A stretch of DNA of 64,000 nucleotides. It comes from Acidovorax sp. Leaf78. GTDB lineage: Bacteria > Pseudomonadota > Gammaproteobacteria > Burkholderiales > Burkholderiaceae_C. Location of the stretch: the NCBI RefSeq assembly GCF_001422735.1, contig NZ_LMLZ01000022.1:1-64000 (forward strand), read 5' to 3'. The translations under genes and the position numbers were made by a program. Below the pieces are notes generated by a model. It was not told the origin of the DNA and ran no database searches. It was given only the letters and a program-made list of their open reading frames with translations. Shown here in pieces: positions 1-64,000 of this stretch (the first letter of the stretch is position 1; each line of letters begins with the position of its first letter).

Positions 1-384
1 TCGGCGCTGAGGTGCGGCTCAGTTCCTTATCGACGCTCAGGGGCGGGGTGGGGGCTATCTTTGCCAGTCGGTCAAAGCCGATAGCCGGTACTCAGGCCCT
101 CCACCCCAACACCTCCACCATACAAGCCGGATCCACGGTGGCGCTGGCGTTGAGGGCGGGGGGTGATTGGTGGCGCGCCCTTTGTCAGCGGAGCGCCATT
201 CGCTACGCTCTGGCTGGGGTACCGGCGCTAGGGCACCTTCTGCGGGCGGGCTAACTGTGGTCTTGGGTGAGCTGGGTCGGAGGCTACTGGATGGAGGCGG
301 CGGCGCACCCCTCATGAAAATACTCAGCTTCTAAGCCAAAACACCCTCTACCGCTTTTCTATAAAGCGCCAGTAGCTAGATATT
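1..384. other. No confident gene; hairpin and a dispersed-repeat copy
   Basis: I see no convincing coding region here. Short open frames exist on both strands but have no recognisable protein features. An imperfect hairpin lies at 53-86 (GGCTATC ... GATAGCC, with TTTG/CAAA inside). Positions about 345-392 hold a copy of the dispersed GCTAT-N7 element, which runs into the 3' end of mtnN. Confidence 0.5.
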
Positions 385-1128
385 TCATAGCAACTGCAAC
401 AACTTGCCGACGATGCCCTCTGCGTACCGGCTCGCCACGGTTTGGATGAACTGGGGGAAGTCGACGTGGGCGGTGTCGTCGGCGCGGTCGGAGATGGTGC
501 GCATGGCGGCGAAGGGCACGTTGTAGTCCAGGCAGACCTGGGCCACGGCGGCGCCTTCCATTTCGACGGCGAGGACCTGGTGGCCGGCGGCGCGCAGGGC
601 GTCGCGCAGGCGCTGCGACTCCTGGGCGCTGGAGACGAAGCGGTCGCCGCTGGCGATCAGGCCCTGGTGCACGCTGCGGACCTCGGATTGCGAAGAAAAA
701 TGGCCGCTACCGCCCATCAGGCAATCGCGAGCAGCTATCAAAAGCAGAGCAGACAATGGTGCATCGCACTCCAGCACCGCGCGTGCATAGCCGGGCAGCT
801 CCCAGCGCGGGAACAACGGGGATGCGTCCATGTCGTGCTGCAGGTAGCTCTGCGCCACCACCACGTCGCCCACGTTCACGCCGTCACCCAGGCCGCCCGC
901 CACGCCGGTGAACACGATGCGCGCGACGCCGAAGTGCTCGATGAGCGCCGTGGCCGTGGTGGCCGCCGCCACCTTGCCGATGCCCGAGAGCGCCAGCACG
1001 ACAGACCGCCCGTGCAGTTCACCGCGCCAGAACGCGCGGCCAGCGTGGGTGATGCGCTGGGGACGCTCGAGCGCGTGGACCAGGCCGGCCTGTTCTTCGG
1101 GGAGGGCGCTGAGGATGGCGGTGGTCAT
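385..1128 (-). CDS. mtnN: 5'-methylthioadenosine/S-adenosylhomocysteine nucleosidase
   Basis: Hydrolyses the N-glycosidic bond of methylthioadenosine and S-adenosylhomocysteine in the cytosol, part of methionine salvage and the activated methyl cycle. The 247-residue protein starts MTTAILSALPEEQAGL, has the FTGVAGGLGDGVNVGDVVVA nucleoside-phosphorylase stretch, the VEMEGAAVAQVC substrate motif and the RTISDRADD stretch with the catalytic Asp. Family members are usually about 230 residues. The extra length lies in a mid-protein segment (LLLIAARDCLMGGSGHFS) that coincides with a copy of the dispersed repeat at about 696-747, and the stop codon is also supplied by a repeat copy. Adenine release is known for the family; effect of the insert is unknown. 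Confidence 0.92.
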   Translation of the reverse strand: MTTAILSALPEEQAGLVHALERPQRITHAGRAFWRGELHGRSVVLALSGIGKVAAATTATALIEHFGVARIVFTGVAGGLGDGVNVGDVVVAQSYLQHDMDASPLFPRWELPGYARAVLECDAPLSALLLIAARDCLMGGSGHFSSQSEVRSVHQGLIASGDRFVSSAQESQRLRDALRAAGHQVLAVEMEGAAVAQVCLDYNVPFAAMRTISDRADDTAHVDFPQFIQTVASRYAEGIVGKLLQLL

Positions 1129-1182
1129 GCGGTGTGAGAAATGACAGAAGAACTCAAGAACGATGGACGGACGCCAGTGGCA

Positions 1183-1209
1183 CCCTAGCTGCCCTAGCTG
1201 CCCTAGCAG
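1183..1209. repeat. Three tandem 9-bp units (CCCTAGCTG)
   Basis: CCCTAGCTG occurs twice exactly and a third time as CCCTAGCAG, between the start of mtnN and the stop of the RCC1-like gene. It is a small microsatellite; no function is evident. Confidence 0.7.
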
Positions 1210-1269
1210 GCAGCACCGCCGGGAGCACGCGCGCCAAGGACGGCCGCTGGGGGCATGGAGACGGGACGA

Positions 1270-2637
1270 TTATCCCGCCGCACAGACCGCCAGGCTGTGG
1301 TGGCCGGCAGCGGCCATGGTGGTGACGGGATGCGGCAGCAGCGTGATCGGCGCCCAATCGCGCAGCACATCGGCCGCATGCTCCCCTTGCCCGAGCGCGC
1401 CGGACTCGACGCGGCCAAAACCGTGCACCCCGCCCGCTGCGTCCAGCGCGAAGCCATGGCGGTCGCCGAGGAAAAAGTCCACGAACAGGTCGAGGTCCGT
1501 TTGGCGGCGCGGCACGCGGGGCGGCTCTCCGACGCTGCCAGGGTACATGTCGCGCAGCCCCACGCCGCAAGCCCAGGTGGAGCCGTCGTCCAGCCGATAC
1601 ACGGCCACGCCATGGCCCACCCAGACGCTGCGCACGGGGCCCGGCAACCCACCCACGGGCACAGGTGCCATCACCCGCCAGGTGTTCTTGCGCAGGGCTT
1701 CAAAACCAAGCCCGCTTTCGGTAGAGCCCCAGCCGAACACCCGACCATCGGTCAGAACCGCCAGGGCGGCAAAGCCCAGCGCGTGGATGGAGCGCACCGG
1801 CGCCAGCCCGGTGATGGGCGCAGGCACCGGGTCCGTGCGCCGCTTTCCCTGGCCCAACTCGCCTTCGTATCCATTGCCCCAAGACCACACCACACCCTGC
1901 GCATCCAGCGCATACACGGCGTCGCCTGTGGGGTGTGCGACTATGGCCAGCACCGGCGGCAAGCCAGCCACCTGCACCGGCGTTGGTGCCGGCTCTGGCA
2001 GCGCCAGGCCCTTGGGCACAGGAGTGCCCATGCGCCCGCCAGCGCCCCAGGCCCAGACGGCACCGTTGTCGTCCAGGGCAAAACCGTTGTCACTGCCCAT
2101 TGCGATTTGGCGCACCGGCGGCAAGCCGGAGAGCAGCCCGGGAGTGCACACGCCCTCCATCACGGGCACAGGCGAGATGTGGACTGGAATGCTGGCCAGG
2201 AAGGCCTGCAGCTCCGCGTCGAACGCAGCGTCAGTGCCCTCGTCGGCGCCCCCGTCGGCACCCTCTTCCGCGCTCTCACAGTGCTCTTGTGCCGGTGTGA
2301 GGGTCAAGCCCGGCGTGTTGGGCGGGTTGCCTGCGGGGGCGATGCCGGGGTGGCCCCTGTCACGCAGCGCGGTGGGGAGCCAGTGGGCTTTCTCGTCCGC
2401 CGGGCGACCGCGGCCCAGCATGCCGCCCGTGTTCCAACCCCAACTCCAGACGCGACACTGCCCATCCAGCGCCAGCACGGCGGATGCGTTGGCGCACACG
2501 GACCGCACCTGGGGCACGCCGGGCACGGGCTGGGGCGTCCACTGGTCAGGGCCCGGGCCGCACCCCATCTGCCCGAGATGGTTGGCACCCCAGGCCCACA
2601 GCGTGCCGGGCTGCGCCGCGGGGACCGGGACGGTCAC
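1270..2637 (-). CDS. RCC1-repeat (beta-propeller) protein
   Basis: A 455-residue protein made of repeated units of the RCC1 type: TLWAWGANHLGQMG near the N-terminus, then VWSWGWNTGGMLGRG, AVWAWGAGGRMG, VVWSWGNGYEGELGQG, RVFGWGSTESGLG and a final GVHGFGRVESGALGQG. Such repeats build a seven-bladed propeller used for protein binding; the partner here is unknown. An acidic insert (about residues 120-155, rich in E/D/A) interrupts the propeller. No signal peptide is visible. The chosen GTG start overlaps the fadD stop (GTGA), indicating translational coupling; longer upstream reading is the shadow of fadD. Bacterial RCC1 proteins are uncommon and poorly characterised, so no process is assigned. 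Confidence 0.8.
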   Translation of the reverse strand: MTVPVPAAQPGTLWAWGANHLGQMGCGPGPDQWTPQPVPGVPQVRSVCANASAVLALDGQCRVWSWGWNTGGMLGRGRPADEKAHWLPTALRDRGHPGIAPAGNPPNTPGLTLTPAQEHCESAEEGADGGADEGTDAAFDAELQAFLASIPVHISPVPVMEGVCTPGLLSGLPPVRQIAMGSDNGFALDDNGAVWAWGAGGRMGTPVPKGLALPEPAPTPVQVAGLPPVLAIVAHPTGDAVYALDAQGVVWSWGNGYEGELGQGKRRTDPVPAPITGLAPVRSIHALGFAALAVLTDGRVFGWGSTESGLGFEALRKNTWRVMAPVPVGGLPGPVRSVWVGHGVAVYRLDDGSTWACGVGLRDMYPGSVGEPPRVPRRQTDLDLFVDFFLGDRHGFALDAAGGVHGFGRVESGALGQGEHAADVLRDWAPITLLPHPVTTMAAAGHHSLAVCAAG

Positions 2638-4313
2638 TTCTTGTCGCGCAGCTCGCGTCGCAGGATCTTGCCCACGGGGGTCTTGGGCAGCTCGGTGCGG
2701 AACTCGATCACGCGGGGCTGCTTGTAGCCGGTGAGCTCGGCGCGGCAGAACTCCTTGACCTGGGCTTCGGTGAGCGTGGGGTCGCGCTTGACGATGACGA
2801 GCTTGACGGCTTCGCCGGTCTTCTCGTCGGGCACGCCCACCACCGCGCATTCGAGCACGCCGGGCATCTGCGCGACCACGTCCTCGACCTCGTTGGGGTA
2901 CACGTTGAAGCCCGAGACCAGCACCATGTCCTTCTTGCGGTCCACGACCTTGAAGTAGCCGCGGGCGTCCATCACGCCGATGTCGCCGGACTTGAAGTAG
3001 CCATCCTCGGTCATGACCTTGGCCGTCTCGTCCGGGCGCTGCCAGTAGCCGGCCATCACCTGCGGGCCCTTGATGGCGATCTCGCCGGGCTGGCCGAGCG
3101 TGGTGACCTCGCGGCCTTCGTCGTCCAGCAGCTTCATCCAGGTGCCGGGGATGGGCACGCCGATGGTGCCGGTGTACTCGGTGCTGGTGGTCGGGTTGCA
3201 GCTGGCCGATGGGCTGGTCTCCGACAGGCCGTAGCCTTCGCAGATGGGGCAGCCGGTCTTCTCCAGCCACAGCTTGGCCACGGCGCCCTGCACGGCCATG
3301 CCGCCGCCCACGGACACCTTGAGGTTCTTCCAGTTGACGGTGTTGAAGTCCGGGTGGTTGGCCAGGCCGTTGAACAGCGTGTTCACGGCCGGGAAGCTGT
3401 GGAACGTGTGCTTGGACAGCTCCTTGAGCACCGCGGGCAGGTCGCGTGGGTTCGGGATCAGGATGGTCTTGCCGCCCGTGCGCATGCTCAGCATCATGTT
3501 CACGGTGAACGCGAAGATGTGGTACAGCGGCAGCGCGCAGATGCTGGTGGGCTGCTCGCCGGCCGGCACCTTTTTCATGACCGGGTCGTTCCAGGCCTCG
3601 GACTGCAGCACGTTGGCGATCACGTTGCGCTGCAGCAGCACCGCGCCCTTGCTCACGCCCGTGGTGCCACCGGTGTACTGCAGCAGTGCGATGTCGTCGG
3701 GCTTGATGTCGGGCTTCTTCAGCGTGCCGCGCGTGCCCTGGGCCACCGCGTCATTGAAGCGCACGGCACCAGGCAGGTTGTAGGCGGGCACCATCTTCTT
3801 GACGTTGCGCACCACGTAGTTGACCAGCGCGCCCTTGAGCAGGCCCAGCTGGTCGCCCATGGCGCACAGCACCACGTGCTTGACGGGGGTGTTGGCAATG
3901 CAGTTCTGCAGCGTGGTCGCAAAGTTCTCGATGATGACGATGGCCTTGGAGCCGGAGTCCTTGAGCTGGTGCTCCAGCTCGCGCGGGGTGTACAGCGGGT
4001 TCACGTTGACCACCACGAAGCCGGCGCGCAGGATGGCCGCCACGGTGACGGGGTACTGCGGCACGTTGGGCATCATGATGGCCACACGGTCGCCCTTGAC
4101 CAGGCCCAGGCCCTGCAGGTAGGCCGCAAACGCGCTCGACAGAGAGTCGGTCTGGGCATAGGTCACGTCCTTGCCCATGAAGCTGTAGGCCACGCGGTCG
4201 GCGTACTTGGAGAACGCTTCGTCCATGAGCGCCACGAGGGACGGGTATTGCGAGGGGTCGATATCTGCAGGCACGCCTTGCGGATAGGCGGCCAGCCAGG
4301 GGCGGTCGGTCAT
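2634..4313 (-). CDS. fadD: Long-chain fatty acid--CoA ligase
   Basis: Activates fatty acids with ATP and CoA to acyl-CoA, feeding beta-oxidation. The 559-residue protein shows the AMP-binding signature LLQYTGGTTGVSKGAVL, the EGYGLSETSP motif, the GEIAIKGPQVMAGYW motif, the YFKSGDIGVMDARGYFKVVDRKKDM hinge region (with D and R that bind AMP and ribose) and the C-terminal lysine region PVGKILRR. The start at MTDRPWLAAYPQG is preceded by a GGAG-like site; the open frame extends further upstream without family similarity. Its stop codon overlaps the RCC1-like gene start. Exact chain-length preference cannot be read from sequence. Confidence 0.93.
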   Translation of the reverse strand: MTDRPWLAAYPQGVPADIDPSQYPSLVALMDEAFSKYADRVAYSFMGKDVTYAQTDSLSSAFAAYLQGLGLVKGDRVAIMMPNVPQYPVTVAAILRAGFVVVNVNPLYTPRELEHQLKDSGSKAIVIIENFATTLQNCIANTPVKHVVLCAMGDQLGLLKGALVNYVVRNVKKMVPAYNLPGAVRFNDAVAQGTRGTLKKPDIKPDDIALLQYTGGTTGVSKGAVLLQRNVIANVLQSEAWNDPVMKKVPAGEQPTSICALPLYHIFAFTVNMMLSMRTGGKTILIPNPRDLPAVLKELSKHTFHSFPAVNTLFNGLANHPDFNTVNWKNLKVSVGGGMAVQGAVAKLWLEKTGCPICEGYGLSETSPSASCNPTTSTEYTGTIGVPIPGTWMKLLDDEGREVTTLGQPGEIAIKGPQVMAGYWQRPDETAKVMTEDGYFKSGDIGVMDARGYFKVVDRKKDMVLVSGFNVYPNEVEDVVAQMPGVLECAVVGVPDEKTGEAVKLVIVKRDPTLTEAQVKEFCRAELTGYKQPRVIEFRTELPKTPVGKILRRELRDKK

Positions 4314-4466
4314 GGTGTCTGTCTCTCCAAACTCTTTTGAAACTGAATGCAATGAAACCCCGGCATTGTCCCTGCCGGTGCGGGTTTCGGGGGTGTGTGG
4401 TTTCCCTAGGCGCAAAGGGCTTTGCGGGTCGCCCTGCCGCCAGGGGCGCGGGAAACCGCGCGGGGT

Positions 4467-5891
4467 CTATTCGATGGCCTTGCCGATGTCCTCGACCACC
4501 TTCTTGGCGTCGCCAAAGACCATCATGGTCTTGTCCATGTAGAACAGTTCGTTGTCCAGGCCCGCGTAGCCCGCGGCCATGGAGCGCTTGTTCACGATCA
4601 CCGTCTTGGCCTTGTAGGCCTCCAGGATGGGCATGCCGTAGATGGGGCTGCCCTTGGTGTGCGCGGCGGGGTTCACCACGTCGTTGGCACCGAGGATGAT
4701 GGCCACGTCGGCCTGGCCGAACTCGCCGTTGATGTCTTCCATCTCGAACACCTGGTCGTAGGGCACCTCGGCCTCGGCCAGCAGCACGTTCATGTGGCCG
4801 GGCATGCGGCCCGCCACGGGGTGGATGGCGTACTTGACGGTGATGCCCTTTTCGGTGAGCTTGGCGGCCAGCTCCTTGACCGCATGCTGGGCGCGCGCCA
4901 CGGCCAGGCCGTAGCCGGGCACGATGACCACGGTCTCGGCATTGCCCAGCACGAAGGCCGCATCGTCCGAGCTGCCGGTCTTGACGGGCCGCTGCTCCTT
5001 GGCGCCCGAAGCGGCGCTTGTCGCCTCGCCGCCGAAGCCGCCCAGGATCACGTTGAAGAACGAGCGGTTCATGGCCTTGCACATGATGTAGCTCAGGATC
5101 GCACCCGAGCTGCCCACCAGCGACCCGGCAATGATCAGCATGCTGTTGTTGAGCGAAAAGCCGATGCCCGCCGCGGCCCAGCCCGAGTAGCTGTTGAGCA
5201 TGGACACCACCACCGGCATGTCGGCCCCGCCGATGGGAATGATGATGAGCACGCCCAGCACGAACGACAGCGCCAGCATGGCGAAGAAGGCCGTCCAGTT
5301 CTCGGTGAACATGAACACCAGGCCCAGCCCCACGGTGGCCAGACCCAGCACGAGGTTAAGCATGTGCTGGCCCGCGAACTGCACCGGCGCGCCCTGGAAC
5401 AGGCGGAACTTGTACTTGCCCGACAGCTTGCCGAACGCGATGACCGAGCCGCTGAACGTGATGGCACCGATGGCCGCGCCCAGGAACAGCTCGAGCCGGT
5501 TGCCCGCCGGGATGGGCTGGCCCTTGGCCACGATCTGGAACGCCCAGGGTTCGGCCACGGCCGCGACCGCGATGAACACGGCGGCCAGGCCGATCATGCT
5601 GTGCATGAAGGCCACGAGCTCGGGCATCTTGGTCATCTCGACCCGCTGGGCCATGAAGGCGCCTGCAGCGCCGCCCACCACCAGCGCCCCCAGCACGTAC
5701 ACCATGCCCTGGGCCTTGCCGCCCGACAGCTCGACGATGAGCGCAGCGGTGGTCAGGATGGCGATCGCCATGCCCGCCATGCCGAACGCATTGCCGCGGA
5801 TGGAGGTGGTGGGATGCGAGAGCCCCTTGAGCGCCTGGATGAAGCAGACGCTGGCCACCAGGTACAGCAGCGTGACGAGGTTCATGCTCAT
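4467..5891 (-). CDS. pntB: NAD(P) transhydrogenase subunit beta
   Basis: Beta subunit of the proton-translocating transhydrogenase, which passes hydride between NADH and NADP+ using the proton gradient. The 474-residue protein begins with hydrophobic segments (MSMNLVTLLYLVASVCFI), continues with about eight membrane helices to residue 290, then a soluble NADP(H)-binding domain III with VVIVPGYGLAVARAQH, HPVAGRMPGHMNVLLAEA and the C-terminal GDAKKVVEDIGKAIE. It overlaps the preceding pntAB by four bases (ATGA), so the two are probably translated together. It closes the five-gene pnt operon. Confidence 0.95.
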   Translation of the reverse strand: MSMNLVTLLYLVASVCFIQALKGLSHPTTSIRGNAFGMAGMAIAILTTAALIVELSGGKAQGMVYVLGALVVGGAAGAFMAQRVEMTKMPELVAFMHSMIGLAAVFIAVAAVAEPWAFQIVAKGQPIPAGNRLELFLGAAIGAITFSGSVIAFGKLSGKYKFRLFQGAPVQFAGQHMLNLVLGLATVGLGLVFMFTENWTAFFAMLALSFVLGVLIIIPIGGADMPVVVSMLNSYSGWAAAGIGFSLNNSMLIIAGSLVGSSGAILSYIMCKAMNRSFFNVILGGFGGEATSAASGAKEQRPVKTGSSDDAAFVLGNAETVVIVPGYGLAVARAQHAVKELAAKLTEKGITVKYAIHPVAGRMPGHMNVLLAEAEVPYDQVFEMEDINGEFGQADVAIILGANDVVNPAAHTKGSPIYGMPILEAYKAKTVIVNKRSMAAGYAGLDNELFYMDKTMMVFGDAKKVVEDIGKAIE

Positions 5892-6217
5892 GCCTGGCCT
5901 CCTTCAGCCTTGGGGGCAGCAACCTTCTTTTCTTTTTTCTTGAACATCTCCAGCATGCGCCGCGTGACGAGGAAGCCCCCGAATACGTTGACCGCCGCCA
6001 GCGCCACCGCCAGCACCCCCATGCTCTTGCCCAGCGTGGTCTCGGTGAGCGCGGCGGCCAGCATGGCCCCCACGATCACGATGGCCGAGATGGCGTTCGT
6101 CACCGCCATCAGCGGCGTGTGCAACGCGGGCGTCACCGTCCAGACCACGTGGTAGCCCACGTAGATGGCCAGCACGAAGATAATGAGGTTGATGAGGGTG
6201 GGCGAGACGGCGTCCAT
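5888..6217 (-). CDS. pntAB: NAD(P) transhydrogenase subunit alpha part 2 (membrane part)
   Basis: Small membrane component (109 residues) corresponding to the C-terminal membrane part of PntA in enteric bacteria. Helices at INLIIFVLAIYVGYHVVWTV, AISAIVIVGAMLAAAL and MGVLAVALAAVNVFGGFL; the tail is lysine rich (FKKKEKK). The start at MDAVSPTLINL was chosen because upstream residues are polar and unlike the family. Four-base overlap with pntB. It assembles with the soluble PntAA and PntB in the inner membrane. Confidence 0.92.
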   Translation of the reverse strand: MDAVSPTLINLIIFVLAIYVGYHVVWTVTPALHTPLMAVTNAISAIVIVGAMLAAALTETTLGKSMGVLAVALAAVNVFGGFLVTRRMLEMFKKKEKKVAAPKAEGGQA

Positions 6218-6242
6218 GGAGAGTCCTTCGTTCAGTGCGTTT

Positions 6243-6782
6243 TCAGGAAGACCAGGGGCCAGAAGACGCTTTCTTCTTGGCAAAGTAAGCATCCACCGCG
6301 TCGATGAGCTGCTGCTGTGCAGCGTTGGCGGGCGGCTCGATCTGTGCGGCCGCGCGCATCACGGCCTGCAGTGTCTGCACGTGGTAGTCGGTGAACTTGT
6401 CGGCGCTGCGTTCGAACAGCACCGGCAGCTCGCGCACCTCCAGAGCCCGGCTGCGCAGCAGATGCGCGCTGGCCACCCAGAGGTTGGCGGCATCCGATTC
6501 ACTGAGCTGCAGGTGTTCGCGCAGCAGGGCCTGTACGCCGGCCTTTTGCTGCACCGTGATCGCGCCGGTGGTCTGCACCGTGGCCAGGGCCATCACGGCG
6601 ACGACGTCCACCGGGTGGTCCAGCGCATACAGCGGCGGCGTCTGCACTTTCTTGCGCCAGGCGCGGCGGTGAAAAAAGGTCAACGGATTGAGCCAGCCCA
6701 CATCGATGCCGAAGCGGCGCAAGGCCTCCATCGCCATGGTGAACGTGATGACCAGGCCCAGAATCTGCAGAACGACACCCAT
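6243..6782 (-). CDS. Hypothetical protein with one N-terminal membrane helix, inside pnt operon
   Basis: A 179-residue protein of unknown function. It begins MGVVLQILGLVITFTMAMEALRRFG, a likely membrane anchor, followed by a soluble, mostly helical region (roughly residues 55-170) with acidic/hydrophobic heptads. The helical region is loosely reminiscent of TerB-type folds, but I cannot confirm this by sequence alone. It lies between the lipoprotein gene and pntAB in the same direction with short spacing, so it is probably co-transcribed with the transhydrogenase. The open frame extends upstream, but those residues are low-complexity and overlap no obvious ribosome site. Confidence 0.7.
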   Translation of the reverse strand: MGVVLQILGLVITFTMAMEALRRFGIDVGWLNPLTFFHRRAWRKKVQTPPLYALDHPVDVVAVMALATVQTTGAITVQQKAGVQALLREHLQLSESDAANLWVASAHLLRSRALEVRELPVLFERSADKFTDYHVQTLQAVMRAAAQIEPPANAAQQQLIDAVDAYFAKKKASSGPWSS

Positions 6783-6840
6783 GTTGAGAACTCCAGTCGG
6801 TGGGCGGTGGGAAGGCGGTAAGTGGGGGCTTGCTGCGTGC

Positions 6841-7587
6841 TCAGTTCGGCACGGCAAAGGGAAACGGCGGCACGGGGAAGAAGCCATCGGCCATGCCGGT
6901 GCTCACGCGAGCGGCCTCGGCCACCTTGTGGCTCCATTCCTGGGCCGGGTAGCCCGCGCGCAGGAACTCTTCGTTGTTGCTCGTCTTCGGCCGCAGCAGG
7001 CGCTGGTCGACCATCGCGTTGATCTCGACATACGAGCCGCCTTGCGTTGCAAAGCGGTAGTTCAGGTGCGAATACGGCTGCAGCGGCGTGGCCTTGTGCT
7101 CAGCCATCCAGCGCACCACACCAGGGTGGTTCTTGTCCATCCAGTCGGCATTGTTGGCCCACCGCTTGAAGCGCAGGCAGTCGATGCGCACGGGGCTGCC
7201 CTTGGCGGCGTCTTCCACGGTCATGCCTTGCTGCAGGGGGCAGCTGCCCGTCCAGAGCGTAGCGTCGCGCGGGATGTCCGTGCGGTTGGTCTGCACCAGC
7301 ATCACGGCCAGCAGCTCACGGTTGGCGCCGCGCAGCGCCACAGCGCGCGTCTGCAGCGGAAACGCGCCGGGCAGCGGGTGCAGCGGGAAGGCCTCGTTCG
7401 TGGCGCCCAGGTCTTCCCACGCCACAGACGGCAGCACCACGCGCGTTCGGCCGGCGCTGTACTCGGTGGGGCCCGCGGGTATGGGTGCACAGCCGCTCAC
7501 GGCCAGCACGCCACAGGCGGCCAGCAGCCAGCCACTGCGGCGGGGCGTGGCGGACAACATCTCTTGCAAATTCTTCAGCAGGCTCAT
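6841..7587 (-). CDS. Predicted lipoprotein inside pnt operon
   Basis: A 248-residue exported lipoprotein of unknown function. The N-terminus has basic residues, a hydrophobic stretch (GWLLAACGVLAVSGC) and a lipobox ending in Cys at about residue 33. The mature part contains two cysteines in WTGSCPLQQG and DCLRFKRW, which could form a disulfide, and a conserved-looking SHLNYRFATQGGSYVEINAMVDQRL segment. The start overlaps the pntAA stop by four bases (ATGA), showing it belongs to the transhydrogenase operon. Its role may be unrelated to hydride transfer; no enzymatic motif is recognised. Confidence 0.75.
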   Translation of the reverse strand: MSLLKNLQEMLSATPRRSGWLLAACGVLAVSGCAPIPAGPTEYSAGRTRVVLPSVAWEDLGATNEAFPLHPLPGAFPLQTRAVALRGANRELLAVMLVQTNRTDIPRDATLWTGSCPLQQGMTVEDAAKGSPVRIDCLRFKRWANNADWMDKNHPGVVRWMAEHKATPLQPYSHLNYRFATQGGSYVEINAMVDQRLLRPKTSNNEEFLRAGYPAQEWSHKVAEAARVSTGMADGFFPVPPFPFAVPN

Positions 7588-8699
7588 GCGCGCTTTACCG
7601 TGCCCTCGTGTGCCATGAGGCAGGCGGCAACAATGTCGTCCTGCAAGTCCATGTGCAGAGCACCTTCCTTGTTGATGATGAGTTTGAGAAAGTCGAGCAC
7701 GTTGCGCGCATAGAGCGCGGACGCATCGGCGGCGACGAGCGCCGGCAGATTCGTCTCGCCCACCAGCGTGACGCCGTGCTTGACCACTGTCTGGCCCGCT
7801 TCGGTGAGCGGGCAGTTGCCGCCCTGGGGGGCGGCCAAATCGACGATGACAGAACCGGCCTTCATCGACCGGACCATGTCTTCGGTCACCAGGACCGGCG
7901 CGGCGCGGCCGGGGATCAGCGCCGTGGTGATGACCACATCGGCCTGGGCCACGCGCTTGGCCACCTCGGCCTTCTGGCGGTCAAGCCAGCTTTGCGGCAT
8001 GGGCCGCGCATAGCCGCCCACACCCTCGGCCGCGTCTTTTTCTTCCTGCGTCTCGTAGGGCACGTCGATGAACTTGGCGCCCAGCGATTCGACCTGTTCC
8101 TTCACGCTGGGGCGAACGTCCGATGCCTCGATGACAGCCCCCAACCGCTTGGCGGTGGCGATCGCCTGCAAGCCCGCCACGCCCACGCCCAGGATCACGA
8201 CACGCGCGGCCTTGACGGTGCCAGCCGCGGTCATGAGCATGGGGAAGAAGCGCTGGTAGCGGTCGGCCGCAATGATCACGGCCTTGTAGCCGGCGATGTT
8301 GGCCTGGGAGGACAACACGTCCATGCTTTGCGCCCGGGTGGTGCGCGGTGCGGCCTCCAGGGCGTAGGCGGTGACGCCCGCGCTGGCCAGCCGCTGCAGG
8401 CCCGCGGCGTCGAAGGGGTTGAGCATGCCCACCACGGTGGCGCCCGCACGCAGGCGGGGAGCTTCGGCGTCCGAGGGGGTGCGCACCTTGAGCACCAGGT
8501 CGGCGCCCCAGGCGCCAGCCGCGTCGGAGATTTCAGCGCCGGCGGCTTCGTAGGCGGCGTCCGTGACGCTGGCGGCCACACCCGCACCCGACTCGATGCG
8601 CAGGGTGTGGCCCTGCGCCTTCAGCTTCTTGACCGTCTCGGGCGTCACGGCGACCCGGGTCTCTCCTGCCATCGATTCCGCAGGCACACCAATCAGCAT
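7584..8699 (-). CDS. pntAA: NAD(P) transhydrogenase subunit alpha part 1 (NAD-binding)
   Basis: Soluble NAD(H)-binding domain I of the transhydrogenase, 371 residues. It starts MLIGVPAESMAGETRVAVTPE, the alanine dehydrogenase/PNT N-terminal signature, and carries the Rossmann motif VVILGVGVAGLQAIATAKRLGAVIEASDVR around residue 170. The family RPxxKEQVESLGAKF segment follows. First gene of the operon; the promoter should lie in 8700-8900. It overlaps the lipoprotein gene by four bases. Confidence 0.95.
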   Translation of the reverse strand: MLIGVPAESMAGETRVAVTPETVKKLKAQGHTLRIESGAGVAASVTDAAYEAAGAEISDAAGAWGADLVLKVRTPSDAEAPRLRAGATVVGMLNPFDAAGLQRLASAGVTAYALEAAPRTTRAQSMDVLSSQANIAGYKAVIIAADRYQRFFPMLMTAAGTVKAARVVILGVGVAGLQAIATAKRLGAVIEASDVRPSVKEQVESLGAKFIDVPYETQEEKDAAEGVGGYARPMPQSWLDRQKAEVAKRVAQADVVITTALIPGRAAPVLVTEDMVRSMKAGSVIVDLAAPQGGNCPLTEAGQTVVKHGVTLVGETNLPALVAADASALYARNVLDFLKLIINKEGALHMDLQDDIVAACLMAHEGTVKRA

Positions 8700-8901
8700 G
8701 TCATCTCCTCGGTGAGGGTCAGTGGAATTACTTACTGACCACGAGCTTACATGAAGAATTTCTCATGACTGTCGCCTTTGTCTGATGTAGAGGGAACTCC
8801 CCACCCCTGCAAAGGATCGCGTGCCACGCAAGGTGCCGAGTGTGCACGCTAATTCGCGACAGCCTGCCGTTGGCGTCCAGGGAACAGACCGCACAGGCCG
8901 T

Positions 8902-8935
8902 AAAAAAGCCCGGCCGCCTTGTGTGCAACCGGGCT
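8902..8935 (-). terminator. Intrinsic terminator of fba
   Basis: On the minus strand a perfect 7-bp stem (AGCCCGG ... CCGGGCT) is followed by six T residues, about 30 bases past the fba stop codon. The remaining intergenic sequence up to pntAA (8700) has no supported gene. Confidence 0.85.
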
Positions 8936-8967
8936 CCCAGGCGGCAGTCAGTACCGCGCGCCGTCGG

Positions 8968-10032
8968 TCAGTTCACCACCTGCGCCAGCGCGCCGGATGC
9001 GTACTGACGGGCCACGTCCTGCAGGCTGTGGCCCTTGATCTTGGGGCCCTGGCCTTCGCAGCCGAACTCGAGGTAGCGCGCCTTGCAGACCTGCTTGGCG
9101 GCTTCGCGGGCGGGCTTGAGCCATTCGCGCGCGTCGAACTTGTCGGGGTTCTCGGCCAGGAACTTGCGCACCGCGCCGGTCATGGCCAGGCGGATGTCGG
9201 TGTCGATGTTGATCTTGCGCACGCCGAACTTGATGGCTTCCTGGATCTCCTCGACCGGCACGCCGTAGGTTTCCTTCATCTTGCCGCCGTACTGGTTGAT
9301 GATGGCCAGCAGCTCCGCAGGCACCGACGACGAGCCGTGCATCACCAGGTGGGTGTTGGGAATGCGCTGGTGGATTTCCTTCACGCGGCTGATGGCCAGG
9401 ATGTCGCCGGTGGGCTTGCGGCTGAACTTGTAGGCGCCGTGGCTGGTGCCGATGGCAATGGCCAGGGCATCGAGCTGCGTGGCCTTGACGAACGTGGCTG
9501 CCTCTTCGGGGTCGGTCAGCATCTGGCTGTGGTCGAGCTTCACGTCGGCGCCGATGCCGTCTTCCTCGCCGGCTTCACCGGTTTCGAGGTTGCCCAGGCA
9601 ACCCAGCTCGCCCTCCACCGTCACGCCCACCTTGTGGGCCATCTCGACGACCTTGCGGGTCACTTCCACGTTGTATTCGAAGGACGAAGGCGTCTTGCCG
9701 TCTTCCATCAACGAGCCGTCCATCATCACCGAGCCGAAGCCCAGGTCGATGGCGCCGGAGCAGATCTTGGGCGAGGTGCCGTGGTCCTGGTGCATCACCA
9801 GCGGGATGTGCGGAAAGGCCTCGACTGCAGCCTGGATCAGGTGCTTGATGAAGGGCTCGCCGGCGTATTTGCGGGCACCGGCACTGGCCTGCAGGATGAC
9901 CGGCGCGCCCACTTCGTCGGCGGCGGCCATCACGGCCTGGACCTGCTCCAGGTTGTTGACGTTGAAGGCAGGGATGCCGTAGCTGTGGGCGGCGGCATGG
10001 TCGAGCAGTTCGCGCATCGAAACGAGGGGCAT
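8968..10032 (-). CDS. fba: Class II fructose-bisphosphate aldolase
   Basis: Zinc-dependent aldolase that interconverts fructose 1,6-bisphosphate with glyceraldehyde 3-phosphate and dihydroxyacetone phosphate. The 354-residue protein shows [13 protein letters not shown] at the N-terminus, the zinc ligand motif [17 protein letters not shown], the GTSHGAYKF and VMHGSSSVP loops and [11 protein letters not shown]. Length and motifs match the CbbA/Fba subtype of betaproteobacteria. A terminator follows. It lies downstream of the histidine kinase gene with a 97-bp gap and probably has its own promoter. Confidence 0.95.
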
Positions 10033-10129
10033 GGTCGTGATGTCCGTTCAAGTGGGTGAGAGTTCGCAGTCGGCCTGGTGGGGCCAGACGGGGACCTGGG
10101 CGGTGGTAACCGCTTGGTAACTCGCAATT

Positions 10130-11545
10130 TTAACCGGCGAGCATGACGGCGGCTTCGGGCAAATCCAACCGGTAGCAGGTGGTAAAGGGCGCATGGGCCT
10201 CGGCCTTGCCGAAGTGACCGCCATGGATGTCCGCCACACGCCGCAGGATTTCATGGCCCAGGTGCAGGCTGTCCCGCTGCGCCGCTGGTGCTGCGCCGTC
10301 ACCGTCACTGCGGCTGCGCGCACCGTCATCGCTGATCTGCAGCCAGGCGCCGCCCGCGCCATCGGCCACCCCCAGCTGCACCGCAATGCTGGTGCCCTCG
10401 GGCGTGTGCTTGAGCGCGTTTTCCACCAGGTTGCGCAGCGCCATCTCCAGCAGCACCGCGTGGCCGGGCACCACCAGCGACGGAGGGGCCGACAGCGCGA
10501 TCTCGTCGCCGCGCTGCCAGGCGGCCTGCGCATAGTCGGCGCACACGGCGCGCGCCAGCGCACTCACATCCACCGGGGCCTTCACCTCGTGCAGCTCTGC
10601 GCGGCTTGCGCGTGCCAGGGCCAGCAACTGGTTGAGCACGTGGCCGGCCCGGAGGGCATCTTCGCCAATGCGCGCAACCGCCTGCTGCCGCGCCGCATCG
10701 TCCAGGTCTCCGCCCAGGGCACTGGCCTGCAGCGCGATGGATGACAGCGGCGTGCGCAGTTCGTGGGCCACCTCGTTGGCCAGGCGCCGCTCGCGCACCA
10801 TCGCGGCCTGCTGGCGGTCCAGCAGGGTGTTGATGGAAGCCACCACTGATTCGAACTCGCTCCACGCGTGGCGCGACGCCAGGCGCTGCGTGCTGGCCGG
10901 GTCAAGCGCCGCCACATCGGCGGACAGCGCATACAGGGGCCGCAAGCCCCGCCACAGCGCAAGGCCGAGTGCCAGCGACACCACGGGCAGCAGCCACAGG
11001 CCGGGCTCGATCATCTGCTCGGCGATGTCTTCGGCCAGCTCGTCGCGCTCGCGCAACTCCAGCAGCACCGTGATCCGGCGGGTGCGCGCCGCGTCCCATT
11101 GAGAAAAGCTGCGCCACACTGCACCGTCGGGGCCGAGGGTCATGCTGGCAAAACCGTCGTCGCCGCGAAACGACGGCAGCGGCGCCGCGCCCGTGTGGTG
11201 CAGCAATCGGCCCTGCGCATCCCATTGCACGACGCTCAGCGACTGCTGGTAGTCGTGCGACTTGAGCCAGGGGGTGGCCGCGCGCGGAGTGATCTGCGGC
11301 TCTTCCATGGCCTCGGATGCCCGCAGGTTGAGCAGCAGGGCGGCCACGCTGGCCAGATGCCCGTCGGTCAGCTCGTCGGCCTCGTGCACACCCGTCTGGT
11401 AGCCGATCAGCACGAAGCTGGCCCACACCAGCGCCAACGCGCCCAGCGACCACAGCAGCAGCTGGCGGGTCAGCGACGCACGGCGAACGGAGGCCACCGG
11501 GCTGGCAGGTGCAGGTGCAGATGCAGGTGCAGGTGCGTTCGTCAT
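10130..11545 (-). CDS. Sensor histidine kinase, QseC/PmrB-like, with altered ATP-lid motifs
   Basis: Inner-membrane sensor of 471 residues: helix 1 at about residues 28-49, a periplasmic domain (50-180), helix 2 at 183-200, then HisKA with RLANEVAHELRTPLSS (phospho-accepting His261) and the N-box NLVENALKH at 372-380. The usual G1 box DxGxG reads DDGARSRSDGDG (406-417), and the usual G2 box GLGL reads HLGHEI (428-432), so the ATP lid departs from canonical kinases. The protein starts with an Ala-Pro repeat (APAPASAPAPAS). It overlaps the response regulator by four bases. Signal is unknown; cations or antimicrobial peptides would fit PmrB-like sensors. Confidence 0.85.
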   Translation of the reverse strand: MTNAPAPASAPAPASPVASVRRASLTRQLLLWSLGALALVWASFVLIGYQTGVHEADELTDGHLASVAALLLNLRASEAMEEPQITPRAATPWLKSHDYQQSLSVVQWDAQGRLLHHTGAAPLPSFRGDDGFASMTLGPDGAVWRSFSQWDAARTRRITVLLELRERDELAEDIAEQMIEPGLWLLPVVSLALGLALWRGLRPLYALSADVAALDPASTQRLASRHAWSEFESVVASINTLLDRQQAAMVRERRLANEVAHELRTPLSSIALQASALGGDLDDAARQQAVARIGEDALRAGHVLNQLLALARASRAELHEVKAPVDVSALARAVCADYAQAAWQRGDEIALSAPPSLVVPGHAVLLEMALRNLVENALKHTPEGTSIAVQLGVADGAGGAWLQISDDGARSRSDGDGAAPAAQRDSLHLGHEILRRVADIHGGHFGKAEAHAPFTTCYRLDLPEAAVMLAG

Positions 11546-12243
11546 GCGGCGTCCTGGGGCATGAAGTAGCCCACGCCGCGCATGGTCTGGATGCAGGTGC
11601 TGCCCAGCTTGCGGCGCAGGTGGTGGATGTGGACCTCCACCGCATTGCTCTCGATGGCCGCGTCCCAGCTGTACAGCCGCTCTTCGATCTGCGGGCGCGA
11701 CAGCACGCGGCCGCGCGCCTGCAGCAGCACCAGCAGCACCGAGAACTCCCGCGGCGACATCTCCACCGGCTTGCCGTCCCGGCGCACCGAGCGCGCCGCG
11801 GGGTCCACCTCGATATCGCCATAGCGGATGGTGGGCGACGCGCGGCCCACGGCCCGGCGCAGCAGTGCACGCAGCCGGGCATCGAGTTCGTCCACGTCGA
11901 AAGGCTTGGCCAGGTAATCGTCGGCCCCCAGGTCCAGCCCTGCGATGCGCTCATGCACCTGGTCGCGCGCGGTGACGATCAGCACCGGGGTGGCCGGGTC
12001 CGGCAGCACGGCGGGCGCGGAGCTGTCGGCCACCGGGCTCAGGCGCAGGCGCCGCAGCAGCTCGCTGCCGTCGCCGTCCTTCAGGCCCAGGTCCAGCAGC
12101 ACGGCGTCGAACCGCTCGGCGCGCAAGGCGCTCCACGCGCTGGCCACGCCGTCGCACACGTCCACCGCATAGCCGCGCTGCTGAAGGTTGGTGCGCAGGC
12201 CACTGGCAATGCCTGCATCGTCTTCGACCACAAGGATTCGCAT
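11542..12243 (-). CDS. OmpR-family response regulator, PmrA/QseB-like
   Basis: A 233-residue two-component regulator. The receiver domain starts MRILVVEDDAGIASGL with acidic pocket E7/D8/D9 region, phospho-acceptor Asp51 in AVLLDLGLKDGDG, and the conserved Thr and Lys (VLIVTARDQ, DDYLAKPFDVDEL). The winged-helix DNA-binding domain (about 140-230) includes MSPREFSVLLVLLQ, AIESNAVEVHIHHLRRKLG and TMRGVGYF. The start was placed at MRILV; the upstream residues are not family-like. It is co-transcribed with the kinase gene and divergent from the PAP2 gene, with a PmrA-type box in between. Confidence 0.92.
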   Translation of the reverse strand: MRILVVEDDAGIASGLRTNLQQRGYAVDVCDGVASAWSALRAERFDAVLLDLGLKDGDGSELLRRLRLSPVADSSAPAVLPDPATPVLIVTARDQVHERIAGLDLGADDYLAKPFDVDELDARLRALLRRAVGRASPTIRYGDIEVDPAARSVRRDGKPVEMSPREFSVLLVLLQARGRVLSRPQIEERLYSWDAAIESNAVEVHIHHLRRKLGSTCIQTMRGVGYFMPQDAA

Positions 12244-12286
12244 GCGGGCATTGTCGCCGGGCTGGCCGGCTTTGCGAGCGGGCGTC

Positions 12287-12303
12287 ATTAAGACGGCGTT
12301 AAG
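12287..12303. promoter_or_regulatory. PmrA-type box between regulator and PAP2 gene
   Basis: Two hexamers, ATTAAG and GTTAAG, are separated by five bases (period 11), matching the known PmrA/QseB direct-repeat layout of TTAAG half sites. It lies 44 bases upstream of the regulator start and 23 upstream of the PAP2 start, so it could serve either gene. Confidence 0.6.
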
Positions 12304-12325
12304 TGCGGCCGCCTAAGGTCCGCCC

Positions 12326-13102
12326 ATGTTTCGAGCCACGCCCCCTTCCTATTCCGCTTCCCCGTTCTCGTCCTCTTCCTCGTCCTCTTCAGACGCTGCC
12401 CGCCACCGCGCCACCTGGTGGTGGACGCTCGGGGCCTTGGCGTGCGTGGTGGCCTGGGACGCAGCCGGGCAGGACCTGCAGGCGGCCCACCTGTTCGGCA
12501 CGGGCTCCGGCTTTCCGATGCGCGACCATTGGCTGCTGGTGCAGGTGCTGCACGAAGGCGCACGCTACCTGGCGTGGCTGGTGGCATTGCTGCTGGCGCT
12601 GGGCGTGTGGTGGCCGTGGGGCATGCTGCGGCGACTGGACACGGCCGGGCGGCTGCAGATCGCGGCGAGCGCGCTGCTGGCGCTGGCAGTGGTCAGCGTG
12701 ATGAAGAACCTCAGCACCACCAGCTGCCCGTGGGATCTGGCGGAGTTCGGCGGCGTGGCACGCCATGCCTCGCACTGGGCGCTGGGCACGCTCGACGGCG
12801 GCAGCGGACGGTGCTTTCCGGCGGGCCACGCGTCGGCAGGTTTTGCGTTTGTCGGCGGCTACTTTGCGCTGAGGCGGACGGAGCCTGGCGCGGCCCGTTG
12901 GTGGCTGGGCGCCGCCATGGCTGCGGGTTTTGTGCTGGGCGGCGCGCAGCAGATGCGGGGCGCCCACTTCATGAGCCACACACTGTGGACGGGCTGGCTG
13001 TGCTGGACCACCGGCTGGATCTGCGACATGGCGGCCACCGCGCTGCGCCAGCGCCTGTCGGCCTGGGTGGGCGGGCCCGTCGGCACCGGGGCGGCGTCTT
13101 AG
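12326..13102 (+). CDS. PAP2-family membrane phosphatase
   Basis: An integral membrane phosphatase of 258 residues. The three PAP2 motifs are visible: KNLSTTSCPWDL (motif 1, where the usual Arg of KX6RP is Cys), GRCFPAGHAS (motif 2, PSGH-like, with catalytic-type His) and RGAHFMSHTLWTGW (motif 3 with the nucleophilic His). At least five hydrophobic helices are present, and the N-terminus is Ser/Pro rich. Family members dephosphorylate lipids such as undecaprenyl pyrophosphate, phosphatidylglycerophosphate or lipid A. Because it is divergent from a PmrAB-like system with a PmrA-type box, a role in lipid A or envelope phosphate modification is inferred. Confidence 0.82.
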   Translation: MFRATPPSYSASPFSSSSSSSSDAARHRATWWWTLGALACVVAWDAAGQDLQAAHLFGTGSGFPMRDHWLLVQVLHEGARYLAWLVALLLALGVWWPWGMLRRLDTAGRLQIAASALLALAVVSVMKNLSTTSCPWDLAEFGGVARHASHWALGTLDGGSGRCFPAGHASAGFAFVGGYFALRRTEPGAARWWLGAAMAAGFVLGGAQQMRGAHFMSHTLWTGWLCWTTGWICDMAATALRQRLSAWVGGPVGTGAAS

Positions 13103-13239
13103 CTGCGGGATGGCTGCCCGGGCTGGGCCGGCAAAACGGGCAGTTCCTCAAGCCCGTAGGCGGTAGGACCGATGGCTCGCCACCAACCGATCTGCCGCAG
13201 GCTTGCAGCCCCCGGCCATCCATCGGCCGTCGGCGGGGA

Positions 13240-14679
13240 TCAACCGGCCACGCAGATCTTCAGCATGTTGGTGCCGCCCGGCGCGCCCATGGGCTCGCCG
13301 CAGGTGATCGCGTACACGTCGCCCTTTTGCACGATGTTGCGACTCTTGAGGTGTCGCTCGGCCTGCTCCAACGCGGTGTCGCGGTCTGCGCTGGTGTCCA
13401 TGAGCAGCGGGCGCACGTTGCGGTACATGGCCATCTTGCGCTGCGTGGCGACCTTGGGCGTCAGCGCGTAGATCGGGATGTCGATGCTGTGGCGGCTCAT
13501 CCACAGCGCCGTGGCGCCGCTGTCCGTCATGGCCACGATGGCCTTGGCGCCCAGGTGGTGGGCGGTGAACAGCGCACCCATGGCGATGGACTGGTCGATC
13601 CGGCCAAAGGTCTGGCCCGTGAAGTCGGCGTCGAGCTGGTGGTCTTCGGCCGCTTCGGCGGCGGCGCAGATGGTGGCCATTTCTTCCACGGTCTCGAGCG
13701 GGTAACGGCCGGCAGCCGTTTCGGCGCTCAGCATCACGGCGTCGGTGCCGTCCAGCACCGCATTGGCCACGTCGCTCACCTCGGCGCGCGTGGGCACGGG
13801 GTTGGTGATCATGCTCTCCATCATCTGCGTGGCGGTGATCACGACCTTGTCCAGCTCGCGCGCCATGCGGATCATCTTCTTTTGCAGCGCCGGCACGGCC
13901 GCGTTGCCCACTTCCACGGCCAGGTCGCCGCGGGCCACCATGATGCCGTCGCTCACGCGCAGGATGGACTCCAGGTGCGGGATGGCCTCGGCACGCTCGA
14001 TCTTGGCGATCAGGCCCGGCTTGTGGCGGTACTCGGACGCGGCCACGTTGCACAGCTGGCGCGCCATCTCCATGTCGGTCGCGTTCTTCGGAAAGCTCAC
14101 GGCCACGTAGTCGGCCTGAAAGCTCATCGCCGTGCGGATGTCCTCCATGTCCTTGGCCGTGAGGGCCGGCGCCGTGAGGCCCCCGCCCTTCTTGTTGATG
14201 CCCTTGTTGTTGGACAGCTCGCCGCCCACCTTCACGGTGGTGTGGACTTCTTCGCCGCGCACCGCATCCACCGTGAGGACGATGAGGCCGTCGTTGAGCA
14301 GCAGCAGGTCACCCGCTTTCACATCGCGCGGCAGCTCCTTGTAATCGAGGCCCACGCCTTCGATATCGCCCGGCTCGGTGCGCGATGCGTCCAGCACGAA
14401 CTTGGCGCCGTGCTCGAGCTGCACCTTGCCCTCGGCGAACTTGCCCACGCGGATCTTGGGGCCCTGCAGGTCGGCCATGATGGCGACCTCGCGGCCTGCG
14501 CGCTGGGCGGCAGCGCGCACCGTAGCGGCGCGGTCGATGTGGTCTTGCGCCTTGCCATGGCTGAAGTTCAGCCGCACCACGTTCACGCCCGCGCGGATCA
14601 TGGCCTCCAGCAGTGCCGGGTCGCTCGATGCGGGGCCCAGGGTGGCAACAATCTTGGTGGCGCGGCGGGTACTGGGCAT
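13240..14679 (-). CDS. pyk: Pyruvate kinase
   Basis: Converts phosphoenolpyruvate and ADP to pyruvate and ATP. The 479-residue protein starts MPSTRRATKIVATLGPASS, and shows VRLNFSHG, IMADLQGPKIRVG, the active-site segment DGIMVARGDLAVEVG and VITATQMMESMITNPVPTRAE. The C-terminal domain ends GGTNMLKICVAG. The start was set at MPSTRR; the frame extends 17 residues upstream without similarity. It lies downstream of the CPBP protease gene with a 106-bp gap. Confidence 0.95.
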   Translation of the reverse strand: MPSTRRATKIVATLGPASSDPALLEAMIRAGVNVVRLNFSHGKAQDHIDRAATVRAAAQRAGREVAIMADLQGPKIRVGKFAEGKVQLEHGAKFVLDASRTEPGDIEGVGLDYKELPRDVKAGDLLLLNDGLIVLTVDAVRGEEVHTTVKVGGELSNNKGINKKGGGLTAPALTAKDMEDIRTAMSFQADYVAVSFPKNATDMEMARQLCNVAASEYRHKPGLIAKIERAEAIPHLESILRVSDGIMVARGDLAVEVGNAAVPALQKKMIRMARELDKVVITATQMMESMITNPVPTRAEVSDVANAVLDGTDAVMLSAETAAGRYPLETVEEMATICAAAEAAEDHQLDADFTGQTFGRIDQSIAMGALFTAHHLGAKAIVAMTDSGATALWMSRHSIDIPIYALTPKVATQRKMAMYRNVRPLLMDTSADRDTALEQAERHLKSRNIVQKGDVYAITCGEPMGAPGGTNMLKICVAG

Positions 14680-14785
14680 GGTTTTGTCTCTTTCTTTGTG
14701 TGGCGGATGTAATCGAATTTCAATTCTCACACGAAGCGGTTACGGGCCGGTTACCTCTCGGAAACCCCTGCTGAGCGGTGCGGAG

Positions 14786-15592
14786 TTACAGCAACGGTTG
14801 CGAGAGCAGATGGGCCAGCACGTGTGCGATGACGGCAGCCTCCAGGCCCTGGCGCGCAAAGAGCCAGCCCGCCACCAGCCCGAACGCCGTGTTGCCCACC
14901 AGCACAAAGGCGATGACCGGCACCGTCAGCACGCCCGCCATGGCCTGCGCCGCCGGCAGGTGCCCCAGCGCAAACAGCAGTGCGCTGACCAAAACCGCAA
15001 CGCCCACCACGCCGCCGCCCGGACGACCCAGGCCGCGCTGCGCGATGCGCCAGCCCAGCCACAGCAGCAGCGTCATCACCCCCCAGCGCACCAGCAGCTC
15101 TTCGGTCACACCGCCGTACAGCAGCTTGACCACCAGGGGCATCGCGCTGCCCGGGTCCGACGGTTTCAGCGCTTCCGGCGCCAGCCGCGACAGCGCCCAG
15201 AGCCAGGCGGCGCCGGCCACACCGCCCAGCACGCCCGGCAGCCACTGCGCGCGCAGCACCGGGCCCACGGGCTGCCCGGCCAGCCATGCCGATACCGCCG
15301 GTGCCGTGAGCCCGACACGCGGCGCCAGCCACACGCCCACGCCCACGGCCAACGCCAGCAGCACCGCGGTCTGCAGCCCGCTGAGCAGCACGATGGCCCA
15401 CAGCGGCAGCGGAAACATCGCCGCGTTGGCGGCCAGGGGCGGCAGCAGCGCCCACACCACGGCCACTACGCCGGGTAGGCCCAGCAGCCACAGGGCCCCG
15501 GCCAGCCGCCACCTGGAGACTTTCGAAGACGGCTCCGGCGGGCTCGCCGGCACGTCGTCGCGCGCGGTGCTGCCGAGCGGTTGCGGGTTCAA
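14786..15592 (-). CDS. CPBP-family intramembrane metalloprotease
   Basis: A 268-residue membrane protein of the CAAX protease and bacteriocin-processing (CPBP/Abi) family. Catalytic motifs are EELLVRWG (EExxxR, about residue 167), FALGHLP (second His motif) and IAHVLAH near the C-terminus. About seven to eight hydrophobic segments precede and surround them. The function in this organism is unknown; relatives cleave prenylated proteins or small peptides, or confer bacteriocin immunity. Its start overlaps the pepP stop by four bases, so the two are translationally coupled. Confidence 0.85.
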   Translation of the reverse strand: MNPQPLGSTARDDVPASPPEPSSKVSRWRLAGALWLLGLPGVVAVVWALLPPLAANAAMFPLPLWAIVLLSGLQTAVLLALAVGVGVWLAPRVGLTAPAVSAWLAGQPVGPVLRAQWLPGVLGGVAGAAWLWALSRLAPEALKPSDPGSAMPLVVKLLYGGVTEELLVRWGVMTLLLWLGWRIAQRGLGRPGGGVVGVAVLVSALLFALGHLPAAQAMAGVLTVPVIAFVLVGNTAFGLVAGWLFARQGLEAAVIAHVLAHLLSQPLL

Positions 15593-16992
15593 GCGCTGTC
15601 GCGCATCAGCGCTTCGATCTCGTCGGCCTTCACGGGCACGCCGCGGGTGATCAGCTCGCAGCCCGCGTCATTGACGATCGCATCGTCCTCGATGCGGATG
15701 CCGATGTTGTGGAACTGCGCGGGCACCCCGTCGGCCGGGCGCACGTAGATGCCGGGCTCGATGGTGAGCACCATGCCCGGGCGCAGCACGCGGCTCGGGC
15801 GGTTGGTGATGGTCTCGCCGGACAGCGGGTCCCTGCGCTCGCTCACCTGGCCCACCTCGCCGGGCTCCACGTAGCTGCCGCAGTCGTGCACGTCCATGCC
15901 CAGCCAGTGGCCGGTGCGGTGCATGTAGAACTGGAAGTACGCGCGCGTGTCGATCACGTCCTGCGCGCTGCCCACCTGGTTGCGGTCCAGCAGGCCCAGG
16001 TCCAGCATGCCCTGCGCCAGCACGGCCACGGTGGCGTCGTGCGGGTCATTGAAGCGCGCGCCCGCCTTGGTGGCCGCCACGGCCGCGTCCTGGCTGGCCA
16101 GCACCAGGTCGTACAGCGCGCGCTGCGGCCCGGTGAAGCGGCCGTTGGCCGGGAAGGTGCGTGTGATGTCGCTGGCGTAGCCGTCGAGCTCGCAACCCGC
16201 GTCGATGAGCACCAGCTCGCCGTCGCGCACCGGGGCGGCGTCAGCGCGGTAGTGCAGCACGCAGGCGTTGGCCCCGGCCGCCACGATGGAGCTGTACGCC
16301 GGGTACTGCGAGCCCTCGTCGCGGAATGCGTGCAGCAGCTCGGCATCCAGGTGGTATTCGCGCACGTCCTGCCCGGCGCGCAGCATGCGGGCCGAGCGCT
16401 GCATGGCGCGGATGTGCGCCCGGGCACTGATGTCGCTGGCGCGGCGCATGATGTCCTGCTCGTGCGCATCCTTGATGAGCCGCATCTCGTCGAGCAGCGT
16501 GCACACATCGTTCTGCTCGGCCGGGCACAGCGCGCCGTAGCGCACCCGCGCCCGCACCGCGTTCAGCCAGCCCTCCACCCGCGCCGCCAGGCCGGCGTGC
16601 GTGGCAAAGGGGTACCACACGCAACTGCGGTTCTCCAGCAGCCGGGGCAGCTTGGCATCGAGCTCGGCGATGGAATGCGCCGCATCCACCCCCAGGCCGC
16701 CCGGTGCCGCCGCGGGGCCTAGCCGGTAGCCGTCCCAGATCTCGCGCTCCAGGTCCTTGGGTTGGCAAAACAGCGTGCTGCGGCCGTCCGCCGCCACCAC
16801 CAGGCAGGCGCCGGGCTCGATGAAACCGGTCAGGTAATAGAAATAGCTGTCGTGCCGGAACAAAAAGTCCGTGTCCCGGTTGCGCGGCCGCTCGGGCGCG
16901 GTGGGGATGATGGCGATGCCCCCGGCGCCCAACTGGGCAGCAAGGCGCGCGCGGCGCTGGGCGTAGATGGAATGCGAGGACGTTGAGCTCAT
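15589..16992 (-). CDS. pepP: Xaa-Pro aminopeptidase (aminopeptidase P)
   Basis: A 467-residue metallopeptidase that removes N-terminal residues preceding proline. The N-terminal domain contains RDTDFLFRHDSYFYYLTGF. The pita-bread catalytic domain carries the five metal ligands: Asp in LIDAGCELDGYASDITRTF (two Asp), His in HRTGHWLGMDVHDCG, Glu in LTIEPGIYV and Glu in IGIRIEDDAIV. Length is normal for the family. The start MSSTSSHSIYAQRRARL is plausible, with the divergent promoter region at 16993-17142. Confidence 0.94.
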   Translation of the reverse strand: MSSTSSHSIYAQRRARLAAQLGAGGIAIIPTAPERPRNRDTDFLFRHDSYFYYLTGFIEPGACLVVAADGRSTLFCQPKDLEREIWDGYRLGPAAAPGGLGVDAAHSIAELDAKLPRLLENRSCVWYPFATHAGLAARVEGWLNAVRARVRYGALCPAEQNDVCTLLDEMRLIKDAHEQDIMRRASDISARAHIRAMQRSARMLRAGQDVREYHLDAELLHAFRDEGSQYPAYSSIVAAGANACVLHYRADAAPVRDGELVLIDAGCELDGYASDITRTFPANGRFTGPQRALYDLVLASQDAAVAATKAGARFNDPHDATVAVLAQGMLDLGLLDRNQVGSAQDVIDTRAYFQFYMHRTGHWLGMDVHDCGSYVEPGEVGQVSERRDPLSGETITNRPSRVLRPGMVLTIEPGIYVRPADGVPAQFHNIGIRIEDDAIVNDAGCELITRGVPVKADEIEALMRDSA

Positions 16993-17142
16993 CCGCTATT
17001 TTTATCGCGAAACCATGGCCGGACGCGGGGCAGTGACATCTGCCGATCCAACAATTCCAAAAATCCCTCCGCACCCCTCCTGTCTGTTGACAAACGAATT
17101 CAAATGAATACCATCGCATTCAACACTGCATGAGGTTCACAC

Positions 17143-17655
17143 ATGTCCGCCACGCCCACCACCACCATGGAGCCCCTTTCCGCCCGGATACCGAGCGACC
17201 TTTACCTGTGGCTGGCCCAGCTGCAGGTCGAGGGCGCCACCACGAACAGCGACAAGCTGCGCGTGCTGCTGGGCCAGCTCAAGCGCCACCACGACGGTGC
17301 GCTGGACTATGTCGCCGCGCATGCCTGGGCGCGGGACATCACCGGGCGGCTGCGCGAATCGCTGGTGCGCACCGAAGGCCAGACGGGGCGGCATTCCGAT
17401 GTGCTCAACGCCATGCTGGACCATGTCACCACCTGCCTGGCGATCATCGTGAGCAACGCCCCCGCCTCCGAGCAGGAGGCCTCCCGGCTGGAAGACCTGC
17501 TGGTGCGCCGGGGCTTCGCGCTCAGTGAGATGCTGCTGCGCCAGGCGACCACCAGCCAGGCGAGCGCCTACGATCCGGCCGTCGTGCAGCGGCATGCGGC
17601 AGCGACACTGGAGCTGGCCCGCACCATTCACCCCCCTGTTTCAAAAGGAGCTTGA
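17143..17655 (+). CDS. Hypothetical protein with RHH-like N-terminus, upstream of pspA
   Basis: A 170-residue protein that I do not assign to a known family. Residues 10-45 (LSARIPSDLYLWLAQLQ ... TTNSDKLRVLLGQL) resemble a ribbon-helix-helix motif: a short basic strand, a helix, then a second helix beginning TNSDKLR. The rest is helical and slightly acidic. It begins the operon with pspA (one-base spacing), the OB-fold membrane gene and flotillin. An autoregulatory or PspA-modulating role is conceivable but is only inference. The start ATG is followed at once by a Thr-rich stretch; an in-frame ATG lies nine codons further on. Confidence 0.75.
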   Translation: MSATPTTTMEPLSARIPSDLYLWLAQLQVEGATTNSDKLRVLLGQLKRHHDGALDYVAAHAWARDITGRLRESLVRTEGQTGRHSDVLNAMLDHVTTCLAIIVSNAPASEQEASRLEDLLVRRGFALSEMLLRQATTSQASAYDPAVVQRHAAATLELARTIHPPVSKGA

Positions 17656-17656
17656 G

Positions 17657-18328
17657 ATGGCAGATTCCCTGAAGACCCGCGTTGGACGCGTGATCACCGG
17701 CAGCGTCCACGCGCTGGTGGACCACCTGGAGAACCAGGCCCCCGTGGCCGTGATGGAGCAGTCGCTGCGCGAGGCCGATGCCGTCATCGGCGAGGTCCGC
17801 CACGAACTGGGCCTGGCCAGCGCCAACCGGCACCTGGCCCAGCAGCAGCACGCCAACCTCAACGGCCAGCACGGCAAGCTCGGCGAGCAGATCGAGCAGG
17901 CCCTGGCCGCAGGCCGCGAGGATCTGGCACGCGCTGCGGTGGCCCGCCAGCTCGACATCGAGGCGCAGATCCCCGTGCTGGAGACCACGCTGGCAGAGCT
18001 GGCGCGGCAGGAGAGCGAGCTCACCGGCTACGTGGCCGCGCTGCTGGCCAAGCAGCGCGAAATGGCCGAAGCGCTCGAAGCCTTCCGCAAGAGCCGCGCC
18101 AGCGCCGTGCCATCCGCTGCTGCGCAGCCTGGCGGTGCCAACCCGGCGCAGCGCATGGAGGCGGTGGCTGGCGCGTTCGACCGCGTCTACGCCCGCCAGA
18201 CCGGCCTGTCGGGCACGGACCGCAGCAATACGCTGGACCAGGCCGCCAAGCTCAAGGAGCTCGATGACCTGGTGCGCGACAACAAGATCGCCGAGCGCAT
18301 GGCACAACTGAGGGCCGTCAAGTCGTGA
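17657..18328 (+). CDS. pspA: PspA/IM30 family protein
   Basis: A 223-residue coiled-coil membrane-remodelling protein related to phage-shock protein A and Vipp1. It starts MADSLKTRVGRVITGSVHALVDHLENQAP, an amphipathic N-terminal helix as in the family, followed by AVMEQSLREADAVIGEVRHEL and long charged helices to residue 155. The C-terminal part (AAQPGGANPAQRMEAVAGAFDRVYARQTG) resembles the PspA variants that accompany flotillins. The start follows AGGAG-like AAAGGAGCTTGAG, a strong ribosome site. Its stop overlaps the next gene (GTGA). It probably binds stressed inner membrane. Confidence 0.9.
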   Translation: MADSLKTRVGRVITGSVHALVDHLENQAPVAVMEQSLREADAVIGEVRHELGLASANRHLAQQQHANLNGQHGKLGEQIEQALAAGREDLARAAVARQLDIEAQIPVLETTLAELARQESELTGYVAALLAKQREMAEALEAFRKSRASAVPSAAAQPGGANPAQRMEAVAGAFDRVYARQTGLSGTDRSNTLDQAAKLKELDDLVRDNKIAERMAQLRAVKS

Positions 18329-18957
18329 TCGTCGGCCTGTTCACCGCCCCGGAGACCTGGCCCTTCGGCGTGGCCTTTGCGCTCATCGTCGGCATTGCGC
18401 TGATCGAGGGCCTGGGCATGCTGATCTCGCTGAGCCCCAGCAACTGGATCGACGACCTGCTGCCCGACGTGCATGGAGAAAGCGGCCTGGACCGGGTGCT
18501 GGGCTGGCTGCACCTGGGCAAGGTGCCTTCGCTGGTGCTGATGGTGCTGTTCCTTGCGGGCTACGCCGTGTTCGGCTACAGCCTGCAGAAGGTCGCGCAC
18601 GGCCTGCTGGGGTTTTACCTGCCGGTGTGGGTCGCAGGCCTTGCGGCCGTGGCCCCGGGTATGGCCACGGTACGCAGCCTGGGCGCGCTCATCGCCCACA
18701 TCATCCCGCGCGACGAGACCTCGGCCGTGAGCGAGATGTCGCTCATCGGCCGCCCGGGCGTCGTCTCCGCCGGTGCGGCGCGCCGCGGCCTGGCCGCGCA
18801 GGCCCGCGTGCGCGACACGCATGGCCGCACCCACTACCTGATGGTGGAGCCCGATGTGGATGACGAGGTCTTCGACGAAGGCGCGCAGATCCTCATCGTG
18901 CGCAAGGTGGGCGCCTTCTACCGCTGCATCGCCAACCCGCATCCAGCGCTGATGTAG
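18325..18957 (+). CDS. YqiJ-like OB-fold inner-membrane protein
   Basis: A 210-residue membrane protein with a GTG start overlapping the pspA stop. Hydrophobic segments lie near residues 10-33 (GVAFALIVGIALIEGLGMLISL), 70-90 (LVLMVLFLAGYAVFGYSL) and 95-120. The C-terminal soluble part (about 140-205) includes SLIGRPGVVSAGAARRGLAAQARVRDTHG and ends in EGAQILIVRKVGAFYRCI, the NfeD-like OB-fold seen in YqiJ/YuaF. In other bacteria such proteins are encoded next to flotillins and act with them; that partner follows directly here. Confidence 0.85.
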   Translation: MIVGLFTAPETWPFGVAFALIVGIALIEGLGMLISLSPSNWIDDLLPDVHGESGLDRVLGWLHLGKVPSLVLMVLFLAGYAVFGYSLQKVAHGLLGFYLPVWVAGLAAVAPGMATVRSLGALIAHIIPRDETSAVSEMSLIGRPGVVSAGAARRGLAAQARVRDTHGRTHYLMVEPDVDDEVFDEGAQILIVRKVGAFYRCIANPHPALM

Positions 18958-19009
18958 CCCCGCTGATCACCCAAATCCAACAGACATCCAAAGAGGGAGA
19001 ACCTAGAAA

Positions 19010-20719
19010 ATGACCAACCTGATCGAAATGGGCACCATCGCAGGCATTGCCCTGCTGGCCCTGCTGACCATCGGCATCGTGTTTTCGCGCCTGTACAAGC
19101 GCTCCACCAAAGAGACGGCCTTCGTGCGCACGGGCCTGGGCGGCCAGAAGGTCATCATGGACGGCGGCGCCATCCTGCTGCCGGTGTTTCACGAGCGCGT
19201 GCTGGTGAACATGAACACCCTGAAGCTCGAAGTGGTGCGCCGCGCCAAGGAAAGCCTGATCACCAAGGACCGCATGCGCGTGGACGTGACCGCCGCCTTC
19301 TTCGTGCGCGTCAAGCAGACCGAAGAGGCCGTGAGCATCGCCGCCCAGACGCTGGGCGCCCGCACCATGAGCCCCGAGGAGCTCAAGGCGCTGGTGGAAG
19401 ACAAGTTCGTCGACTCGCTGCGCGCCACCGCCGCCACCATGACCATCCAGGAGCTGCAGGACAAGCGCCGCGACTTCGTGCAGGCCGTGCAGAACGCCGT
19501 GGCCGAAGACCTGGAGAAGAACGGCCTGGAGCTTGAATCCGTCTCGCTTACCAGCCTGGACCAGACCGAAAAGCAGTTTTTCAACCCCAACAACGCCTTC
19601 GACGCCGAGGGCCTGACGCGCCTGACCGAGCAGACCGAGGCACGCCGCAAGCAGCGCAACGACGTGGAGCAGGACACCGAAGTGCAGGTGCGTACCAAGG
19701 ACCTGGAAGCCACCCGCCAGAAGCTCACCATTGAGAAGGACCAGGAGTTCGCGTCGCTGTCGCAAAAGCGCGAGATCGAGAACTCCCGCGCCGAGCAGGC
19801 CGCCCTCATCGCCACGCAACAGGCCGAGCGCAACCGCGAGGCCGAGGCCGCCAAGATCGAAGCCGAGCGCCAGGTGAGCCAAAAGCGCATCGAGGCCGAG
19901 CGCGAGATCAAGGCTGCCGAGATCGAAAAGAACCTGGTCATCCAGACCCGCGAGATCGAACTGGAACGCCACACCGAGACCAAGCGCGCCGAGCAGCGCA
20001 AGCAGGTGGAAATCGCCCGCCAGGACACGCAGATCGCCATTGCCACCAAGTCGCGCGAGCAATCGGATGCGGACGCCGCCGCCAACCTGGCCCGCGCAGA
20101 GGCCGTGAAAGCCGAAGAAGCCGTGAACACCGCGCGCCAGGTGGCCGTGGCCGAGCGTGACAAGAGCATCCAGCTGATCGAGGCGTCGAAAGACGCCGAG
20201 CAGAACGCCATTTCCGTTCGCGTGTCCGCGTCGGCCGAAAAGGAAGCGGCGATGGACCGCGCCGAAGCGATCACCATCGAGGCCCGCGCCCGCCAGGCGG
20301 CGGCCCTGGCCGAGGCCGAAGGCAAGCGCGCTCTGAACGAAGCGCTCAACACCTTGTCTGCAGCGCAGGTGGACCTGCAGGTGCGCAGCCTGCTGCTGCA
20401 GCAACTGCCGCAGATCATCGAGCAGGCCGTGCGCCCCATGGAGAAGATCGACTCGATCCGCATCGTTCAGGTGGGCGGCATGCCCGGCAGCCAAGGCGGC
20501 CAGGGCCCAGCGGCAGGCGGCAATGGAGCGCAGGGCACCTTCCCGGAGCAGGTCATGAACTCGGCCCTGCAGTACCAGATCGCCAAGCCCATCGTCGATG
20601 CGGTGATGAAGGACGCAGGCTTGTCCAACGAAGGCATCACCGGCATGGCGCAGAGCCTGGCAGGCATGCTGGGCGGACAGCCGACGGCCGAGCGCGCTGC
20701 CGCCCGGCCCGCAGAGTAA
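19010..20719 (+). CDS. Flotillin (YqiK family SPFH protein)
   Basis: A 569-residue flotillin. One N-terminal membrane helix (MGTIAGIALLALLTIGIVF) is followed by an SPFH/band-7 domain (about 35-200; FVRTGLGGQKVIMDGGAILLP ... KDRMRVDVTAAFFVRV) and a very long Ala-Glu-Arg-rich coiled coil (about 200-460). The C-terminal part has LQVRSLLLQQLPQIIEQAVRPM and a Gly-Gln-rich linker. A ribosome site (AGAGGGAGAA) precedes the ATG. Flotillins scaffold membrane microdomains and control fluidity. With PspA and the OB-fold protein it forms a membrane-integrity operon. Confidence 0.93.
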   Translation: MTNLIEMGTIAGIALLALLTIGIVFSRLYKRSTKETAFVRTGLGGQKVIMDGGAILLPVFHERVLVNMNTLKLEVVRRAKESLITKDRMRVDVTAAFFVRVKQTEEAVSIAAQTLGARTMSPEELKALVEDKFVDSLRATAATMTIQELQDKRRDFVQAVQNAVAEDLEKNGLELESVSLTSLDQTEKQFFNPNNAFDAEGLTRLTEQTEARRKQRNDVEQDTEVQVRTKDLEATRQKLTIEKDQEFASLSQKREIENSRAEQAALIATQQAERNREAEAAKIEAERQVSQKRIEAEREIKAAEIEKNLVIQTREIELERHTETKRAEQRKQVEIARQDTQIAIATKSREQSDADAAANLARAEAVKAEEAVNTARQVAVAERDKSIQLIEASKDAEQNAISVRVSASAEKEAAMDRAEAITIEARARQAAALAEAEGKRALNEALNTLSAAQVDLQVRSLLLQQLPQIIEQAVRPMEKIDSIRIVQVGGMPGSQGGQGPAAGGNGAQGTFPEQVMNSALQYQIAKPIVDAVMKDAGLSNEGITGMAQSLAGMLGGQPTAERAAARPAE

Positions 20720-20869
20720 GCGGCAAGGTCAGAAGCCGCGGACGCTGCCCGCCGCCGACCGAGCAGGCCGGGCGGCCCGCGGCTCATGGCAGACTCGACG
20801 CCTCACGATGCGCCGCCGCCCCGGGCGATGGTCTCGAAGGCGCCCTGCTCTGCCACTTTCCCTGCAACC

Positions 20870-21628
20870 ATGCTCAACCTGCTCAATGCCCTGCTGCACC
20901 TCATCGTGGCCGTCCTGCTGCCGCTGCTCGGCCTGCTGCTGACGAGTGCGCTGCTGATCTATGCGATGTATGTGCGCTGGGTCGACATCCCGAACAAGTG
21001 GCTGCTCACCCGCCGGGGCCTGGTGATCGCCTGCGCGGTGGCGGCAGCCTGCAACCTGCTGCTGATAGCACAGCTCTTCCTGTCGCACAGCGCCAAGCAG
21101 GCGCGGCAGGATGGCGCGGTGGTGCGTGCGAGCCGGGAGAAGTTTGTGCTGCCGCAGGACTTTCAGTACGGCGAACTGCTGATCCCTGCGGGCAGCCTCA
21201 TCAACCGCAACGACCCGTTCGACAAGGGCGCGCCGGGCCGTCCTTTGGCGCTCTACGGGCTGGAGGCCGTGCGGTTCGCGGAACCGGTGCAGGTGGCCTC
21301 CGTCTGGGCCAGCGCGCTGCAGGTGGTGCCGATGCGCGTGGAGCTGGCCCAGGACCAGCAGATCGGGCCGCTGTACCGGTACGACAACGCGAGCCAGGCA
21401 TGGGTGCCCCACAAGCTCATTCCGGCCATGGCGTGCAAGAAGGGCCAACTGGCCCTTTTCCAGGTGCCGCACATCCCCTACGACGTGCAGGCGGAGGTGG
21501 GCAAGCCCGCGCCCGACGGCCCGGATGCGCGCTTCATGCCCAGCCAGTGGCTGTTTCGCGGGTGTGAAAATGGCCCTGCCATTGCGGTGCAGCCTGCCTA
21601 CTCCGGCCCCGCCACGGCCACGCAGTGA
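20870..21628 (+). CDS. Hypothetical membrane protein
   Basis: A protein of about 252 residues of unknown function. Two N-terminal hydrophobic segments (LLNALLHLIVAVLLPLLGLL and LVIACAVAAACNLLLIAQLF) are followed by a soluble domain containing FVLPQDFQYGELLIPAGSLINRNDPFDKG and a C-terminal FMPSQWLFRGC region. I chose the ATG that begins directly before the first helix; an upstream in-frame ATG at 20786 would add 28 residues and neither has a clear ribosome site. It follows the flotillin operon by 150 bp on the same strand and may belong to it. Confidence 0.72.
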   Translation: MLNLLNALLHLIVAVLLPLLGLLLTSALLIYAMYVRWVDIPNKWLLTRRGLVIACAVAAACNLLLIAQLFLSHSAKQARQDGAVVRASREKFVLPQDFQYGELLIPAGSLINRNDPFDKGAPGRPLALYGLEAVRFAEPVQVASVWASALQVVPMRVELAQDQQIGPLYRYDNASQAWVPHKLIPAMACKKGQLALFQVPHIPYDVQAEVGKPAPDGPDARFMPSQWLFRGCENGPAIAVQPAYSGPATATQ

Positions 21629-21647
21629 CCGCGCCTGCGCCGCCGCG

Positions 21648-22418
21648 TCAGCGGTTGAGCTCTGCCAGCCGCTCGGGCGTGCCCACGTCGGTCCAGCGGC
21701 CGGTGTAGATCTCTGCGCTGACACGGCCCTGGTCCATGGCGCGGCGCAGCAGCGGGGCCAGCGGCGCCTGAATGCCGTGCGGGTTGCCGGCCGGAATGTC
21801 GCACCAGGGCTCGGCGAACAGCTCTGCACGCAGCAGGGCGATGGTGCTGTAGGTGTAGCGGGGGGCTGGGTCGCCGGGTGCGAGGTTCAACGCCAGCCCC
21901 TCTGGCGACAAGCCGAAGTCGCCGCGCGGGTTGTGCGCCGGGTTGGGCACCAGCCACAGGTGGGCCAGGCGGTCGCTGGCGGCAAAAGCCTGCACCGCGG
22001 CGCTGTCGAACACGAAGTCGGGCGCAAACACATCGCCCGCCGCCAGCCAGAACACGGGGCCCAGCTGGGGTAGCGCGCGGGCGATGCCGCCGGCGGTTTC
22101 AAGCGCCCCGCCAAAGTCCACACCCTCGTGGGAGTATGAAATTGATAGCTGCTCGCGTTTGTCTATCAAGCGGTGGAGGCCAAAAACATCTGCAAACCGC
22201 TCGCTGATCTGCGACCCGAGCCAGGCGGTGTTGATGACAGCCCGCTGCACGCCCGCATCCTGCAACGCCTGCAGGTGCCACTCCAGCAGCGGCAGCCCCT
22301 GCACCGCGAGCAGCGGCTTGGGGGTGCTGTCGGTCAGCGGGCGCATGCGCTCGCCGCGGCCGGCGGCGAGCAGCAGCGCCGGGACCTGGGTAGGGATGGC
22401 AGGGTTCATCGCGCTCAT
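21648..22418 (-). CDS. murU: Sugar-phosphate nucleotidyltransferase, MurU-like
   Basis: A 256-residue nucleotidyltransferase. The signature LLLAAGRGERMRPLTDSTPKPLLAVQGLPLLEWHL matches glucose-1-phosphate/MurNAc-1-phosphate uridylyltransferases, followed by GALETAGGIARALPQLG and a GDVFAPDFVFD metal-binding segment. MurU recycles cell-wall MurNAc by making UDP-MurNAc; its usual partner kinase AmgK is not seen here, so the symbol is provisional. The start overlaps the speD stop (ATGA). A copy of the dispersed repeat lies in frame and encodes the segment around FGLHRLIDKREQLSIS, just before the conserved SYSHEG; this segment is longer than I expect for the family. Confidence 0.8.
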   Translation of the reverse strand: MSAMNPAIPTQVPALLLAAGRGERMRPLTDSTPKPLLAVQGLPLLEWHLQALQDAGVQRAVINTAWLGSQISERFADVFGLHRLIDKREQLSISYSHEGVDFGGALETAGGIARALPQLGPVFWLAAGDVFAPDFVFDSAAVQAFAASDRLAHLWLVPNPAHNPRGDFGLSPEGLALNLAPGDPAPRYTYSTIALLRAELFAEPWCDIPAGNPHGIQAPLAPLLRRAMDQGRVSAEIYTGRWTDVGTPERLAELNR

Positions 22419-22804
22419 GCCGCCAGCTCCGGCACGGCGCCCCGCTGCAGCGCATGGCGCTGCACCGAAGACGGCTCGAACAAGGCCAGCAGTGCATCCA
22501 TCAGCGACCGTGCCTTGTCCGAATGGTCGGCGCCGAAATTGCACACGTAGACATCGAGCGTGACGGCGCGCTGCTCGGGCCAGGTGTGCACGCACAGGTG
22601 CGACTCCGCTAGCAAAATAGTAGCTGTCACCCCGCCCGGGCCGTGCGCTGTGGCAGGGAATTCATGAAACACCTGGCCCACGGGTTGCAGCCCGGCGTGG
22701 CGCACGGCGTCGGCGCAGGCCTGGCCCAGCGCGGCGGCGTCCAGCAGCCACACGGGGGCGCAGCGGCAGTCTCGGAGATCGGCGGTGAGGTGCAGTCCTT
22801 GCAT
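22415..22804 (-). CDS. speD: S-adenosylmethionine decarboxylase proenzyme
   Basis: A 129-residue bacterial-type AdoMet decarboxylase, which supplies aminopropyl groups for spermidine. The self-cleavage site is LLAESHLCVHTWPE: cleavage before the Ser (about residue 67) makes the pyruvoyl cofactor. The N-terminal MQGLHLTADLRDC and the later LDVYVCNFGADHSDKA also match. The ATG at 22804 was chosen because upstream residues are unlike the family. It is divergent from tkt and coupled to the MurU-like gene by a four-base overlap. Confidence 0.9.
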   Translation of the reverse strand: MQGLHLTADLRDCRCAPVWLLDAAALGQACADAVRHAGLQPVGQVFHEFPATAHGPGGVTATILLAESHLCVHTWPEQRAVTLDVYVCNFGADHSDKARSLMDALLALFEPSSVQRHALQRGAVPELAA

Positions 22805-22947
22805 GGCCCGCACTGTAGTGCATCGCAGTGCCGGCGCCGCTTCGCCAAGGGTTCGACCCTGCCGGTTCGGGCGCGGGAAAGCAGGGCCGGTAAAATGCCG
22901 GGTTTCCCCCTGAAATCCCACCCCTCCCACCCGAACCCGCACACCCC

Positions 22948-25032
<2,085 letters not shown>

Positions 25033-25119
25033 CCCGTCCAGCCCGCCGCGCGCCCTGCCGCCGGCGGGCGCGTTGCGGCAGATTCCTGATTTTTCGACTT
25101 TGCAACCTTGGAGAGATGA

Positions 25120-26124
<1,005 letters not shown>

Positions 26125-26210
26125 TGATGAAGTGATGGATGATCAGTGGTCCGTCACCAGTGATGGACACAGGATTTAGAAAGAAGCGATAAGTCTGCAA
26201 CTACCCGTTC

Positions 26211-26248
26211 AGGCCGGCTGTCCGCAAGGGTCGCCGGCCTTTTTTTTT
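26211..26248 (+). terminator. Intrinsic terminator after gap
   Basis: An 8-bp perfect stem AGGCCGGC ... GCCGGCCT followed by nine T residues on the plus strand, ending tkt/gap transcription. Confidence 0.9.
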
Positions 26249-26276
26249 GACACCCTGCAGCTGCTCGTGCCCCGTA

Positions 26277-26747
26277 ATGAATGACCAAATACCGAACCCA
26301 CCAGCATGGGTGAAGGGCCTCGTTCTCGCGGGCCTGATCCTCCCGCCGACCGCCCTGCTGGGCCTGTGGATGCTGTTCGAAGTCGGCGATGTCAGGCCCG
26401 GATGGCCGCTGTACTACATCGGCGTGCCTCAAAGCATCCGCGATGCCACGCCCACCTTTGCAGAATGCCGCCCAGCGCGCTTTCACTGGAAGGGGCGCGA
26501 TGGCGAAGGCGTGCCGTATGTCGCCATGGACTACGGCAGCTACATGAATCCCGATGTGGCGTTGCTGAAACACGCTGCCGCCATGGCGCCCCTGGCTTGT
26601 AGCGGCGACCGGGCCCAGGTTTCGGGCGCCGGGACTCACTTTCGCCACATGCGCTGCGAGCACGCCGATGTGTGGAGCGCCGACATCAGCGTGGAAGAAC
26701 GCGGCCCCTGCCGTGAGGTCAAGGTTGGCTTTGTGTTGAACGACTGA
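26277..26747 (+). CDS. Hypothetical protein with one membrane helix
   Basis: A 156-residue protein that I do not recognise. It has a short polar start (MNDQIPNPPAW), a hydrophobic segment (VKGLVLAGLILPPTALLGLWMLF) and a C-terminal soluble part containing four cysteines (AECRPARF, LACSGDRAQ, MRCEHADVW, GPCREVKVG). Their even spacing suggests two disulfides in an exported domain. The start was set at MNDQ after the gap terminator. Its 3' end overlaps the convergent mscS gene by 29 bases. Confidence 0.7.
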   Translation: MNDQIPNPPAWVKGLVLAGLILPPTALLGLWMLFEVGDVRPGWPLYYIGVPQSIRDATPTFAECRPARFHWKGRDGEGVPYVAMDYGSYMNPDVALLKHAAAMAPLACSGDRAQVSGAGTHFRHMRCEHADVWSADISVEERGPCREVKVGFVLND

Positions 26748-27906
26748 GGTCTTCACCCGCGACCGCCTGTTTCACCGGGTCTGCTTCTTCCACCGGCTGG
26801 CCTCCTGCTGCCGTTCTGGCCGCTGCAGCAGGCCGGTCTCTCGCAATGTGGACCGTGCTCGTCGGGAACGCAAACTCCACCCCCATGGCCTTGAACTCGC
26901 GCATCAGCGCCAGATTGACGGATTGCTGCAAATCCATGTAGAGATTGAAGGCCGGGTCTTGCACGATGTAGACGACTTCATAGTCGAGCGAACTCTCGCC
27001 GAACGACTTGAAATGCGCCCGGTCCAGGCGCAGCTCCGGGTGCGCTTCGATGAGCCTGCGCACCACGCCGGGGATGGCCTCGGCCTGCTCAGGGGTGGTG
27101 GCGTACGACACGCCGAATTGGAAGACGATGCGCCGCTTCTCCAGCATGCGGTAGTTGCTGATGGTCTGCTTGAGCAGATCGGTGTTGGACATCACGATCT
27201 GCTCGCCCTGCAAGCTGCGGATGCGCGTGGTCTTGAGGCCGATGACCTGCACCGTGCCCGACACGTTGCCCACCACGATGAAGTCGCCCACCTCGAAGGG
27301 CTTGTCGACCGCGATGGCCAGCGACGCGAACAGATCGCCCAGAATGTTCTGCACCGCAAGCGCCACCGCAATGCCGCCCACGCCCAGGCTGGCGATGAAG
27401 GCGGTGATATTGACCCCGACGTTGGACAGGATGGCCAGCAGCACCACGCTCCACAGCAGCGTGCGCAGGCCCCAGGACAGCAGCGTGGCCGAGGCGCTGA
27501 CCTGCGTCATGCCGCTGGAGCTGTGCCGCTGCACGTAGCGGCCCACGCCAAGGCCGATGGCGCGCATGCCCCACAGCCCCATCTGCAGGGCCACGGCCAC
27601 GAACCACAGCTGGCTCAACCGCGTTTCCCAGCGCGGGGGCAGGTCCAGGAAGTTGGCCCCCACCAGCACCGCGACCAGCAACACCAGCAGCCGGCTGGTG
27701 CCGGCCAGCACGTCGGCTGCTGTGTGCGCGGTGGCGCTACCTGAGCGGCTGGCCCAGCTGCGGGCGCGCCGAGTGAGCAGGTGCAGCACCACCATGATCG
27801 CAAAGTAGGTGGTGACGGCTGCGGCCAGTGCCAGCAGCAGGCTCCACAACGGAATGCCGATGACGGTGGTCTCGCGGACCCAGGTCATGAAGGGGAAATC
27901 TTGCAT
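26719..27906 (-). CDS. MscS-type mechanosensitive ion channel
   Basis: A 395-residue inner-membrane channel that opens under hypo-osmotic shock. Hydrophobic helices lie at about residues 17-45, 68-92 and 130-165, and the pore helix region GVNITAFIASLGVGGIAVALAVQNILGDLFASLAI is highly typical of MscS TM3. The beta domain follows with DKPFEVGDFIVVGNVSGTVQVIGLKTTRIRSLQGEQIVMSN and the C-terminal domain ends near AFPTSTVHI. The tail is Ala/Glu rich. The ATG at 27906 begins MQDFPFMTW. Confidence 0.93.
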   Translation of the reverse strand: MQDFPFMTWVRETTVIGIPLWSLLLALAAAVTTYFAIMVVLHLLTRRARSWASRSGSATAHTAADVLAGTSRLLVLLVAVLVGANFLDLPPRWETRLSQLWFVAVALQMGLWGMRAIGLGVGRYVQRHSSSGMTQVSASATLLSWGLRTLLWSVVLLAILSNVGVNITAFIASLGVGGIAVALAVQNILGDLFASLAIAVDKPFEVGDFIVVGNVSGTVQVIGLKTTRIRSLQGEQIVMSNTDLLKQTISNYRMLEKRRIVFQFGVSYATTPEQAEAIPGVVRRLIEAHPELRLDRAHFKSFGESSLDYEVVYIVQDPAFNLYMDLQQSVNLALMREFKAMGVEFAFPTSTVHIARDRPAAAARTAAGGQPVEEADPVKQAVAGEDLSRSTQSQP

Positions 27907-28634
27907 GCTCAACGCTGCTCCTTGCATTGGATCGGCACAGGGCCCGCGCTGCACGCGCTGCACCCGGCCGATGTTCACGAAAAGCGAAGAGCGCCCGCTA
28001 CTGCCAGCGCGACGACCACGCCGCACATGGCGCCAGCGCAGGCTGGCACAGCCGATCTACCGGATGGCCAGCAAGCAAAAACCCAGGCGCAGCCACAAGG
28101 TGCTGGCGTGCAGAACAAGCCCGTTTGACAAGCCGCTTCAACAATCTTTGGAGCCTGCTTGCAAGGCTTTGAGCGTGGTCCGCACACGCTTGCGTGTGGG
28201 CACGTCGCTGGTCGCCCGCACAGCACCACACTACACACGCTGCACTGCGGGCCCTCGCAGTTGCGCCGGTAACAACCCACCGCTGCGTTCACGCAATACG
28301 CCGAGGCACCCCGAGCATCACGGGCCCTTTCGCTGCCAAGTACCTAGCGTGCCACGTTGATGTCCGCAGAGCCGTAGGACTCAGCCGCGCACACCTGCTC
28401 CGCCCTCTAATGCAAAGCTGCCAATGCAAGAGCGAATGCAATTGCAAGAGTTCGTAAGACTTCGCCCACAGGAATACAGAGGCAGTACCTACGCCCCCTC
28501 CACGGTCCGCCGCCAACAATGCATACACACCAGGGCCACCCCTGGTCTCCGGTGCCAGCACCGCACAACGTGCCCTCGCGGCACAGCCGCTGGCCACCGT
28601 CACTACACCACTTTCAGCAGGAGTTCACTACACC
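27907..28634. other. Intergenic stretch without a supported gene
   Basis: About 730 bases between mscS and the DUF4398 lipoprotein gene. Several short open frames exist on both strands, rich in Cys, Pro and Arg, but none has a recognisable domain, signal peptide or ribosome site. Base composition is lower in GC than the flanking genes. The promoter of the lipoprotein operon is expected near 28550-28630. Confidence 0.5.
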
Positions 28635-29012
28635 ATGCACTCGACCGCACTCATCCGAACCACCGCTGCAGCCCTTGCGCTGGGCACCCTGGCGGCATGC
28701 TCTTCCACCCCCGCGCCCACCGAGCAGATGGCCGTGACCCGCACCACGGTGAACCGCGTTGCGGCTGCACCCGCAACGGCCGCCAATGCACCGGTCGACC
28801 TGCAGCGCGCGCAGGAAAAGCTCATCCAGGCCGAGAAGTCGATGACCCAGGGCGACTACAAGAACGCCCGCCGCCTGGCAGCCGAAGCCGAGGTCGATGC
28901 CCGCGTGGCCGAGACCCGTGCCGATGCGGCCCGCAACGCCACCAACCTGGCCCAGGTGCAGGACAGCATCCGTGCGCTGCAGGAAGAAATCAACCGCCGG
29001 TCTCCGCGCTGA
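28635..29012 (+). CDS. DUF4398-type lipoprotein
   Basis: A 125-residue exported lipoprotein. The signal peptide MHSTALIRTTAAALALGTLAAC ends in a lipobox Cys at about residue 22. The mature part is a Thr/Ala linker followed by a helical hairpin (LQRAQEKLIQAEKSMTQGDYKNARRLAAEAEVDARVAETRA), the DUF4398 pattern. A ribosome site CAGGAG lies upstream. It precedes the OmpA-family gene, whose own N-terminal half has the same type of helices, so the two probably act together at the outer membrane or peptidoglycan. Confidence 0.85.
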   Translation: MHSTALIRTTAAALALGTLAACSSTPAPTEQMAVTRTTVNRVAAAPATAANAPVDLQRAQEKLIQAEKSMTQGDYKNARRLAAEAEVDARVAETRADAARNATNLAQVQDSIRALQEEINRRSPR

Positions 29013-29083
29013 GCGCTGTCGCACCCTCTGCGCCGCGCCTCACCTACTGACCGCCTGAACGACATTTGAAGGGACATCCCACC

Positions 29084-30004
29084 ATGCGCCAATTGATCCA
29101 CCGTACCACCGCCCTGTGCTCCAGCCTGATCGCCGTGGGCCTGCTCGCCGCCTGCGCTAGCACCGCCCCCCTGCCCGCCCTGGAACAAGCCCGCTCTGCC
29201 GTCACCGCCGCGGCGGGCGACCCTACCGTGAACCAGTACGCCGCTGTGGAGCTCAAGCAAGCCACCGACGCCCTGGCCCGCGCCGACCGTGAATGGGCCG
29301 ACGACCACGACGAATCGGAAACCAACCACCTGGCATACATCGCCCGCCAGCGCGCCGAGATCGCGACCAACACGGCCCGCGCACGCCAGCTCGATGCCAA
29401 CATCCAGCAAGCCGGCAGCGAGGCCGACCGCATCCGCCTGCAGGCCCGCACCCAGGAGGCCGACCAGGCCCGCCTGCGCGCCCAGCAGGCCCAGGCCCAG
29501 GCCATGAGCGCCGAGCAACGCGCCGCCCAGCAGCAGGCCAACGCCACCGCTGCCATGGCCCAGGCCAACGCCGCCCAGGACCGCGTGCGTGCGCTGGAAG
29601 CCCAGTTGCGCGACATGGAAGCGCAGCAAACCGAGCGCGGCCTGCTGGTCACGCTGGGCGACGTGCTGTTCGCCTTCAACAAGGCCGAGCTGTCGCCCCA
29701 GGCCGCACCGCGCCTGGAAAAGCTCGCCAACTTCCTCAAGCAGTTCCCGGACCGCAAGCTGCTGATCGAGGGCTATACCGACAGCGTGGGCTCCGACAGC
29801 TACAACCAGGACCTGTCCGACCGCCGCGCGCAGGCCGTGCGCGACGCGCTGGTGGTGCGCGGTGTTGACACCAGCCGCATCACCGCCCGCGGCTACGGCA
29901 AGGTCTACCCGGTGGCGGACAACGCATCGCCGGAAGGCCGCGCCATGAACCGGCGCGTGGAGATCGTGATTGCGGATGACAAGGGGAATCTGCGCGGCCG
30001 TTGA
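29084..30004 (+). CDS. OmpA-family lipoprotein with DUF4398-like N-terminus
   Basis: A 306-residue envelope protein. A lipoprotein signal (MRQLIHRTTALCSSLIAVGLLAAC) precedes a DUF4398-like helical segment (about 30-90), an Ala/Gln/Arg-rich coiled coil (about 90-185) and a C-terminal OmpA domain (about 190-300). The OmpA domain shows LGDVLFAFNKAELSP, LLIEGYTDSVGSDSYNQDLSDRRAQAVRDAL and the peptidoglycan-binding NRRVEIVI. It probably links the outer membrane to peptidoglycan. The ATG at 29084 has a GAAGGGA ribosome site; an in-frame ATG six codons upstream is less likely. Confidence 0.9.
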   Translation: MRQLIHRTTALCSSLIAVGLLAACASTAPLPALEQARSAVTAAAGDPTVNQYAAVELKQATDALARADREWADDHDESETNHLAYIARQRAEIATNTARARQLDANIQQAGSEADRIRLQARTQEADQARLRAQQAQAQAMSAEQRAAQQQANATAAMAQANAAQDRVRALEAQLRDMEAQQTERGLLVTLGDVLFAFNKAELSPQAAPRLEKLANFLKQFPDRKLLIEGYTDSVGSDSYNQDLSDRRAQAVRDALVVRGVDTSRITARGYGKVYPVADNASPEGRAMNRRVEIVIADDKGNLRGR

Positions 30005-30023
30005 GTCTTGCGATGAACCCACA

Positions 30024-30064
30024 AAAAGGCCCTGGAGCTTCATTGCTCCAGGGCCTTTTCTTTT
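30024..30064 (+). terminator. Intrinsic terminator after OmpA-family gene
   Basis: A 15-bp perfect stem, AAAAGGCCCTGGAGC paired with GCTCCAGGGCCTTTT, separated by six bases and followed by a T-rich run. The A-rich left side means it could also terminate transcription from the right. Confidence 0.92.
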
Positions 30065-30109
30065 CAGTGCAAGTAAACGCAGCCAGTCAATCGAGCGCGA
30101 GCCCAGCTT

Positions 30110-30595
30110 CTATACGCAGGTGAAGTTGAATGAAACGCCCACGCCCAGGTTCATGAGAAGACGCAACGGCTCATTCTTCACGGTGAAGTACGGGTAGGGG
30201 CTTTCCGAGAAGCATCCAAGAACGATGTCAGTGCTCGTGGACTGGAGAATGACCTCTCGAAAGTAATCTTGGTGGGGAGCGATGGTGTCCCAAAGCCATT
30301 GGACATGCTCATCCAGAGAGGCATCGCCACCCAACGGCGATGCCAGCAGCCACACGTCCTCGGACCACAGTTTCTCCGCTGCCCGTAGTTCGCCCTTGCG
30401 AGTCGTACGAGTGGGCAGGATTCCCGTCTTCAATGAAACGATGTCGTGGAGCAGACCAACACCAGCAATCCGCAGCGATGCATCAAAGCTGTAGAAACGA
30501 GGCCTGCCTCGATAGGCAGGATTGCCATTGATCTTTTTCTGCCGACGCCGGCCGCGCTCCAAGCGGCGTCGAACCGAAGTAGTGATACGTGCCAT
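30110..30595 (-). CDS. DUF4279-like protein
   Basis: A 161-residue protein. An Arg/Lys-rich N-terminus (ARITTSVRRRLERGRRRQKK) is followed by FYSFDASLRIAGVGLLHD, DEHVQWLWDTIAPHQDYF and a C-terminal LRLLMNLGVGVSFNF segment, resembling the DUF4279 pattern found in small bacterial, sometimes immunity-like, proteins. No catalytic motif is visible. The lower-GC codon use compared with its neighbours suggests possible acquisition by transfer. The start was placed at MARITT; a longer frame exists. Confidence 0.65.
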   Translation of the reverse strand: MARITTSVRRRLERGRRRQKKINGNPAYRGRPRFYSFDASLRIAGVGLLHDIVSLKTGILPTRTTRKGELRAAEKLWSEDVWLLASPLGGDASLDEHVQWLWDTIAPHQDYFREVILQSTSTDIVLGCFSESPYPYFTVKNEPLRLLMNLGVGVSFNFTCV

Positions 30596-30673
30596 CTTTG
30601 TTTCTCTCTGATGCTGTCGCATGGGTGGCATCGCTGCATATTGAGATCATGACCACAGGTAGCGCTTCTGCGA

Positions 30674-31693
30674 CTACCCCCCGCGACCCTCAAACGTCTC
30701 GGTATCTACCTCACCCGCACTCTGCGCGCTGTACCGCGGCCCCACCACTGTGCGCTCATTGATCAGCGCATCGAGCCGCGCGATCACCGCCGCATCAAGC
30801 TGCACGCCAGCAGCACCCACATCGTCCAGCAGGTGCTCCACGCTCGTCGTCCCGGGGATGGGGATGATGTGATCGCCACGGTGCAGCAACCACGCCAGCG
30901 CCAGCTGCGCCGGGGTGCAGCCGACCTCGCGCGCGATGTCTCGGTAGCCGCCTAGCAGTTGCAAGTTGGCCGCGTACGCATCGGGTGCAAAACGCGGCAT
31001 GGCGCGGCGGATGTCCTTGGCGTCGAGGGTGCTGACGTCCGTGAGGTCGCCGCACAGAAAGCCCCGCGCCACGGGGCTGAAGGCGACGAAGGCGGTGCCC
31101 AGGTCGCGGCAGGCGTCGAGCACCGCGATCTCGGGGTTGCGGGTCCACAGCGAATACTCGGTCTGCACCGCAGCGATGGGGTGCACGGCGTGCGCGCGGC
31201 GCAGGGTGGCGGCGGACACCTCCGACAGGCCGATGCTGCGGATCTTGCCCGCGCGCACCAGGTCGGCCAATGCGCCCACGCTGTCTTCGATGGGCACCTT
31301 CTTGTCCCAGCGGTGCAGGTAGTACAGGTCGATCACGTCGGTCTGCAGGCGGCGCAGGCTGTCCTCGCAGGTCTGGCGCAGCGTGGCGGGGCGGCCGTCG
31401 ATCACGCGCACCAGCTTGCCGTCGCCGGCCACGTCCACGCCCTGCATGCCGCATTTGCTCGCCAGGGTGAAGCGGCTGCGGTGGCTGTTCATCACGCGGC
31501 CCACCAGTGTTTCGTTGGCGCCGAAGCCATACAGCGTGGCGGTGTCGAACAGCGTCACGCCGGCATCCAGCGCGGCCAGCAGCACGCGCTCGCCCTGCTC
31601 GGCCGACACCGGCGCGCCGTAGGCGTGCGAGAGGTTCATGCAGCCCAGGCCGATGGCCGAGACGGAGAAAGGTCCAAGGTTTCTTTGTTGCAT
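30674..31693 (-). CDS. Aldo/keto reductase
   Basis: A 339-residue NADPH-dependent oxidoreductase of the aldo/keto reductase superfamily. It starts MQQRNLGPFSVSAIGLGCMNLSHAYG and shows the catalytic FDTATLYGFGANETLVGR (Asp and Tyr), LASKCGMQ (Lys), DVIDLYYLHRWD (His) and the NADPH motif IPIPGTTSVEHLLDD. The true substrate is unknown. It has no obvious operon partners. Confidence 0.9.
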   Translation of the reverse strand: MQQRNLGPFSVSAIGLGCMNLSHAYGAPVSAEQGERVLLAALDAGVTLFDTATLYGFGANETLVGRVMNSHRSRFTLASKCGMQGVDVAGDGKLVRVIDGRPATLRQTCEDSLRRLQTDVIDLYYLHRWDKKVPIEDSVGALADLVRAGKIRSIGLSEVSAATLRRAHAVHPIAAVQTEYSLWTRNPEIAVLDACRDLGTAFVAFSPVARGFLCGDLTDVSTLDAKDIRRAMPRFAPDAYAANLQLLGGYRDIAREVGCTPAQLALAWLLHRGDHIIPIPGTTSVEHLLDDVGAAGVQLDAAVIARLDALINERTVVGPRYSAQSAGEVDTETFEGRGG

Positions 31694-31750
31694 GGCGCAA
31701 GCTTAACGCCATGCATCCTCACACCAAGGGTCACCCGGGGCGCTGCGGGT

Positions 31751-32134
31751 TCACTCCCAGAAGCTGTCGGTAATGCGTGCCTGCACGCGCTGCACGCTGT
31801 ACTGCGCGATCTGCCGCAGCAGCGCTTCCGGAAGGGGCTGGTCATACGGCAGCACGATGGTGCCTTGGGTGGTCTTCACCGCCTTGAGCTCCGCCTCGAA
31901 ATGCGCCATGGCAGACGCGGGCGGTGCAAAGCTGGCGTGCGCCTTGTGCGCGGAGAAGCCGTACACAAACCGGGGCTCGATGAAGAACGGCGTGTTCCAT
32001 TTGATGGCCTCTTGCGCATCGGGCGCGGCATGTTGAAGCAGCGTGTAGAGCGATTGCAATAGAGGCCGGCCCGCGGCAGGCGCCTGGTCGATGTAGTCGG
32101 CAATGCTGCGGTAGCGGGGTGCGGGTGCCGTCAT
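31751..32134 (-). CDS. DUF1801 domain protein
   Basis: A 127-residue cytosolic protein of the DUF1801/YdhG-like fold. Typical segments are YIDQAPAAGRPLLQSLYTLLQHAAPDAQEAIKWNTPFF and FSAHKAHASFAPPASAM. Related proteins include Fra/YdhG-type iron chaperones, but this role is not proven for the family as a whole. It lies upstream of the aldo/keto reductase on the same strand. Confidence 0.8.
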   Translation of the reverse strand: MTAPAPRYRSIADYIDQAPAAGRPLLQSLYTLLQHAAPDAQEAIKWNTPFFIEPRFVYGFSAHKAHASFAPPASAMAHFEAELKAVKTTQGTIVLPYDQPLPEALLRQIAQYSVQRVQARITDSFWE

Positions 32135-32207
32135 GGTGAAAAGCTTTCCAAAAAAATGCTGGGGCGTTGTGCGTTGCAGCCATCGGCAGTTTTTGCACAG
32201 ACGGACT

Positions 32208-32840
32208 TCAAGCCTTGGCAGCTGCCGCAGCGGCCCGCCCCTTCCACAGGTCGATCCGCTCGCCCGCCTGCGACGCCGTCAGCAGTTGGGCAAACCGCGC
32301 AGCGCGGGTCTCTGGCCGCTTGGCCGACGTCACCCAGTGCAGCATCGACTTGCGGTACCCCGCGGGCGCGGCCTCGAAGAACTGCCAGGCCTTCTTGTGG
32401 CGTTTGAACTCGCGCAATTGCGGCGCGGGCAGCTCGGCGGCTGCAGCCTGCTCGTGCGAATAGATGGAGGACTTGTGGGCCTGGCGATGGCTGAAGGCCG
32501 CCAGACCTGCAGGCGTCATGCGGCCAGCGGCTTGCAGCTGTTCCATCTTCGCGATGTTGACCGCACTCCAGATGGACGACGGCTTGCGCGGCGTGAAGCG
32601 GATGGAATAGGTGAGCTCGTCGATGCGCCGGCGCACACCGTCGATCCAGCCGAAACACAGCGCCTCGTCCACCGATTCGGACCAGGTCATGCACGGGCGG
32701 CCGGTGCCGACCTTGTGAAAACCCACCAGCAGCTCGGCAGACTGCGCGGCATGCGTTTGCAGCCATTGGCGAAAGGCGGCGGCCGTGGCGAAGAAGGTGG
32801 GTGCGCAGGGCGGTGGAGCTGGGGCAGCAGGCTTGGGCAT
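32208..32840 (-). CDS. YdeI/OmpD-associated family protein
   Basis: A 210-residue protein matching the YdeI/OmpD-associated pattern: a start TFFATAAAFRQWLQTHAAQSAELLVGFHKVGTG, then WSESVDEALCFGWIDGVRRRID and SIRFTPRKPSSIWSAVNIAKMEQL. The C-terminus is helical with ETRAARFAQLL. Relatives have been linked to peptide or polymyxin resistance, but the mechanism is not known. The ATG at 32840 begins MPKPAAPAPPP; the longer frame has no similarity. Confidence 0.85.
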   Translation of the reverse strand: MPKPAAPAPPPCAPTFFATAAAFRQWLQTHAAQSAELLVGFHKVGTGRPCMTWSESVDEALCFGWIDGVRRRIDELTYSIRFTPRKPSSIWSAVNIAKMEQLQAAGRMTPAGLAAFSHRQAHKSSIYSHEQAAAAELPAPQLREFKRHKKAWQFFEAAPAGYRKSMLHWVTSAKRPETRAARFAQLLTASQAGERIDLWKGRAAAAAAKA

Positions 32841-33041
32841 GGCGCCACCATTGTTGCCAACATCCACAGGTGTGTACAGCCAGCAGCCTGCGGGCCGCAG
32901 TGTGCGGTGCCGCCAAGGGCGGTGGCGGTGGCGGCTGCCAAGCCAGCGCGCCAAAACCTGCCCGGCGAGTCACCGCCAGCGCTACATTACGCGAGCCCAC
33001 CGGCACCCCCAAAGTCGGCGAATCCGACCAGGAGAAGCGCA

Positions 33042-33476
33042 ATGTCCTCCGCCATCTATCCCGCCTTGTTCTTCACCGTCGCGATGATGGTCAACACGGG
33101 CTACTTTTTGCTCGGCGGCCTGCCGCTGCTCATCCTCAAACACGACGAACCGCTGGATGCCCGGTTCGTGCGCGGCTTCTTCAACGTGTACTACCACGCG
33201 GCCTTCTGGGTGGCGCTGGGTGCGGCGGTGAGCTATGCGCTGTGGTGCCGGTTTGTGTTTGCCGTGGGGGCTGCGGTGCTGGCCGCCACCGCCACGATTT
33301 TGCGCAAGCGCCTTTTGCCGGCGATGCTGCAAGTGGGCAGGCAGATCGAAGCCGGAGATGCCAGTGCGCTGCAGCGGTTTCGGCGGATGCACGCCACGGT
33401 GCTGCTGCTCAACCTGGTACAGCTCATGGTCATCGTCTGGGGGCTCATCGTGCTGTCGCAGGCTCTTTCACGCTAG
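33042..33476 (+). CDS. Small integral membrane protein
   Basis: A 144-residue protein of unknown function with four hydrophobic segments (YPALFFTVAMMVNTGYFLLGG, HAAFWVALGAAVSYALW, FVFAVGAAVLAATATIL and VLLLNLVQLMVIVWGLIVL). A strong ribosome site (AGGAGAAG) precedes the ATG. The stop overlaps the convergent GNAT gene by four bases. No motif allows an assignment. Confidence 0.82.
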   Translation: MSSAIYPALFFTVAMMVNTGYFLLGGLPLLILKHDEPLDARFVRGFFNVYYHAAFWVALGAAVSYALWCRFVFAVGAAVLAATATILRKRLLPAMLQVGRQIEAGDASALQRFRRMHATVLLLNLVQLMVIVWGLIVLSQALSR

Positions 33477-34501
33477 GGTGCCGGGCGGCGCAGCAGGCTT
33501 GTTGCCGAGCCTGCCGCGCCCGGCTCCAGCGGCTTGCGGAACACGCAGTTGCGCTGCTCGACGATGAATCCGCAGTCTTCATAGATGCCCTGGGCGCCGT
33601 GGGCGTTGGTGCTGTCCACGCCCAGCCCGGACTCGTGCATGCCCGCGTCGGCCTGCGCCCGCAGGCTGCGCGAGATCAGCGCACGCGCCAGGCCCCGGCG
33701 GCGCCAGCGCTCGTCCACGCTGATGAATTCCGTCCAGCCGCGCTGGCGTGCGTTGCCCGCATTCCACGTGGTGTCGATGTACGCGCGCACCTGGCCCGCC
33801 ACTTCGTTCGTGGCCACATCCCAGGCCACCTGCCACAGGTGCGGCTGAAAGACGGTGCTGTCCAGCCAGCGTTCGTAGTCATCGTCGTCCGGCGGCACGG
33901 CACCCCAGTGGGACCGGAACGCACGGTGGTGCGCCTCGCGGATGGCGCGGTAATGGTCGGGCTGCACCGCGCGCACTTCCACGCCGGCAGGCAGCGCGAA
34001 GTCGGCGATGTCGTTCAGCGTGGGGCGCACCATGGTGAAGAAGTAGCGCTCGGGCCGGTAGCCGGATTTTTCCAGCAGCGCCGCGCGCGCGGTTTCGCCT
34101 TGGGTGACGAATGCGTGGTGCGCATGCGGGCCGGGGTGGCCCCGGGCCGCGGCCATGGCGCGCTGCCGCGCCTCCAGCCACGCATGCAGTTGCGTGCCGA
34201 TGCCGCGCCGGCGCCACGGCGGTGCGACCACGGCGAACTGCCCGTACAGCTGCAGCCCGTCGACCTGCTCCCAGTGCCAGGCGCGCACATAGCCGGCGAT
34301 GTTGTCTCCCGCCTGCGCGATCCACACGTCGTGCTGCGGCACGCACGCGGTGAATGCGGCATAGTCGCGCGCCACGTCGTCCACGGTGCGGAAGAACCGG
34401 GTCTGATCGAGCGCAAAACTGGCGTTGGCGCAGGCGACCATGGCCGGAAAGTCCGAGGGCCCGGCGAAGGGGCGAAAGGTCACGGGAGGCGATGAACCCA
34501 T
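33473..34501 (-). CDS. Double-domain GNAT acetyltransferase
   Basis: A 342-residue protein with two GNAT folds. The first contains the acetyl-CoA loop APPWRRRGIGTQLHAWLEA (about residues 115-135), the second DERWRRRGLARALISRSL (about 270-290), each the RxxGxG/A motif. The layout resembles mycothiol-synthase-like and other tandem GNAT enzymes, with one domain usually inactive. The substrate is unknown. The start was set at MGSSPPVTFRPF, in front of the first strand. Confidence 0.85.
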   Translation of the reverse strand: MGSSPPVTFRPFAGPSDFPAMVACANASFALDQTRFFRTVDDVARDYAAFTACVPQHDVWIAQAGDNIAGYVRAWHWEQVDGLQLYGQFAVVAPPWRRRGIGTQLHAWLEARQRAMAAARGHPGPHAHHAFVTQGETARAALLEKSGYRPERYFFTMVRPTLNDIADFALPAGVEVRAVQPDHYRAIREAHHRAFRSHWGAVPPDDDDYERWLDSTVFQPHLWQVAWDVATNEVAGQVRAYIDTTWNAGNARQRGWTEFISVDERWRRRGLARALISRSLRAQADAGMHESGLGVDSTNAHGAQGIYEDCGFIVEQRNCVFRKPLEPGAAGSATSLLRRPAP

Positions 34502-34609
34502 GGGTGGCTGATCCTGGTGTTGCGGTGGCGTGCGTGGGCCGCAGAGGCAGCGGCATGGCGGACCGCCCATTGTGGTCAACCCATGCTGTGCGTCACCTTA
34601 AGACGTCGC

Positions 34610-34646
34610 TACACGTTTTATATATAATTCGTATACGTTTTATATA
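34610..34646 (+). promoter_or_regulatory. Tandem AT-rich operator upstream of parD-like/map genes
   Basis: Two near-identical direct repeats, TACACGTTTTATATA (34610-34624) and TATACGTTTTATATA (34632-34646), are spaced exactly 22 bases apart (two helical turns). The second ends 11 bases before the ATG of the ParD-like gene. The island is strikingly AT rich in a GC-rich background. Direct repeats of this type are typical operators of ribbon-helix-helix proteins, so autoregulation is likely. Confidence 0.7.
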
Positions 34647-34657
34647 GAGACCAATCC

Positions 34658-34912
34658 ATGGGTATCGTCAAAATTTCCGACCAGATGCACGAGAACCTGC
34701 GGGTCGCAGGCACGGCACTGAGCCGCTCCATCAACGCGCAGGCCGAGCACTGGATGCGCGTGGGCATGCTGACCGAGATGCACCCGGAGCTCGACCACCG
34801 CGAGATCTGCCAGCTGCTGGTGCGGGCCGAAATGGCGGGCGGCCTGGACATCGCCATGGCCGTGGACGGCCTGCCGGACAAGCCCCGCGCCGTCTCCAAC
34901 GGGAAGCACTGA
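34658..34912 (+). CDS. ParD-like antitoxin-type protein (ribbon-helix-helix)
   Basis: An 84-residue protein. MGIVKISDQMHENLRVAGTALSRSINAQAEHWMRVGMLTE matches the ParD-like family: an N-terminal strand (VKISDQMHENL) followed by two helices with RSINAQAEHW. Such proteins resemble antitoxins of type II systems but no ParE toxin is present. Instead the stop codon overlaps the start of a methionyl aminopeptidase gene by one base, so the two are translated together. A tandem repeat operator lies upstream. Confidence 0.85.
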   Translation: MGIVKISDQMHENLRVAGTALSRSINAQAEHWMRVGMLTEMHPELDHREICQLLVRAEMAGGLDIAMAVDGLPDKPRAVSNGKH

Positions 34913-35703
34913 TGGGGCGCAGCGTTCCCATCAAGTCGGCGGACGAGCTGGCCCTGTCGCGGCGCGCCGCGCAGTTGGCCGCCGAGGTGCTGCACAGGAT
35001 CGAGCCCCACGTGGTGCCCGGCGTGAGCACCGAGGAACTGGACCGCATCTGCCACGACCACATCGTGAACGTGCAGGGCGCGGTGCCGGCTAACGTGGGT
35101 TACCTGGGGTACCCCAAGACCATCCTCACCTCGGTCAACCAGGTGGTCTGCCACGGCATTCCGTCGCACGACAAGATCCTGAAGAAGGGCGACATCGTCA
35201 ACATCGACGTGGCGGTGATCAAGGACGGCTGGTACGGCGACACCAGCCGCATGTATTTCGTCGGCGCGCCCAGCACGCTCGCCCGGCGCCTGGTGGAGAC
35301 GACGTACGAAGCCCTGTGCGCGGGCATCCGGCAGGTGCGGCCCGGCGCCACGCTGGGCGACGTCGGCCACGCGATCCAGACCGTGGCGCAGCGCGAGCGC
35401 TTCAGCGTGGTGCGCGAGTACTGCGGGCACGGCATCGGGCAGATTTATCACGACGTGCCCAACGTGCTGCACTACGGCCAGCGCGGCACCGGCCTCACGC
35501 TGGAGGCCGGCATGGTCTTCACCATCGAGCCCATGCTCAACGCCGGCGGCCGCGAGACCAAGGAGCTGGCCGACGGCTGGACCGTGGTGACCAAGGACCG
35601 CTCGCTGTCTGCACAGTGGGAGCATATGGTGGCGGTGACGCCCGAAGGGTACGAAGTGCTCACGGCCTGGCCGGGCGGCACGGGCAGCTACGCGCCGATC
35701 TGA
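34912..35703 (+). CDS. map: Type I methionyl aminopeptidase, accessory copy
   Basis: A 263-residue enzyme that removes the N-terminal Met from proteins. The metal ligands are in place: Asp and Asp in NIDVAVIKDGWYGDTSRMYF, His in CGHGIGQIYHD, Glu in FTIEPMLN and Glu in AQWEHMVAVT; substrate His in VCHGIP. All catalytic residues are intact, so it should be active. It is fused in one operon with the ParD-like gene rather than located by rpsB/tsf, and is therefore probably an additional map copy. Why an aminopeptidase is paired with an RHH protein is unclear. Confidence 0.92.
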   Translation: MGRSVPIKSADELALSRRAAQLAAEVLHRIEPHVVPGVSTEELDRICHDHIVNVQGAVPANVGYLGYPKTILTSVNQVVCHGIPSHDKILKKGDIVNIDVAVIKDGWYGDTSRMYFVGAPSTLARRLVETTYEALCAGIRQVRPGATLGDVGHAIQTVAQRERFSVVREYCGHGIGQIYHDVPNVLHYGQRGTGLTLEAGMVFTIEPMLNAGGRETKELADGWTVVTKDRSLSAQWEHMVAVTPEGYEVLTAWPGGTGSYAPI

Positions 35704-35772
35704 ACCATCTGATCGACGGCGCGCCTTGCGTCCAGGCGCTGCGCAGGTGGCGTACGTCGGCCAAAAAAGAGC

Positions 35773-35833
35773 AGCTATTGATTTGATAGCTGCTTGCGCC
35801 CGTCAGATGCGCAGCAGGGGCCTTTTGGGGCAT
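35773..35833. repeat. Dispersed element copy (GCTAT-N7-ATAGC type)
   Basis: Intergenic copy between map and the yhcG pseudogene. It has the terminal hairpin GCTATTGATTTGATAGC, the TGCTTGCGC block and a 3' CCTTTTGGGG box. It aligns over its length to the copies at 41589, 57368 and 22133. Confidence 0.85.
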
Positions 35834-35935
35834 GAATATTGAGCGACGACCGTACCAAGAGCGCAATGACCGGCCGGCGGCTCCGTCATGGTTGTTCTTC
35901 AATTCGCCCAACTCGCCCAACTCGCCTTTGCCCGC

Positions 35936-37096
35936 TCATTCATTCCCGCCCCCCAACTCCTCCACGGCCCTGTGCAAGAAAGCCGCCATCTCCTCCGTGC
36001 CTGGTAGCTGCACCTGGTAGCGCGACACAAAGAGCTTGTTGCTCATGTCTGCCAACGCGTACTGCACCAGTTCGGTGTTCTTGCGCGTGCACAGCAATAT
36101 GCCGATGGGCGCCTGGTCGCCCTCGGTCATGTGGTTGTGCTTGTAGTAGCTGACATAGGCGTTCAGCTGCCCCAGGTTTTCGTGTTTGAAGGCATCGTTC
36201 TTCAGCTCGATGAGCACATGGCACTTGAGCACACGGTGATAGAAAACCAGATCCACAAAGAAGTGTTCGCCGCCCATCACCACGCGCTTTTGCCGTGCCT
36301 CAAAGCAAAAGCCGTGACCCAGTTCCAGCAAAAAAGCTTGCAGCTTGTCGAGTAGCGCATCCTCAAGCTGGCCTTCGGTCACGGTCTCCTGAGGCTTCAG
36401 GCCCAGAAATTCAAAGACGTAGGGATCGCGGATGATTTGCTGAGGATCGGCCCGCTCGGCTTTGGCGTGGGCCCGCTGTGACAGGGTCGTCTTTTCGGTG
36501 GAGAGGCCGCTGCGCTGGTAGTACAGCGTGCTGATCTGGCGCTTGAGTTCGCGCACCGACCAGTTGCCGCGCAATGCCTCGGTTTCGTAGAAGCTGCGTT
36601 GCGCCGGGTCTTCCAGGCCTACCAGCTCCTCGATGTGGCTGTACGACAGGCGGGTGAGCAGCTGCAATGGGTCGCCAGCGCCCGCTTCCGTCCCCCAAAG
36701 TGGGGACGCTGTCCCCACTTTTACTTGCGCGTCGGCTGTAGGTGGCTGCAACTCGGCGAATTGTGGGGACAGCGCCCCCACAATGCCTGGATAAAGGCGA
36801 TAGAAGCGCAAATAGCGGTAGAGCTGGCGCCGGTCGCAGTTGCTGACCTTGCCTTGTGTGAGTTGCTCGGCCAGTTTGTGAAGCAGCTTGTCGCCGTAAG
36901 TGGCGCGGTCCGCGCCCTGTAGTTCGTAGTGATGGATGTGCGCACCGATCAGCCAGTTGCGAAACGTCAGGCTGATGTTGACGGCACGTGTCGCCTGCGC
37001 GGCTCACTGTGCGTGCACATGACGGATGTCGGCCACCAGAGCCGAAAAGCTGCTGGGCGGTGGTTCGCGCTTGCTGAGACTGCGTTTAGATGCCAT
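35936..37096 (-). pseudogene. YhcG-type (DUF1016) PDDEXK nuclease gene with in-frame stop
   Basis: Reading the minus strand from ATG at 37096 gives MASKRSLSKREPPPSSFSAL..., then a TGA stop (37004-37006, codon 31) and, still in the same frame, ATRAVNISLTFRNWLIGAHI, RATYGDKLLHKLAEQL and the rest of a 386-codon gene. The DUF1016 N-terminal winged-helix part is thus split. The C-terminal PDDEXK-like nuclease domain (about residues 225-345) is intact, with EDALLDKLQAFLLELG, FFVDLVFYHRVLKCHVLIELK (D, E-x-K) and APIGILLC. Two REP-like palindromes sit inside (36697-36721, 36760-36784). A downstream TTG could start a 291-residue product. YhcG proteins are linked to mobile DNA and recombination; the rest of such a system is absent here. 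Confidence 0.82.
36697..36784. repeat. Two REP-like palindromes inside the yhcG pseudogene
   Basis: First palindrome AAAGTGGGGAC-GCT-GTCCCCACTTT (36697-36721, 11-bp arms). Second ATTGTGGGG-ACAGCGC-CCCCACAAT (36760-36784, 9-bp arms). Both share the GTGGGGAC core and lie in the variable linker between the N-terminal and nuclease regions, so they are probably inserted repeats tolerated in frame. Confidence 0.75.
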
Positions 37097-37218
37097 AGCC
37101 CAGTCCCACCCTGCTTTCGCGAATCTCGGCTTGCGCCGGTGGTCTACCAAGCTTGCCGGGACGTTGTTGTCCACGAATGTTCACGCCATGTTCCAAAAGC
37201 CGCCTCCGCAGTGCCCAT

Positions 37219-37266
37219 AAAAAAGCCCACCCCGTTGACCGAATCATTCTATTCGGCGGGGTGGGC
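37219..37266 (-). terminator. Intrinsic terminator after ligC
   Basis: On the minus strand a 10-bp stem, GCCCACCCCG paired with CGGGGTGGGC, is followed by six T residues. It ends the protocatechuate operon. Confidence 0.88.
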
Positions 37267-37296
37267 GATGGGCCCCATGGCGAGAACCGGGCGGCT

Positions 37297-38247
37297 CTAG
37301 CCGTTGAGCTGCTGCTCCAGCCCGTGCAGGACCTCGTAGCACGCCAGCACGCGGCCCACGCTAGAGTTGGGTTCGCGGCCTTCCTGGATTGCGGCGAAGA
37401 ACTCGCGGTCCTGCAGCTCGATGCCGTTCATCGACACGTCGACATGGCTCACGTCGATCTTCTCGTCCTTGCCGTTGTACAGGTCGTCGTAGCGCGCCAG
37501 GTAGGTGGCGGTGTCGCCGATGTAGCGGAAGTACGTGCCCAGCGGGCCGTCGTTGTTGAACGAGAGCGACAGCGTGCAGATGGCGCCGTTCTCTGCCTTG
37601 AGCTGGATGCTCATGTCCATCGCAATGCCCAGCACGGGGTGGATGGGGCCTTGGATGGCGTTGGCTTTGACGATGGGGCTGCCTGCCTGGTAGGCGAACA
37701 GGTCCACCGTGTGCGCTGCGTGGTGCCACAGCAGATGGTCCGTCCAACTGCGGGCCTGGCCCAGCGCGTTGGTGTTGGTGCGGCGAAAGAAGTAGGTCTG
37801 CACATCCATCTGCTGGATGTTGAATTCGCCCGCCTGGACCTTCTGGTGCACGTACTGGTGGCTGGGGTTGAAGCGGCGCGTGTGGCCGCACATGGCCACC
37901 AGGCCTTTGTCCTTTTGCGTGGCGACGACTTCCTGCGCGCCCTTGAGGCTATCTGCCAGCGGGATCTCCACCTGCACGTGCTTGCCGGCCTTCAGGCAGG
38001 CGATGCTCTGCTCGGCGTGCATCTGCGTGGGCGTGCACAGGATCACGGCGTCCACCTCCTGGATGGCCAGCGCATCGTTCAGGTCGGTGCTGACGTGCTG
38101 GATGCCGTACTTGTCGGCCACTTCCTGGGTCTTGGCCAGGTCGCGGCTGATGAGGGAGATGACTTCGACGCCGTCGATGTTTTTAATGCCGTCCAGATGC
38201 TTGATGCCGAAGGCGCCAGCGCCGGCGAGCGCGACTTTGATGGTCAT
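37297..38247 (-). CDS. ligC: 4-carboxy-2-hydroxymuconate semialdehyde dehydrogenase
   Basis: Oxidises 4-carboxy-2-hydroxymuconate-6-semialdehyde to 2-pyrone-4,6-dicarboxylate with NADP(H) (PmdC in Comamonas). The 316-residue protein starts MTIKVALAGAGAFGIKHLDGI, a Rossmann motif of the GFO/IDH/MocA family. It contains VILCTPTQMHAEQSI, AGKHVQVEIP (catalytic-type Glu) and WTDHLLWHHAAHTVDLF. Last gene of the lig/pmd operon, 16 bases after ligB, before a terminator. Confidence 0.92.
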   Translation of the reverse strand: MTIKVALAGAGAFGIKHLDGIKNIDGVEVISLISRDLAKTQEVADKYGIQHVSTDLNDALAIQEVDAVILCTPTQMHAEQSIACLKAGKHVQVEIPLADSLKGAQEVVATQKDKGLVAMCGHTRRFNPSHQYVHQKVQAGEFNIQQMDVQTYFFRRTNTNALGQARSWTDHLLWHHAAHTVDLFAYQAGSPIVKANAIQGPIHPVLGIAMDMSIQLKAENGAICTLSLSFNNDGPLGTYFRYIGDTATYLARYDDLYNGKDEKIDVSHVDVSMNGIELQDREFFAAIQEGREPNSSVGRVLACYEVLHGLEQQLNG

Positions 38248-38263
38248 GTCGGGTTCCTTGAAG

Positions 38264-39569
<1,306 letters not shown>

Positions 39570-39580
39570 GGTGTGCTCCT

Positions 39581-40519
39581 TCAGCCCTGGGCCAATTCGG
39601 GCCAGTACAGGCGCGTGGGATTGTCCACCAGCAGCTTCTTTTGCAGCTCGGCCGTGGGCGCGATGTGAGGGATGAAGTCCACCAGCAGGCCGTCGTCGGG
39701 CATGTGGTCCTTGAGGTTGGGGTGCGGCCAGTCGGTGCCCCAGAGCACGCGGTCGGGGAACTCCTCGACCACCTTGCGCGCAAACGGCACCACGTCCTGG
39801 TACGCGGCCTGCTCGCCGTTCAGTGCCTTGGGGCCGGCCACCGACAGGCGCTCGGGGCAGCTCACCTTGCTCCACACGTTGGGGTGCTCACGCATGAATT
39901 TCAGGAACAGCGCGAACTCGGGGCCATCCACCGGCTTGCTCACATCCGGGCGGCCCATGTGGTCCACCACCACCGTGGTGGGCAGCTGGGTGAAGAAGTC
40001 CCACAGCTCGGGCAGGTCCACCGCCTCGAAGTAGATCACCACGTGCCAGCCGAGCTTGTGGATGCGGCCGGCGATCTCCATCAGCTCGTCCTTGGGCGTG
40101 AAGTCCACCAGGCGCTTGACGAAGTTGAAGCGCACGCCCCGCACGCCGGCGTCGTGCAGCGCCTGCAGCTCGGCGTCCGAGATGCTGCGCTTGACCGTGG
40201 CCACGCCCTTGGCCTTGCCGCCGCTGGCCTGGAGCGCATCGACCATGGCGCGGTTGTCCGCGCCGTGGCAGGTGGCCTGCACCACCACGTTCTTGTCGAA
40301 GCCCAGGTGGTCGCGCAGCGCGAACAGCTGCGCCTTGGAGGCATCGCACGGCGTGTACTTGCGCTCGGGTGCGTAAGGAAATTCGGCGCCGGGGCCGAAC
40401 ACGTGGCAGTGCGCATCCACCGCGCCTGGGGGCAGCTGGAACCTTGGCTTGGTCGGGCCTGTGTACCAGTCGAGCCAGCCTGCGGTCTTCTCGAAAGGGC
40501 CGGAAGTGGGTTTGCTCAT
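39581..40519 (-). CDS. ligI: 2-pyrone-4,6-dicarboxylate hydrolase
   Basis: Amidohydrolase-superfamily enzyme (312 residues, PmdD-type) that opens 2-pyrone-4,6-dicarboxylate to 4-oxalomesaconate. Key motifs: GAVDAHCHVFGPGAEFP (HxH-like), ATCHGADN, GVRGVRFNF, HVVIYFE, VDHMGRP and WGTDWPHPN (catalytic Asp). The start at MSKPTSGPF has a plausible spacing; the longer frame is not family-like. It lies directly upstream of ligA. Confidence 0.93.
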   Translation of the reverse strand: MSKPTSGPFEKTAGWLDWYTGPTKPRFQLPPGAVDAHCHVFGPGAEFPYAPERKYTPCDASKAQLFALRDHLGFDKNVVVQATCHGADNRAMVDALQASGGKAKGVATVKRSISDAELQALHDAGVRGVRFNFVKRLVDFTPKDELMEIAGRIHKLGWHVVIYFEAVDLPELWDFFTQLPTTVVVDHMGRPDVSKPVDGPEFALFLKFMREHPNVWSKVSCPERLSVAGPKALNGEQAAYQDVVPFARKVVEEFPDRVLWGTDWPHPNLKDHMPDDGLLVDFIPHIAPTAELQKKLLVDNPTRLYWPELAQG

Positions 40520-40550
40520 GATGGTGAAACTTTCACAAAGGTGGATGCCA

Positions 40551-41567
40551 TCAGTCCAGAGACACATTGGCCTTCTTGATCACGTCGCCAAAGCGCTGGC
40601 TCTCGTCCTTCACGAACTGCGCGAACTGGGGGCGCGTGGTGGGGAACGACTCGTAGCCGAAGGTCTTGAACTTCTCGGCCACATCGGGGCCGGTCAGGGC
40701 CTGCTCGATGTCGCGCTTGATCTTGTCGGTGACGGCGGCAGGCAGGCCGGGCGGCACGGCGATGGCGTTCCAGCCGGTCACGGTGAAGTCCTTGGGGCCG
40801 CCCGCTTCGGCCACGGTAGGCACATCGGGGAACTCCGCCGAACGCTGGGGGCCGGCAAACGCCAGCAGGCGCAGCTTGCCCGCACGGTACAGCGGGCCGG
40901 CGGTGGCGGCGCTGCCCAGCGCAAAGTCGATGTCGCCGGTGGCGACCGAGGTGTACAGCTGCGTGGTCTCCTTGAAGATCACGTGCTCCATCTGCGTGCC
41001 GGTGGCGGACTCGAACAGCTCCGAGCCCAGGTGCACCGGGTTGCCCACGGACCACGAGCCGTAGTTGAGCTTGCCCGGGCGGGCCTTGGCGTCGGCCACG
41101 ATGTCGCCCACGGTCTTGTACTTGCTGCCCGTGCCCACGGTGAAGAAGAAGTGGGTCTTGAACAGCGGCAGCAGCGTGTCGAAGTCCTTGGCCACGTCGT
41201 AGGGCAGTTTCTTGAACAGGCTGGGGTAGGCGGCCAGGTGCACGTTGTCCAGCACGATCAGATCATGCCCGTCCTTGGCGCCGCGCTTGAAGGCGTCGAT
41301 GGCGATGAAGCCATTGCCGCCCGGGCGGTTTTCGACCACCACGGGCTGGTTCCAGATGCGGCCGAGCTTCTCGGCCACGATGCGCGCCACGCCGTCCGGG
41401 CCACCGCCCACGGGGAAGGGCGTGATGATGCGCACGGGCTTGGTGGGGAAGGTCTGTTGGGCGTGTGCACCATGGGATGCGAGGCCCAGGGTGGCAGCCA
41501 GGCCGAGCGAGGCCACGGACGCGAGGCCGATGCGGCGACGCAGGGGAGAGACGGTGCGGAGGGTCAT
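40551..41567 (-). CDS. Bug-type (TctC) substrate-binding protein
   Basis: A 338-residue periplasmic binding protein of the tripartite tricarboxylate transporter (TTT) family. An Arg-rich signal peptide (MTLRTVSPLRRRIGLASVASLGLAATLGLASHGAHA) is followed by FPTKPVRIITPFPVGGGPDGVARI and VVENRPGGNGFIAIDAFK, classic Bug motifs. It sits inside the lig operon between ligK and ligI, so it probably binds protocatechuate, vanillate or a dicarboxylic intermediate. The membrane partners TctA/TctB are absent, as is usual for orphan Bug genes. Confidence 0.9.
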   Translation of the reverse strand: MTLRTVSPLRRRIGLASVASLGLAATLGLASHGAHAQQTFPTKPVRIITPFPVGGGPDGVARIVAEKLGRIWNQPVVVENRPGGNGFIAIDAFKRGAKDGHDLIVLDNVHLAAYPSLFKKLPYDVAKDFDTLLPLFKTHFFFTVGTGSKYKTVGDIVADAKARPGKLNYGSWSVGNPVHLGSELFESATGTQMEHVIFKETTQLYTSVATGDIDFALGSAATAGPLYRAGKLRLLAFAGPQRSAEFPDVPTVAEAGGPKDFTVTGWNAIAVPPGLPAAVTDKIKRDIEQALTGPDVAEKFKTFGYESFPTTRPQFAQFVKDESQRFGDVIKKANVSLD

Positions 41568-41588
41568 GGGATGCAATGCAGGTGGAAT

Positions 41589-41644
41589 GCTATAAATAAG
41601 ATAGCTGCTTGCGCTTGATAGACAAGCGGTAGCGACCAAAAATG
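41589..41644. repeat. Dispersed element copy, best-preserved example
   Basis: Intergenic copy between ligK and the Bug gene. It contains the hairpin GCTATAAATAAGATAGC, then TGCTTGCGCTTGATAGAC, AAGCGGTAGCGACC and AAAAATGG. I use it as the reference for other copies. It lies within the lig operon, so it is transcribed. Confidence 0.85.
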
Positions 41645-41670
41645 GCGTGATTCAGGGCTCAGTCGATGTG

Positions 41671-42354
41671 TCAGTCGATGTACTTGAGGCCCGCCTTCTC
41701 CAGGCCGGGGCGCATGTTGTACATGTCGAGGCCCAGCACGCCGCTCGCCAGCTTGGCGCGCTTCTCGCCTTCGAAGCTCTCGCGCTTTTGCGCGGCGGCC
41801 AGCGTCTCGACCGCACGCGCGGCGGGCACGCAGACCACGCCGTCGTCATCGGCCACGATCACGTCGCCCGGCGTGACGAGCGCACCGGCGCACACCACGG
41901 GAATGTTCACCGAACCCAGCGTGGCCTTGATCGTGCCCTTGCTGCTGATGGCGCGACTCCACACGGGGAAGCTCATCTCCTGCAGCGTCTTCACGTCGCG
42001 CACGCCGGCATCGATGATGAGCGCGCGCGCACCGCGCGACTGGAACGACGTGGCGAGCAGGTCGCCGAAGTAGCCGTCGGTGCACTCGGACGTGACCCCT
42101 GCCACCACCACGTCGCCGGGCTGGATCTGCTCGGCCGCGACGTGCAGCATCCAGTTGTCGCCCGGCTGCAGCAGCACGGTCACTGCCGTGCCGCTGATCT
42201 GCTGGCCGCCATAGATGGGGCGCATGTACGGCTTGAGCAGGCCGACGCGGCCCATGGCCTCGTGCACGGTGGCCGAGCCCAGGGCAGCCAGACCGTCGGC
42301 GGCCGCGCGGTCGGCGCGGGTGATGTTGCGGTAGACAACGCCTAGTTCGTACAT
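41671..42354 (-). CDS. ligK: 4-carboxy-4-hydroxy-2-oxoadipate aldolase
   Basis: Class II aldolase (227 residues, PmdF-type), which splits 4-carboxy-4-hydroxy-2-oxoadipate to pyruvate and oxaloacetate; it also decarboxylates oxaloacetate. It belongs to the RraA-like fold: [44 protein letters not shown] with the metal-binding region, and [14 protein letters not shown]. The start at [11 protein letters not shown] is well placed; longer frame ignored. Stands between ligJ and the Bug gene. Confidence 0.92.
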
Positions 42355-42421
42355 GGTGGTCTCTCTTCGTTTGTGTGGGTGGTGTTGGAACTTTGAGCGC
42401 ACGGCGTTCGATCACCCTCCA

Positions 42422-42482
42422 CCGTTCGGGCTGAGCTTGTCGAAGCCTCAGCGCGGCGCTTCGACAGGCTCAGCGTGAACGG
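42422..42482. repeat. Inverted pair of TTCGACAGGCTCAGC repeats
   Basis: Two copies of a 25-bp dispersed repeat in opposite orientation (42422-42446 and 42458-42482), able to form a long hairpin, between ligJ and ligK. This is the BIME-like arrangement of REP-type elements. Confidence 0.85.
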
Positions 42483-42516
42483 GCGGGGTGGGGGTTGATC
42501 TCAACCGACTGCGAGA

Positions 42517-43551
42517 TCAAAGCCCCTTGGCCTTCAGGCGCGCATCCAGGCGCGGGAACACGCGGCGCACATTGCCTTCGTAGACCTGGTGCTTGTCGTC
42601 CGCGCTCAGGATCTTGCTGGCCTCGATGTAGCGCTTGGTGTCGTCGTAGTAGTTGCCGGTGGTGGGGTCGATGCCGCGCACCGCGCCGATCATCTCGCTG
42701 GCGAACAGCACGTTCTTCACCGGGATCACCGTGTTCAGCAAATCGATGCCGGGCTGGTGGTAGACGCAGGTGTCGAAGAACACGTTGTTCATCAGGTGGT
42801 CGTCCAGCAGCGGCTTCTTCATCTCCTGCGCCAGGCCGCGGAACCGGCCCCAGTGGTAAGGCACTGCGCCGCCGCCGTGCGGGATCAAGAACCTGAGCGT
42901 GGGGAAGTCCTTGAACAAATCGCCCTGGATCAGCTGCATGAAGGCCGTGGTGTCGGCGTTCAGGTAGTGCGCGCCCGTGGTGTGAAAGCACGCGTTGCAG
43001 CTGGTGCTCACATGGATCATGGCGGGCAGGTCGTACTCCACCATCTTCTCGTAGATGGGGTACCAGTGCTTGTCGGTCAGCGGTGGGCTGGTCCAGTGGC
43101 CGCCCGAGGGGTCGGGGTTCAGGTTGATGCCCACGGCGCCGTATTCATGCACGCACTTTTCCAGCTCGGGGATGCAGGTGGCGGGGTCCACGCCGGGGCT
43201 TTGCGGCAGCATGGCCACGGGCACGAAATGGTCGGGGAACAGCGTGGAGACGCGATAGCACAGCTCATTGCAGATGGCGGCCCAGGTGCTGGACACCTCG
43301 AAGTCGCCGATGTGGTGGGCCATGAAGCTCGCGCGCGGGCTGAACAGCGTGATGTCGCTGCCGCGCTCTTTCATCAGCTTGAGCTGGTTGGTCTCGATGG
43401 ACTCGCGCAGTTCGTCGTCGCTGATGGTCAGGTCTGCCACCTTGGGCATCTGGGCGGGGTCCTTGATGCCGGCGATCTGCGCGTTGCGCCAGTTCTCCAG
43501 CGCCTTGGGGGCCGTGGTGTAGTGGCCGTGGCAGTCGATGATGAGGCTCAT
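42517..43551 (-). CDS. ligJ: 4-oxalomesaconate hydratase
   Basis: Amidohydrolase-superfamily hydratase (344 residues, PmdE-type), adding water to 4-oxalomesaconate to give 4-carboxy-4-hydroxy-2-oxoadipate. Motifs: LIIDCHGHYTTAPKAL (HxH metal site), HVSTSCNACFHTTGAHYLNADTT, FLIPHGGGAVPYHWGRFRGL (His) and FASEMIGAVRGIDP. Length and motifs agree with LigJ. It is followed by ligK and preceded by a ModA-like gene. Confidence 0.92.
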   Translation of the reverse strand: MSLIIDCHGHYTTAPKALENWRNAQIAGIKDPAQMPKVADLTISDDELRESIETNQLKLMKERGSDITLFSPRASFMAHHIGDFEVSSTWAAICNELCYRVSTLFPDHFVPVAMLPQSPGVDPATCIPELEKCVHEYGAVGINLNPDPSGGHWTSPPLTDKHWYPIYEKMVEYDLPAMIHVSTSCNACFHTTGAHYLNADTTAFMQLIQGDLFKDFPTLRFLIPHGGGAVPYHWGRFRGLAQEMKKPLLDDHLMNNVFFDTCVYHQPGIDLLNTVIPVKNVLFASEMIGAVRGIDPTTGNYYDDTKRYIEASKILSADDKHQVYEGNVRRVFPRLDARLKAKGL

Positions 43552-43609
43552 GGGGTGGTGCTCCTGAAAGATGTTCTTGTCGAAGTGCTTGTGCTGTGGC
43601 GCAGGCCGG

Positions 43610-44299
43610 TCACGCGGGGCTCATGCCCTGCCTATGCTTGGCGTCCGCGGCTTGCGGCGACGCCATGTAGGCCAGCAGTTCGCGGGCGGCATCGGCCTGC
43701 TGCGACAACGCGCCGATGCCGGCGGAGAACGTGGTCGTGATCTGGATGGCGGGCGGCAGCGGCCCGACGATGGCGATGCCCTGCACGTGCAGCAGCTCGC
43801 TCAATTGCTGAAAACCCAGCTCCACCTCGCCCTTGGCCACCAGCGAGCCCACGGGCACGCCGGGCGGTGCCTGCACCATGCGGCCGGCGATCTCGCCGGC
43901 GATGCCCCAGCGTTCGAACAGCTTTGCCAGCGCCACGCCGCTCGGGCCGGTGGAGTAGCTGATGCTGCGCGCGGCCAGCACGGCCTGGCGCACGGCGTCT
44001 TCGGAGCCGATGTCCGGCTGCGGCGCACCGGCGGGCACGGCCACCGCCACGCCCGAATGCACCAGGTCCACCACGCTGCCGGGCACGATGCAGCCCGCGG
44101 CCAGCAGCTTGGCGATGGCGTCGGCCGCGAGCACCACCACATCGAAGGACTCGCCGGCCATCACGCGCTGGGCGGCGTCCACACCGCCCACGGCCTCGAT
44201 GCTGGCGCGGTGGCCCGTGGCCTGCTCGAAGCCCGCAGTCAGCTCGGCCAGCACCTGGCGGGTGGCCATGGACGAGATTCCGCGAAGGTGTTGGGACAT
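43610..44299 (-). CDS. Cytoplasmic ModA-like substrate-binding domain protein
   Basis: A 229-residue protein with the fold of molybdate-type (type 2) periplasmic binding proteins: ATRQVLAELTAGFEQATGH, the ligand loop VVVLAADAIAKLLAAG, SISYSTGPSGVALAKLFERWG and a C-terminal IQITTTFSAGIGALSQQADAARELLAYM. No signal peptide is visible at the chosen start (MSQHLRGISS), so it may remain cytosolic; the longer frame (to 44404) does not provide one either. It heads the lig operon. Role unknown: a sensor or binding protein for a pathway acid is possible. Confidence 0.8.
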   Translation of the reverse strand: MSQHLRGISSMATRQVLAELTAGFEQATGHRASIEAVGGVDAAQRVMAGESFDVVVLAADAIAKLLAAGCIVPGSVVDLVHSGVAVAVPAGAPQPDIGSEDAVRQAVLAARSISYSTGPSGVALAKLFERWGIAGEIAGRMVQAPPGVPVGSLVAKGEVELGFQQLSELLHVQGIAIVGPLPPAIQITTTFSAGIGALSQQADAARELLAYMASPQAADAKHRQGMSPA

Positions 44300-44395
44300 G
44301 GTGGCGTGAAGATGGAAGGCAGACAAAAGAGCGAGGGCGCCCTGCCCGCACGGGGCCTTGGAGCGCTGTCTAGGCCGGATTCTGGGCGAAGCCGA

Positions 44396-44415
44396 GCTAT
44401 ACAAAAAGTAGCTGC
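44396..44415. repeat. Partial dispersed element copy
   Basis: Hairpin GCTAT-ACAAAAA-GTAGC followed by TGC, the first part of the dispersed element only. It sits in the divergent region between the lig operon and its LysR regulator. Confidence 0.55.
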
Positions 44416-44430
44416 ACCGTCTAGCAGGTA

Positions 44431-44445
44431 TATCATTTACCGATA
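44431..44445. promoter_or_regulatory. Candidate LysR operator (TATC-N7-GATA)
   Basis: The dyad TATCATTTACCGATA lies 40 bases upstream of the LysR start and 132 upstream of the divergent lig operon start. Its symmetry and location fit a LysR-type recognition site controlling both directions. Confidence 0.5.
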
Positions 44446-44484
44446 GGAAACACTTTTGCCGAACACCCGCTTCGCGCCTCTCCG

Positions 44485-45405
44485 ATGGACCTCAAGCAGC
44501 TGGAATACTTTGTGCGCGTGGCCGAGCTGGGCAGCTTCACCCGCGCGGCCGCCGCGCTGGACGTGGCGCAGTCGGCGCTGAGCCGCCAGATCCGCCTGCT
44601 GGAGGTGGAGCTGCGTCAGAACCTGCTGGTGCGCAATGGCCGGGGCGCCACGCCCACCGAAGCGGGCAAGCTGCTGGTGGAGCACGGGCGCGGCATCCTG
44701 CACCAGATGGCGCGGGCGCGGGAGGACATGGACCGCATGCGCGGCGGGCTGTCGGGCCGCGTGGCCATCGGCCTGCCCAACAGCGTGGCGCGGGTGATGA
44801 CGGTGCCGCTGACCCGCGCCTTCCGCCAGGAGCTGCCCGAGGCGCGCCTGTCCATCAGCGAGGGGCTGTCGGGCGCGATTCTGGAAGGCCTGGTCAGCGG
44901 GCGCCTGGACATCGTGGTGCTCTACAACGCCCAGCCCTCGCGCGATATCGATGTGGCGCACCTCATCGACGAAGACCTGGTGCTGGTGCGCGTGCGCCCG
45001 CCCGGCCTGGCCGAAGACCCGCCGCCCGGCCCCATCCCGCTGGCCGAGGTGGCGCGGCTGCCGCTGATCATCCCGTCGCGGCCCAACGCGATCCGCATGC
45101 ATGTGGAATCGGAGATGGCCAACATCGGCTGCCGGCCCGAGGTGGCGCTGGAGATCGACGGTGTCTCCGCCATCCTGGACCTGGTGGCCGACGGCGCGGG
45201 CTGCGCTATCCTCTCGCGCAACGCGCTGCTCAACTCGCCCCGGCCGTCGGCCTACACGGCCCAGGTCATCGGCACGCCGGGCAAGCCGCCGCTGCGCATC
45301 GCGCTGTCGCTGGCGACCAGCCTGCAACGGCCGGCCACGCAGGTGCAGAAAGCGGCGCTGGAGCTGATCCAGCGCACGGTGCCGCTGGTGTTCGAGCACC
45401 CGTGA
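44485..45405 (+). CDS. LysR-type regulator of the lig/pmd operon
   Basis: A 306-residue LysR-type regulator. The winged-helix N-terminus is MDLKQLEYFVRVAELGSFTRAAAALDVAQSALSRQIRLLE, with the family recognition helix; the effector domain starts about residue 93 (GRVAIGLPNSVARVM) and contains a typical SEGLSGAILEGLVSGRLDIVVLYN. It is divergent from the lig operon, the position of PmdR-type regulators, so it probably responds to protocatechuate or a pathway intermediate. Confidence 0.9.
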   Translation: MDLKQLEYFVRVAELGSFTRAAAALDVAQSALSRQIRLLEVELRQNLLVRNGRGATPTEAGKLLVEHGRGILHQMARAREDMDRMRGGLSGRVAIGLPNSVARVMTVPLTRAFRQELPEARLSISEGLSGAILEGLVSGRLDIVVLYNAQPSRDIDVAHLIDEDLVLVRVRPPGLAEDPPPGPIPLAEVARLPLIIPSRPNAIRMHVESEMANIGCRPEVALEIDGVSAILDLVADGAGCAILSRNALLNSPRPSAYTAQVIGTPGKPPLRIALSLATSLQRPATQVQKAALELIQRTVPLVFEHP

Positions 45406-45458
45406 ACGTCGCCGGGTATCACGCTGCTTATGGAAGTAGAAAAACGGTTCACCTCCTA

Positions 45459-45518
45459 CCGTTCACGCTGAGCCTGTCGAAGCGCGGCACCAGGCTTCGA
45501 CAAGCTCAGCCCGAACGG
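45459..45518. repeat. Inverted pair of TTCGACAGGCTCAGC repeats
   Basis: Two copies in opposite orientation (45459-45483, 45494-45518) between the convergent ends of the LysR gene and the Bug gene. They could form a hairpin and act as a bidirectional terminator. Confidence 0.85.
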
Positions 45519-45599
45519 CAAGGGGTGCGGTAAAGGGGTGCGGTACGGGGGCAGTCAGCCCGACCGGTATCGGGCCGGCTGATTGAACGCGAACCCTGC

Positions 45600-46586
45600 C
45601 TACTGCCGCGCGATCTTGGCCCGCGTGATCACATCGCCCCAGCGCCGCACATCGGCCGCCAGGTGTTCGGCGGCCTGCGCGGGCGTGCTGCCCTGGGCCT
45701 GCAGGTTCAGCTCCAGCAGGCGCTTTTTCACGTCGGGCTGGGCCAGGGCCGATTGCACCTCGCGCGACAGGCGCTCCACCACGGCGGGCGGGGTGCGTGC
45801 GGGCACGGCCAGGCCGTTCCAGGACGTGACGTTGAAGCCGGCCAGGGGGCCACCGCTCTCGCGCACCGTGGGAACCTCGGGCAGCTGTGGCGCGCGCTGG
45901 GCGCCCAGCACCGCCAGCGGGCGCAAGGCCCTGGAGCCGATCTGCGGCATCAGCCCGCCGAGGATGTCCACCATGGCGTCGATCTCGCCGCCGCGCAGTG
46001 CGGTGATGACCGGCGGCGTGCCGTTGAAGGGCACCACCTGGGCGTCGATGCCGGCGGTCACCTTGAAGAGTTCGGCCGCCAGGTTCTGCGTGGTGCCGAT
46101 CTGCGGCGTGCCGATGTTGAGCTTGCCCGGGTTCGCGCGGCCATAGGCCAGCAGCTCTGCCAGGGTGCCGAAGCGCCCGCCTTCGCGCACGACGATGGCC
46201 AGGTCGAACGTGGCCAGCAGCGACACCGGCACGAAGTCCTTCAGCGTGTCGAACGGCAGCGTATTGAACAGCGCGGCGCTCACCGCGGTGCCGCTGCTGA
46301 TGAGCAGCAGCGTATGCCCGTCGGGCTCGGCGCGTGCGACCTGCTCGCCGGCCACCACGCCGCCCGCGCTGGGCTTGTTCTCGATCACCACGCTCTGCCC
46401 CAGCGGGCCCGCGATCTTCTGGCCCACCGTGCGCGCGGTGATGTCGGCCGCGCCGCCCGCCGCATTGGGCACCACGATGCGGATCGGGCGCGAGGGGAAC
46501 GCTGGCTGCGCGTAGGCGGCGGCGGCGCCCCACGCTGCGGCCAGGGCCAGGAAGTTTCTGCGATGGATGGTGAGGTTCATGCGCAT
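45600..46586 (-). CDS. Bug-type (TctC) substrate-binding protein
   Basis: A 328-residue periplasmic binding protein of the TTT family. The signal peptide MRMNLTIHRRNFLALAAAWGAAAAYAQP contains a twin-arginine-like RRNFLA, and the mature part shows FPSRPIRIVVPNAAGGAADI and VVIENKPSAGGVVAGEQVA. It follows livF by only 13 bases, so it belongs to the ABC transporter operon and may bind the same type of aromatic acid. No TctA/TctB nearby. Confidence 0.9.
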   Translation of the reverse strand: MRMNLTIHRRNFLALAAAWGAAAAYAQPAFPSRPIRIVVPNAAGGAADITARTVGQKIAGPLGQSVVIENKPSAGGVVAGEQVARAEPDGHTLLLISSGTAVSAALFNTLPFDTLKDFVPVSLLATFDLAIVVREGGRFGTLAELLAYGRANPGKLNIGTPQIGTTQNLAAELFKVTAGIDAQVVPFNGTPPVITALRGGEIDAMVDILGGLMPQIGSRALRPLAVLGAQRAPQLPEVPTVRESGGPLAGFNVTSWNGLAVPARTPPAVVERLSREVQSALAQPDVKKRLLELNLQAQGSTPAQAAEHLAADVRRWGDVITRAKIARQ

Positions 46587-46599
46587 GCCTTGGCCCCTG

Positions 46600-47331
46600 T
46601 CAGCGTGACACGCCCAGCAGGCGGTCCAGCAGCGCGGGCTGCGCGCTCAGCTCTGCTGCCGTGCCCGCATGCACCACCGTGCCCCGGTCCAGCACGGCGG
46701 CCTGGTCCGAGATGGCCAGGATGGCCTGCGGGTGCTGCTCCACGATGATGGCCGACAGGCCTTCTTCGCGCGTGATGCGGCGGATGGCGCGCAGCAGCTC
46801 TTCCACGATGATGGGCGCGAGCCCTTCGAGCGGCTCGTCCAGCAGCAAGAGGCGCGGGTTGAGCACCAGCGCGCGGCCCACGGCCAGCATCTGCTGCTCG
46901 CCGCCCGACAGCTGCGTGCCCAGGTTGGTCTTGCGTTCTGCCAGGCGCGGGAACATTTCGTACACCCGCTCGGGCGTCCAGGGGCGCGAGGTGGAGCCCT
47001 TGCGCCCGGGGCGCGCCACGGCCGTGAGGTTCTCGTGCACGGTGAGCGACTTGAAGATGTTGCGCTCCTGCGGCACCCAGCCAATGCCCGCGGCGGCGCG
47101 CTCGTGCGATGGCAGCTTGTGCAGCGCCGCACCGCCGAGCATCACCGTGCCGCCGTGCTGGCGCGTGGCGCCTGCCAGCGTGTTGATGAGCGTGGTCTTG
47201 CCCGTGCCGTTGCGGCCCAGCAGGGCCAGGGTGTCGCCTTCGGCCAGCGACAGTGAGATGCCTTGCAGCACCACGGCTTCGCCGTAGCCCGCGCTAAGGC
47301 CTTCGATACGCAGCAGTTCGTTCTTAGACAT
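46600..47331 (-). CDS. livF: Branched-chain-type ABC transporter ATPase
   Basis: A 243-residue ATPase of the LivF type. Walker A LLGRNGTGKTTLINTLAG, the Q-loop WVPQERNIF, signature QLSGGEQQMLAVGRAL, Walker B RLLLLDEPLEGLAP and switch His EQHPQAI are all present. In this genomic setting it probably energises uptake of vanillate or related aromatic acids. The ATG at 47331 lies eight bases inside the livG 3' end. Confidence 0.93.
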   Translation of the reverse strand: MSKNELLRIEGLSAGYGEAVVLQGISLSLAEGDTLALLGRNGTGKTTLINTLAGATRQHGGTVMLGGAALHKLPSHERAAAGIGWVPQERNIFKSLTVHENLTAVARPGRKGSTSRPWTPERVYEMFPRLAERKTNLGTQLSGGEQQMLAVGRALVLNPRLLLLDEPLEGLAPIIVEELLRAIRRITREEGLSAIIVEQHPQAILAISDQAAVLDRGTVVHAGTAAELSAQPALLDRLLGVSR

Positions 47332-48184
47332 GAAGACCTCCTGCCCCCACGCTCCCCGCTGCGCGTGGTTCGCTGCCCCCCAAGGGGGCCCTCGCGCCTT
47401 GGGGCGGCCCGGCGTCGCTCGATCCCTCCCCATGCCCCAGATACACCGCCTTCACCTGCGGGTCGTTGGCAATCGTGTCTGGGTCGCCCTCGGTCAGCAC
47501 CGTGCCGTTGACCAGCACCGTCATGCGGTTGGCAAAGCTGAAAACCAGGTCCATGTCGTGTTCGATCAACAGCACCGAGACATCGGCGGGCAGTGCCGCC
47601 ACGGTTTGCAAAAGTTCTTCGCGCTCGCCCGCGGGCACGCCGGCCACGGGCTCGTCGAGCAGCAGCACGCGCGGCTCGCAGGCCAGGGCGATGGCGATCT
47701 CCAGCAGGCGGCGCTTGCCGTAGGCCAGCACCCGCGTCTCCTCGGCCATCACCGAGGTCAGGTGGAACTGCTCGAGCAGCTGCTCGCAGCGCTCGGTGAC
47801 GGCGCGGCGCGCACCCAGCGGCTGCCACCACTTGCCGCCCAGGCCCTGGTGCTGCGACACGGTGAGCGCCAAGGTCTCCAGCGGCGTGAGGCTGTCGAAC
47901 AGCTGGTTGATCTGGAACGTGCGCACCATGCCGCGCGCCACGCGCTGGTGCGGCGCCAGGCGCGAGATGTCCTGGCCTTCGAGCACGATGGCGCCTTCGG
48001 TGGGCTCCAGCACGCCGGTCAGCAGGTTGATCAGCGTGGTCTTGCCCGCGCCATTGGGGCCGATGAGCGCGTGGCGTGCGCCCTTTTTCAAGTCCAGCGT
48101 GACGTTGTTGGTGGCGGTGATGCCGCCGAAGCGCTTGACCAGGCCCTGCGCCGACAGCACGGTGGTGGAGGTTGTCGTGTTCAT
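47324..48184 (-). CDS. livG: Branched-chain-type ABC transporter ATPase with odd C-terminal tail
   Basis: A 286-residue LivG-type ATPase. Walker A ALIGPNGAGKTTLINLLTG, Q-loop GMVRTFQINQLF, the altered signature region VLAYGKRRLLEIAIAL and Walker B RVLLLDEPVAGVP are seen. The usual end of LivG (VKAVYLG) is followed here by about 35 residues rich in Gly, Ala and Pro that run into repeat-like intergenic DNA, so the tail may be a recent extension. Overlaps livF by eight bases. Confidence 0.92.
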   Translation of the reverse strand: MNTTTSTTVLSAQGLVKRFGGITATNNVTLDLKKGARHALIGPNGAGKTTLINLLTGVLEPTEGAIVLEGQDISRLAPHQRVARGMVRTFQINQLFDSLTPLETLALTVSQHQGLGGKWWQPLGARRAVTERCEQLLEQFHLTSVMAEETRVLAYGKRRLLEIAIALACEPRVLLLDEPVAGVPAGEREELLQTVAALPADVSVLLIEHDMDLVFSFANRMTVLVNGTVLTEGDPDTIANDPQVKAVYLGHGEGSSDAGPPQGARAPLGGSEPRAAGSVGAGGLHV

Positions 48185-48185
48185 A

Positions 48186-49181
48186 TCAATGGCCTCCCGC
48201 GCTGGAGCTGGCACCGGGCTTGCGCCCGGCCCCGAACCAGGTCCAGGGGCGGAACAGGCGGTCGCGCCCGACCAGCACCAGCACCACCAGGAACAGGCCG
48301 ATCCAGAACGTCCAGTACTGCGGCGTGACAGACGAGATCACGTCCTGCAGCAGCTTGAAGCCCACGGCGCCCAGGATGCCGCCGTAGAGCCAGCCCACGC
48401 CGCCGATCACCAGGATCAGCATCACGTCCGCCGAGCGGTGAAACTCGAACAGGTCGAGCGATGCAAAGCCCGTGGTCTGCGTGAGCAGCGCGCCCGCAGC
48501 GCCTGCCAGCGCGGCCGCCAGCGTGTACACCTGCGCCAGCTTGGCCGTGACGGGGATGCCGATGGCCATGGCGCGCAGCCGGTTGTCGCGGATGGCCTTG
48601 AGCGTGGCGCCGAACGGCGACTGCACGATGCGCCGCGCTATGAGGAAGAACACCAGCAGCACCGTGAGCGAATACCACGCCGCCGTGCGGCCATACAGGT
48701 CGAACTCGAACTGGCCCAGCACCGGGCCCATCACCACGCCCTGCAGGCCGTCGGCGCCGCCCGTCAGCCAGTCGAGCTTGTTGGCCAGCTCCAGCATGAT
48801 CAGGCCCACGCCCAGCGTGACCATGAGCCGCGTGAGGTCGGTGCCGCGCATGATGGTGAGCGACGCCACCGCCCCCAGCACCGTGCCCGCCGCAACGCCC
48901 ACCGCCAGCCCCACCAGCGGGTCGGGCATCACGTGCTTGGCGAACAGCGCCGCCGCGTAGCCGCCCATGCCAAAGAAGGCCGCGTGGCCCAGCGACACGA
49001 TGCCGGTGTAGCCCAGGATCAGGTCCAGCGAGATCGCGAACAGCGCCACGATGGCGATCTCGTTGATGATGAGCGCGTGGCTGGGCAGGGCCAGCGGCGC
49101 GACGAAGGCCAGGATCCAGAAGATGGGTTCCCACCAGCGAAAGCGCCGGGCCTTCAAGAGGATGGAGGTCTGAGCGTTCAT
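48186..49181 (-). CDS. livM: Branched-chain-type ABC transporter permease
   Basis: A 331-residue inner-membrane permease of the LivM type. It has about eight to ten helices and the permease motif LILGYTGIVSLGHAAFFGMGGYAAAL. The later SPFGATLKAIRDNRLRAMAIGIPV segment is the EAA-like loop contacting the ATPases. Only one base separates it from livG. Confidence 0.93.
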   Translation of the reverse strand: MNAQTSILLKARRFRWWEPIFWILAFVAPLALPSHALIINEIAIVALFAISLDLILGYTGIVSLGHAAFFGMGGYAAALFAKHVMPDPLVGLAVGVAAGTVLGAVASLTIMRGTDLTRLMVTLGVGLIMLELANKLDWLTGGADGLQGVVMGPVLGQFEFDLYGRTAAWYSLTVLLVFFLIARRIVQSPFGATLKAIRDNRLRAMAIGIPVTAKLAQVYTLAAALAGAAGALLTQTTGFASLDLFEFHRSADVMLILVIGGVGWLYGGILGAVGFKLLQDVISSVTPQYWTFWIGLFLVVLVLVGRDRLFRPWTWFGAGRKPGASSSAGGH

Positions 49182-49182
49182 C

Positions 49183-50055
49183 TCATTTCCCTCCTTTACG
49201 AACGAAGAGGCCTTGCGGGCGCCAGATGAGGATCACGATCATGAGGCTGTACACGATGAAGGCGCCCAGCTTGGGGATGTAGTACTTGCCCGCCACGTCG
49301 GCAATGCCCAGCAGCAGCGCGGCCAGCAGCGGTCCGGTGATGGACGAGGTGCCGCCCACCGCCACGACGATCAGGAAATAGATCATGAACTTGAGCGGAA
49401 AGCTCGGGTCCAGGCCCAGCACCTCGGCCCCCAGCGCACCGCCCAGCCCCGCCAGGCCCGAGCCGAACGCGAAGGTGGACAGGAACACGATGTTCACGTT
49501 GATGCCCATGCCCGCGGCCACGCGCTGGTCGTCCACCGACGCGCGCAGGCGGCTGCCGAAGCGCGTCTTGGTCAGCACGTACTGCAGCCCCACCGTGAGC
49601 GCCGCGCACACCGCGATGATGAACAGCCGGTAGTGCCCCATGCCCAGCATGAACGCGCCGCTGCCGATCTCGGTGCGGCCCTTGAGCCATTCGGGCAGCT
49701 GCATGATCTGCTGCGTGGAGCCCACGAAGTAGTCCACGCTGGCCACGGCCATGAAGACCAGCCCGATGGAGAACAGCACCTGGTCCAGATGCGCCTTGTT
49801 GTAGAGCGGCCGGTACAGCGTGCGCTCCAGCACCGCCCCCAGCAAGGCCGTGCCCACAAACGCGATGGGCAGGCACACCAGAAACGGCACACCCAGCCGC
49901 TGCATCAGCAGCACCGTGATGTACCCCCCCGCCATGGCAAAGGCCCCGTGCGCCAGGTTGATGAAGTTCATCAACCCCATGGTCACGGCCAGGCCCACTG
50001 CCAGGATGAACAGCAGCATGCCGTAGGCAACGCCGTCGAAAAGAATGGTCAGCAT
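49183..50055 (-). CDS. livH: Branched-chain-type ABC transporter permease
   Basis: A 290-residue permease of the LivH type. It starts MLTILFDGVAYGMLLFILAVGLAVTMGLMNFINLAHGAFAMAGG, the characteristic first helices, and includes TRFGSRLRASVDDQRVAAGMGINV as the ATPase-contact loop. One base before livM. The gap upstream (50056-50449) holds repeats only. Confidence 0.93.
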   Translation of the reverse strand: MLTILFDGVAYGMLLFILAVGLAVTMGLMNFINLAHGAFAMAGGYITVLLMQRLGVPFLVCLPIAFVGTALLGAVLERTLYRPLYNKAHLDQVLFSIGLVFMAVASVDYFVGSTQQIMQLPEWLKGRTEIGSGAFMLGMGHYRLFIIAVCAALTVGLQYVLTKTRFGSRLRASVDDQRVAAGMGINVNIVFLSTFAFGSGLAGLGGALGAEVLGLDPSFPLKFMIYFLIVVAVGGTSSITGPLLAALLLGIADVAGKYYIPKLGAFIVYSLMIVILIWRPQGLFVRKGGK

Positions 50056-50109
50056 GAAATCACTTCAATGAAGACGAACAAGAGTCATGGGTCCGTGCGT
50101 GGCGCCCTG

Positions 50110-50271
50110 GCTTCGACAGGCTCAGCCCGAACGGGTGGTGCCTCTCCAAAAGCTCAGCCTGAACAACAGCGCCCCGGTTTCGACAAGCTCAGCCTGAACG
50201 GTAGTGCCCTGGCTTCCGCTGCCTCAGCCTGAACGGTGGTGCCCTGGCTTCGACAGGCTCAGCCCGAACGG
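50110..50271. repeat. Cluster of direct TTCGACAGGCTCAGC repeats
   Basis: Three good copies in the same orientation (50110-50134, 50177-50201, 50247-50271) and two degenerate ones (about 50145-50164 and 50211-50236) in the livH-livK gap. Next to them (50395-50448) is a GC-rich hairpin segment (CCCCCTCCGGGGG and AGCCGCGCAGCGGCT). No gene is supported in 50056-50449. Confidence 0.85.
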
Positions 50272-50449
50272 GTGGAGGAAGGAGAGCCATCGCCACCAAA
50301 ACTGCCGTGCCCAAAAGAACCACGGAGAAACGCCCCCGCCCGCAACAACCGGCGCGCCCCCAGGCCAGTGCCACCGTGGAACTGGCTCTGCCAGGCCACG
50401 GGTGGCGTCCCCCTCCGGGGGAAGCCGCGCAGCGGCTCAGGGGGGCTTC

Positions 50450-51640
50450 TTATTTTGTCTTGCCGGGATCTTTGACATCCTTGATCACATCGAACTCCAC
50501 GTTGTACAGCTGCCCGTTCACACGCTCCACCTTGCGCAGGTACACGTTCTGCACGATGTCGCGCGTTTGCGCGTCGATGAACACCGGGCCGCGCGGGCTT
50601 TCGAACACCTGGCCTTTCATCGCGGCCAGCAGTGCGTCGCCGCCGCCCGCGCCCTTGGTGGTGCGCAGCGCTTCGTAGATCACGCGCATGCCGTCGTAGC
50701 CGCCCACAGCCATGAAGTTGGGGCGCAGGCCCTTGTTGGCCTTCTCGAACGCGTCGACGAACTTCTTGTTCAGCGGCGAGGGGTGCGCGGCCGAGTAGTG
50801 GTGCGAGGTGACCACGCCCAGAGCGCCGTCACCCATGTCGTTGAGCTGGTCGTCATCGGTCACGTCGCCGGTGGCAATCAACTTGATACCGGCCTTGTCC
50901 AGGCCGCGCTCCAGAAACTGCTTCATCACCGCAGCGCCCGCGCCCGAGGGCACGAAGACGAACAGCGCGTCGGGCTTGCCGTCGCGCACCTTCTGCAAGA
51001 ACGGGGCGAAGTCGGGGTTGCGCAGCGGCACGCGCAGGGCCTCGGTCACCTGGCCGCCGTTGAAGGTCAGGCGCTGGTTGAAATACTTTTCGGCGTCGAT
51101 GCCGGGGCCGTAGTCGCTGACCAGGGTCACGACCTTCTTGATGCCATTCTTGGGCGCCCAGTCGGCCAGGGCCACCGACACCTGGGGCAGCGTGAAGCTG
51201 CTGCGCACCACATAGGGCGATGCCTCGGTGATGCTGGACGTGGCCGCGGCCATCACCACCAGCGGGGTCTTGGACTGCGTGGCCAGCGGCGCAGTCGCCA
51301 TGGCCGACGGCGTGATGCCCATGCCGGCGAGCACGTTGACCTTCTCGTTCACCACCAGTTCCTGCGCCAGGCGGCGCGTCACGTCGGGCAGGCTGGTGTC
51401 GTCCTTGATGATGAGCTGCACCTTCTTGCCGGCCACGGTGTCGCCGTTCTGCGCCATGTAGAGCTTGGCGGCCGCTTCGATCTGGCGACCGGTGGTGGCC
51501 TGCTGGCCCGTCATGGGCAGGATGAGGCCGATCTTGAAGACGTTGCTGTCTTGCGCTGCGGCGGGCAGTGCGGCCAGGCCGCTGGTCAGCACCAGGGCCG
51601 CAGCGGCGCTAGCGCGAAGAAGATGGCGTTTGGTGGGCAT
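50450..51640 (-). CDS. livK: Branched-chain-type ABC transporter binding protein
   Basis: A 396-residue periplasmic binding protein of the Leu/Ile/Val-binding fold. The signal peptide MPTKRHLLRASAAAALVLTSGLAALPAAAQ is followed by NVFKIGLILPMTGQQATTGRQIEAAAKLY. Later DYGPGIDAEKYFNQRL and IKLIATGDVTDDDQL fit family members that bind aromatic acids as well as amino acids. First gene of the liv operon. The palindrome TGTATACA lies 23 bases upstream of its ATG, the same site seen at vanAB. Confidence 0.92.
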   Translation of the reverse strand: MPTKRHLLRASAAAALVLTSGLAALPAAAQDSNVFKIGLILPMTGQQATTGRQIEAAAKLYMAQNGDTVAGKKVQLIIKDDTSLPDVTRRLAQELVVNEKVNVLAGMGITPSAMATAPLATQSKTPLVVMAAATSSITEASPYVVRSSFTLPQVSVALADWAPKNGIKKVVTLVSDYGPGIDAEKYFNQRLTFNGGQVTEALRVPLRNPDFAPFLQKVRDGKPDALFVFVPSGAGAAVMKQFLERGLDKAGIKLIATGDVTDDDQLNDMGDGALGVVTSHHYSAAHPSPLNKKFVDAFEKANKGLRPNFMAVGGYDGMRVIYEALRTTKGAGGGDALLAAMKGQVFESPRGPVFIDAQTRDIVQNVYLRKVERVNGQLYNVEFDVIKDVKDPGKTK

Positions 51641-51662
51641 CGATGTCTCCTGGGGATGTCGT

Positions 51663-51670
51663 TGTATACA
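51663..51670. promoter_or_regulatory. TGTATACA palindrome upstream of livK (candidate VanR site)
   Basis: Perfect 8-bp palindrome, in the context GTTGTATACAGAAC. Identical cores occur at 52780 and 52887 in the vanR-vanA region. Its distance from livK fits repression by the GntR regulator. The rest of 51671-51936 contains only GC-rich repeat-like DNA and no gene. Confidence 0.65.
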
Positions 51671-51936
51671 GAACAATGCTGGCCGCAGTGTGAATCGCGG
51701 TGGGGACTTCGACAAGCGGGCTTTCCCACTTTTAGATATCTCAGAACGGGATATCACCCCCTGAGTCGCCTGCGGCGCCTTCCCCCTCTCTCGCGCTGCG
51801 CGTGGGAGGGGGACGCAGCCAGCGGCCTGGCGAAGCCAGTTCCGCGGCTACCTAGCGGAGGCCGCGCGCTCTTCCACCGCCCCGCCCGGCATCCGCCGAC
51901 AGCGACCCGCGCAGAAGCCGTTTTTTTGGCTGCAGA

Positions 51937-52716
51937 TCACCCACGTTCACGAATGAGCCCGACACCCGGCAAGCCCTGCACCTGGGAAGCTTGCACGGCA
52001 GCCAGCAGGTTGCGCCGCGTGATGCGGGAGTGTTCGCGCAGGATGGCTTCGGCCCGGGCGCCCTCGCGGCGCTCGATGGCGTCGAGGGCCTGGCGGTGCT
52101 GGTCTTGCGCCACGATGAGCATGTCGCGCGCTTCATGGGAATGGGTCTGCACCACGACGAAGGCCGAGGGGGATGCGAACGGCAGGCCCTTCACCCGGTC
52201 CAGCTCGCGCGCGATCACGTCGCTGCCCACCATGCGGCTGAGCAGCAGGTGAAAGCGCGCGTTCAGCTCCACGTAGCGCGAGAAGCCCTCGTCGTCCAGC
52301 GTGCGGGGTGCGAGGGCAGTGTCGATGGCGTCCAGGCAGGCGTGGGCTTCGGCCATCAGCGCGGCCTCCACGCCGCGCTCGGCCGCCAGGCGCGCGGCCA
52401 GCCCTTCCATGGTGCCGCGCAGCTCGATGGCGTCGGCCACGTCGGTCTCTGAAAACGTGCGCACCGCGTAGCCGCCGCCGGGCAGGCGGTGCAGCAGCCC
52501 CTCCTGCTCCAGCCGCATCAGCGCGGCGCGGATGGGGGTGCGTGAGACGCCCAACTTTTCCACCAGCGTCAGCTCGGCAATGCGAGCCCCCCCGGGCAGC
52601 TCGCCCGCCAGGATCATCTCGCGCAGGCGCAGCTGCGCCTTGACGGCCTGCGAGGTGGCGGCGTCGCCAGCGGGCGCTGAAAGGGTTGCGATCTGCGGAT
52701 CGTCGGTCAGGTGCAT
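51937..52716 (-). CDS. vanR: GntR-family (FCD) regulator, VanR-like
   Basis: A 259-residue regulator. The N-terminal winged helix shows LREMILAGELPGGARIAELTLVEKLGVSRTPIRAALMRLEQEGLLHRLPGGGYAVRTF; the FCD effector domain (about 100-235) has ELRGTMEGLAARLAAERG, an ELNARFHLLLSRM stretch (Asn/His) and DQHRQALDAIERREG (His), the usual metal/ligand residues. It is divergent from vanAB, like VanR repressors. Symbol is by position and family. Confidence 0.85.
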   Translation of the reverse strand: MHLTDDPQIATLSAPAGDAATSQAVKAQLRLREMILAGELPGGARIAELTLVEKLGVSRTPIRAALMRLEQEGLLHRLPGGGYAVRTFSETDVADAIELRGTMEGLAARLAAERGVEAALMAEAHACLDAIDTALAPRTLDDEGFSRYVELNARFHLLLSRMVGSDVIARELDRVKGLPFASPSAFVVVQTHSHEARDMLIVAQDQHRQALDAIERREGARAEAILREHSRITRRNLLAAVQASQVQGLPGVGLIRERG

Positions 52717-52779
52717 GGCTGGCGGGACGGGTGGACGGAGGGAGGACGGCAGCCTGGCTGGGCCGCAACGAGCCCCGAA

Positions 52780-52787
52780 TGTATACA
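52780..52787. promoter_or_regulatory. TGTATACA palindrome upstream of vanR
   Basis: Perfect palindrome 64 bases upstream of the GntR gene start, in the context GAATGTATACACAAAC. Candidate operator for autoregulation. Confidence 0.6.
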
Positions 52788-52886
52788 CAAACCCGCGTCG
52801 AATCCAGGTGTCGCAGATGCAATCCGATTTAAAACAACGACTTACAAGCTATACCGGCGTGCGATAGCTGGTTTTCAGTATTTTTA

Positions 52887-52894
52887 TGTATACA
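52887..52894. promoter_or_regulatory. TGTATACA palindrome upstream of vanA
   Basis: Perfect palindrome 102 bases upstream of vanA in an AT-rich context (TTTTTATGTATACAGCG), where a sigma-70 promoter could lie. Candidate operator for repression of vanAB. Confidence 0.6.
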
Positions 52895-52995
52895 GCGCCA
52901 CGCTCCTTTCGCACAATCCGCTGTATCCCAGTGCGCGGCTTTCCGGGCGCGTACTGGCCCCACGAACAAGCCATCGACACCCACGAGACAACACT

Positions 52996-54054
52996 ATGTA
53001 TCCCAAAAACGCCTGGTACGTTGCCTGCACCCCCGACGAGATCGCCGACAAACCCCTGGGCCGCATGGTCTGCGGCGAGAAGATCGTGTTCTACCGCCCC
53101 GCCCCTGACAAGGTGGCTGCGCTGGAGGACTTCTGCCCGCACCGGGGCGCACCGCTGTCGCTGGGCACGGTGTGCGAGGGCGAGCTGATGTGCGGCTACC
53201 ACGGCCTGCGCGTGGGCTGCGACGGCAAGGCGGTATCCATGCCCGGCCAGCGCGTGCAGGGCTTTCCGCGCACGCGCAGCTTTCCGGTGGAAGAGCGCTA
53301 CGGCTTCATCTGGGTGTGGACGGGCGATGCCGCCTTGGCCGACCCCGCCCAGATCCACCACCTGCCCTGGGCCGAGAGCGACGAATGGGCCTACGGCGGC
53401 GGGCTGTACCACATCGCCTGCGACTACCGCCTGATGATCGACAACCTGATGGACCTCACGCACGAGACGTATGTGCACGCCACCAGCATCGGCCAGAAAG
53501 AGATCGACGAGGTGCCCTGCAAGACCCGGGTGGAGGGCGACGAGGTCATCACCAGCCGCTTCATGGAAGGCATCCAGGCGCCGCCGTTCTGGCAGATGGC
53601 GCTGCGCATGAACGGCCTGCCCGACGACCAGCCGGTGGACCGCTGGCAGATCTGCCACTTCTCGCCACCGAGCCATGTGCTCATCGAGGTGGGCGTGGCG
53701 CTGGCCGGCCACGGCGGCTACGACGCGCCTGCGGACAAGAAGGCATCGAGCATCGTGGTGGACTTCATCACGCCCGAGACCGACACCTCCATCCACTACT
53801 TCTGGGGCATGGCCCGCAACTTCAAGCCGCAGGACGCGGAGCTCACCGCCAAGATCCGCGAAGGCCAGGGCGGCATCTTCGCCGAGGACCAGGAGATGCT
53901 GGAAAAGCAGCAGCACAACCTGCTGCGCTACCCCGATCGCAAGCTCTTGATGCTCAACATCGATGCCGGCGGCGTGCAGTCGCGCAAGGTGCTGGACCGC
54001 GTGATCGCCGCCGAGCGCGCGCCCGCAGCCCCGCAGCCGGTGGTGGCCGCATGA
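52996..54054 (+). CDS. vanA: Vanillate O-demethylase oxygenase subunit
   Basis: A 352-residue Rieske oxygenase, which removes the methyl group of vanillate as formaldehyde to yield protocatechuate. The Rieske [2Fe-2S] ligands are CPHRGAPLSLG and CGYHGL. The mononuclear iron site lies in NLMDLTHETYVHATSIG (Asp and His). The start MYPKNAWYVACTPDEIAD matches VanA enzymes. Its stop overlaps vanB (ATGA). The product feeds the LigAB pathway encoded 13 kb away. Confidence 0.93.
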   Translation: MYPKNAWYVACTPDEIADKPLGRMVCGEKIVFYRPAPDKVAALEDFCPHRGAPLSLGTVCEGELMCGYHGLRVGCDGKAVSMPGQRVQGFPRTRSFPVEERYGFIWVWTGDAALADPAQIHHLPWAESDEWAYGGGLYHIACDYRLMIDNLMDLTHETYVHATSIGQKEIDEVPCKTRVEGDEVITSRFMEGIQAPPFWQMALRMNGLPDDQPVDRWQICHFSPPSHVLIEVGVALAGHGGYDAPADKKASSIVVDFITPETDTSIHYFWGMARNFKPQDAELTAKIREGQGGIFAEDQEMLEKQQHNLLRYPDRKLLMLNIDAGGVQSRKVLDRVIAAERAPAAPQPVVAA

Positions 54055-55016
54055 CCGCGCAGGAGACCTTCCAGGTCCGCGTCGCCAAGAAGACCGCCGA
54101 GGCCGAGGGCATCGCCAGCTTCGAGCTCGCGCGGCTCGACGGCCAGCCGCTGCCGCCGTTCAGCGCGGGCTCGCACATCGACGTGCATGTGCCCGGCGGC
54201 ACGGTGCGCCAGTACTCGCTGTGCAATGCGTCGCACGAGCAGCACCGCTACCGCATCGCCGTGCTGCGCGACCCCGCCTCCCGCGGCGGGTCGGTGGGCA
54301 TGCACGACCGCGTGAACGAAGGCGACGTGATCACCATCAGCACGCCGCGCAACCACTTTGCGCTGCACCCCGCGCAGCACACGCTGCTGCTCGCGGGCGG
54401 CATCGGCGTGACGCCACTGCTGTGCATGGCCGACCGCCTGGCGCGCACCGGCGCGGGCTTTGCGCTGCACTACTGCACGCGCTCGGCCGAGCGCACCGCG
54501 TTTGCCGGCGAGATCACCGCCTCGCCCATGGCACCGCACGTGCACTTTCACTTCGATGCAGGGGCGCCCAAGCAAAAGCTCGACCTGGCGTCCGTGCTGG
54601 CAGCGCCGGGAGACGACAAGCGGGTGTATGTGTGCGGCCCGGCGGGCTTCATCGACCATGTGGTGGCCACTGCGCAGGCCATGGGCTGGGCGCAGGACCG
54701 CATCCACCTGGAGTACTTTGCCGCGCCCGCGCAGGACACGTCGGGTGATGAGGGCTTCGAGGTGCGCATCGCGAGCACCGGCAAGACCTATGCGATTGCG
54801 CCGGATGTGTCGATCGTGGAAGCGCTGCGCGGCCAGGGCATCGACATCATGACGTCGTGCGAGCAGGGCGTGTGCGGCACCTGCATCACCCGCGTGCTGG
54901 AGGGCGAGGTGGACCACCGCGACATGTACTTGACCGATGAAGAGAAGGCGAGCAACGAGCAGTTCATGCCCTGCTGCTCGCGTGCACGCAGCAAGCTGCT
55001 GGTGCTGGATTTGTGA
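54051..55016 (+). CDS. vanB: Vanillate O-demethylase reductase subunit
   Basis: A 321-residue flavin/iron-sulfur reductase that delivers electrons from NADH to VanA. An FMN-binding segment (SAGSHIDVHVPGGTVRQYSLCN) is followed by the NAD-binding LLAGGIGVTPLLCMADRL and a C-terminal plant-type ferredoxin with CEQGVCGTCITRVLEGEVDHRD and a last Cys in MPCCSRA. Overlaps vanA by four bases. Confidence 0.94.
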   Translation: MTAQETFQVRVAKKTAEAEGIASFELARLDGQPLPPFSAGSHIDVHVPGGTVRQYSLCNASHEQHRYRIAVLRDPASRGGSVGMHDRVNEGDVITISTPRNHFALHPAQHTLLLAGGIGVTPLLCMADRLARTGAGFALHYCTRSAERTAFAGEITASPMAPHVHFHFDAGAPKQKLDLASVLAAPGDDKRVYVCGPAGFIDHVVATAQAMGWAQDRIHLEYFAAPAQDTSGDEGFEVRIASTGKTYAIAPDVSIVEALRGQGIDIMTSCEQGVCGTCITRVLEGEVDHRDMYLTDEEKASNEQFMPCCSRARSKLLVLDL

Positions 55017-55161
55017 GCGCTGCGGCGGCGATGGCCGCAGGCTGATGGGAATACGCCGGCGCCATGCCGCACGGCGCGGGGTGGCTGTGTGCCGAGCTGC
55101 GCCGCGCGCCAGCCCCAGCCAGCGAAGGCGCGCCCGCGCAATGCAGGCGCCGCCTTCGGTT

Positions 55162-55178
55162 GCTATCGTTCACATAGC
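55162..55178. repeat. Isolated hairpin of the dispersed element (GCTAT-N7-ATAGC)
   Basis: GCTATCGTTCACATAGC lies within a longer arm TTGCTAT...ATAGCAA, between vanB and the HPF gene. Only the hairpin half is present, not the TGCTTGCGC tail. It may terminate transcription from either side. Confidence 0.5.
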
Positions 55179-55231
55179 AACAAAATGATGAACGGAGAGC
55201 GGTAGCGGGGCATGGGTTGCAACATTCAAGC

Positions 55232-55600
55232 TCAACCTGCGGCGGCGGCATCCGACGCGTCCAGCGTGCGGATGGTGTCACGCCCGTGGCGGTCTTTGGC
55301 GCGACCCAGGTCGGTGTCGAGCGCGCGGGCCAGCTTGTCGATCGAGGAGATGAACGCCCGGCCCATCTCGCTGGCGTCGTCGGCCACAGAGATCGGCTGG
55401 CGGCCGGTGACGCGCGCCTCGATGCGGCAGCGCTTGTCGTTGGCACCGGACTTGCCTGCATCCAGGTCTTTGAGAAACACATCCAGCCGCGTCACATGGT
55501 CCTGAAAGCGCGACAGCCGGCTCTTGGCTTCGGTGGCGATCCACTCGCTCAGAGATTCGCCGCCTTCGATGTGGTCATCCGTGTTGACTTGTACTTGCAT
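55232..55600 (-). CDS. HPF/RaiA-type ribosome-associated protein
   Basis: A 122-residue protein of the ribosome hibernation family. It begins MQVQVNTDDHIEGGESLSEWIATEAKSRLSRFQDHVTRLDVFLKDL, followed by DKRCRIEARVTGRQPISVADDASEMGRAFISSIDKLARALDTDLGR, which fits the beta-alpha-beta-beta-beta-alpha fold. It should bind 30S subunits in slow-growing cells. The start at 55600 was chosen because upstream residues (His-rich) are atypical. The upstream stretch 55601-56020 contains no supported gene. Confidence 0.85.
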   Translation of the reverse strand: MQVQVNTDDHIEGGESLSEWIATEAKSRLSRFQDHVTRLDVFLKDLDAGKSGANDKRCRIEARVTGRQPISVADDASEMGRAFISSIDKLARALDTDLGRAKDRHGRDTIRTLDASDAAAAG

Positions 55601-56020
55601 GGTGATGCTCCTTGAAGAATTCAAGCGAAGGACCGTGCCCGCCGTCCCGGCTGGCAGCCGTCCCGTGAACCACCATGGTCGCACCTTCGGGGCTCTGCGC
55701 CCGTAAGAACCTGTTAGTCGGCGGGTCTTGTGGGGCCAGGCACTGCATGTGCCTTCGCGATTGGCTATGCGCGCGCGGCCGGCTTGTCTGTGGTGTCGAC
55801 GAAGCCTGCGTTGCCGCAAGGTACTCAGGTATTCGGGTGCTGCCTGCGTACACGCATCGTGTCGTGGACTGCATCGCGATCCCAGCGCAAAAAGTTTGGC
55901 ACGCGCAGGGGCGCAGGCCGCTCTCCTACAGACGCCGGCCCATCCGCAGTGCTACAAATTGGATACCTGTTCACTGCAATCGCAGCACCGTTTCAGCGTG
56001 CTGCCCGGAGCCCCCCATCC

Positions 56021-56911
56021 ATGCCCGCTGATCGCCGCCTCAAGATTGGTTTGTCCGCCTGTTTCCAGCACGCCGACCCCACCCGCCCGCTGTTCACCAA
56101 CAAGACCTTGCAGTACGTGGAGCAGTCGATCGCCCACTGGATCATGTCGGCCGGCGCCATGGTGGTGATGGTGCCCTGCCCCACAGGCGAGACCGCACGC
56201 GGCGACGTGACGCTGGCGCACTACGCAGAGTGGCTCGACGGTGTGGTCATGCACGGCGGCGCCGACGTGTGGCCGGGCAACTATGGCGAGGAGCCGCTGC
56301 GCGAAGAGTGGATCGGCGACCGCGTGCGCGACCTGTACGACCTGGCGGTGGTGAAAGCCTTTGCCGAGGTTCGCAAGCCCATCTTCGGTGTCTGCCGCGG
56401 CCTGCAGCTGATCAACGTGGCCTTCGGCGGCGCGCTGTACCAAGACCTGCAGACCCAGCACCCCGGTGCGCTGCAACACCGCAATGCATCCACCTACGAC
56501 CAGCACTTTCACGACATTCACATCGTCGAGGGCACGCGCCTGGCGCAGCTGTACCCCGACCATCCACGCGCCCGCGTCAACAGCATTCACCACCAGGGCA
56601 TCAAGACCGTGGCCCCGGAATTCGTGGTCGAAGCGCTGAGCGAGCCCGATGGCGTGCCCGAAGCCATCCGCCTGCAATCGGCGCCAGGCCGCGGCTACAT
56701 CGCGGCCACCCAGTGGCACCCCGAGTTCCACAAGTTGGGGGCGGACACGCTGGACGACACCGCCATCCTGCAGGACTTTCTGGCGGCGTGTGCCGAGGCC
56801 AAGGCCAGCCCTCCGTCGGTGAGCCACCCTCCCGGCATCCGCGACCGTGCCACGCGTCTGCTGCGGCAGGCGCTGCGCAGGGACCGGAGCCGGGCTTCGT
56901 CGTCGACGTAA
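56021..56911 (+). CDS. Class I glutamine amidotransferase, gamma-glutamyl hydrolase type
   Basis: A 296-residue cytosolic hydrolase of the peptidase C26/PuuD family. The N-terminus LKIGLSACFQHADPTRPLF is followed by MHGGADVWPGNYGEEPL, the nucleophile motif IFGVCRGLQLINVAFGGALYQDL (Cys at about 126) and the His/Glu pair ATQWHPEFH. Typical enzymes hydrolyse gamma-glutamyl-GABA or other gamma-glutamyl compounds. The C-terminal extension is Ser/Arg rich. The ATG at 56021 begins MPADRRLKIG. Confidence 0.9.
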   Translation: MPADRRLKIGLSACFQHADPTRPLFTNKTLQYVEQSIAHWIMSAGAMVVMVPCPTGETARGDVTLAHYAEWLDGVVMHGGADVWPGNYGEEPLREEWIGDRVRDLYDLAVVKAFAEVRKPIFGVCRGLQLINVAFGGALYQDLQTQHPGALQHRNASTYDQHFHDIHIVEGTRLAQLYPDHPRARVNSIHHQGIKTVAPEFVVEALSEPDGVPEAIRLQSAPGRGYIAATQWHPEFHKLGADTLDDTAILQDFLAACAEAKASPPSVSHPPGIRDRATRLLRQALRRDRSRASSST

Positions 56912-57045
56912 GTCAATTCAACGCGCTGCGGTGTGCGGCGCGCAGTGCGCTGCATGCGACTTGCGACTTGCGACAAGCCGTTCAGCAACGCATCAACTGC
57001 ACTTCGCCAGCACAGATTGAATCGCTTGCGCGCATCCGCGCACTT

Positions 57046-57207
57046 CTACAGGGCCACCTCCCGCCACAGCTGCAGGATGTCGTCGCGCGGAATCGGGCGG
57101 GCTTCGACCGTCTTGAGACTGTAGGGCTCCTGGGCCACGGCGCCCGCGACCAGGCTGGCCAGCGCCATGACCACCACCAACGCACAGGCGGGTCTGCAAT
57201 GTTTCAT
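57046..57207 (-). CDS. Small predicted exported protein, 53 residues
   Basis: A short gene on the minus strand encoding MKHCRPACALVVVMALASLV..., a signal-peptide-like N-terminus ending near GAVAQ, then EPYSLKTVEARPIPRDD and a C-terminal ILQLWREVAL. A GAAGGA ribosome site lies about ten bases upstream of the ATG (57207). The charged mature part is only about 27 residues. I do not recognise the family. Confidence 0.6.
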   Translation of the reverse strand: MKHCRPACALVVVMALASLVAGAVAQEPYSLKTVEARPIPRDDILQLWREVAL

Positions 57208-57367
57208 GGTTCAAGGTCCTTCAGAGGCGGGGGCAAGTACGGAGCCCGCATGTGCATATGCGATGCGGAAGGCGGAAGGCGGAAGGCGCTGCTGGGCGCG
57301 CCGGGCCCTGTCCGTCGCCACGGAAGGCACGCGGCTTGAGGAAGACACTGGCATCCGAAATTAAATG

Positions 57368-57425
57368 CTTTTGTGCCGCTACCGCTCTATGAGCAAGCGC
57401 AAGCAGCTACGAATTTAATAGCAAA
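57368..57425. repeat. Dispersed element copy
   Basis: Copy in the opposite orientation to that at 41589: TTTTGTGCCGCTACCGC, AAGCGCAAGCAGCTAC and GAATTTAATAGC. It lies upstream of the radical SAM gene, between 57208 and its LexA-like box. Confidence 0.85.
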
Positions 57426-57471
57426 TGGCATTGTCAGCGATGCCCCTGCGCTGGCCTCGGAGATGAAAATA

Positions 57472-57487
57472 CTGTAAATTCATCCAG
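57472..57487. promoter_or_regulatory. LexA-like box overlapping the radical SAM start codon
   Basis: CTGTAAATTCATCCAG has the CTG-N10-CAG layout of the LexA operator (the usual CTGT-N8-ACAG with one mismatch). Its last G is the first base of the GTG start codon. The wider sequence CTGTAAATT-N10-AATTACAG (57472-57498) is also palindromic. DNA damage control of the downstream DNA-related genes would make sense. Confidence 0.55.
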
Positions 57488-58767
57488 TGCAATTACAGTC
57501 CAAACTCGCCATCCTGGCCGACGCCGCCAAGTACGACGCCTCGTGCGCATCCAGCGGCGCGGCGCCGCGCGATTCGGTCGGCGGGCGGGGCATGGGCTCC
57601 ACCGAAGGCATGGGCATCTGCCACAGCTACGCGCCAGACGGGCGCTGCATTTCGCTGCTCAAGATCCTGCTGACCAACTTTTGCCAGTACGACTGCCTGT
57701 ACTGCGTGAACCGGGTGACGAGCAACGTGCCGCGCGCGCGCTTCACGGTCGATGAAGTGGTGCAGCTCACGCTCGACTTCTACCGGCGCAACTGCATCGA
57801 AGGCCTGTTCCTCTCCAGCGGCATCATCCAGAGCCCCGACTACACCATGGAGCAGGTGGTCGAGGTGGCCCGCGTACTGCGCGAAGACCACGACTTTCGC
57901 GGCTACATCCACCTCAAAACCATCCCGGATGCATCGCCCGAGTTGATGGAGCGTGCGGGCCGCTATGCCGACCGGCTGAGCATCAACGTGGAGCTGCCCA
58001 CGCCCGAAGGCCTGGCCGCCCTGGCGCCACAAAAGGACAGCGCGGCGATTGAGCGGTCGATGGCGCGCATGGCGGTGCGCATCGAGGACGCGCGGCAGGC
58101 GCGCAAGGAACAGGCCGCCGCCAAGGTGGTGTCGATGCCCGCCACCACACGCACTCTCACGCGGCGCGCTGCGGCACCCCACTTCGCGCCGGGCGGGCAG
58201 AGCACGCAGATGATCGTGGGCGCCGACGCCACCGACGACCGCACCATCCTGGCCACCAGCGCTGGCCTGTACGGCGTGCACCGGCTGCGGCGCGTGTACT
58301 ACTCGGCCTTCAGCCCCATCCCGGATGCGGCGCGCGCGCTGCCGCTCATCGCGCCACCCACCGTGCGCGAGCATCGGCTCTACCAGGCCGATTGGCTGAT
58401 GCGCTTTTATGGCTTCACCCACGGCGAGATCGTGCCCGCCAGCCAGGGCGGCATGCTGGCGCTGGACATGGACCCCAAGCTCGCCTGGGCCATTGCGCAC
58501 CGCGAGCGCTTCCCGGTCAATCTGAACACCGCCCCGCGCGAGCTGCTGCTGCGCGTGCCCGGCTTTGGCGTGCAGACGGTGGACCGCCTGCTGGCCGCCC
58601 GCCGCGTGCGCCGACTGCGGCATGCCGATTTGACGCGGCTGCATGTGCCGCTCAAGAAAGTGCTGCCTTTTGTGGAAGCGGCCGACTACCGCCCGGGCCG
58701 CGCGCTCGATGCCGCCGACCTGGCGGCCCGCCTCGCGCCGCCGCCCGCGCAGCGCAGTCTGTTTTGA
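57487..58767 (+). CDS. Radical SAM protein, putative DNA modification/repair
   Basis: A 426-residue protein. The radical SAM cluster motif is NFCQYDCLYCVNR (C-x3-C-x2-C, about residues 65-72), and SSGIIQSPDYTMEQVVEVARVLR and YIHLKTIPDAS lie in the barrel. A C-terminal helix-hairpin-helix region ([34 protein letters not shown]) suggests DNA binding. This matches the family found next to DUF4130 proteins and described as putative DNA modification/repair. The GTG start is needed to keep KLAILADAAKYDASCAS, which is typical of the family; no good ribosome site is visible, so a leaderless message is possible. Confidence 0.87.
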   Translation: MQLQSKLAILADAAKYDASCASSGAAPRDSVGGRGMGSTEGMGICHSYAPDGRCISLLKILLTNFCQYDCLYCVNRVTSNVPRARFTVDEVVQLTLDFYRRNCIEGLFLSSGIIQSPDYTMEQVVEVARVLREDHDFRGYIHLKTIPDASPELMERAGRYADRLSINVELPTPEGLAALAPQKDSAAIERSMARMAVRIEDARQARKEQAAAKVVSMPATTRTLTRRAAAPHFAPGGQSTQMIVGADATDDRTILATSAGLYGVHRLRRVYYSAFSPIPDAARALPLIAPPTVREHRLYQADWLMRFYGFTHGEIVPASQGGMLALDMDPKLAWAIAHRERFPVNLNTAPRELLLRVPGFGVQTVDRLLAARRVRRLRHADLTRLHVPLKKVLPFVEAADYRPGRALDAADLAARLAPPPAQRSLF

Positions 58768-58853
58768 GGGGTTTATCGATGCCACGATGCGCCAGCAAGA
58801 CCCTCCACGCGCCTTCAAGACCTGCCCAGGCCACGTGCTGCGGCAGCGCCCTG

Positions 58854-58878
58854 GCTTCGACGGGCTCAGCCCGAACGG
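58854..58878. repeat. Single TTCGACGGGCTCAGC repeat
   Basis: One copy of the 25-bp dispersed repeat between the radical SAM gene and the DUF4130 gene. Confidence 0.85.
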
Positions 58879-58913
58879 TCCGTGGCGCACCTTTCCGCGT
58901 GCCTCGATAAGCC

Positions 58914-59810
58914 ATGGCACAGCACACAGTCACCCTCGACCATCCCACTGACTGGGCGGGCTTTCGCCGGGCGGCGCGCACACTGGTGCAGGCCGGCGTG
59001 CCGCCGCAGGCTGTCGACTGGTTCACCACGCAGGACGTCACGGAAGACTTGTTCGCCAGTCCCACTGCGGGTTCTGGCATCGATGCTGGCGCTGCCGCGT
59101 CAACGCCGCTTGACCTGAGCGCACTGCAGCCCCGCAGCGACCGCCCCGCGCCGCGCGTGCCCGAAGAGTTCGTGCGCCTGTGCGAGCGCCTGGTGCTGCA
59201 CCGCAACCCGGCGCGCTTTGCCCTCATGTACCGTCTGCTGTGGCGCCTGGCGCACGACCGCGCGCTGCGCCACGACCCGCTGGACGCCGACCGCATGCAG
59301 GCCCACCACATGGTGCGCGCGGTGGCGCGGGACATGCACAAGATGCACGCCTTCGTGCGCTTTCGCCCGGTGACCGACAGCGACGGCCACACCGTGCAGG
59401 TCGCCTGGTTCGAGCCCGACCACTACATCACCGAGGCCAACGCGGGCTTCTTCGTGCGGCGCTTCACCCAGATGCACTGGGCCATCCTCACGCCCGATGC
59501 CAGCGTGCGCTGGGACGGCACCGACCTGCACGTGGGCCCCGGCGGCCAGCGCAGCGACGCACCGCCGCCCGACGCGGGCGAGGCGCTGTGGCTCACCTAC
59601 TACCGCCACATCTTCAACCCCGCGCGGCTCAAGACCACGATGATGAAAAAGGAAATGCCCACACGCTACTGGCGCAACCTGCCCGAGGCCGCGCTGATCA
59701 CCGAGCTGTCGCACGGCGCGCACGAACGCAGCGGGCACATGGTGGAGGCGGAGGCGACCACGCCGCGCAAGCGGATCGAGCCGATGCGGCGGGGTGCATC
59801 AAGCGCGTAG
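58914..59810 (+). CDS. DUF4130 (radical-SAM-linked) protein
   Basis: A 298-residue protein of the family that accompanies the radical SAM protein encoded just upstream. Conserved parts: LDHPTDWAGFRRAARTLVQAGVPPQAVDWFT, ARFALMYRLLWRLAHDRALRHDPLD, HHMVRAVARDMHKMHAFVRFRPV and ITEANAGFFVRRFTQMHWAILTPDASVRWDG, then the basic C-terminus with MPTRYWRNLPEAALI. In many relatives a uracil-DNA-glycosylase-like domain follows; it is absent here, and no such frame is seen downstream. It is probably one part of a two-protein DNA repair or modification machine. Confidence 0.87.
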   Translation: MAQHTVTLDHPTDWAGFRRAARTLVQAGVPPQAVDWFTTQDVTEDLFASPTAGSGIDAGAAASTPLDLSALQPRSDRPAPRVPEEFVRLCERLVLHRNPARFALMYRLLWRLAHDRALRHDPLDADRMQAHHMVRAVARDMHKMHAFVRFRPVTDSDGHTVQVAWFEPDHYITEANAGFFVRRFTQMHWAILTPDASVRWDGTDLHVGPGGQRSDAPPPDAGEALWLTYYRHIFNPARLKTTMMKKEMPTRYWRNLPEAALITELSHGAHERSGHMVEAEATTPRKRIEPMRRGASSA

Positions 59811-59861
59811 CGCGGCAGGCACTGCAGATGCGGCCCGATGACCCGTGACGATGACCGTCAG

Positions 59862-60353
59862 TCAGTCAACAGCACGGTGACGGCCTGCTCTGAAAACCAT
59901 CCAGAACACTGCAGCCGCACAAGCGCCGCAGATCCCGAACAACGCAACAACAGCCACGTACTGTTGCCAGCCAGCGATGGTCGGAACCCCGCTGATGACG
60001 GTCTGGACATGGCCGATCGTCACTGAACTTTTCATGTCCGAATCGCGCAGCGGCCAAGAAAAAACGGCCATGGGCATGCACCCCAGAACAAATCCTGCCA
60101 ACAACACGCTCCACCACCTCAGGGTGCCGATGCGGCACAGCAGCCAAAAGGCTGGAATCCCGAGAAGGACCACGTGAGCTGCCGACACGAGCGCGCACAG
60201 GGACATGAACCCCAGTGTTCGAATCCACAGGGATGGGTCCCCTGTCCCCACCATCTGAAATTGCTCGAAGAGATACCCGAGCGCCAGCGCGATGACGGGC
60301 GCCATCGCCGCTGCAGCGAAGGCGATGACAATTCTCAGGAGCGGCGTCATCAC
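59862..60353 (-). CDS. Hypothetical integral membrane protein
   Basis: A 163-residue protein with four hydrophobic segments (VIAFAAAAMAPVIALALGYLF, LGFMSLCALVSAAHVVLLGIPAFWLL, WWSVLLAGFVLGCMPMAVFSW and YVAVVALFGICGACAAAVFWMVF). No family is recognised. It follows the YcxB-like gene by about 45 bases on the same strand, so the two may be co-transcribed. Confidence 0.7.
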   Translation of the reverse strand: MMTPLLRIVIAFAAAAMAPVIALALGYLFEQFQMVGTGDPSLWIRTLGFMSLCALVSAAHVVLLGIPAFWLLCRIGTLRWWSVLLAGFVLGCMPMAVFSWPLRDSDMKSSVTIGHVQTVISGVPTIAGWQQYVAVVALFGICGACAAAVFWMVFRAGRHRAVD

Positions 60354-60398
60354 AGACTCAACCCGCAGACGGCACGCAGCGCCCAGCCACCCGTCCAG

Positions 60399-60887
60399 CT
60401 ACAGGATTTTTCCGCCATGGCTTTTGACCCTGTCCAGAACGATGTGCCGTACCTCATCGCTCAAGTCGGCCAACGGCAGCGTGACGAACTGCGCACGCGA
60501 GAAGAACAGCAACCAAAAGTCCTTGAAGCGCCAGACCTCGGTCACGGCAGACCAGTCCACGTCCGAGCTGCCCATGTCCGACGACAAGCGCAGGCGGTCC
60601 GGCGTCGTCTCCAAAAAAGCCTGCTTCACCCGCATCCGTCGAAACCGTGCGAGCGAGCCCCGCAGATGGACCACGTACAGCGCTCCAATCAGTGCGAGGC
60701 CCAGTATCAGCAGCACGCCCAATGCCGCAGTGGTCCACGAATGCATGCCACGGGCTAGCGCGTACGCAAAGTAGGTCGCCAGGAAAAGAAGGGACGCTAT
60801 GAACTTCCCGCCCACGGTTCGCCACCAGAACGCAGCGACCGCGTTTTTCACCAGCTTGTCGGTGTAGTGCAGCGTGGCCTTGGTCAT
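60399..60887 (-). CDS. YcxB-like membrane protein
   Basis: A 162-residue protein: MTKATLHYTDKLVKNAVAAFWWRTVGG, two helices (IASLLFLATYFAYALARG, TTAALGVLLILGLALIGALYVV) and a C-terminal domain with VKQAFLETTPDRLRLSSDMGSSDVDWSAVTEVWRFKDFWLLFFS. The last part is the typical YcxB-like pattern (SxDxxWxxVxxVxxFxDFxLL). Function unknown. The ATG at 60887 was chosen on the basis of similarity. Confidence 0.75.
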   Translation of the reverse strand: MTKATLHYTDKLVKNAVAAFWWRTVGGKFIASLLFLATYFAYALARGMHSWTTAALGVLLILGLALIGALYVVHLRGSLARFRRMRVKQAFLETTPDRLRLSSDMGSSDVDWSAVTEVWRFKDFWLLFFSRAQFVTLPLADLSDEVRHIVLDRVKSHGGKIL

Positions 60888-61116
60888 GGGGCGGTACGAC
60901 GTTGCGCGTCGCTTGAGGAGAATCTGGTTGTCTGCAGAGAAGCCGGCGAGTACATGGACTGATGGAGAGGCATGGATGGCCCAAGCCACGTCGGGCGAAC
61001 GCGCTCGGGTGCACGAGATTCTGCAGCCTGCCAGACCGGTTGAGGCTCAGGGCCGCGTCTTTTTGCTCAATCGCAACCGAGGGTGCGGGCGCCCGCTGCG
61101 CACCTGCCCCGTTGCG

Positions 61117-62100
61117 CTACCCCGCTGCCCGCGCCCGCAGCACCCCGAACTGCGGCGCAGCCTGCGCCGCCGTCCAGCGCCACGGCAGCGCATTGGCCCG
61201 CCACACGCCCCCCAGCACGTGCAGCCGCAGCACCCGCTGCGCACCGGGCCAGGGCGCGCGGCTTGCGTCGTCCCACAGCAGCTCGGACCGGGCCGCCACG
61301 TGCAGCAGGCCGCCGCCGTCGTAGTCCACCCACAGCAGCCCCGCCCGCGGGTGCAGGGCCAGGTTGCCGAGCGTGTTGAAGAACAGATTGCCCGGGTAGT
61401 CGGGCACCGACAGAACCACGCCCTGGGCGGTGTGCTTCACGTGCACGAAGCCCGGTTCGCCGCCGCGGTGCGATACGTCCACGCCTTCGTTGCGCGCTGC
61501 GCCGGGGCGCGCGGCCGAGGCGCTGGCGATGAACAGCGTGTCGCTGCGGGTGATGAGCGCGAGCGCGGCGGCGTCGAGCTGCGGGCCCAGGGCCTGTGGG
61601 GGTGCGGGCGGGGTCACCACCTCCCGCAGGCCGGGCGCGCGCGCCTGGATGTACTTGGGGCAGTTGCCGAAGCTCTGCACCACATCCACCGCCAGGCCCT
61701 GCGCACCGAAGGCGGCCACGCGCCCGTTCATGCGGTTGCGGCGGCGCGTGTGGGGCTCCAGGCCCAGCACGCCCACAGGGGTGCCGGGCGCGAGCTGCGC
61801 AAGCGCCGGGTCGGCCGCATCGGGCGGCACCGCGACCTGCATGCTGTGCGCATCGGGCGTGTGCACAAAGCCCGGGGGCCCCGCCACCATGGTGGCCCAG
61901 GGCTGGCCGTGGGCGTCGAGCGCACCCAGCAGCAGCGTGGGCAGCTTCTCGAACAGCTCGCGGTGCTGGTCGGGCATGTGGTCGCGCAGCACCATGGGGC
62001 CGATCTCGCCCATGCGTTCGCGCACGCCCACGCGGTCCTGCAGGGCCTGCTCGCCCGCGTGGAAGGCCGGGGCTTCAGGGGGCCGCAGGCCGGCGCTCAT
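61117..62100 (-). CDS. Pyridoxamine 5'-phosphate oxidase-family flavoprotein
   Basis: A 327-residue protein of the PPOX split-barrel class. It contains HRELFEKLPTLLLGALDAHGQPWATMVAGPPGFVHTP, GVLGLEPHTRRRNRMNGRVAAF and a second barrel-like half with TLFIASASA, GGEPGFVHVKHT and LSVPDYPGNLFFNTLGNLALHPRAGLLWVDYDGG. It probably binds FMN and reduces an unknown substrate. Overlaps the GST gene (ATGA), and the pair is divergent from a LysR regulator. Confidence 0.87.
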   Translation of the reverse strand: MSAGLRPPEAPAFHAGEQALQDRVGVRERMGEIGPMVLRDHMPDQHRELFEKLPTLLLGALDAHGQPWATMVAGPPGFVHTPDAHSMQVAVPPDAADPALAQLAPGTPVGVLGLEPHTRRRNRMNGRVAAFGAQGLAVDVVQSFGNCPKYIQARAPGLREVVTPPAPPQALGPQLDAAALALITRSDTLFIASASAARPGAARNEGVDVSHRGGEPGFVHVKHTAQGVVLSVPDYPGNLFFNTLGNLALHPRAGLLWVDYDGGGLLHVAARSELLWDDASRAPWPGAQRVLRLHVLGGVWRANALPWRWTAAQAAPQFGVLRARAAG

Positions 62101-62741
62101 GCGGGTACCGCTGCAGCGGCCTTGGGCAGGCGGTCGGCCAGCGGCACGTAGCCCCGCAGGGCCTCCATGCGCGCCACCCAGGCGGCCACACGCGGATGGG
62201 CGGCCAGCGGCAGTCCACCGACGGGTGCCTGCGAGATATAGCTCACCATGGCGATGTCGGCCAGGGTGGGCGCGTCGCCGTCCAGCAGCCAGGTGCGGCC
62301 TTGCAGCTCGCCCTCCATGAAGGCCAGCAGCCGCTGGCCGATGGCCTGGGAGGCTGCGTTCAAGGGCTTGCCTGTGATGGCGGCAAAGCGCGGCACGGCC
62401 ACGCCCGGTGCCAGCAGCCCGGCGGCCAGGCTGAACCAGCGCTGCAGGCGCGCCTGGCCCACCGGGTCCTGCGGCATCCAGGCGCTGCCGGGGGCGTAGC
62501 GCTGCACCAGGTAGACCAGGATGGCGGTGCTGTCGCTCAGCACCACGCTGCCATCCACGATGACGGGCACCTGGCCCAGGGCGTTCAGGGCCAGGTGCTC
62601 TGCGCGCTGGTGCTCGCCCTGCAGCAGGTTCACCTCGGCCAGCTGGTAGGGCAGGCCCAGCAGGGACAGCATCAGTTCGACGCGGTGGCAGTGGCCGGAC
62701 ACGGCCATGCGGTACAGCGTGATGGGTGGGGTGGGGGCCAT
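62097..62741 (-). CDS. Glutathione S-transferase
   Basis: A 214-residue glutathione S-transferase. The thioredoxin-like N-terminal part has ITLYRMAVSGHCHRVELMLSLLGLPY and the glutathione-binding ALGQVPVIVDGSVVLSDSTAILVYL (SxS/T turn). The all-helical C-terminal half contains DAPTLADIAMVSYISQAPVGG, the N-capping motif. Substrate unknown. It is the first gene of the GST/PPOX unit under the divergent LysR regulator. Confidence 0.92.
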   Translation of the reverse strand: MAPTPPITLYRMAVSGHCHRVELMLSLLGLPYQLAEVNLLQGEHQRAEHLALNALGQVPVIVDGSVVLSDSTAILVYLVQRYAPGSAWMPQDPVGQARLQRWFSLAAGLLAPGVAVPRFAAITGKPLNAASQAIGQRLLAFMEGELQGRTWLLDGDAPTLADIAMVSYISQAPVGGLPLAAHPRVAAWVARMEALRGYVPLADRLPKAAAAVPA

Positions 62742-62793
62742 GGTGTCGTGTCCTTGGTGTCAGAAGTTGTGCAGGACTCGACCTTATCTATTG

Positions 62794-62822
62794 CGCACTA
62801 CGGTGTGAATAGCGATAGTGCG
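62794..62822. promoter_or_regulatory. Inverted repeat CGCACTA-N15-TAGTGCG (candidate LysR operator)
   Basis: A perfect 7-bp dyad in the 108-bp divergent region between the GST gene and the LysR gene, 28 bases before the LysR ATG. This size and place fit a LysR-type recognition site. Confidence 0.7.
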
Positions 62823-62849
62823 ACTTTCAAAATTGCAAAAATCGAAACA

Positions 62850-63788
62850 ATGGACCACTTGGAAACCCTGCGCTGCTTTGTAGCGGTGGCCGATGCGGGC
62901 GGCTTTGCGGTGGCGGGGCGGCGGCTGGGCTGCTCGGCGGCGGCAGTCACGCGCGCCATCGCGGCGCTGGAGGCGCGCCTGTCGGTGCTGCTGTTTCAGC
63001 GCAGCACGCGCGTGGTGCGGTTGACCGAGGCGGGCGAGCGCTTTCTGGCCGACTGCCGCCCGCTGCTGAGCGACCTGCACGAGGCCGAGCAGGCCGCGCG
63101 CGGCGCGCAGGCCGAGGCACAGGGGCTGCTGTCCATCACTGCGCCGCAGATGTTCGGCATTCAGCATGTGGCGCCCATCGTGCTCGACTTCCTGCAGGCG
63201 CATCCCCGGGTGCAGGCGCGCACGCTGTTCGTCAACCGCGTGGTGCATCTGCTGGAGGAGGACATGGACGTGGCCGTGCGCATCGCGCACCTGCACGACT
63301 CGGGCCTGACCGCGCTGCAGGTGGGCGCGCTGCGCCGCATGGTGGTCGCGTCGCCCGGCTACCTGGCGCGCCACGGCGAACCGCGCCACCCGCACGAGTT
63401 GGGCCAGCACCGCGCGATAGCGTTCTCGTTCGACGCGCGGGCCCCCTCGCCCTGGCGGTTTCGCGATGGCACCACGGGCACACCGCAGCAGGCCTGGATC
63501 AGCAACAGCAACGAGGTGGACATCGCCGCGGCCGAGGCGGGCCTGGGGCTCACCCGCTGCCTGGCCTACCAGGCCGCCGCCAGCCTGCGCGCAGGGCGCC
63601 TGCGCATCGTTCTGGCCGAGCATGAGCCCGACCCGGTGCCCGTGCACATCGTCTACCCCGCGGGGCGGCGCGCACCGGCCAAGGTGCGGGCCTTTGTGGA
63701 GTTCGCACGGCACCGCCTGGCCGCCGAGCCGGTGCTGCAGGGCCGCGGCTTGGCACGGCGCAGCAGCACCAGAAGCAGCAAGCGGTGA
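62850..63788 (+). CDS. LysR-type transcriptional regulator
   Basis: A 312-residue LysR regulator. The N-terminal DNA-binding part is MDHLETLRCFVAVADAGGFAVAGRRLGCSAAAVTRAIAALEARLSVLLFQRSTRVVRLTEAG; the effector domain (about 90-295) includes LLSITAPQMFGIQHVAPIVLDFL and a long, less conserved end. It is divergent from the GST/PPOX unit and probably controls it. The longer open frame upstream is a shadow of the GST/PPOX genes. Confidence 0.9.
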   Translation: MDHLETLRCFVAVADAGGFAVAGRRLGCSAAAVTRAIAALEARLSVLLFQRSTRVVRLTEAGERFLADCRPLLSDLHEAEQAARGAQAEAQGLLSITAPQMFGIQHVAPIVLDFLQAHPRVQARTLFVNRVVHLLEEDMDVAVRIAHLHDSGLTALQVGALRRMVVASPGYLARHGEPRHPHELGQHRAIAFSFDARAPSPWRFRDGTTGTPQQAWISNSNEVDIAAAEAGLGLTRCLAYQAAASLRAGRLRIVLAEHEPDPVPVHIVYPAGRRAPAKVRAFVEFARHRLAAEPVLQGRGLARRSSTRSSKR

Positions 63789-63840
63789 GCACCGGCGGGT
63801 GCGCGGTGGACCACGCAGTTCAAGGCCATTTCATGGCCTT

Positions 63841-63883
63841 GCGCTCGCTGCCATTGCGCAAGCAGCTATCTAATCAATAGCAA
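63841..63883. repeat. Dispersed element copy overlapping a stop codon
   Basis: Opposite-orientation copy (GCGCAAGCAGCTATC-TAATCAATAGC). Its TAG on the minus strand is the stop codon of the gene that runs off the window end. Another copy supplies the mtnN stop at 385. Confidence 0.8.
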
Positions 63884-64000
63884 CCGCACCATCGATCACC
63901 GGCGCGTGCCGCTGCGCCCACCAGAACATCGGCAATGCCACCAGCGCCGCCACCGACAGCGCGACGAAGGCCAGGCCGAAGTGCTGCCCGGCACCCACCA
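63870..64000 (-). CDS. C-terminal end of a membrane protein (partial, MFS-like)
   Basis: Minus-strand reading from the window end gives about 43 residues ending VALSVAALVALPMFWWAQRHAPVI and a short tail GAVAID, then TAG. The hydrophobic segment followed by a short basic tail resembles the last helix of a major facilitator transporter. The tail and stop codon lie in a dispersed repeat copy. The rest of the gene is outside the window. Confidence 0.55.
   Translation of the reverse strand, partial: VGAGQHFGLAFVALSVAALVALPMFWWAQRHAPVIDGAVAID

Follow-up and report, generated by a model that had tools for sequence, protein, structure and literature searches.

In a stretch of 64,000 nucleotides of Acidovorax sp. 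Leaf78 DNA (the window), a segment of the mtnN gene belongs to a dispersed palindromic repeat family of Acidovorax and its relatives, about 73 bp in length; it is a full-length member, old and inherited vertically. In at least two clades the dispersed copies of this family have a spelling, or dialect, specific to the lineage, and it is matched by the orthologous copies that the same clade has within coding sequences. The explanation that best accounts for these observations combines inherited coding copies, a homogenising force acting on DNA, and a recognition factor with drive. Taken as a whole, this explanation has a probability of about 0.7.

The family copies of the window and their two host genes are as follows, the bit scores and E values of the copies being those of a profile hidden Markov model (HMM):

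326 to 399, reverse strand: second copy, immediately 3' of mtnN (51.5 bits, E 1.5e-14)
385 to 1128, reverse strand: mtnN (MTA/SAH nucleosidase), a 247-aa open reading frame that hosts a coding copy (NCBIfam NF004079, E 1.1e-84)
678 to 759, reverse strand: full-length family copy within mtnN (leave-out HMM, 44.5 bits, E 2.3e-12, model positions 11-92)
706 to 739, reverse strand: 34-bp core (both arms and the turn) within the mtnN copy, located by pattern search
21651 to 22418, reverse strand: murU-like gene (N-acetylmuramate 1-phosphate uridylyltransferase), 256 aa (NF045761, E 1.5e-68, 231 bits, curated cut-off 250)
22135 to 22205, forward strand: in-frame copy within murU, antiparallel to the gene (FGLHRLIDKREQLSISY), with a two-sided coding signal (47.6 bits, E 2.5e-13)
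35767 to 35846, forward strand: dispersed copy, with open frames that carry no coding signal (41.5 bits)
41580 to 41659, forward strand: dispersed copy used for comparison in the preliminary description of this DNA (55.1 bits)
57349 to 57435, reverse strand: dispersed copy (59.0 bits)
63806 to 63891, reverse strand: weaker dispersed copy (34.1 bits)

The mtnN segment was scored with a model built from 161 copies of the genome from which the window is taken (G000), the mtnN copy being excluded, and E values refer to 0.5 Mb. It aligns to the model over its full length and gap-free (759-678, reverse strand), and it outscores the window copies at 35767 and 63891. The pattern GCTACCGC-N(5-25)-GCAGCTATC has exactly two matches in the window, 706-739 on the forward strand and 41600-41633 on the reverse strand, each 34 bp long, and this core pattern had no match in 100 shuffles. 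The preliminary description had reported a 34-bp core shared by mtnN and a second copy, and had taken the mtnN segment for a dispersed element lying in frame. Both statements are borne out, with the second core situated about 11 bp from the position given for it earlier (41589): the leave-out score leaves little to chance, and the core segment is read in frame within the 247-aa protein as the peptide LIAARDCLMGGSGHFS. The 34-bp core is merely the middle part of a longer element.

When the mtnN peptide was recoded synonymously 20,000 times with the codon usage of the genome, and again 20,000 times with flat usage, the observed profile score was never reached. Protein constraint therefore does not explain the mtnN copy. 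A resemblance due to chance or to protein-level convergence could be imagined on the grounds that the native helix motif of MtnN (LIAAAEACI in E. coli) resembles the translation of the element. The recodings and the leave-out E value speak against such a resemblance, as do the near-perfect palindromes found at the same place in several mtnN orthologues, for example GCTAGCGCTTGTGTATCAAGCGCTAGCGGCCAATTTGAC in Acidovorax sp. NO-1 (L025). Its probability is negligible, and the synonymous null rules it out.

The mtnN copy of G000 is a degenerate palindrome that has lost its hairpin. An inverted repeat was looked for in this copy and none was found, and its folding as single-stranded DNA gives a z score of -0.53, with 56 of 200 shuffles folding at least as well. 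In the same calculation, a hairpin is formed by the copy at 41600 (z -3.3) and by the mtnN copy of Acidovorax sp. NO-1 (z -5.7).

In the protein, the element corresponds to MtnN residues 124-151 approximately, that is, to the end of the helix 123-139 and most of the loop 140-152. An AlphaFold2 model based on 35 sequences (mean pLDDT 89.9) has residues 123-139 in a helix and residues 140-152 in neither helix nor strand, and the mean pLDDT of residues 141-150 is 51. The predicted fold matches those of Salmonella MtnN (Z 32.5) and E. coli MtnN (Z 31.8), the latter protein having about 13 residues fewer in the aligned region. The helix motif encoded by the 5' half of the element is also present in element-free MtnN, and the 3' half alone encodes the loop. 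In appearance, the element has taken the place of a variable helix-loop segment, or overwritten it; it does not look like an extra loop. The inserted loop of the preliminary description survives in the 3' half, a loop predicted with low confidence, and fails in the 5' half, which is a conserved helix end. When the proposed insert is mapped on the AlphaFold2 structure, it covers most of the loop 140-152 and the end of the helix 123-139 in addition. We think that MtnN may tolerate the element because the frame in which it is read gives an alanine-rich helix end, which would fit the native helix, plus a flexible loop.

The family as a whole comprises at least 150 copies in the 5.75-Mb genome G000, according to the profile search. 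Its consensus, TTGCTATtaAaTTnATAGCTGCTaGCGCTTGntnAtCAAGCGGTAGnGGCcntTTTtgcTtgaAtT, is about 73 bp long (58 aligned copies) and contains a conserved core of about 38 bp. The mean GC content of 158 copies is 45.5%, compared with 67% for the window. Seven clear copies were found in the window with the HMM. This number would extrapolate to roughly 600 in the genome, the copy numbers for G000, G014, G018 and G022 being those among the best 150 candidates scored. The gene mtnN is terminated by a TGA codon (385-387) that falls within the 5' end (CTATGAAAT) of the copy at 326-399, and copies 3' of mtnN are also present in other Comamonadaceae, including L028, L050, L054, L057 and L059, which have no coding copy. 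The window has no match above the gathering score to the RNA families of Rfam, so that a family described there was discarded as a candidate.

The only Y1-transposase gene found in G000 (L253:1459-2204, G000:C25) is RAYT-like, with 75.9 bits against REP_Tyr_transpos (cut-off 80), and a weak element copy (22 bits) is present at its 3' end, on one side only. In a plasmid collection the element occurs in 3 of 72,556 records. A DUF1010 open reading frame (L158:1355-1597) of a class 1 integron on a Vibrio anguillarum IncP plasmid matches the repeat consensus at 85% over 52 bp, so that a gene cassette may have acquired the family there.

The mtnN copy is one of several that are translated. The search for coding copies covered 202 copies with E < 1e-3 in 0.5 Mb, made up of the window and 0.44 Mb of neighbourhoods of about 3 kb around the matches in G000. 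A copy was counted as coding when a stop-free frame crossed the element and the codon-usage score reached 9 on each side, a cut-off that was set after the list had been viewed. By this rule 11 copies in 10 genes have a coding signal on both sides and the remaining 191 do not. The host genes are mtnN, thiL, dapE, murU, gluQ, earP (two copies) and the genes of a MacB-like ABC transporter, a sugar-ABC ATPase, an FAD/FeS oxidase and a DUF3418 protein. Besides mtnN, all nine genes have Pfam support, and the identities of the last four are those given by Pfam alone. NCBIfam, applied to five of the host genes, places EarP, ThiL (TIGR01379), DapE and GluQ above the cut-offs and MurU below. In the FAD/FeS oxidase, one copy of genome G018 lies in the same gene stretch as the G000 copy. 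The coding copies are read in several frames and in both orientations, and the resulting peptides differ widely (LIAASAYLSSGRGHF in thiL, KRPVPLDGRAQAAIK in dapE, HRLIDKREQLSISY in murU).

The distribution among relatives suggests that these coding copies are inherited. The nearest named relative of the host is Acidovorax sp. Leaf191 (G019), with an MtnN identity of 96%, which agrees with the earlier assignment of the DNA to a betaproteobacterium. Orthologues were fetched out of 47 genomes of the genus (thiL 38, murU 37, dapE 35, mtnN 30), and the model trained on G000 scores in 27 of the 38 thiL, 31 of the 37 murU and 27 of the 35 dapE orthologues. Among 71 distinct MtnN loops, 27 score at E <= 0.01, with Alicycliphilus (L032) and a related metagenome-assembled genome (MAG; L036) reaching 39 bits. 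In 26 of the 30 genus genomes mtnN stands out from the synonymous null (at most 5 of 1000 recodings as good), the exceptions being the A. soli clade. These four genomes do not stand out, and neither do Paracidovorax, Delftia, Diaphorobacter, Comamonas, Polaromonas, Rhodoferax and Malikia. By sequence comparison the mtnN copy is thus old, the element or what appears to be its remnant being present in 26 of 30 genus genomes and in a few relatives, and it is neither private nor recent. A MAG labelled Chitinophaga pinensis (L048) was found to encode a Malikia-like betaproteobacterial MtnN and is probably mis-binned or mislabelled.

The A. soli clade (G014, G017, G020 and G044) has no scoring element in any of mtnN, thiL, dapE and murU. 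The family is nearly absent from G014, which has 5 weak matches among the best candidates scored, and each of the four genomes contains 0-1 exact matches of either of two 15-mers of the family (TCAAGCGGTAGNGGC and TCAAGCGCTAGNGGC). The clade is nested, with weak support, in the mtnN tree; the four-gene tree has no outside root. The occurrence of the element in Alicycliphilus mtnN would favour a loss in the A. soli clade over a basal position of this clade.

It had been expected earlier that other members of the MtnN family would have a shorter loop. The loops with the element (n=27) are 108-135 nt long with a median of 120, and those at the null level (n=32) are 75-135 nt long with a median of 124.5, 9 of them being below 108 nt. 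The two groups do not differ in length (Mann-Whitney p 0.24; 12 mtnN loops intermediate between clear presence and absence were excluded from this comparison), and the expectation has to be given up. An equal length in all orthologues had been named in advance as the argument against an insertion. Length is indeed often equal where the element is absent, and the DNA sequence still separates the groups. Compared with the other genomes, the A. soli clade is shorter by 18 nt in thiL and by 12-15 nt in dapE, and equal in murU. The loop lengths in mtnN, murU, thiL and dapE rule out a simple insertion of 73 bp.

These lengths bear on a passive origin, in which a mobile palindrome, comparable to the Rickettsia palindromic elements (RPEs), landed in frame in the ancestor of Acidovorax and then decayed under coding constraint. 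Full-length in-frame copies in unrelated genes would be expected from such a process, some copies have decayed (the hairpin of the mtnN copy of G000 among them), and the RAYT-like gene carries its weak element copy at the 3' end. The process should, however, leave a gain in length, of which there is none in mtnN and murU and only the 18 nt of thiL and the 12 to 15 nt of dapE relative to the A. soli clade, and a search for a clean empty site of the element found none. Moreover, several genes and the dispersed copies have arrived at one and the same new spelling, as described below, which independent decay would not bring about. Passive insertion is, for these reasons, quite unlikely.

The dialects are most easily recognised in the right arm of the element, which reads GCGGTAG in the G000 consensus and GCGCTAG in many other Acidovorax. 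At this dialect site, G is present in 140 of the 153 G000 copies of at least 40 bits, and in 10 of the 11 G000 coding copies, read by eye. The gene earP (L173, G000:C8 16699 and 17236) contains two coding copies in opposite orientations, one with G and the other with C at this site. Exact counts of the dialect Z 15-mer TCAAGCGGTAGNGGC in the 47 genomes are 33 in G000, 37 in G019, 9 in their sister G038, 5 in G036, 4 in G037, 3 in G009 and 0-1 in the other 41. The alternative 15-mer TCAAGCGCTAGNGGC is found 0 times in G000 and G019, 2 times in G038, 6 in G036, 7 in G037, 19 in G009, and 0-42 times elsewhere; zero counts also apply to G008, G014, G017, G018, G020, G031, G034 and G044. Dialect Y, GCATRWTYSACTAGCGC, was drawn from the coding and dispersed copies of clade Y, and its counts, which include coding copies, are 82 in G005, 62 in G018, 61 in G033, 42 in G027, 12 in G002 and 0-4 in the other 42 genomes. 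Dialect X, TCGCGCGGTAGNGGC, is weak, with 18, 9, 5, 3 and 0 matches in the five clade-X genomes and 0-3 elsewhere, against a reversed-pattern background of 0-4 per genome. GGTAG belongs to the spelling of X too and is thus not unique to Z. Dialects are therefore clear for Z and Y and weak for X. The left arm is less uniform. In 20 copies of G018 picked by the Y pattern it is mixed, GCGC being present in 11 and absent in 9, and AGGC occurs in the left arm of many X and Y coding copies and of just part of the dispersed ones.

In trees calculated without the loop columns, by quick searches with SH-aLRT as the sole support measure, support for Z as a single group is 96 and 97%, that for the A. soli clade is 100%, and Y forms one group in the four-gene tree (85%). 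Clade X needs two changes, with G034 unresolved. Clades X and Y group with G042, whose copies spell GCGCTAG (30 exact matches), and both X and Y therefore look derived. Four genomes have mixed counts: 16 ancestral-type and 12 Y in G002, and 6 C and 5 G in G036, 7 and 4 in G037, and 2 and 9 in G038. They look like intermediates of a dialect switch.

The coding copies were compared with profiles of 38 bp derived from the dispersed copies of G000 (145 copies, the four test loci excluded), G022 (33), G018 (32) and other genomes (23; profile A). The position of the element in mtnN, thiL, dapE and murU was fixed by its offset in the protein alignment, regardless of whether an element was detected. 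Among the three dialects, the own one is best in 43 of 48 coding copies (X 17/17, Y 18/19, Z 8/12) and in all 12 gene-by-clade means of the four genes and three clades, one in three being expected. The main exception is G038, with Z best in one of four genes; in G019, Z is best in three of four. Clades X and Y were named after the coding copies had been viewed, with the dispersed copies of G018 and G022 fetched later as the best matches of a model built from mostly ancestral-type copies. The coding copies of genomes outside X, Y and Z match now one, now another of the four profiles, with no preference for profile A. When the ancestral-type consensus is taken as the reference and G002 and G038 are left out, 18 of 27 diagnostic sites have moved to the base of their own dialect, compared with changes at 91 of 367 shared sites (Fisher p 1e-5, the sites not being independent). 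Since these non-diagnostic sites have changed as well, part of the change in the coding copies is decay or reflects overlooked features of the dialects. Gene-specific turns persist in the changed copies, for example the TGTGT of mtnN in clade X.

The different reading frames and the two orientations mean that a shared function of the protein or of the mRNA cannot cause this agreement, and that its cause lies in the DNA. A related possibility is an RNA-level element, such as a terminator or a processing hairpin, that occurs within genes by happenstance. Many copies have palindromic arms, and some lie 3' of genes such as mtnN. In dapE, murU, gluQ and other genes, however, it is the opposite strand that appears in the mRNA, and dialect Z introduces a stem mismatch into most copies. 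There is no clear arm-to-arm covariation in 145 copies, and RNAalifold finds 7 pairs and no compensatory changes in 19 sequences. An RNA hairpin can be discarded as a maintained feature on the latter two grounds, and an RNA-level element is very unlikely altogether.

The agreement in dialect suggests that the coding copies are not merely passive fossils and that the homogenising force on DNA would act on them too. Such a pattern would amount to concerted evolution at the DNA level. Whole-gene transfer seems unlikely as its cause in four genes. Transposition cannot alter a copy in place, which leaves gene conversion or recognition with drive. Ectopic gene conversion by ordinary homologous recombination could homogenise the family in the absence of any dedicated recognition factor. 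The concerted change of dispersed and coding copies and the genomes with mixed counts (G002, G036, G037 and G038) are as expected from it. Conversion would, however, have to proceed in short tracts, the copies being loosely alike and keeping their gene-specific turns, as TGTGT in the mtnN of clade X does. Conversion of this kind is possible, though it is given well under even odds. The survival of gene-specific turns, together with arms that lack clear covariation, makes us lean towards recognition of the primary sequence. In the explanation favoured here, a candidate DNA-binding factor would recognise the repeat, its specificity would have shifted in some lineages, and the drive would operate through recombination, in natural transformation or in repair, and not through transposition.

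A special case of this explanation resembles the DNA uptake sequences (DUS) of Neisseriaceae: the repeat would be read during natural transformation, and biased uptake followed by recombination would drive the dialects. As described for DUS (PMC3630211), the dialects track phylogeny and extend into coding sequence. Natural transformation occurs in A. temperans and A. facilis, in the former with DNA of the same species alone in the experiments of PMC4212676, and A. facilis (represented by G009) and A. delafieldii (represented by G005) differ in dialect. On the other hand, the conserved core of about 38 bp is far longer than a DUS, the density of 7 copies per 64 kb of the window is well below that in Neisseria, and sequence divergence can also make transformation species-specific. 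A. delafieldii, furthermore, is rich in the family, and no transformation of it was detected in the experiments of PMC4212676. By analogy, then, a role in uptake might be considered but is unlikely. The lost hairpin of the mtnN copy of G000 and the result for A. delafieldii slightly lower the probability of the favoured explanation, of uptake and of the more specific proposal given below, and slightly raise that of passive insertion.

If a DNA-level drive of the favoured kind is at work, part of the amino-acid sequence of these enzymes is set by a signal in the DNA. Provided that the agreement in dialect is upheld, stretches of protein would be dictated by a DNA signal that spans the genome, and the mixed genomes G002, G036, G037 and G038 would allow the switch of a recognition sequence to be observed. 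The more specific proposal is a recognition sequence of 40-70 bp in Acidovorax and relatives, similar to those of uptake or recombination systems and with clade dialects, the drive of which might be strong enough to rewrite the coding sequence of the core enzymes DapE, ThiL, MurU and MtnN together with the other copies of the genome. This proposal, made by analogy, is doubtful. If true, it could explain why A. temperans is transformed solely by DNA of its own species, and the repeat is a testable candidate for the species specificity of this transformation. Among the matches listed in the openly licensed literature, there is no description of the repeat family, its coding copies or its dialects, and no uptake sequence is reported for Acidovorax.

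Several known systems can be compared with this family. REP elements, which go with RAYT transposases, are extragenic by name. The Acidovorax family is like them in being a short palindrome of high copy number. It is unlike them in that 11 of 202 copies have a two-sided coding signal, and in that the dialect of orthologous coding sites changes in place, an effect that transposition does not have. The RAYT-like gene of G000 is below the cut-off (75.9 vs 80 bits). The beta-proteobacterial repeat element (BRE), a dispersed repeat of Bordetella and Comamonadaceae, has some copies wholly within coding sequences; it is described as about 90 bp long, with an average of 69% GC in Bordetella, and as having 1 and 4 copies in two Acidovorax genomes (PMC3110155). 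Set against this published description, the Acidovorax family, with about 73 bp, 45.5% GC and at least 150 copies in G000, differs in length, GC content and copy number, and BRE was rejected as the same family.

The DUS of Neisseriaceae are present in many copies, including coding ones, with a spelling that is clade-specific and largely uniform within a genome, as described for the 10-mers searched in PMC3630211. The Acidovorax family likewise is a genome-wide motif with clade dialects and coding copies, as in DUS and USS systems. DUS are, in contrast to the Acidovorax core of about 38 bp, short and far more numerous, and their density in Neisseria is well above 7 per 64 kb. A. temperans gave no transformants with DNA of A. 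facilis, A. defluvii or A. delafieldii, and no transformation of A. delafieldii or A. defluvii was detected, in the experiments of PMC4212676. A link between the repeat and the natural transformation of Acidovorax, suggested by the likeness to DUS, is a hypothesis only.

RPEs are about 150 bp long and form ten families, with 44 integrations in R. conorii, nearly half of them in open reading frames (PMC10969869). As in RPEs, palindromic repeats of Acidovorax are found in frame in unrelated genes (11 copies in 10 genes) as well as outside genes. The analogy with RPEs that was drawn in the preliminary description is a fair one; the mtnN copy of G000 is itself a degenerate palindrome. Compared by description, the Acidovorax family is shorter (about 73 bp vs about 150 bp). 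It brings no net length to mtnN and murU, and 6 residues to ThiL and 4 to 5 to DapE relative to the A. soli clade. It has genus-wide inherited sites and lineage dialects, and its host is not Rickettsia. Palindromes within coding sequence have been described mainly in Rickettsia and are interpreted there as selfish insertions. In Acidovorax, a comparable element occupies inherited places in core enzyme genes, and its coding copies have changed alongside dozens of others in at least two clades.
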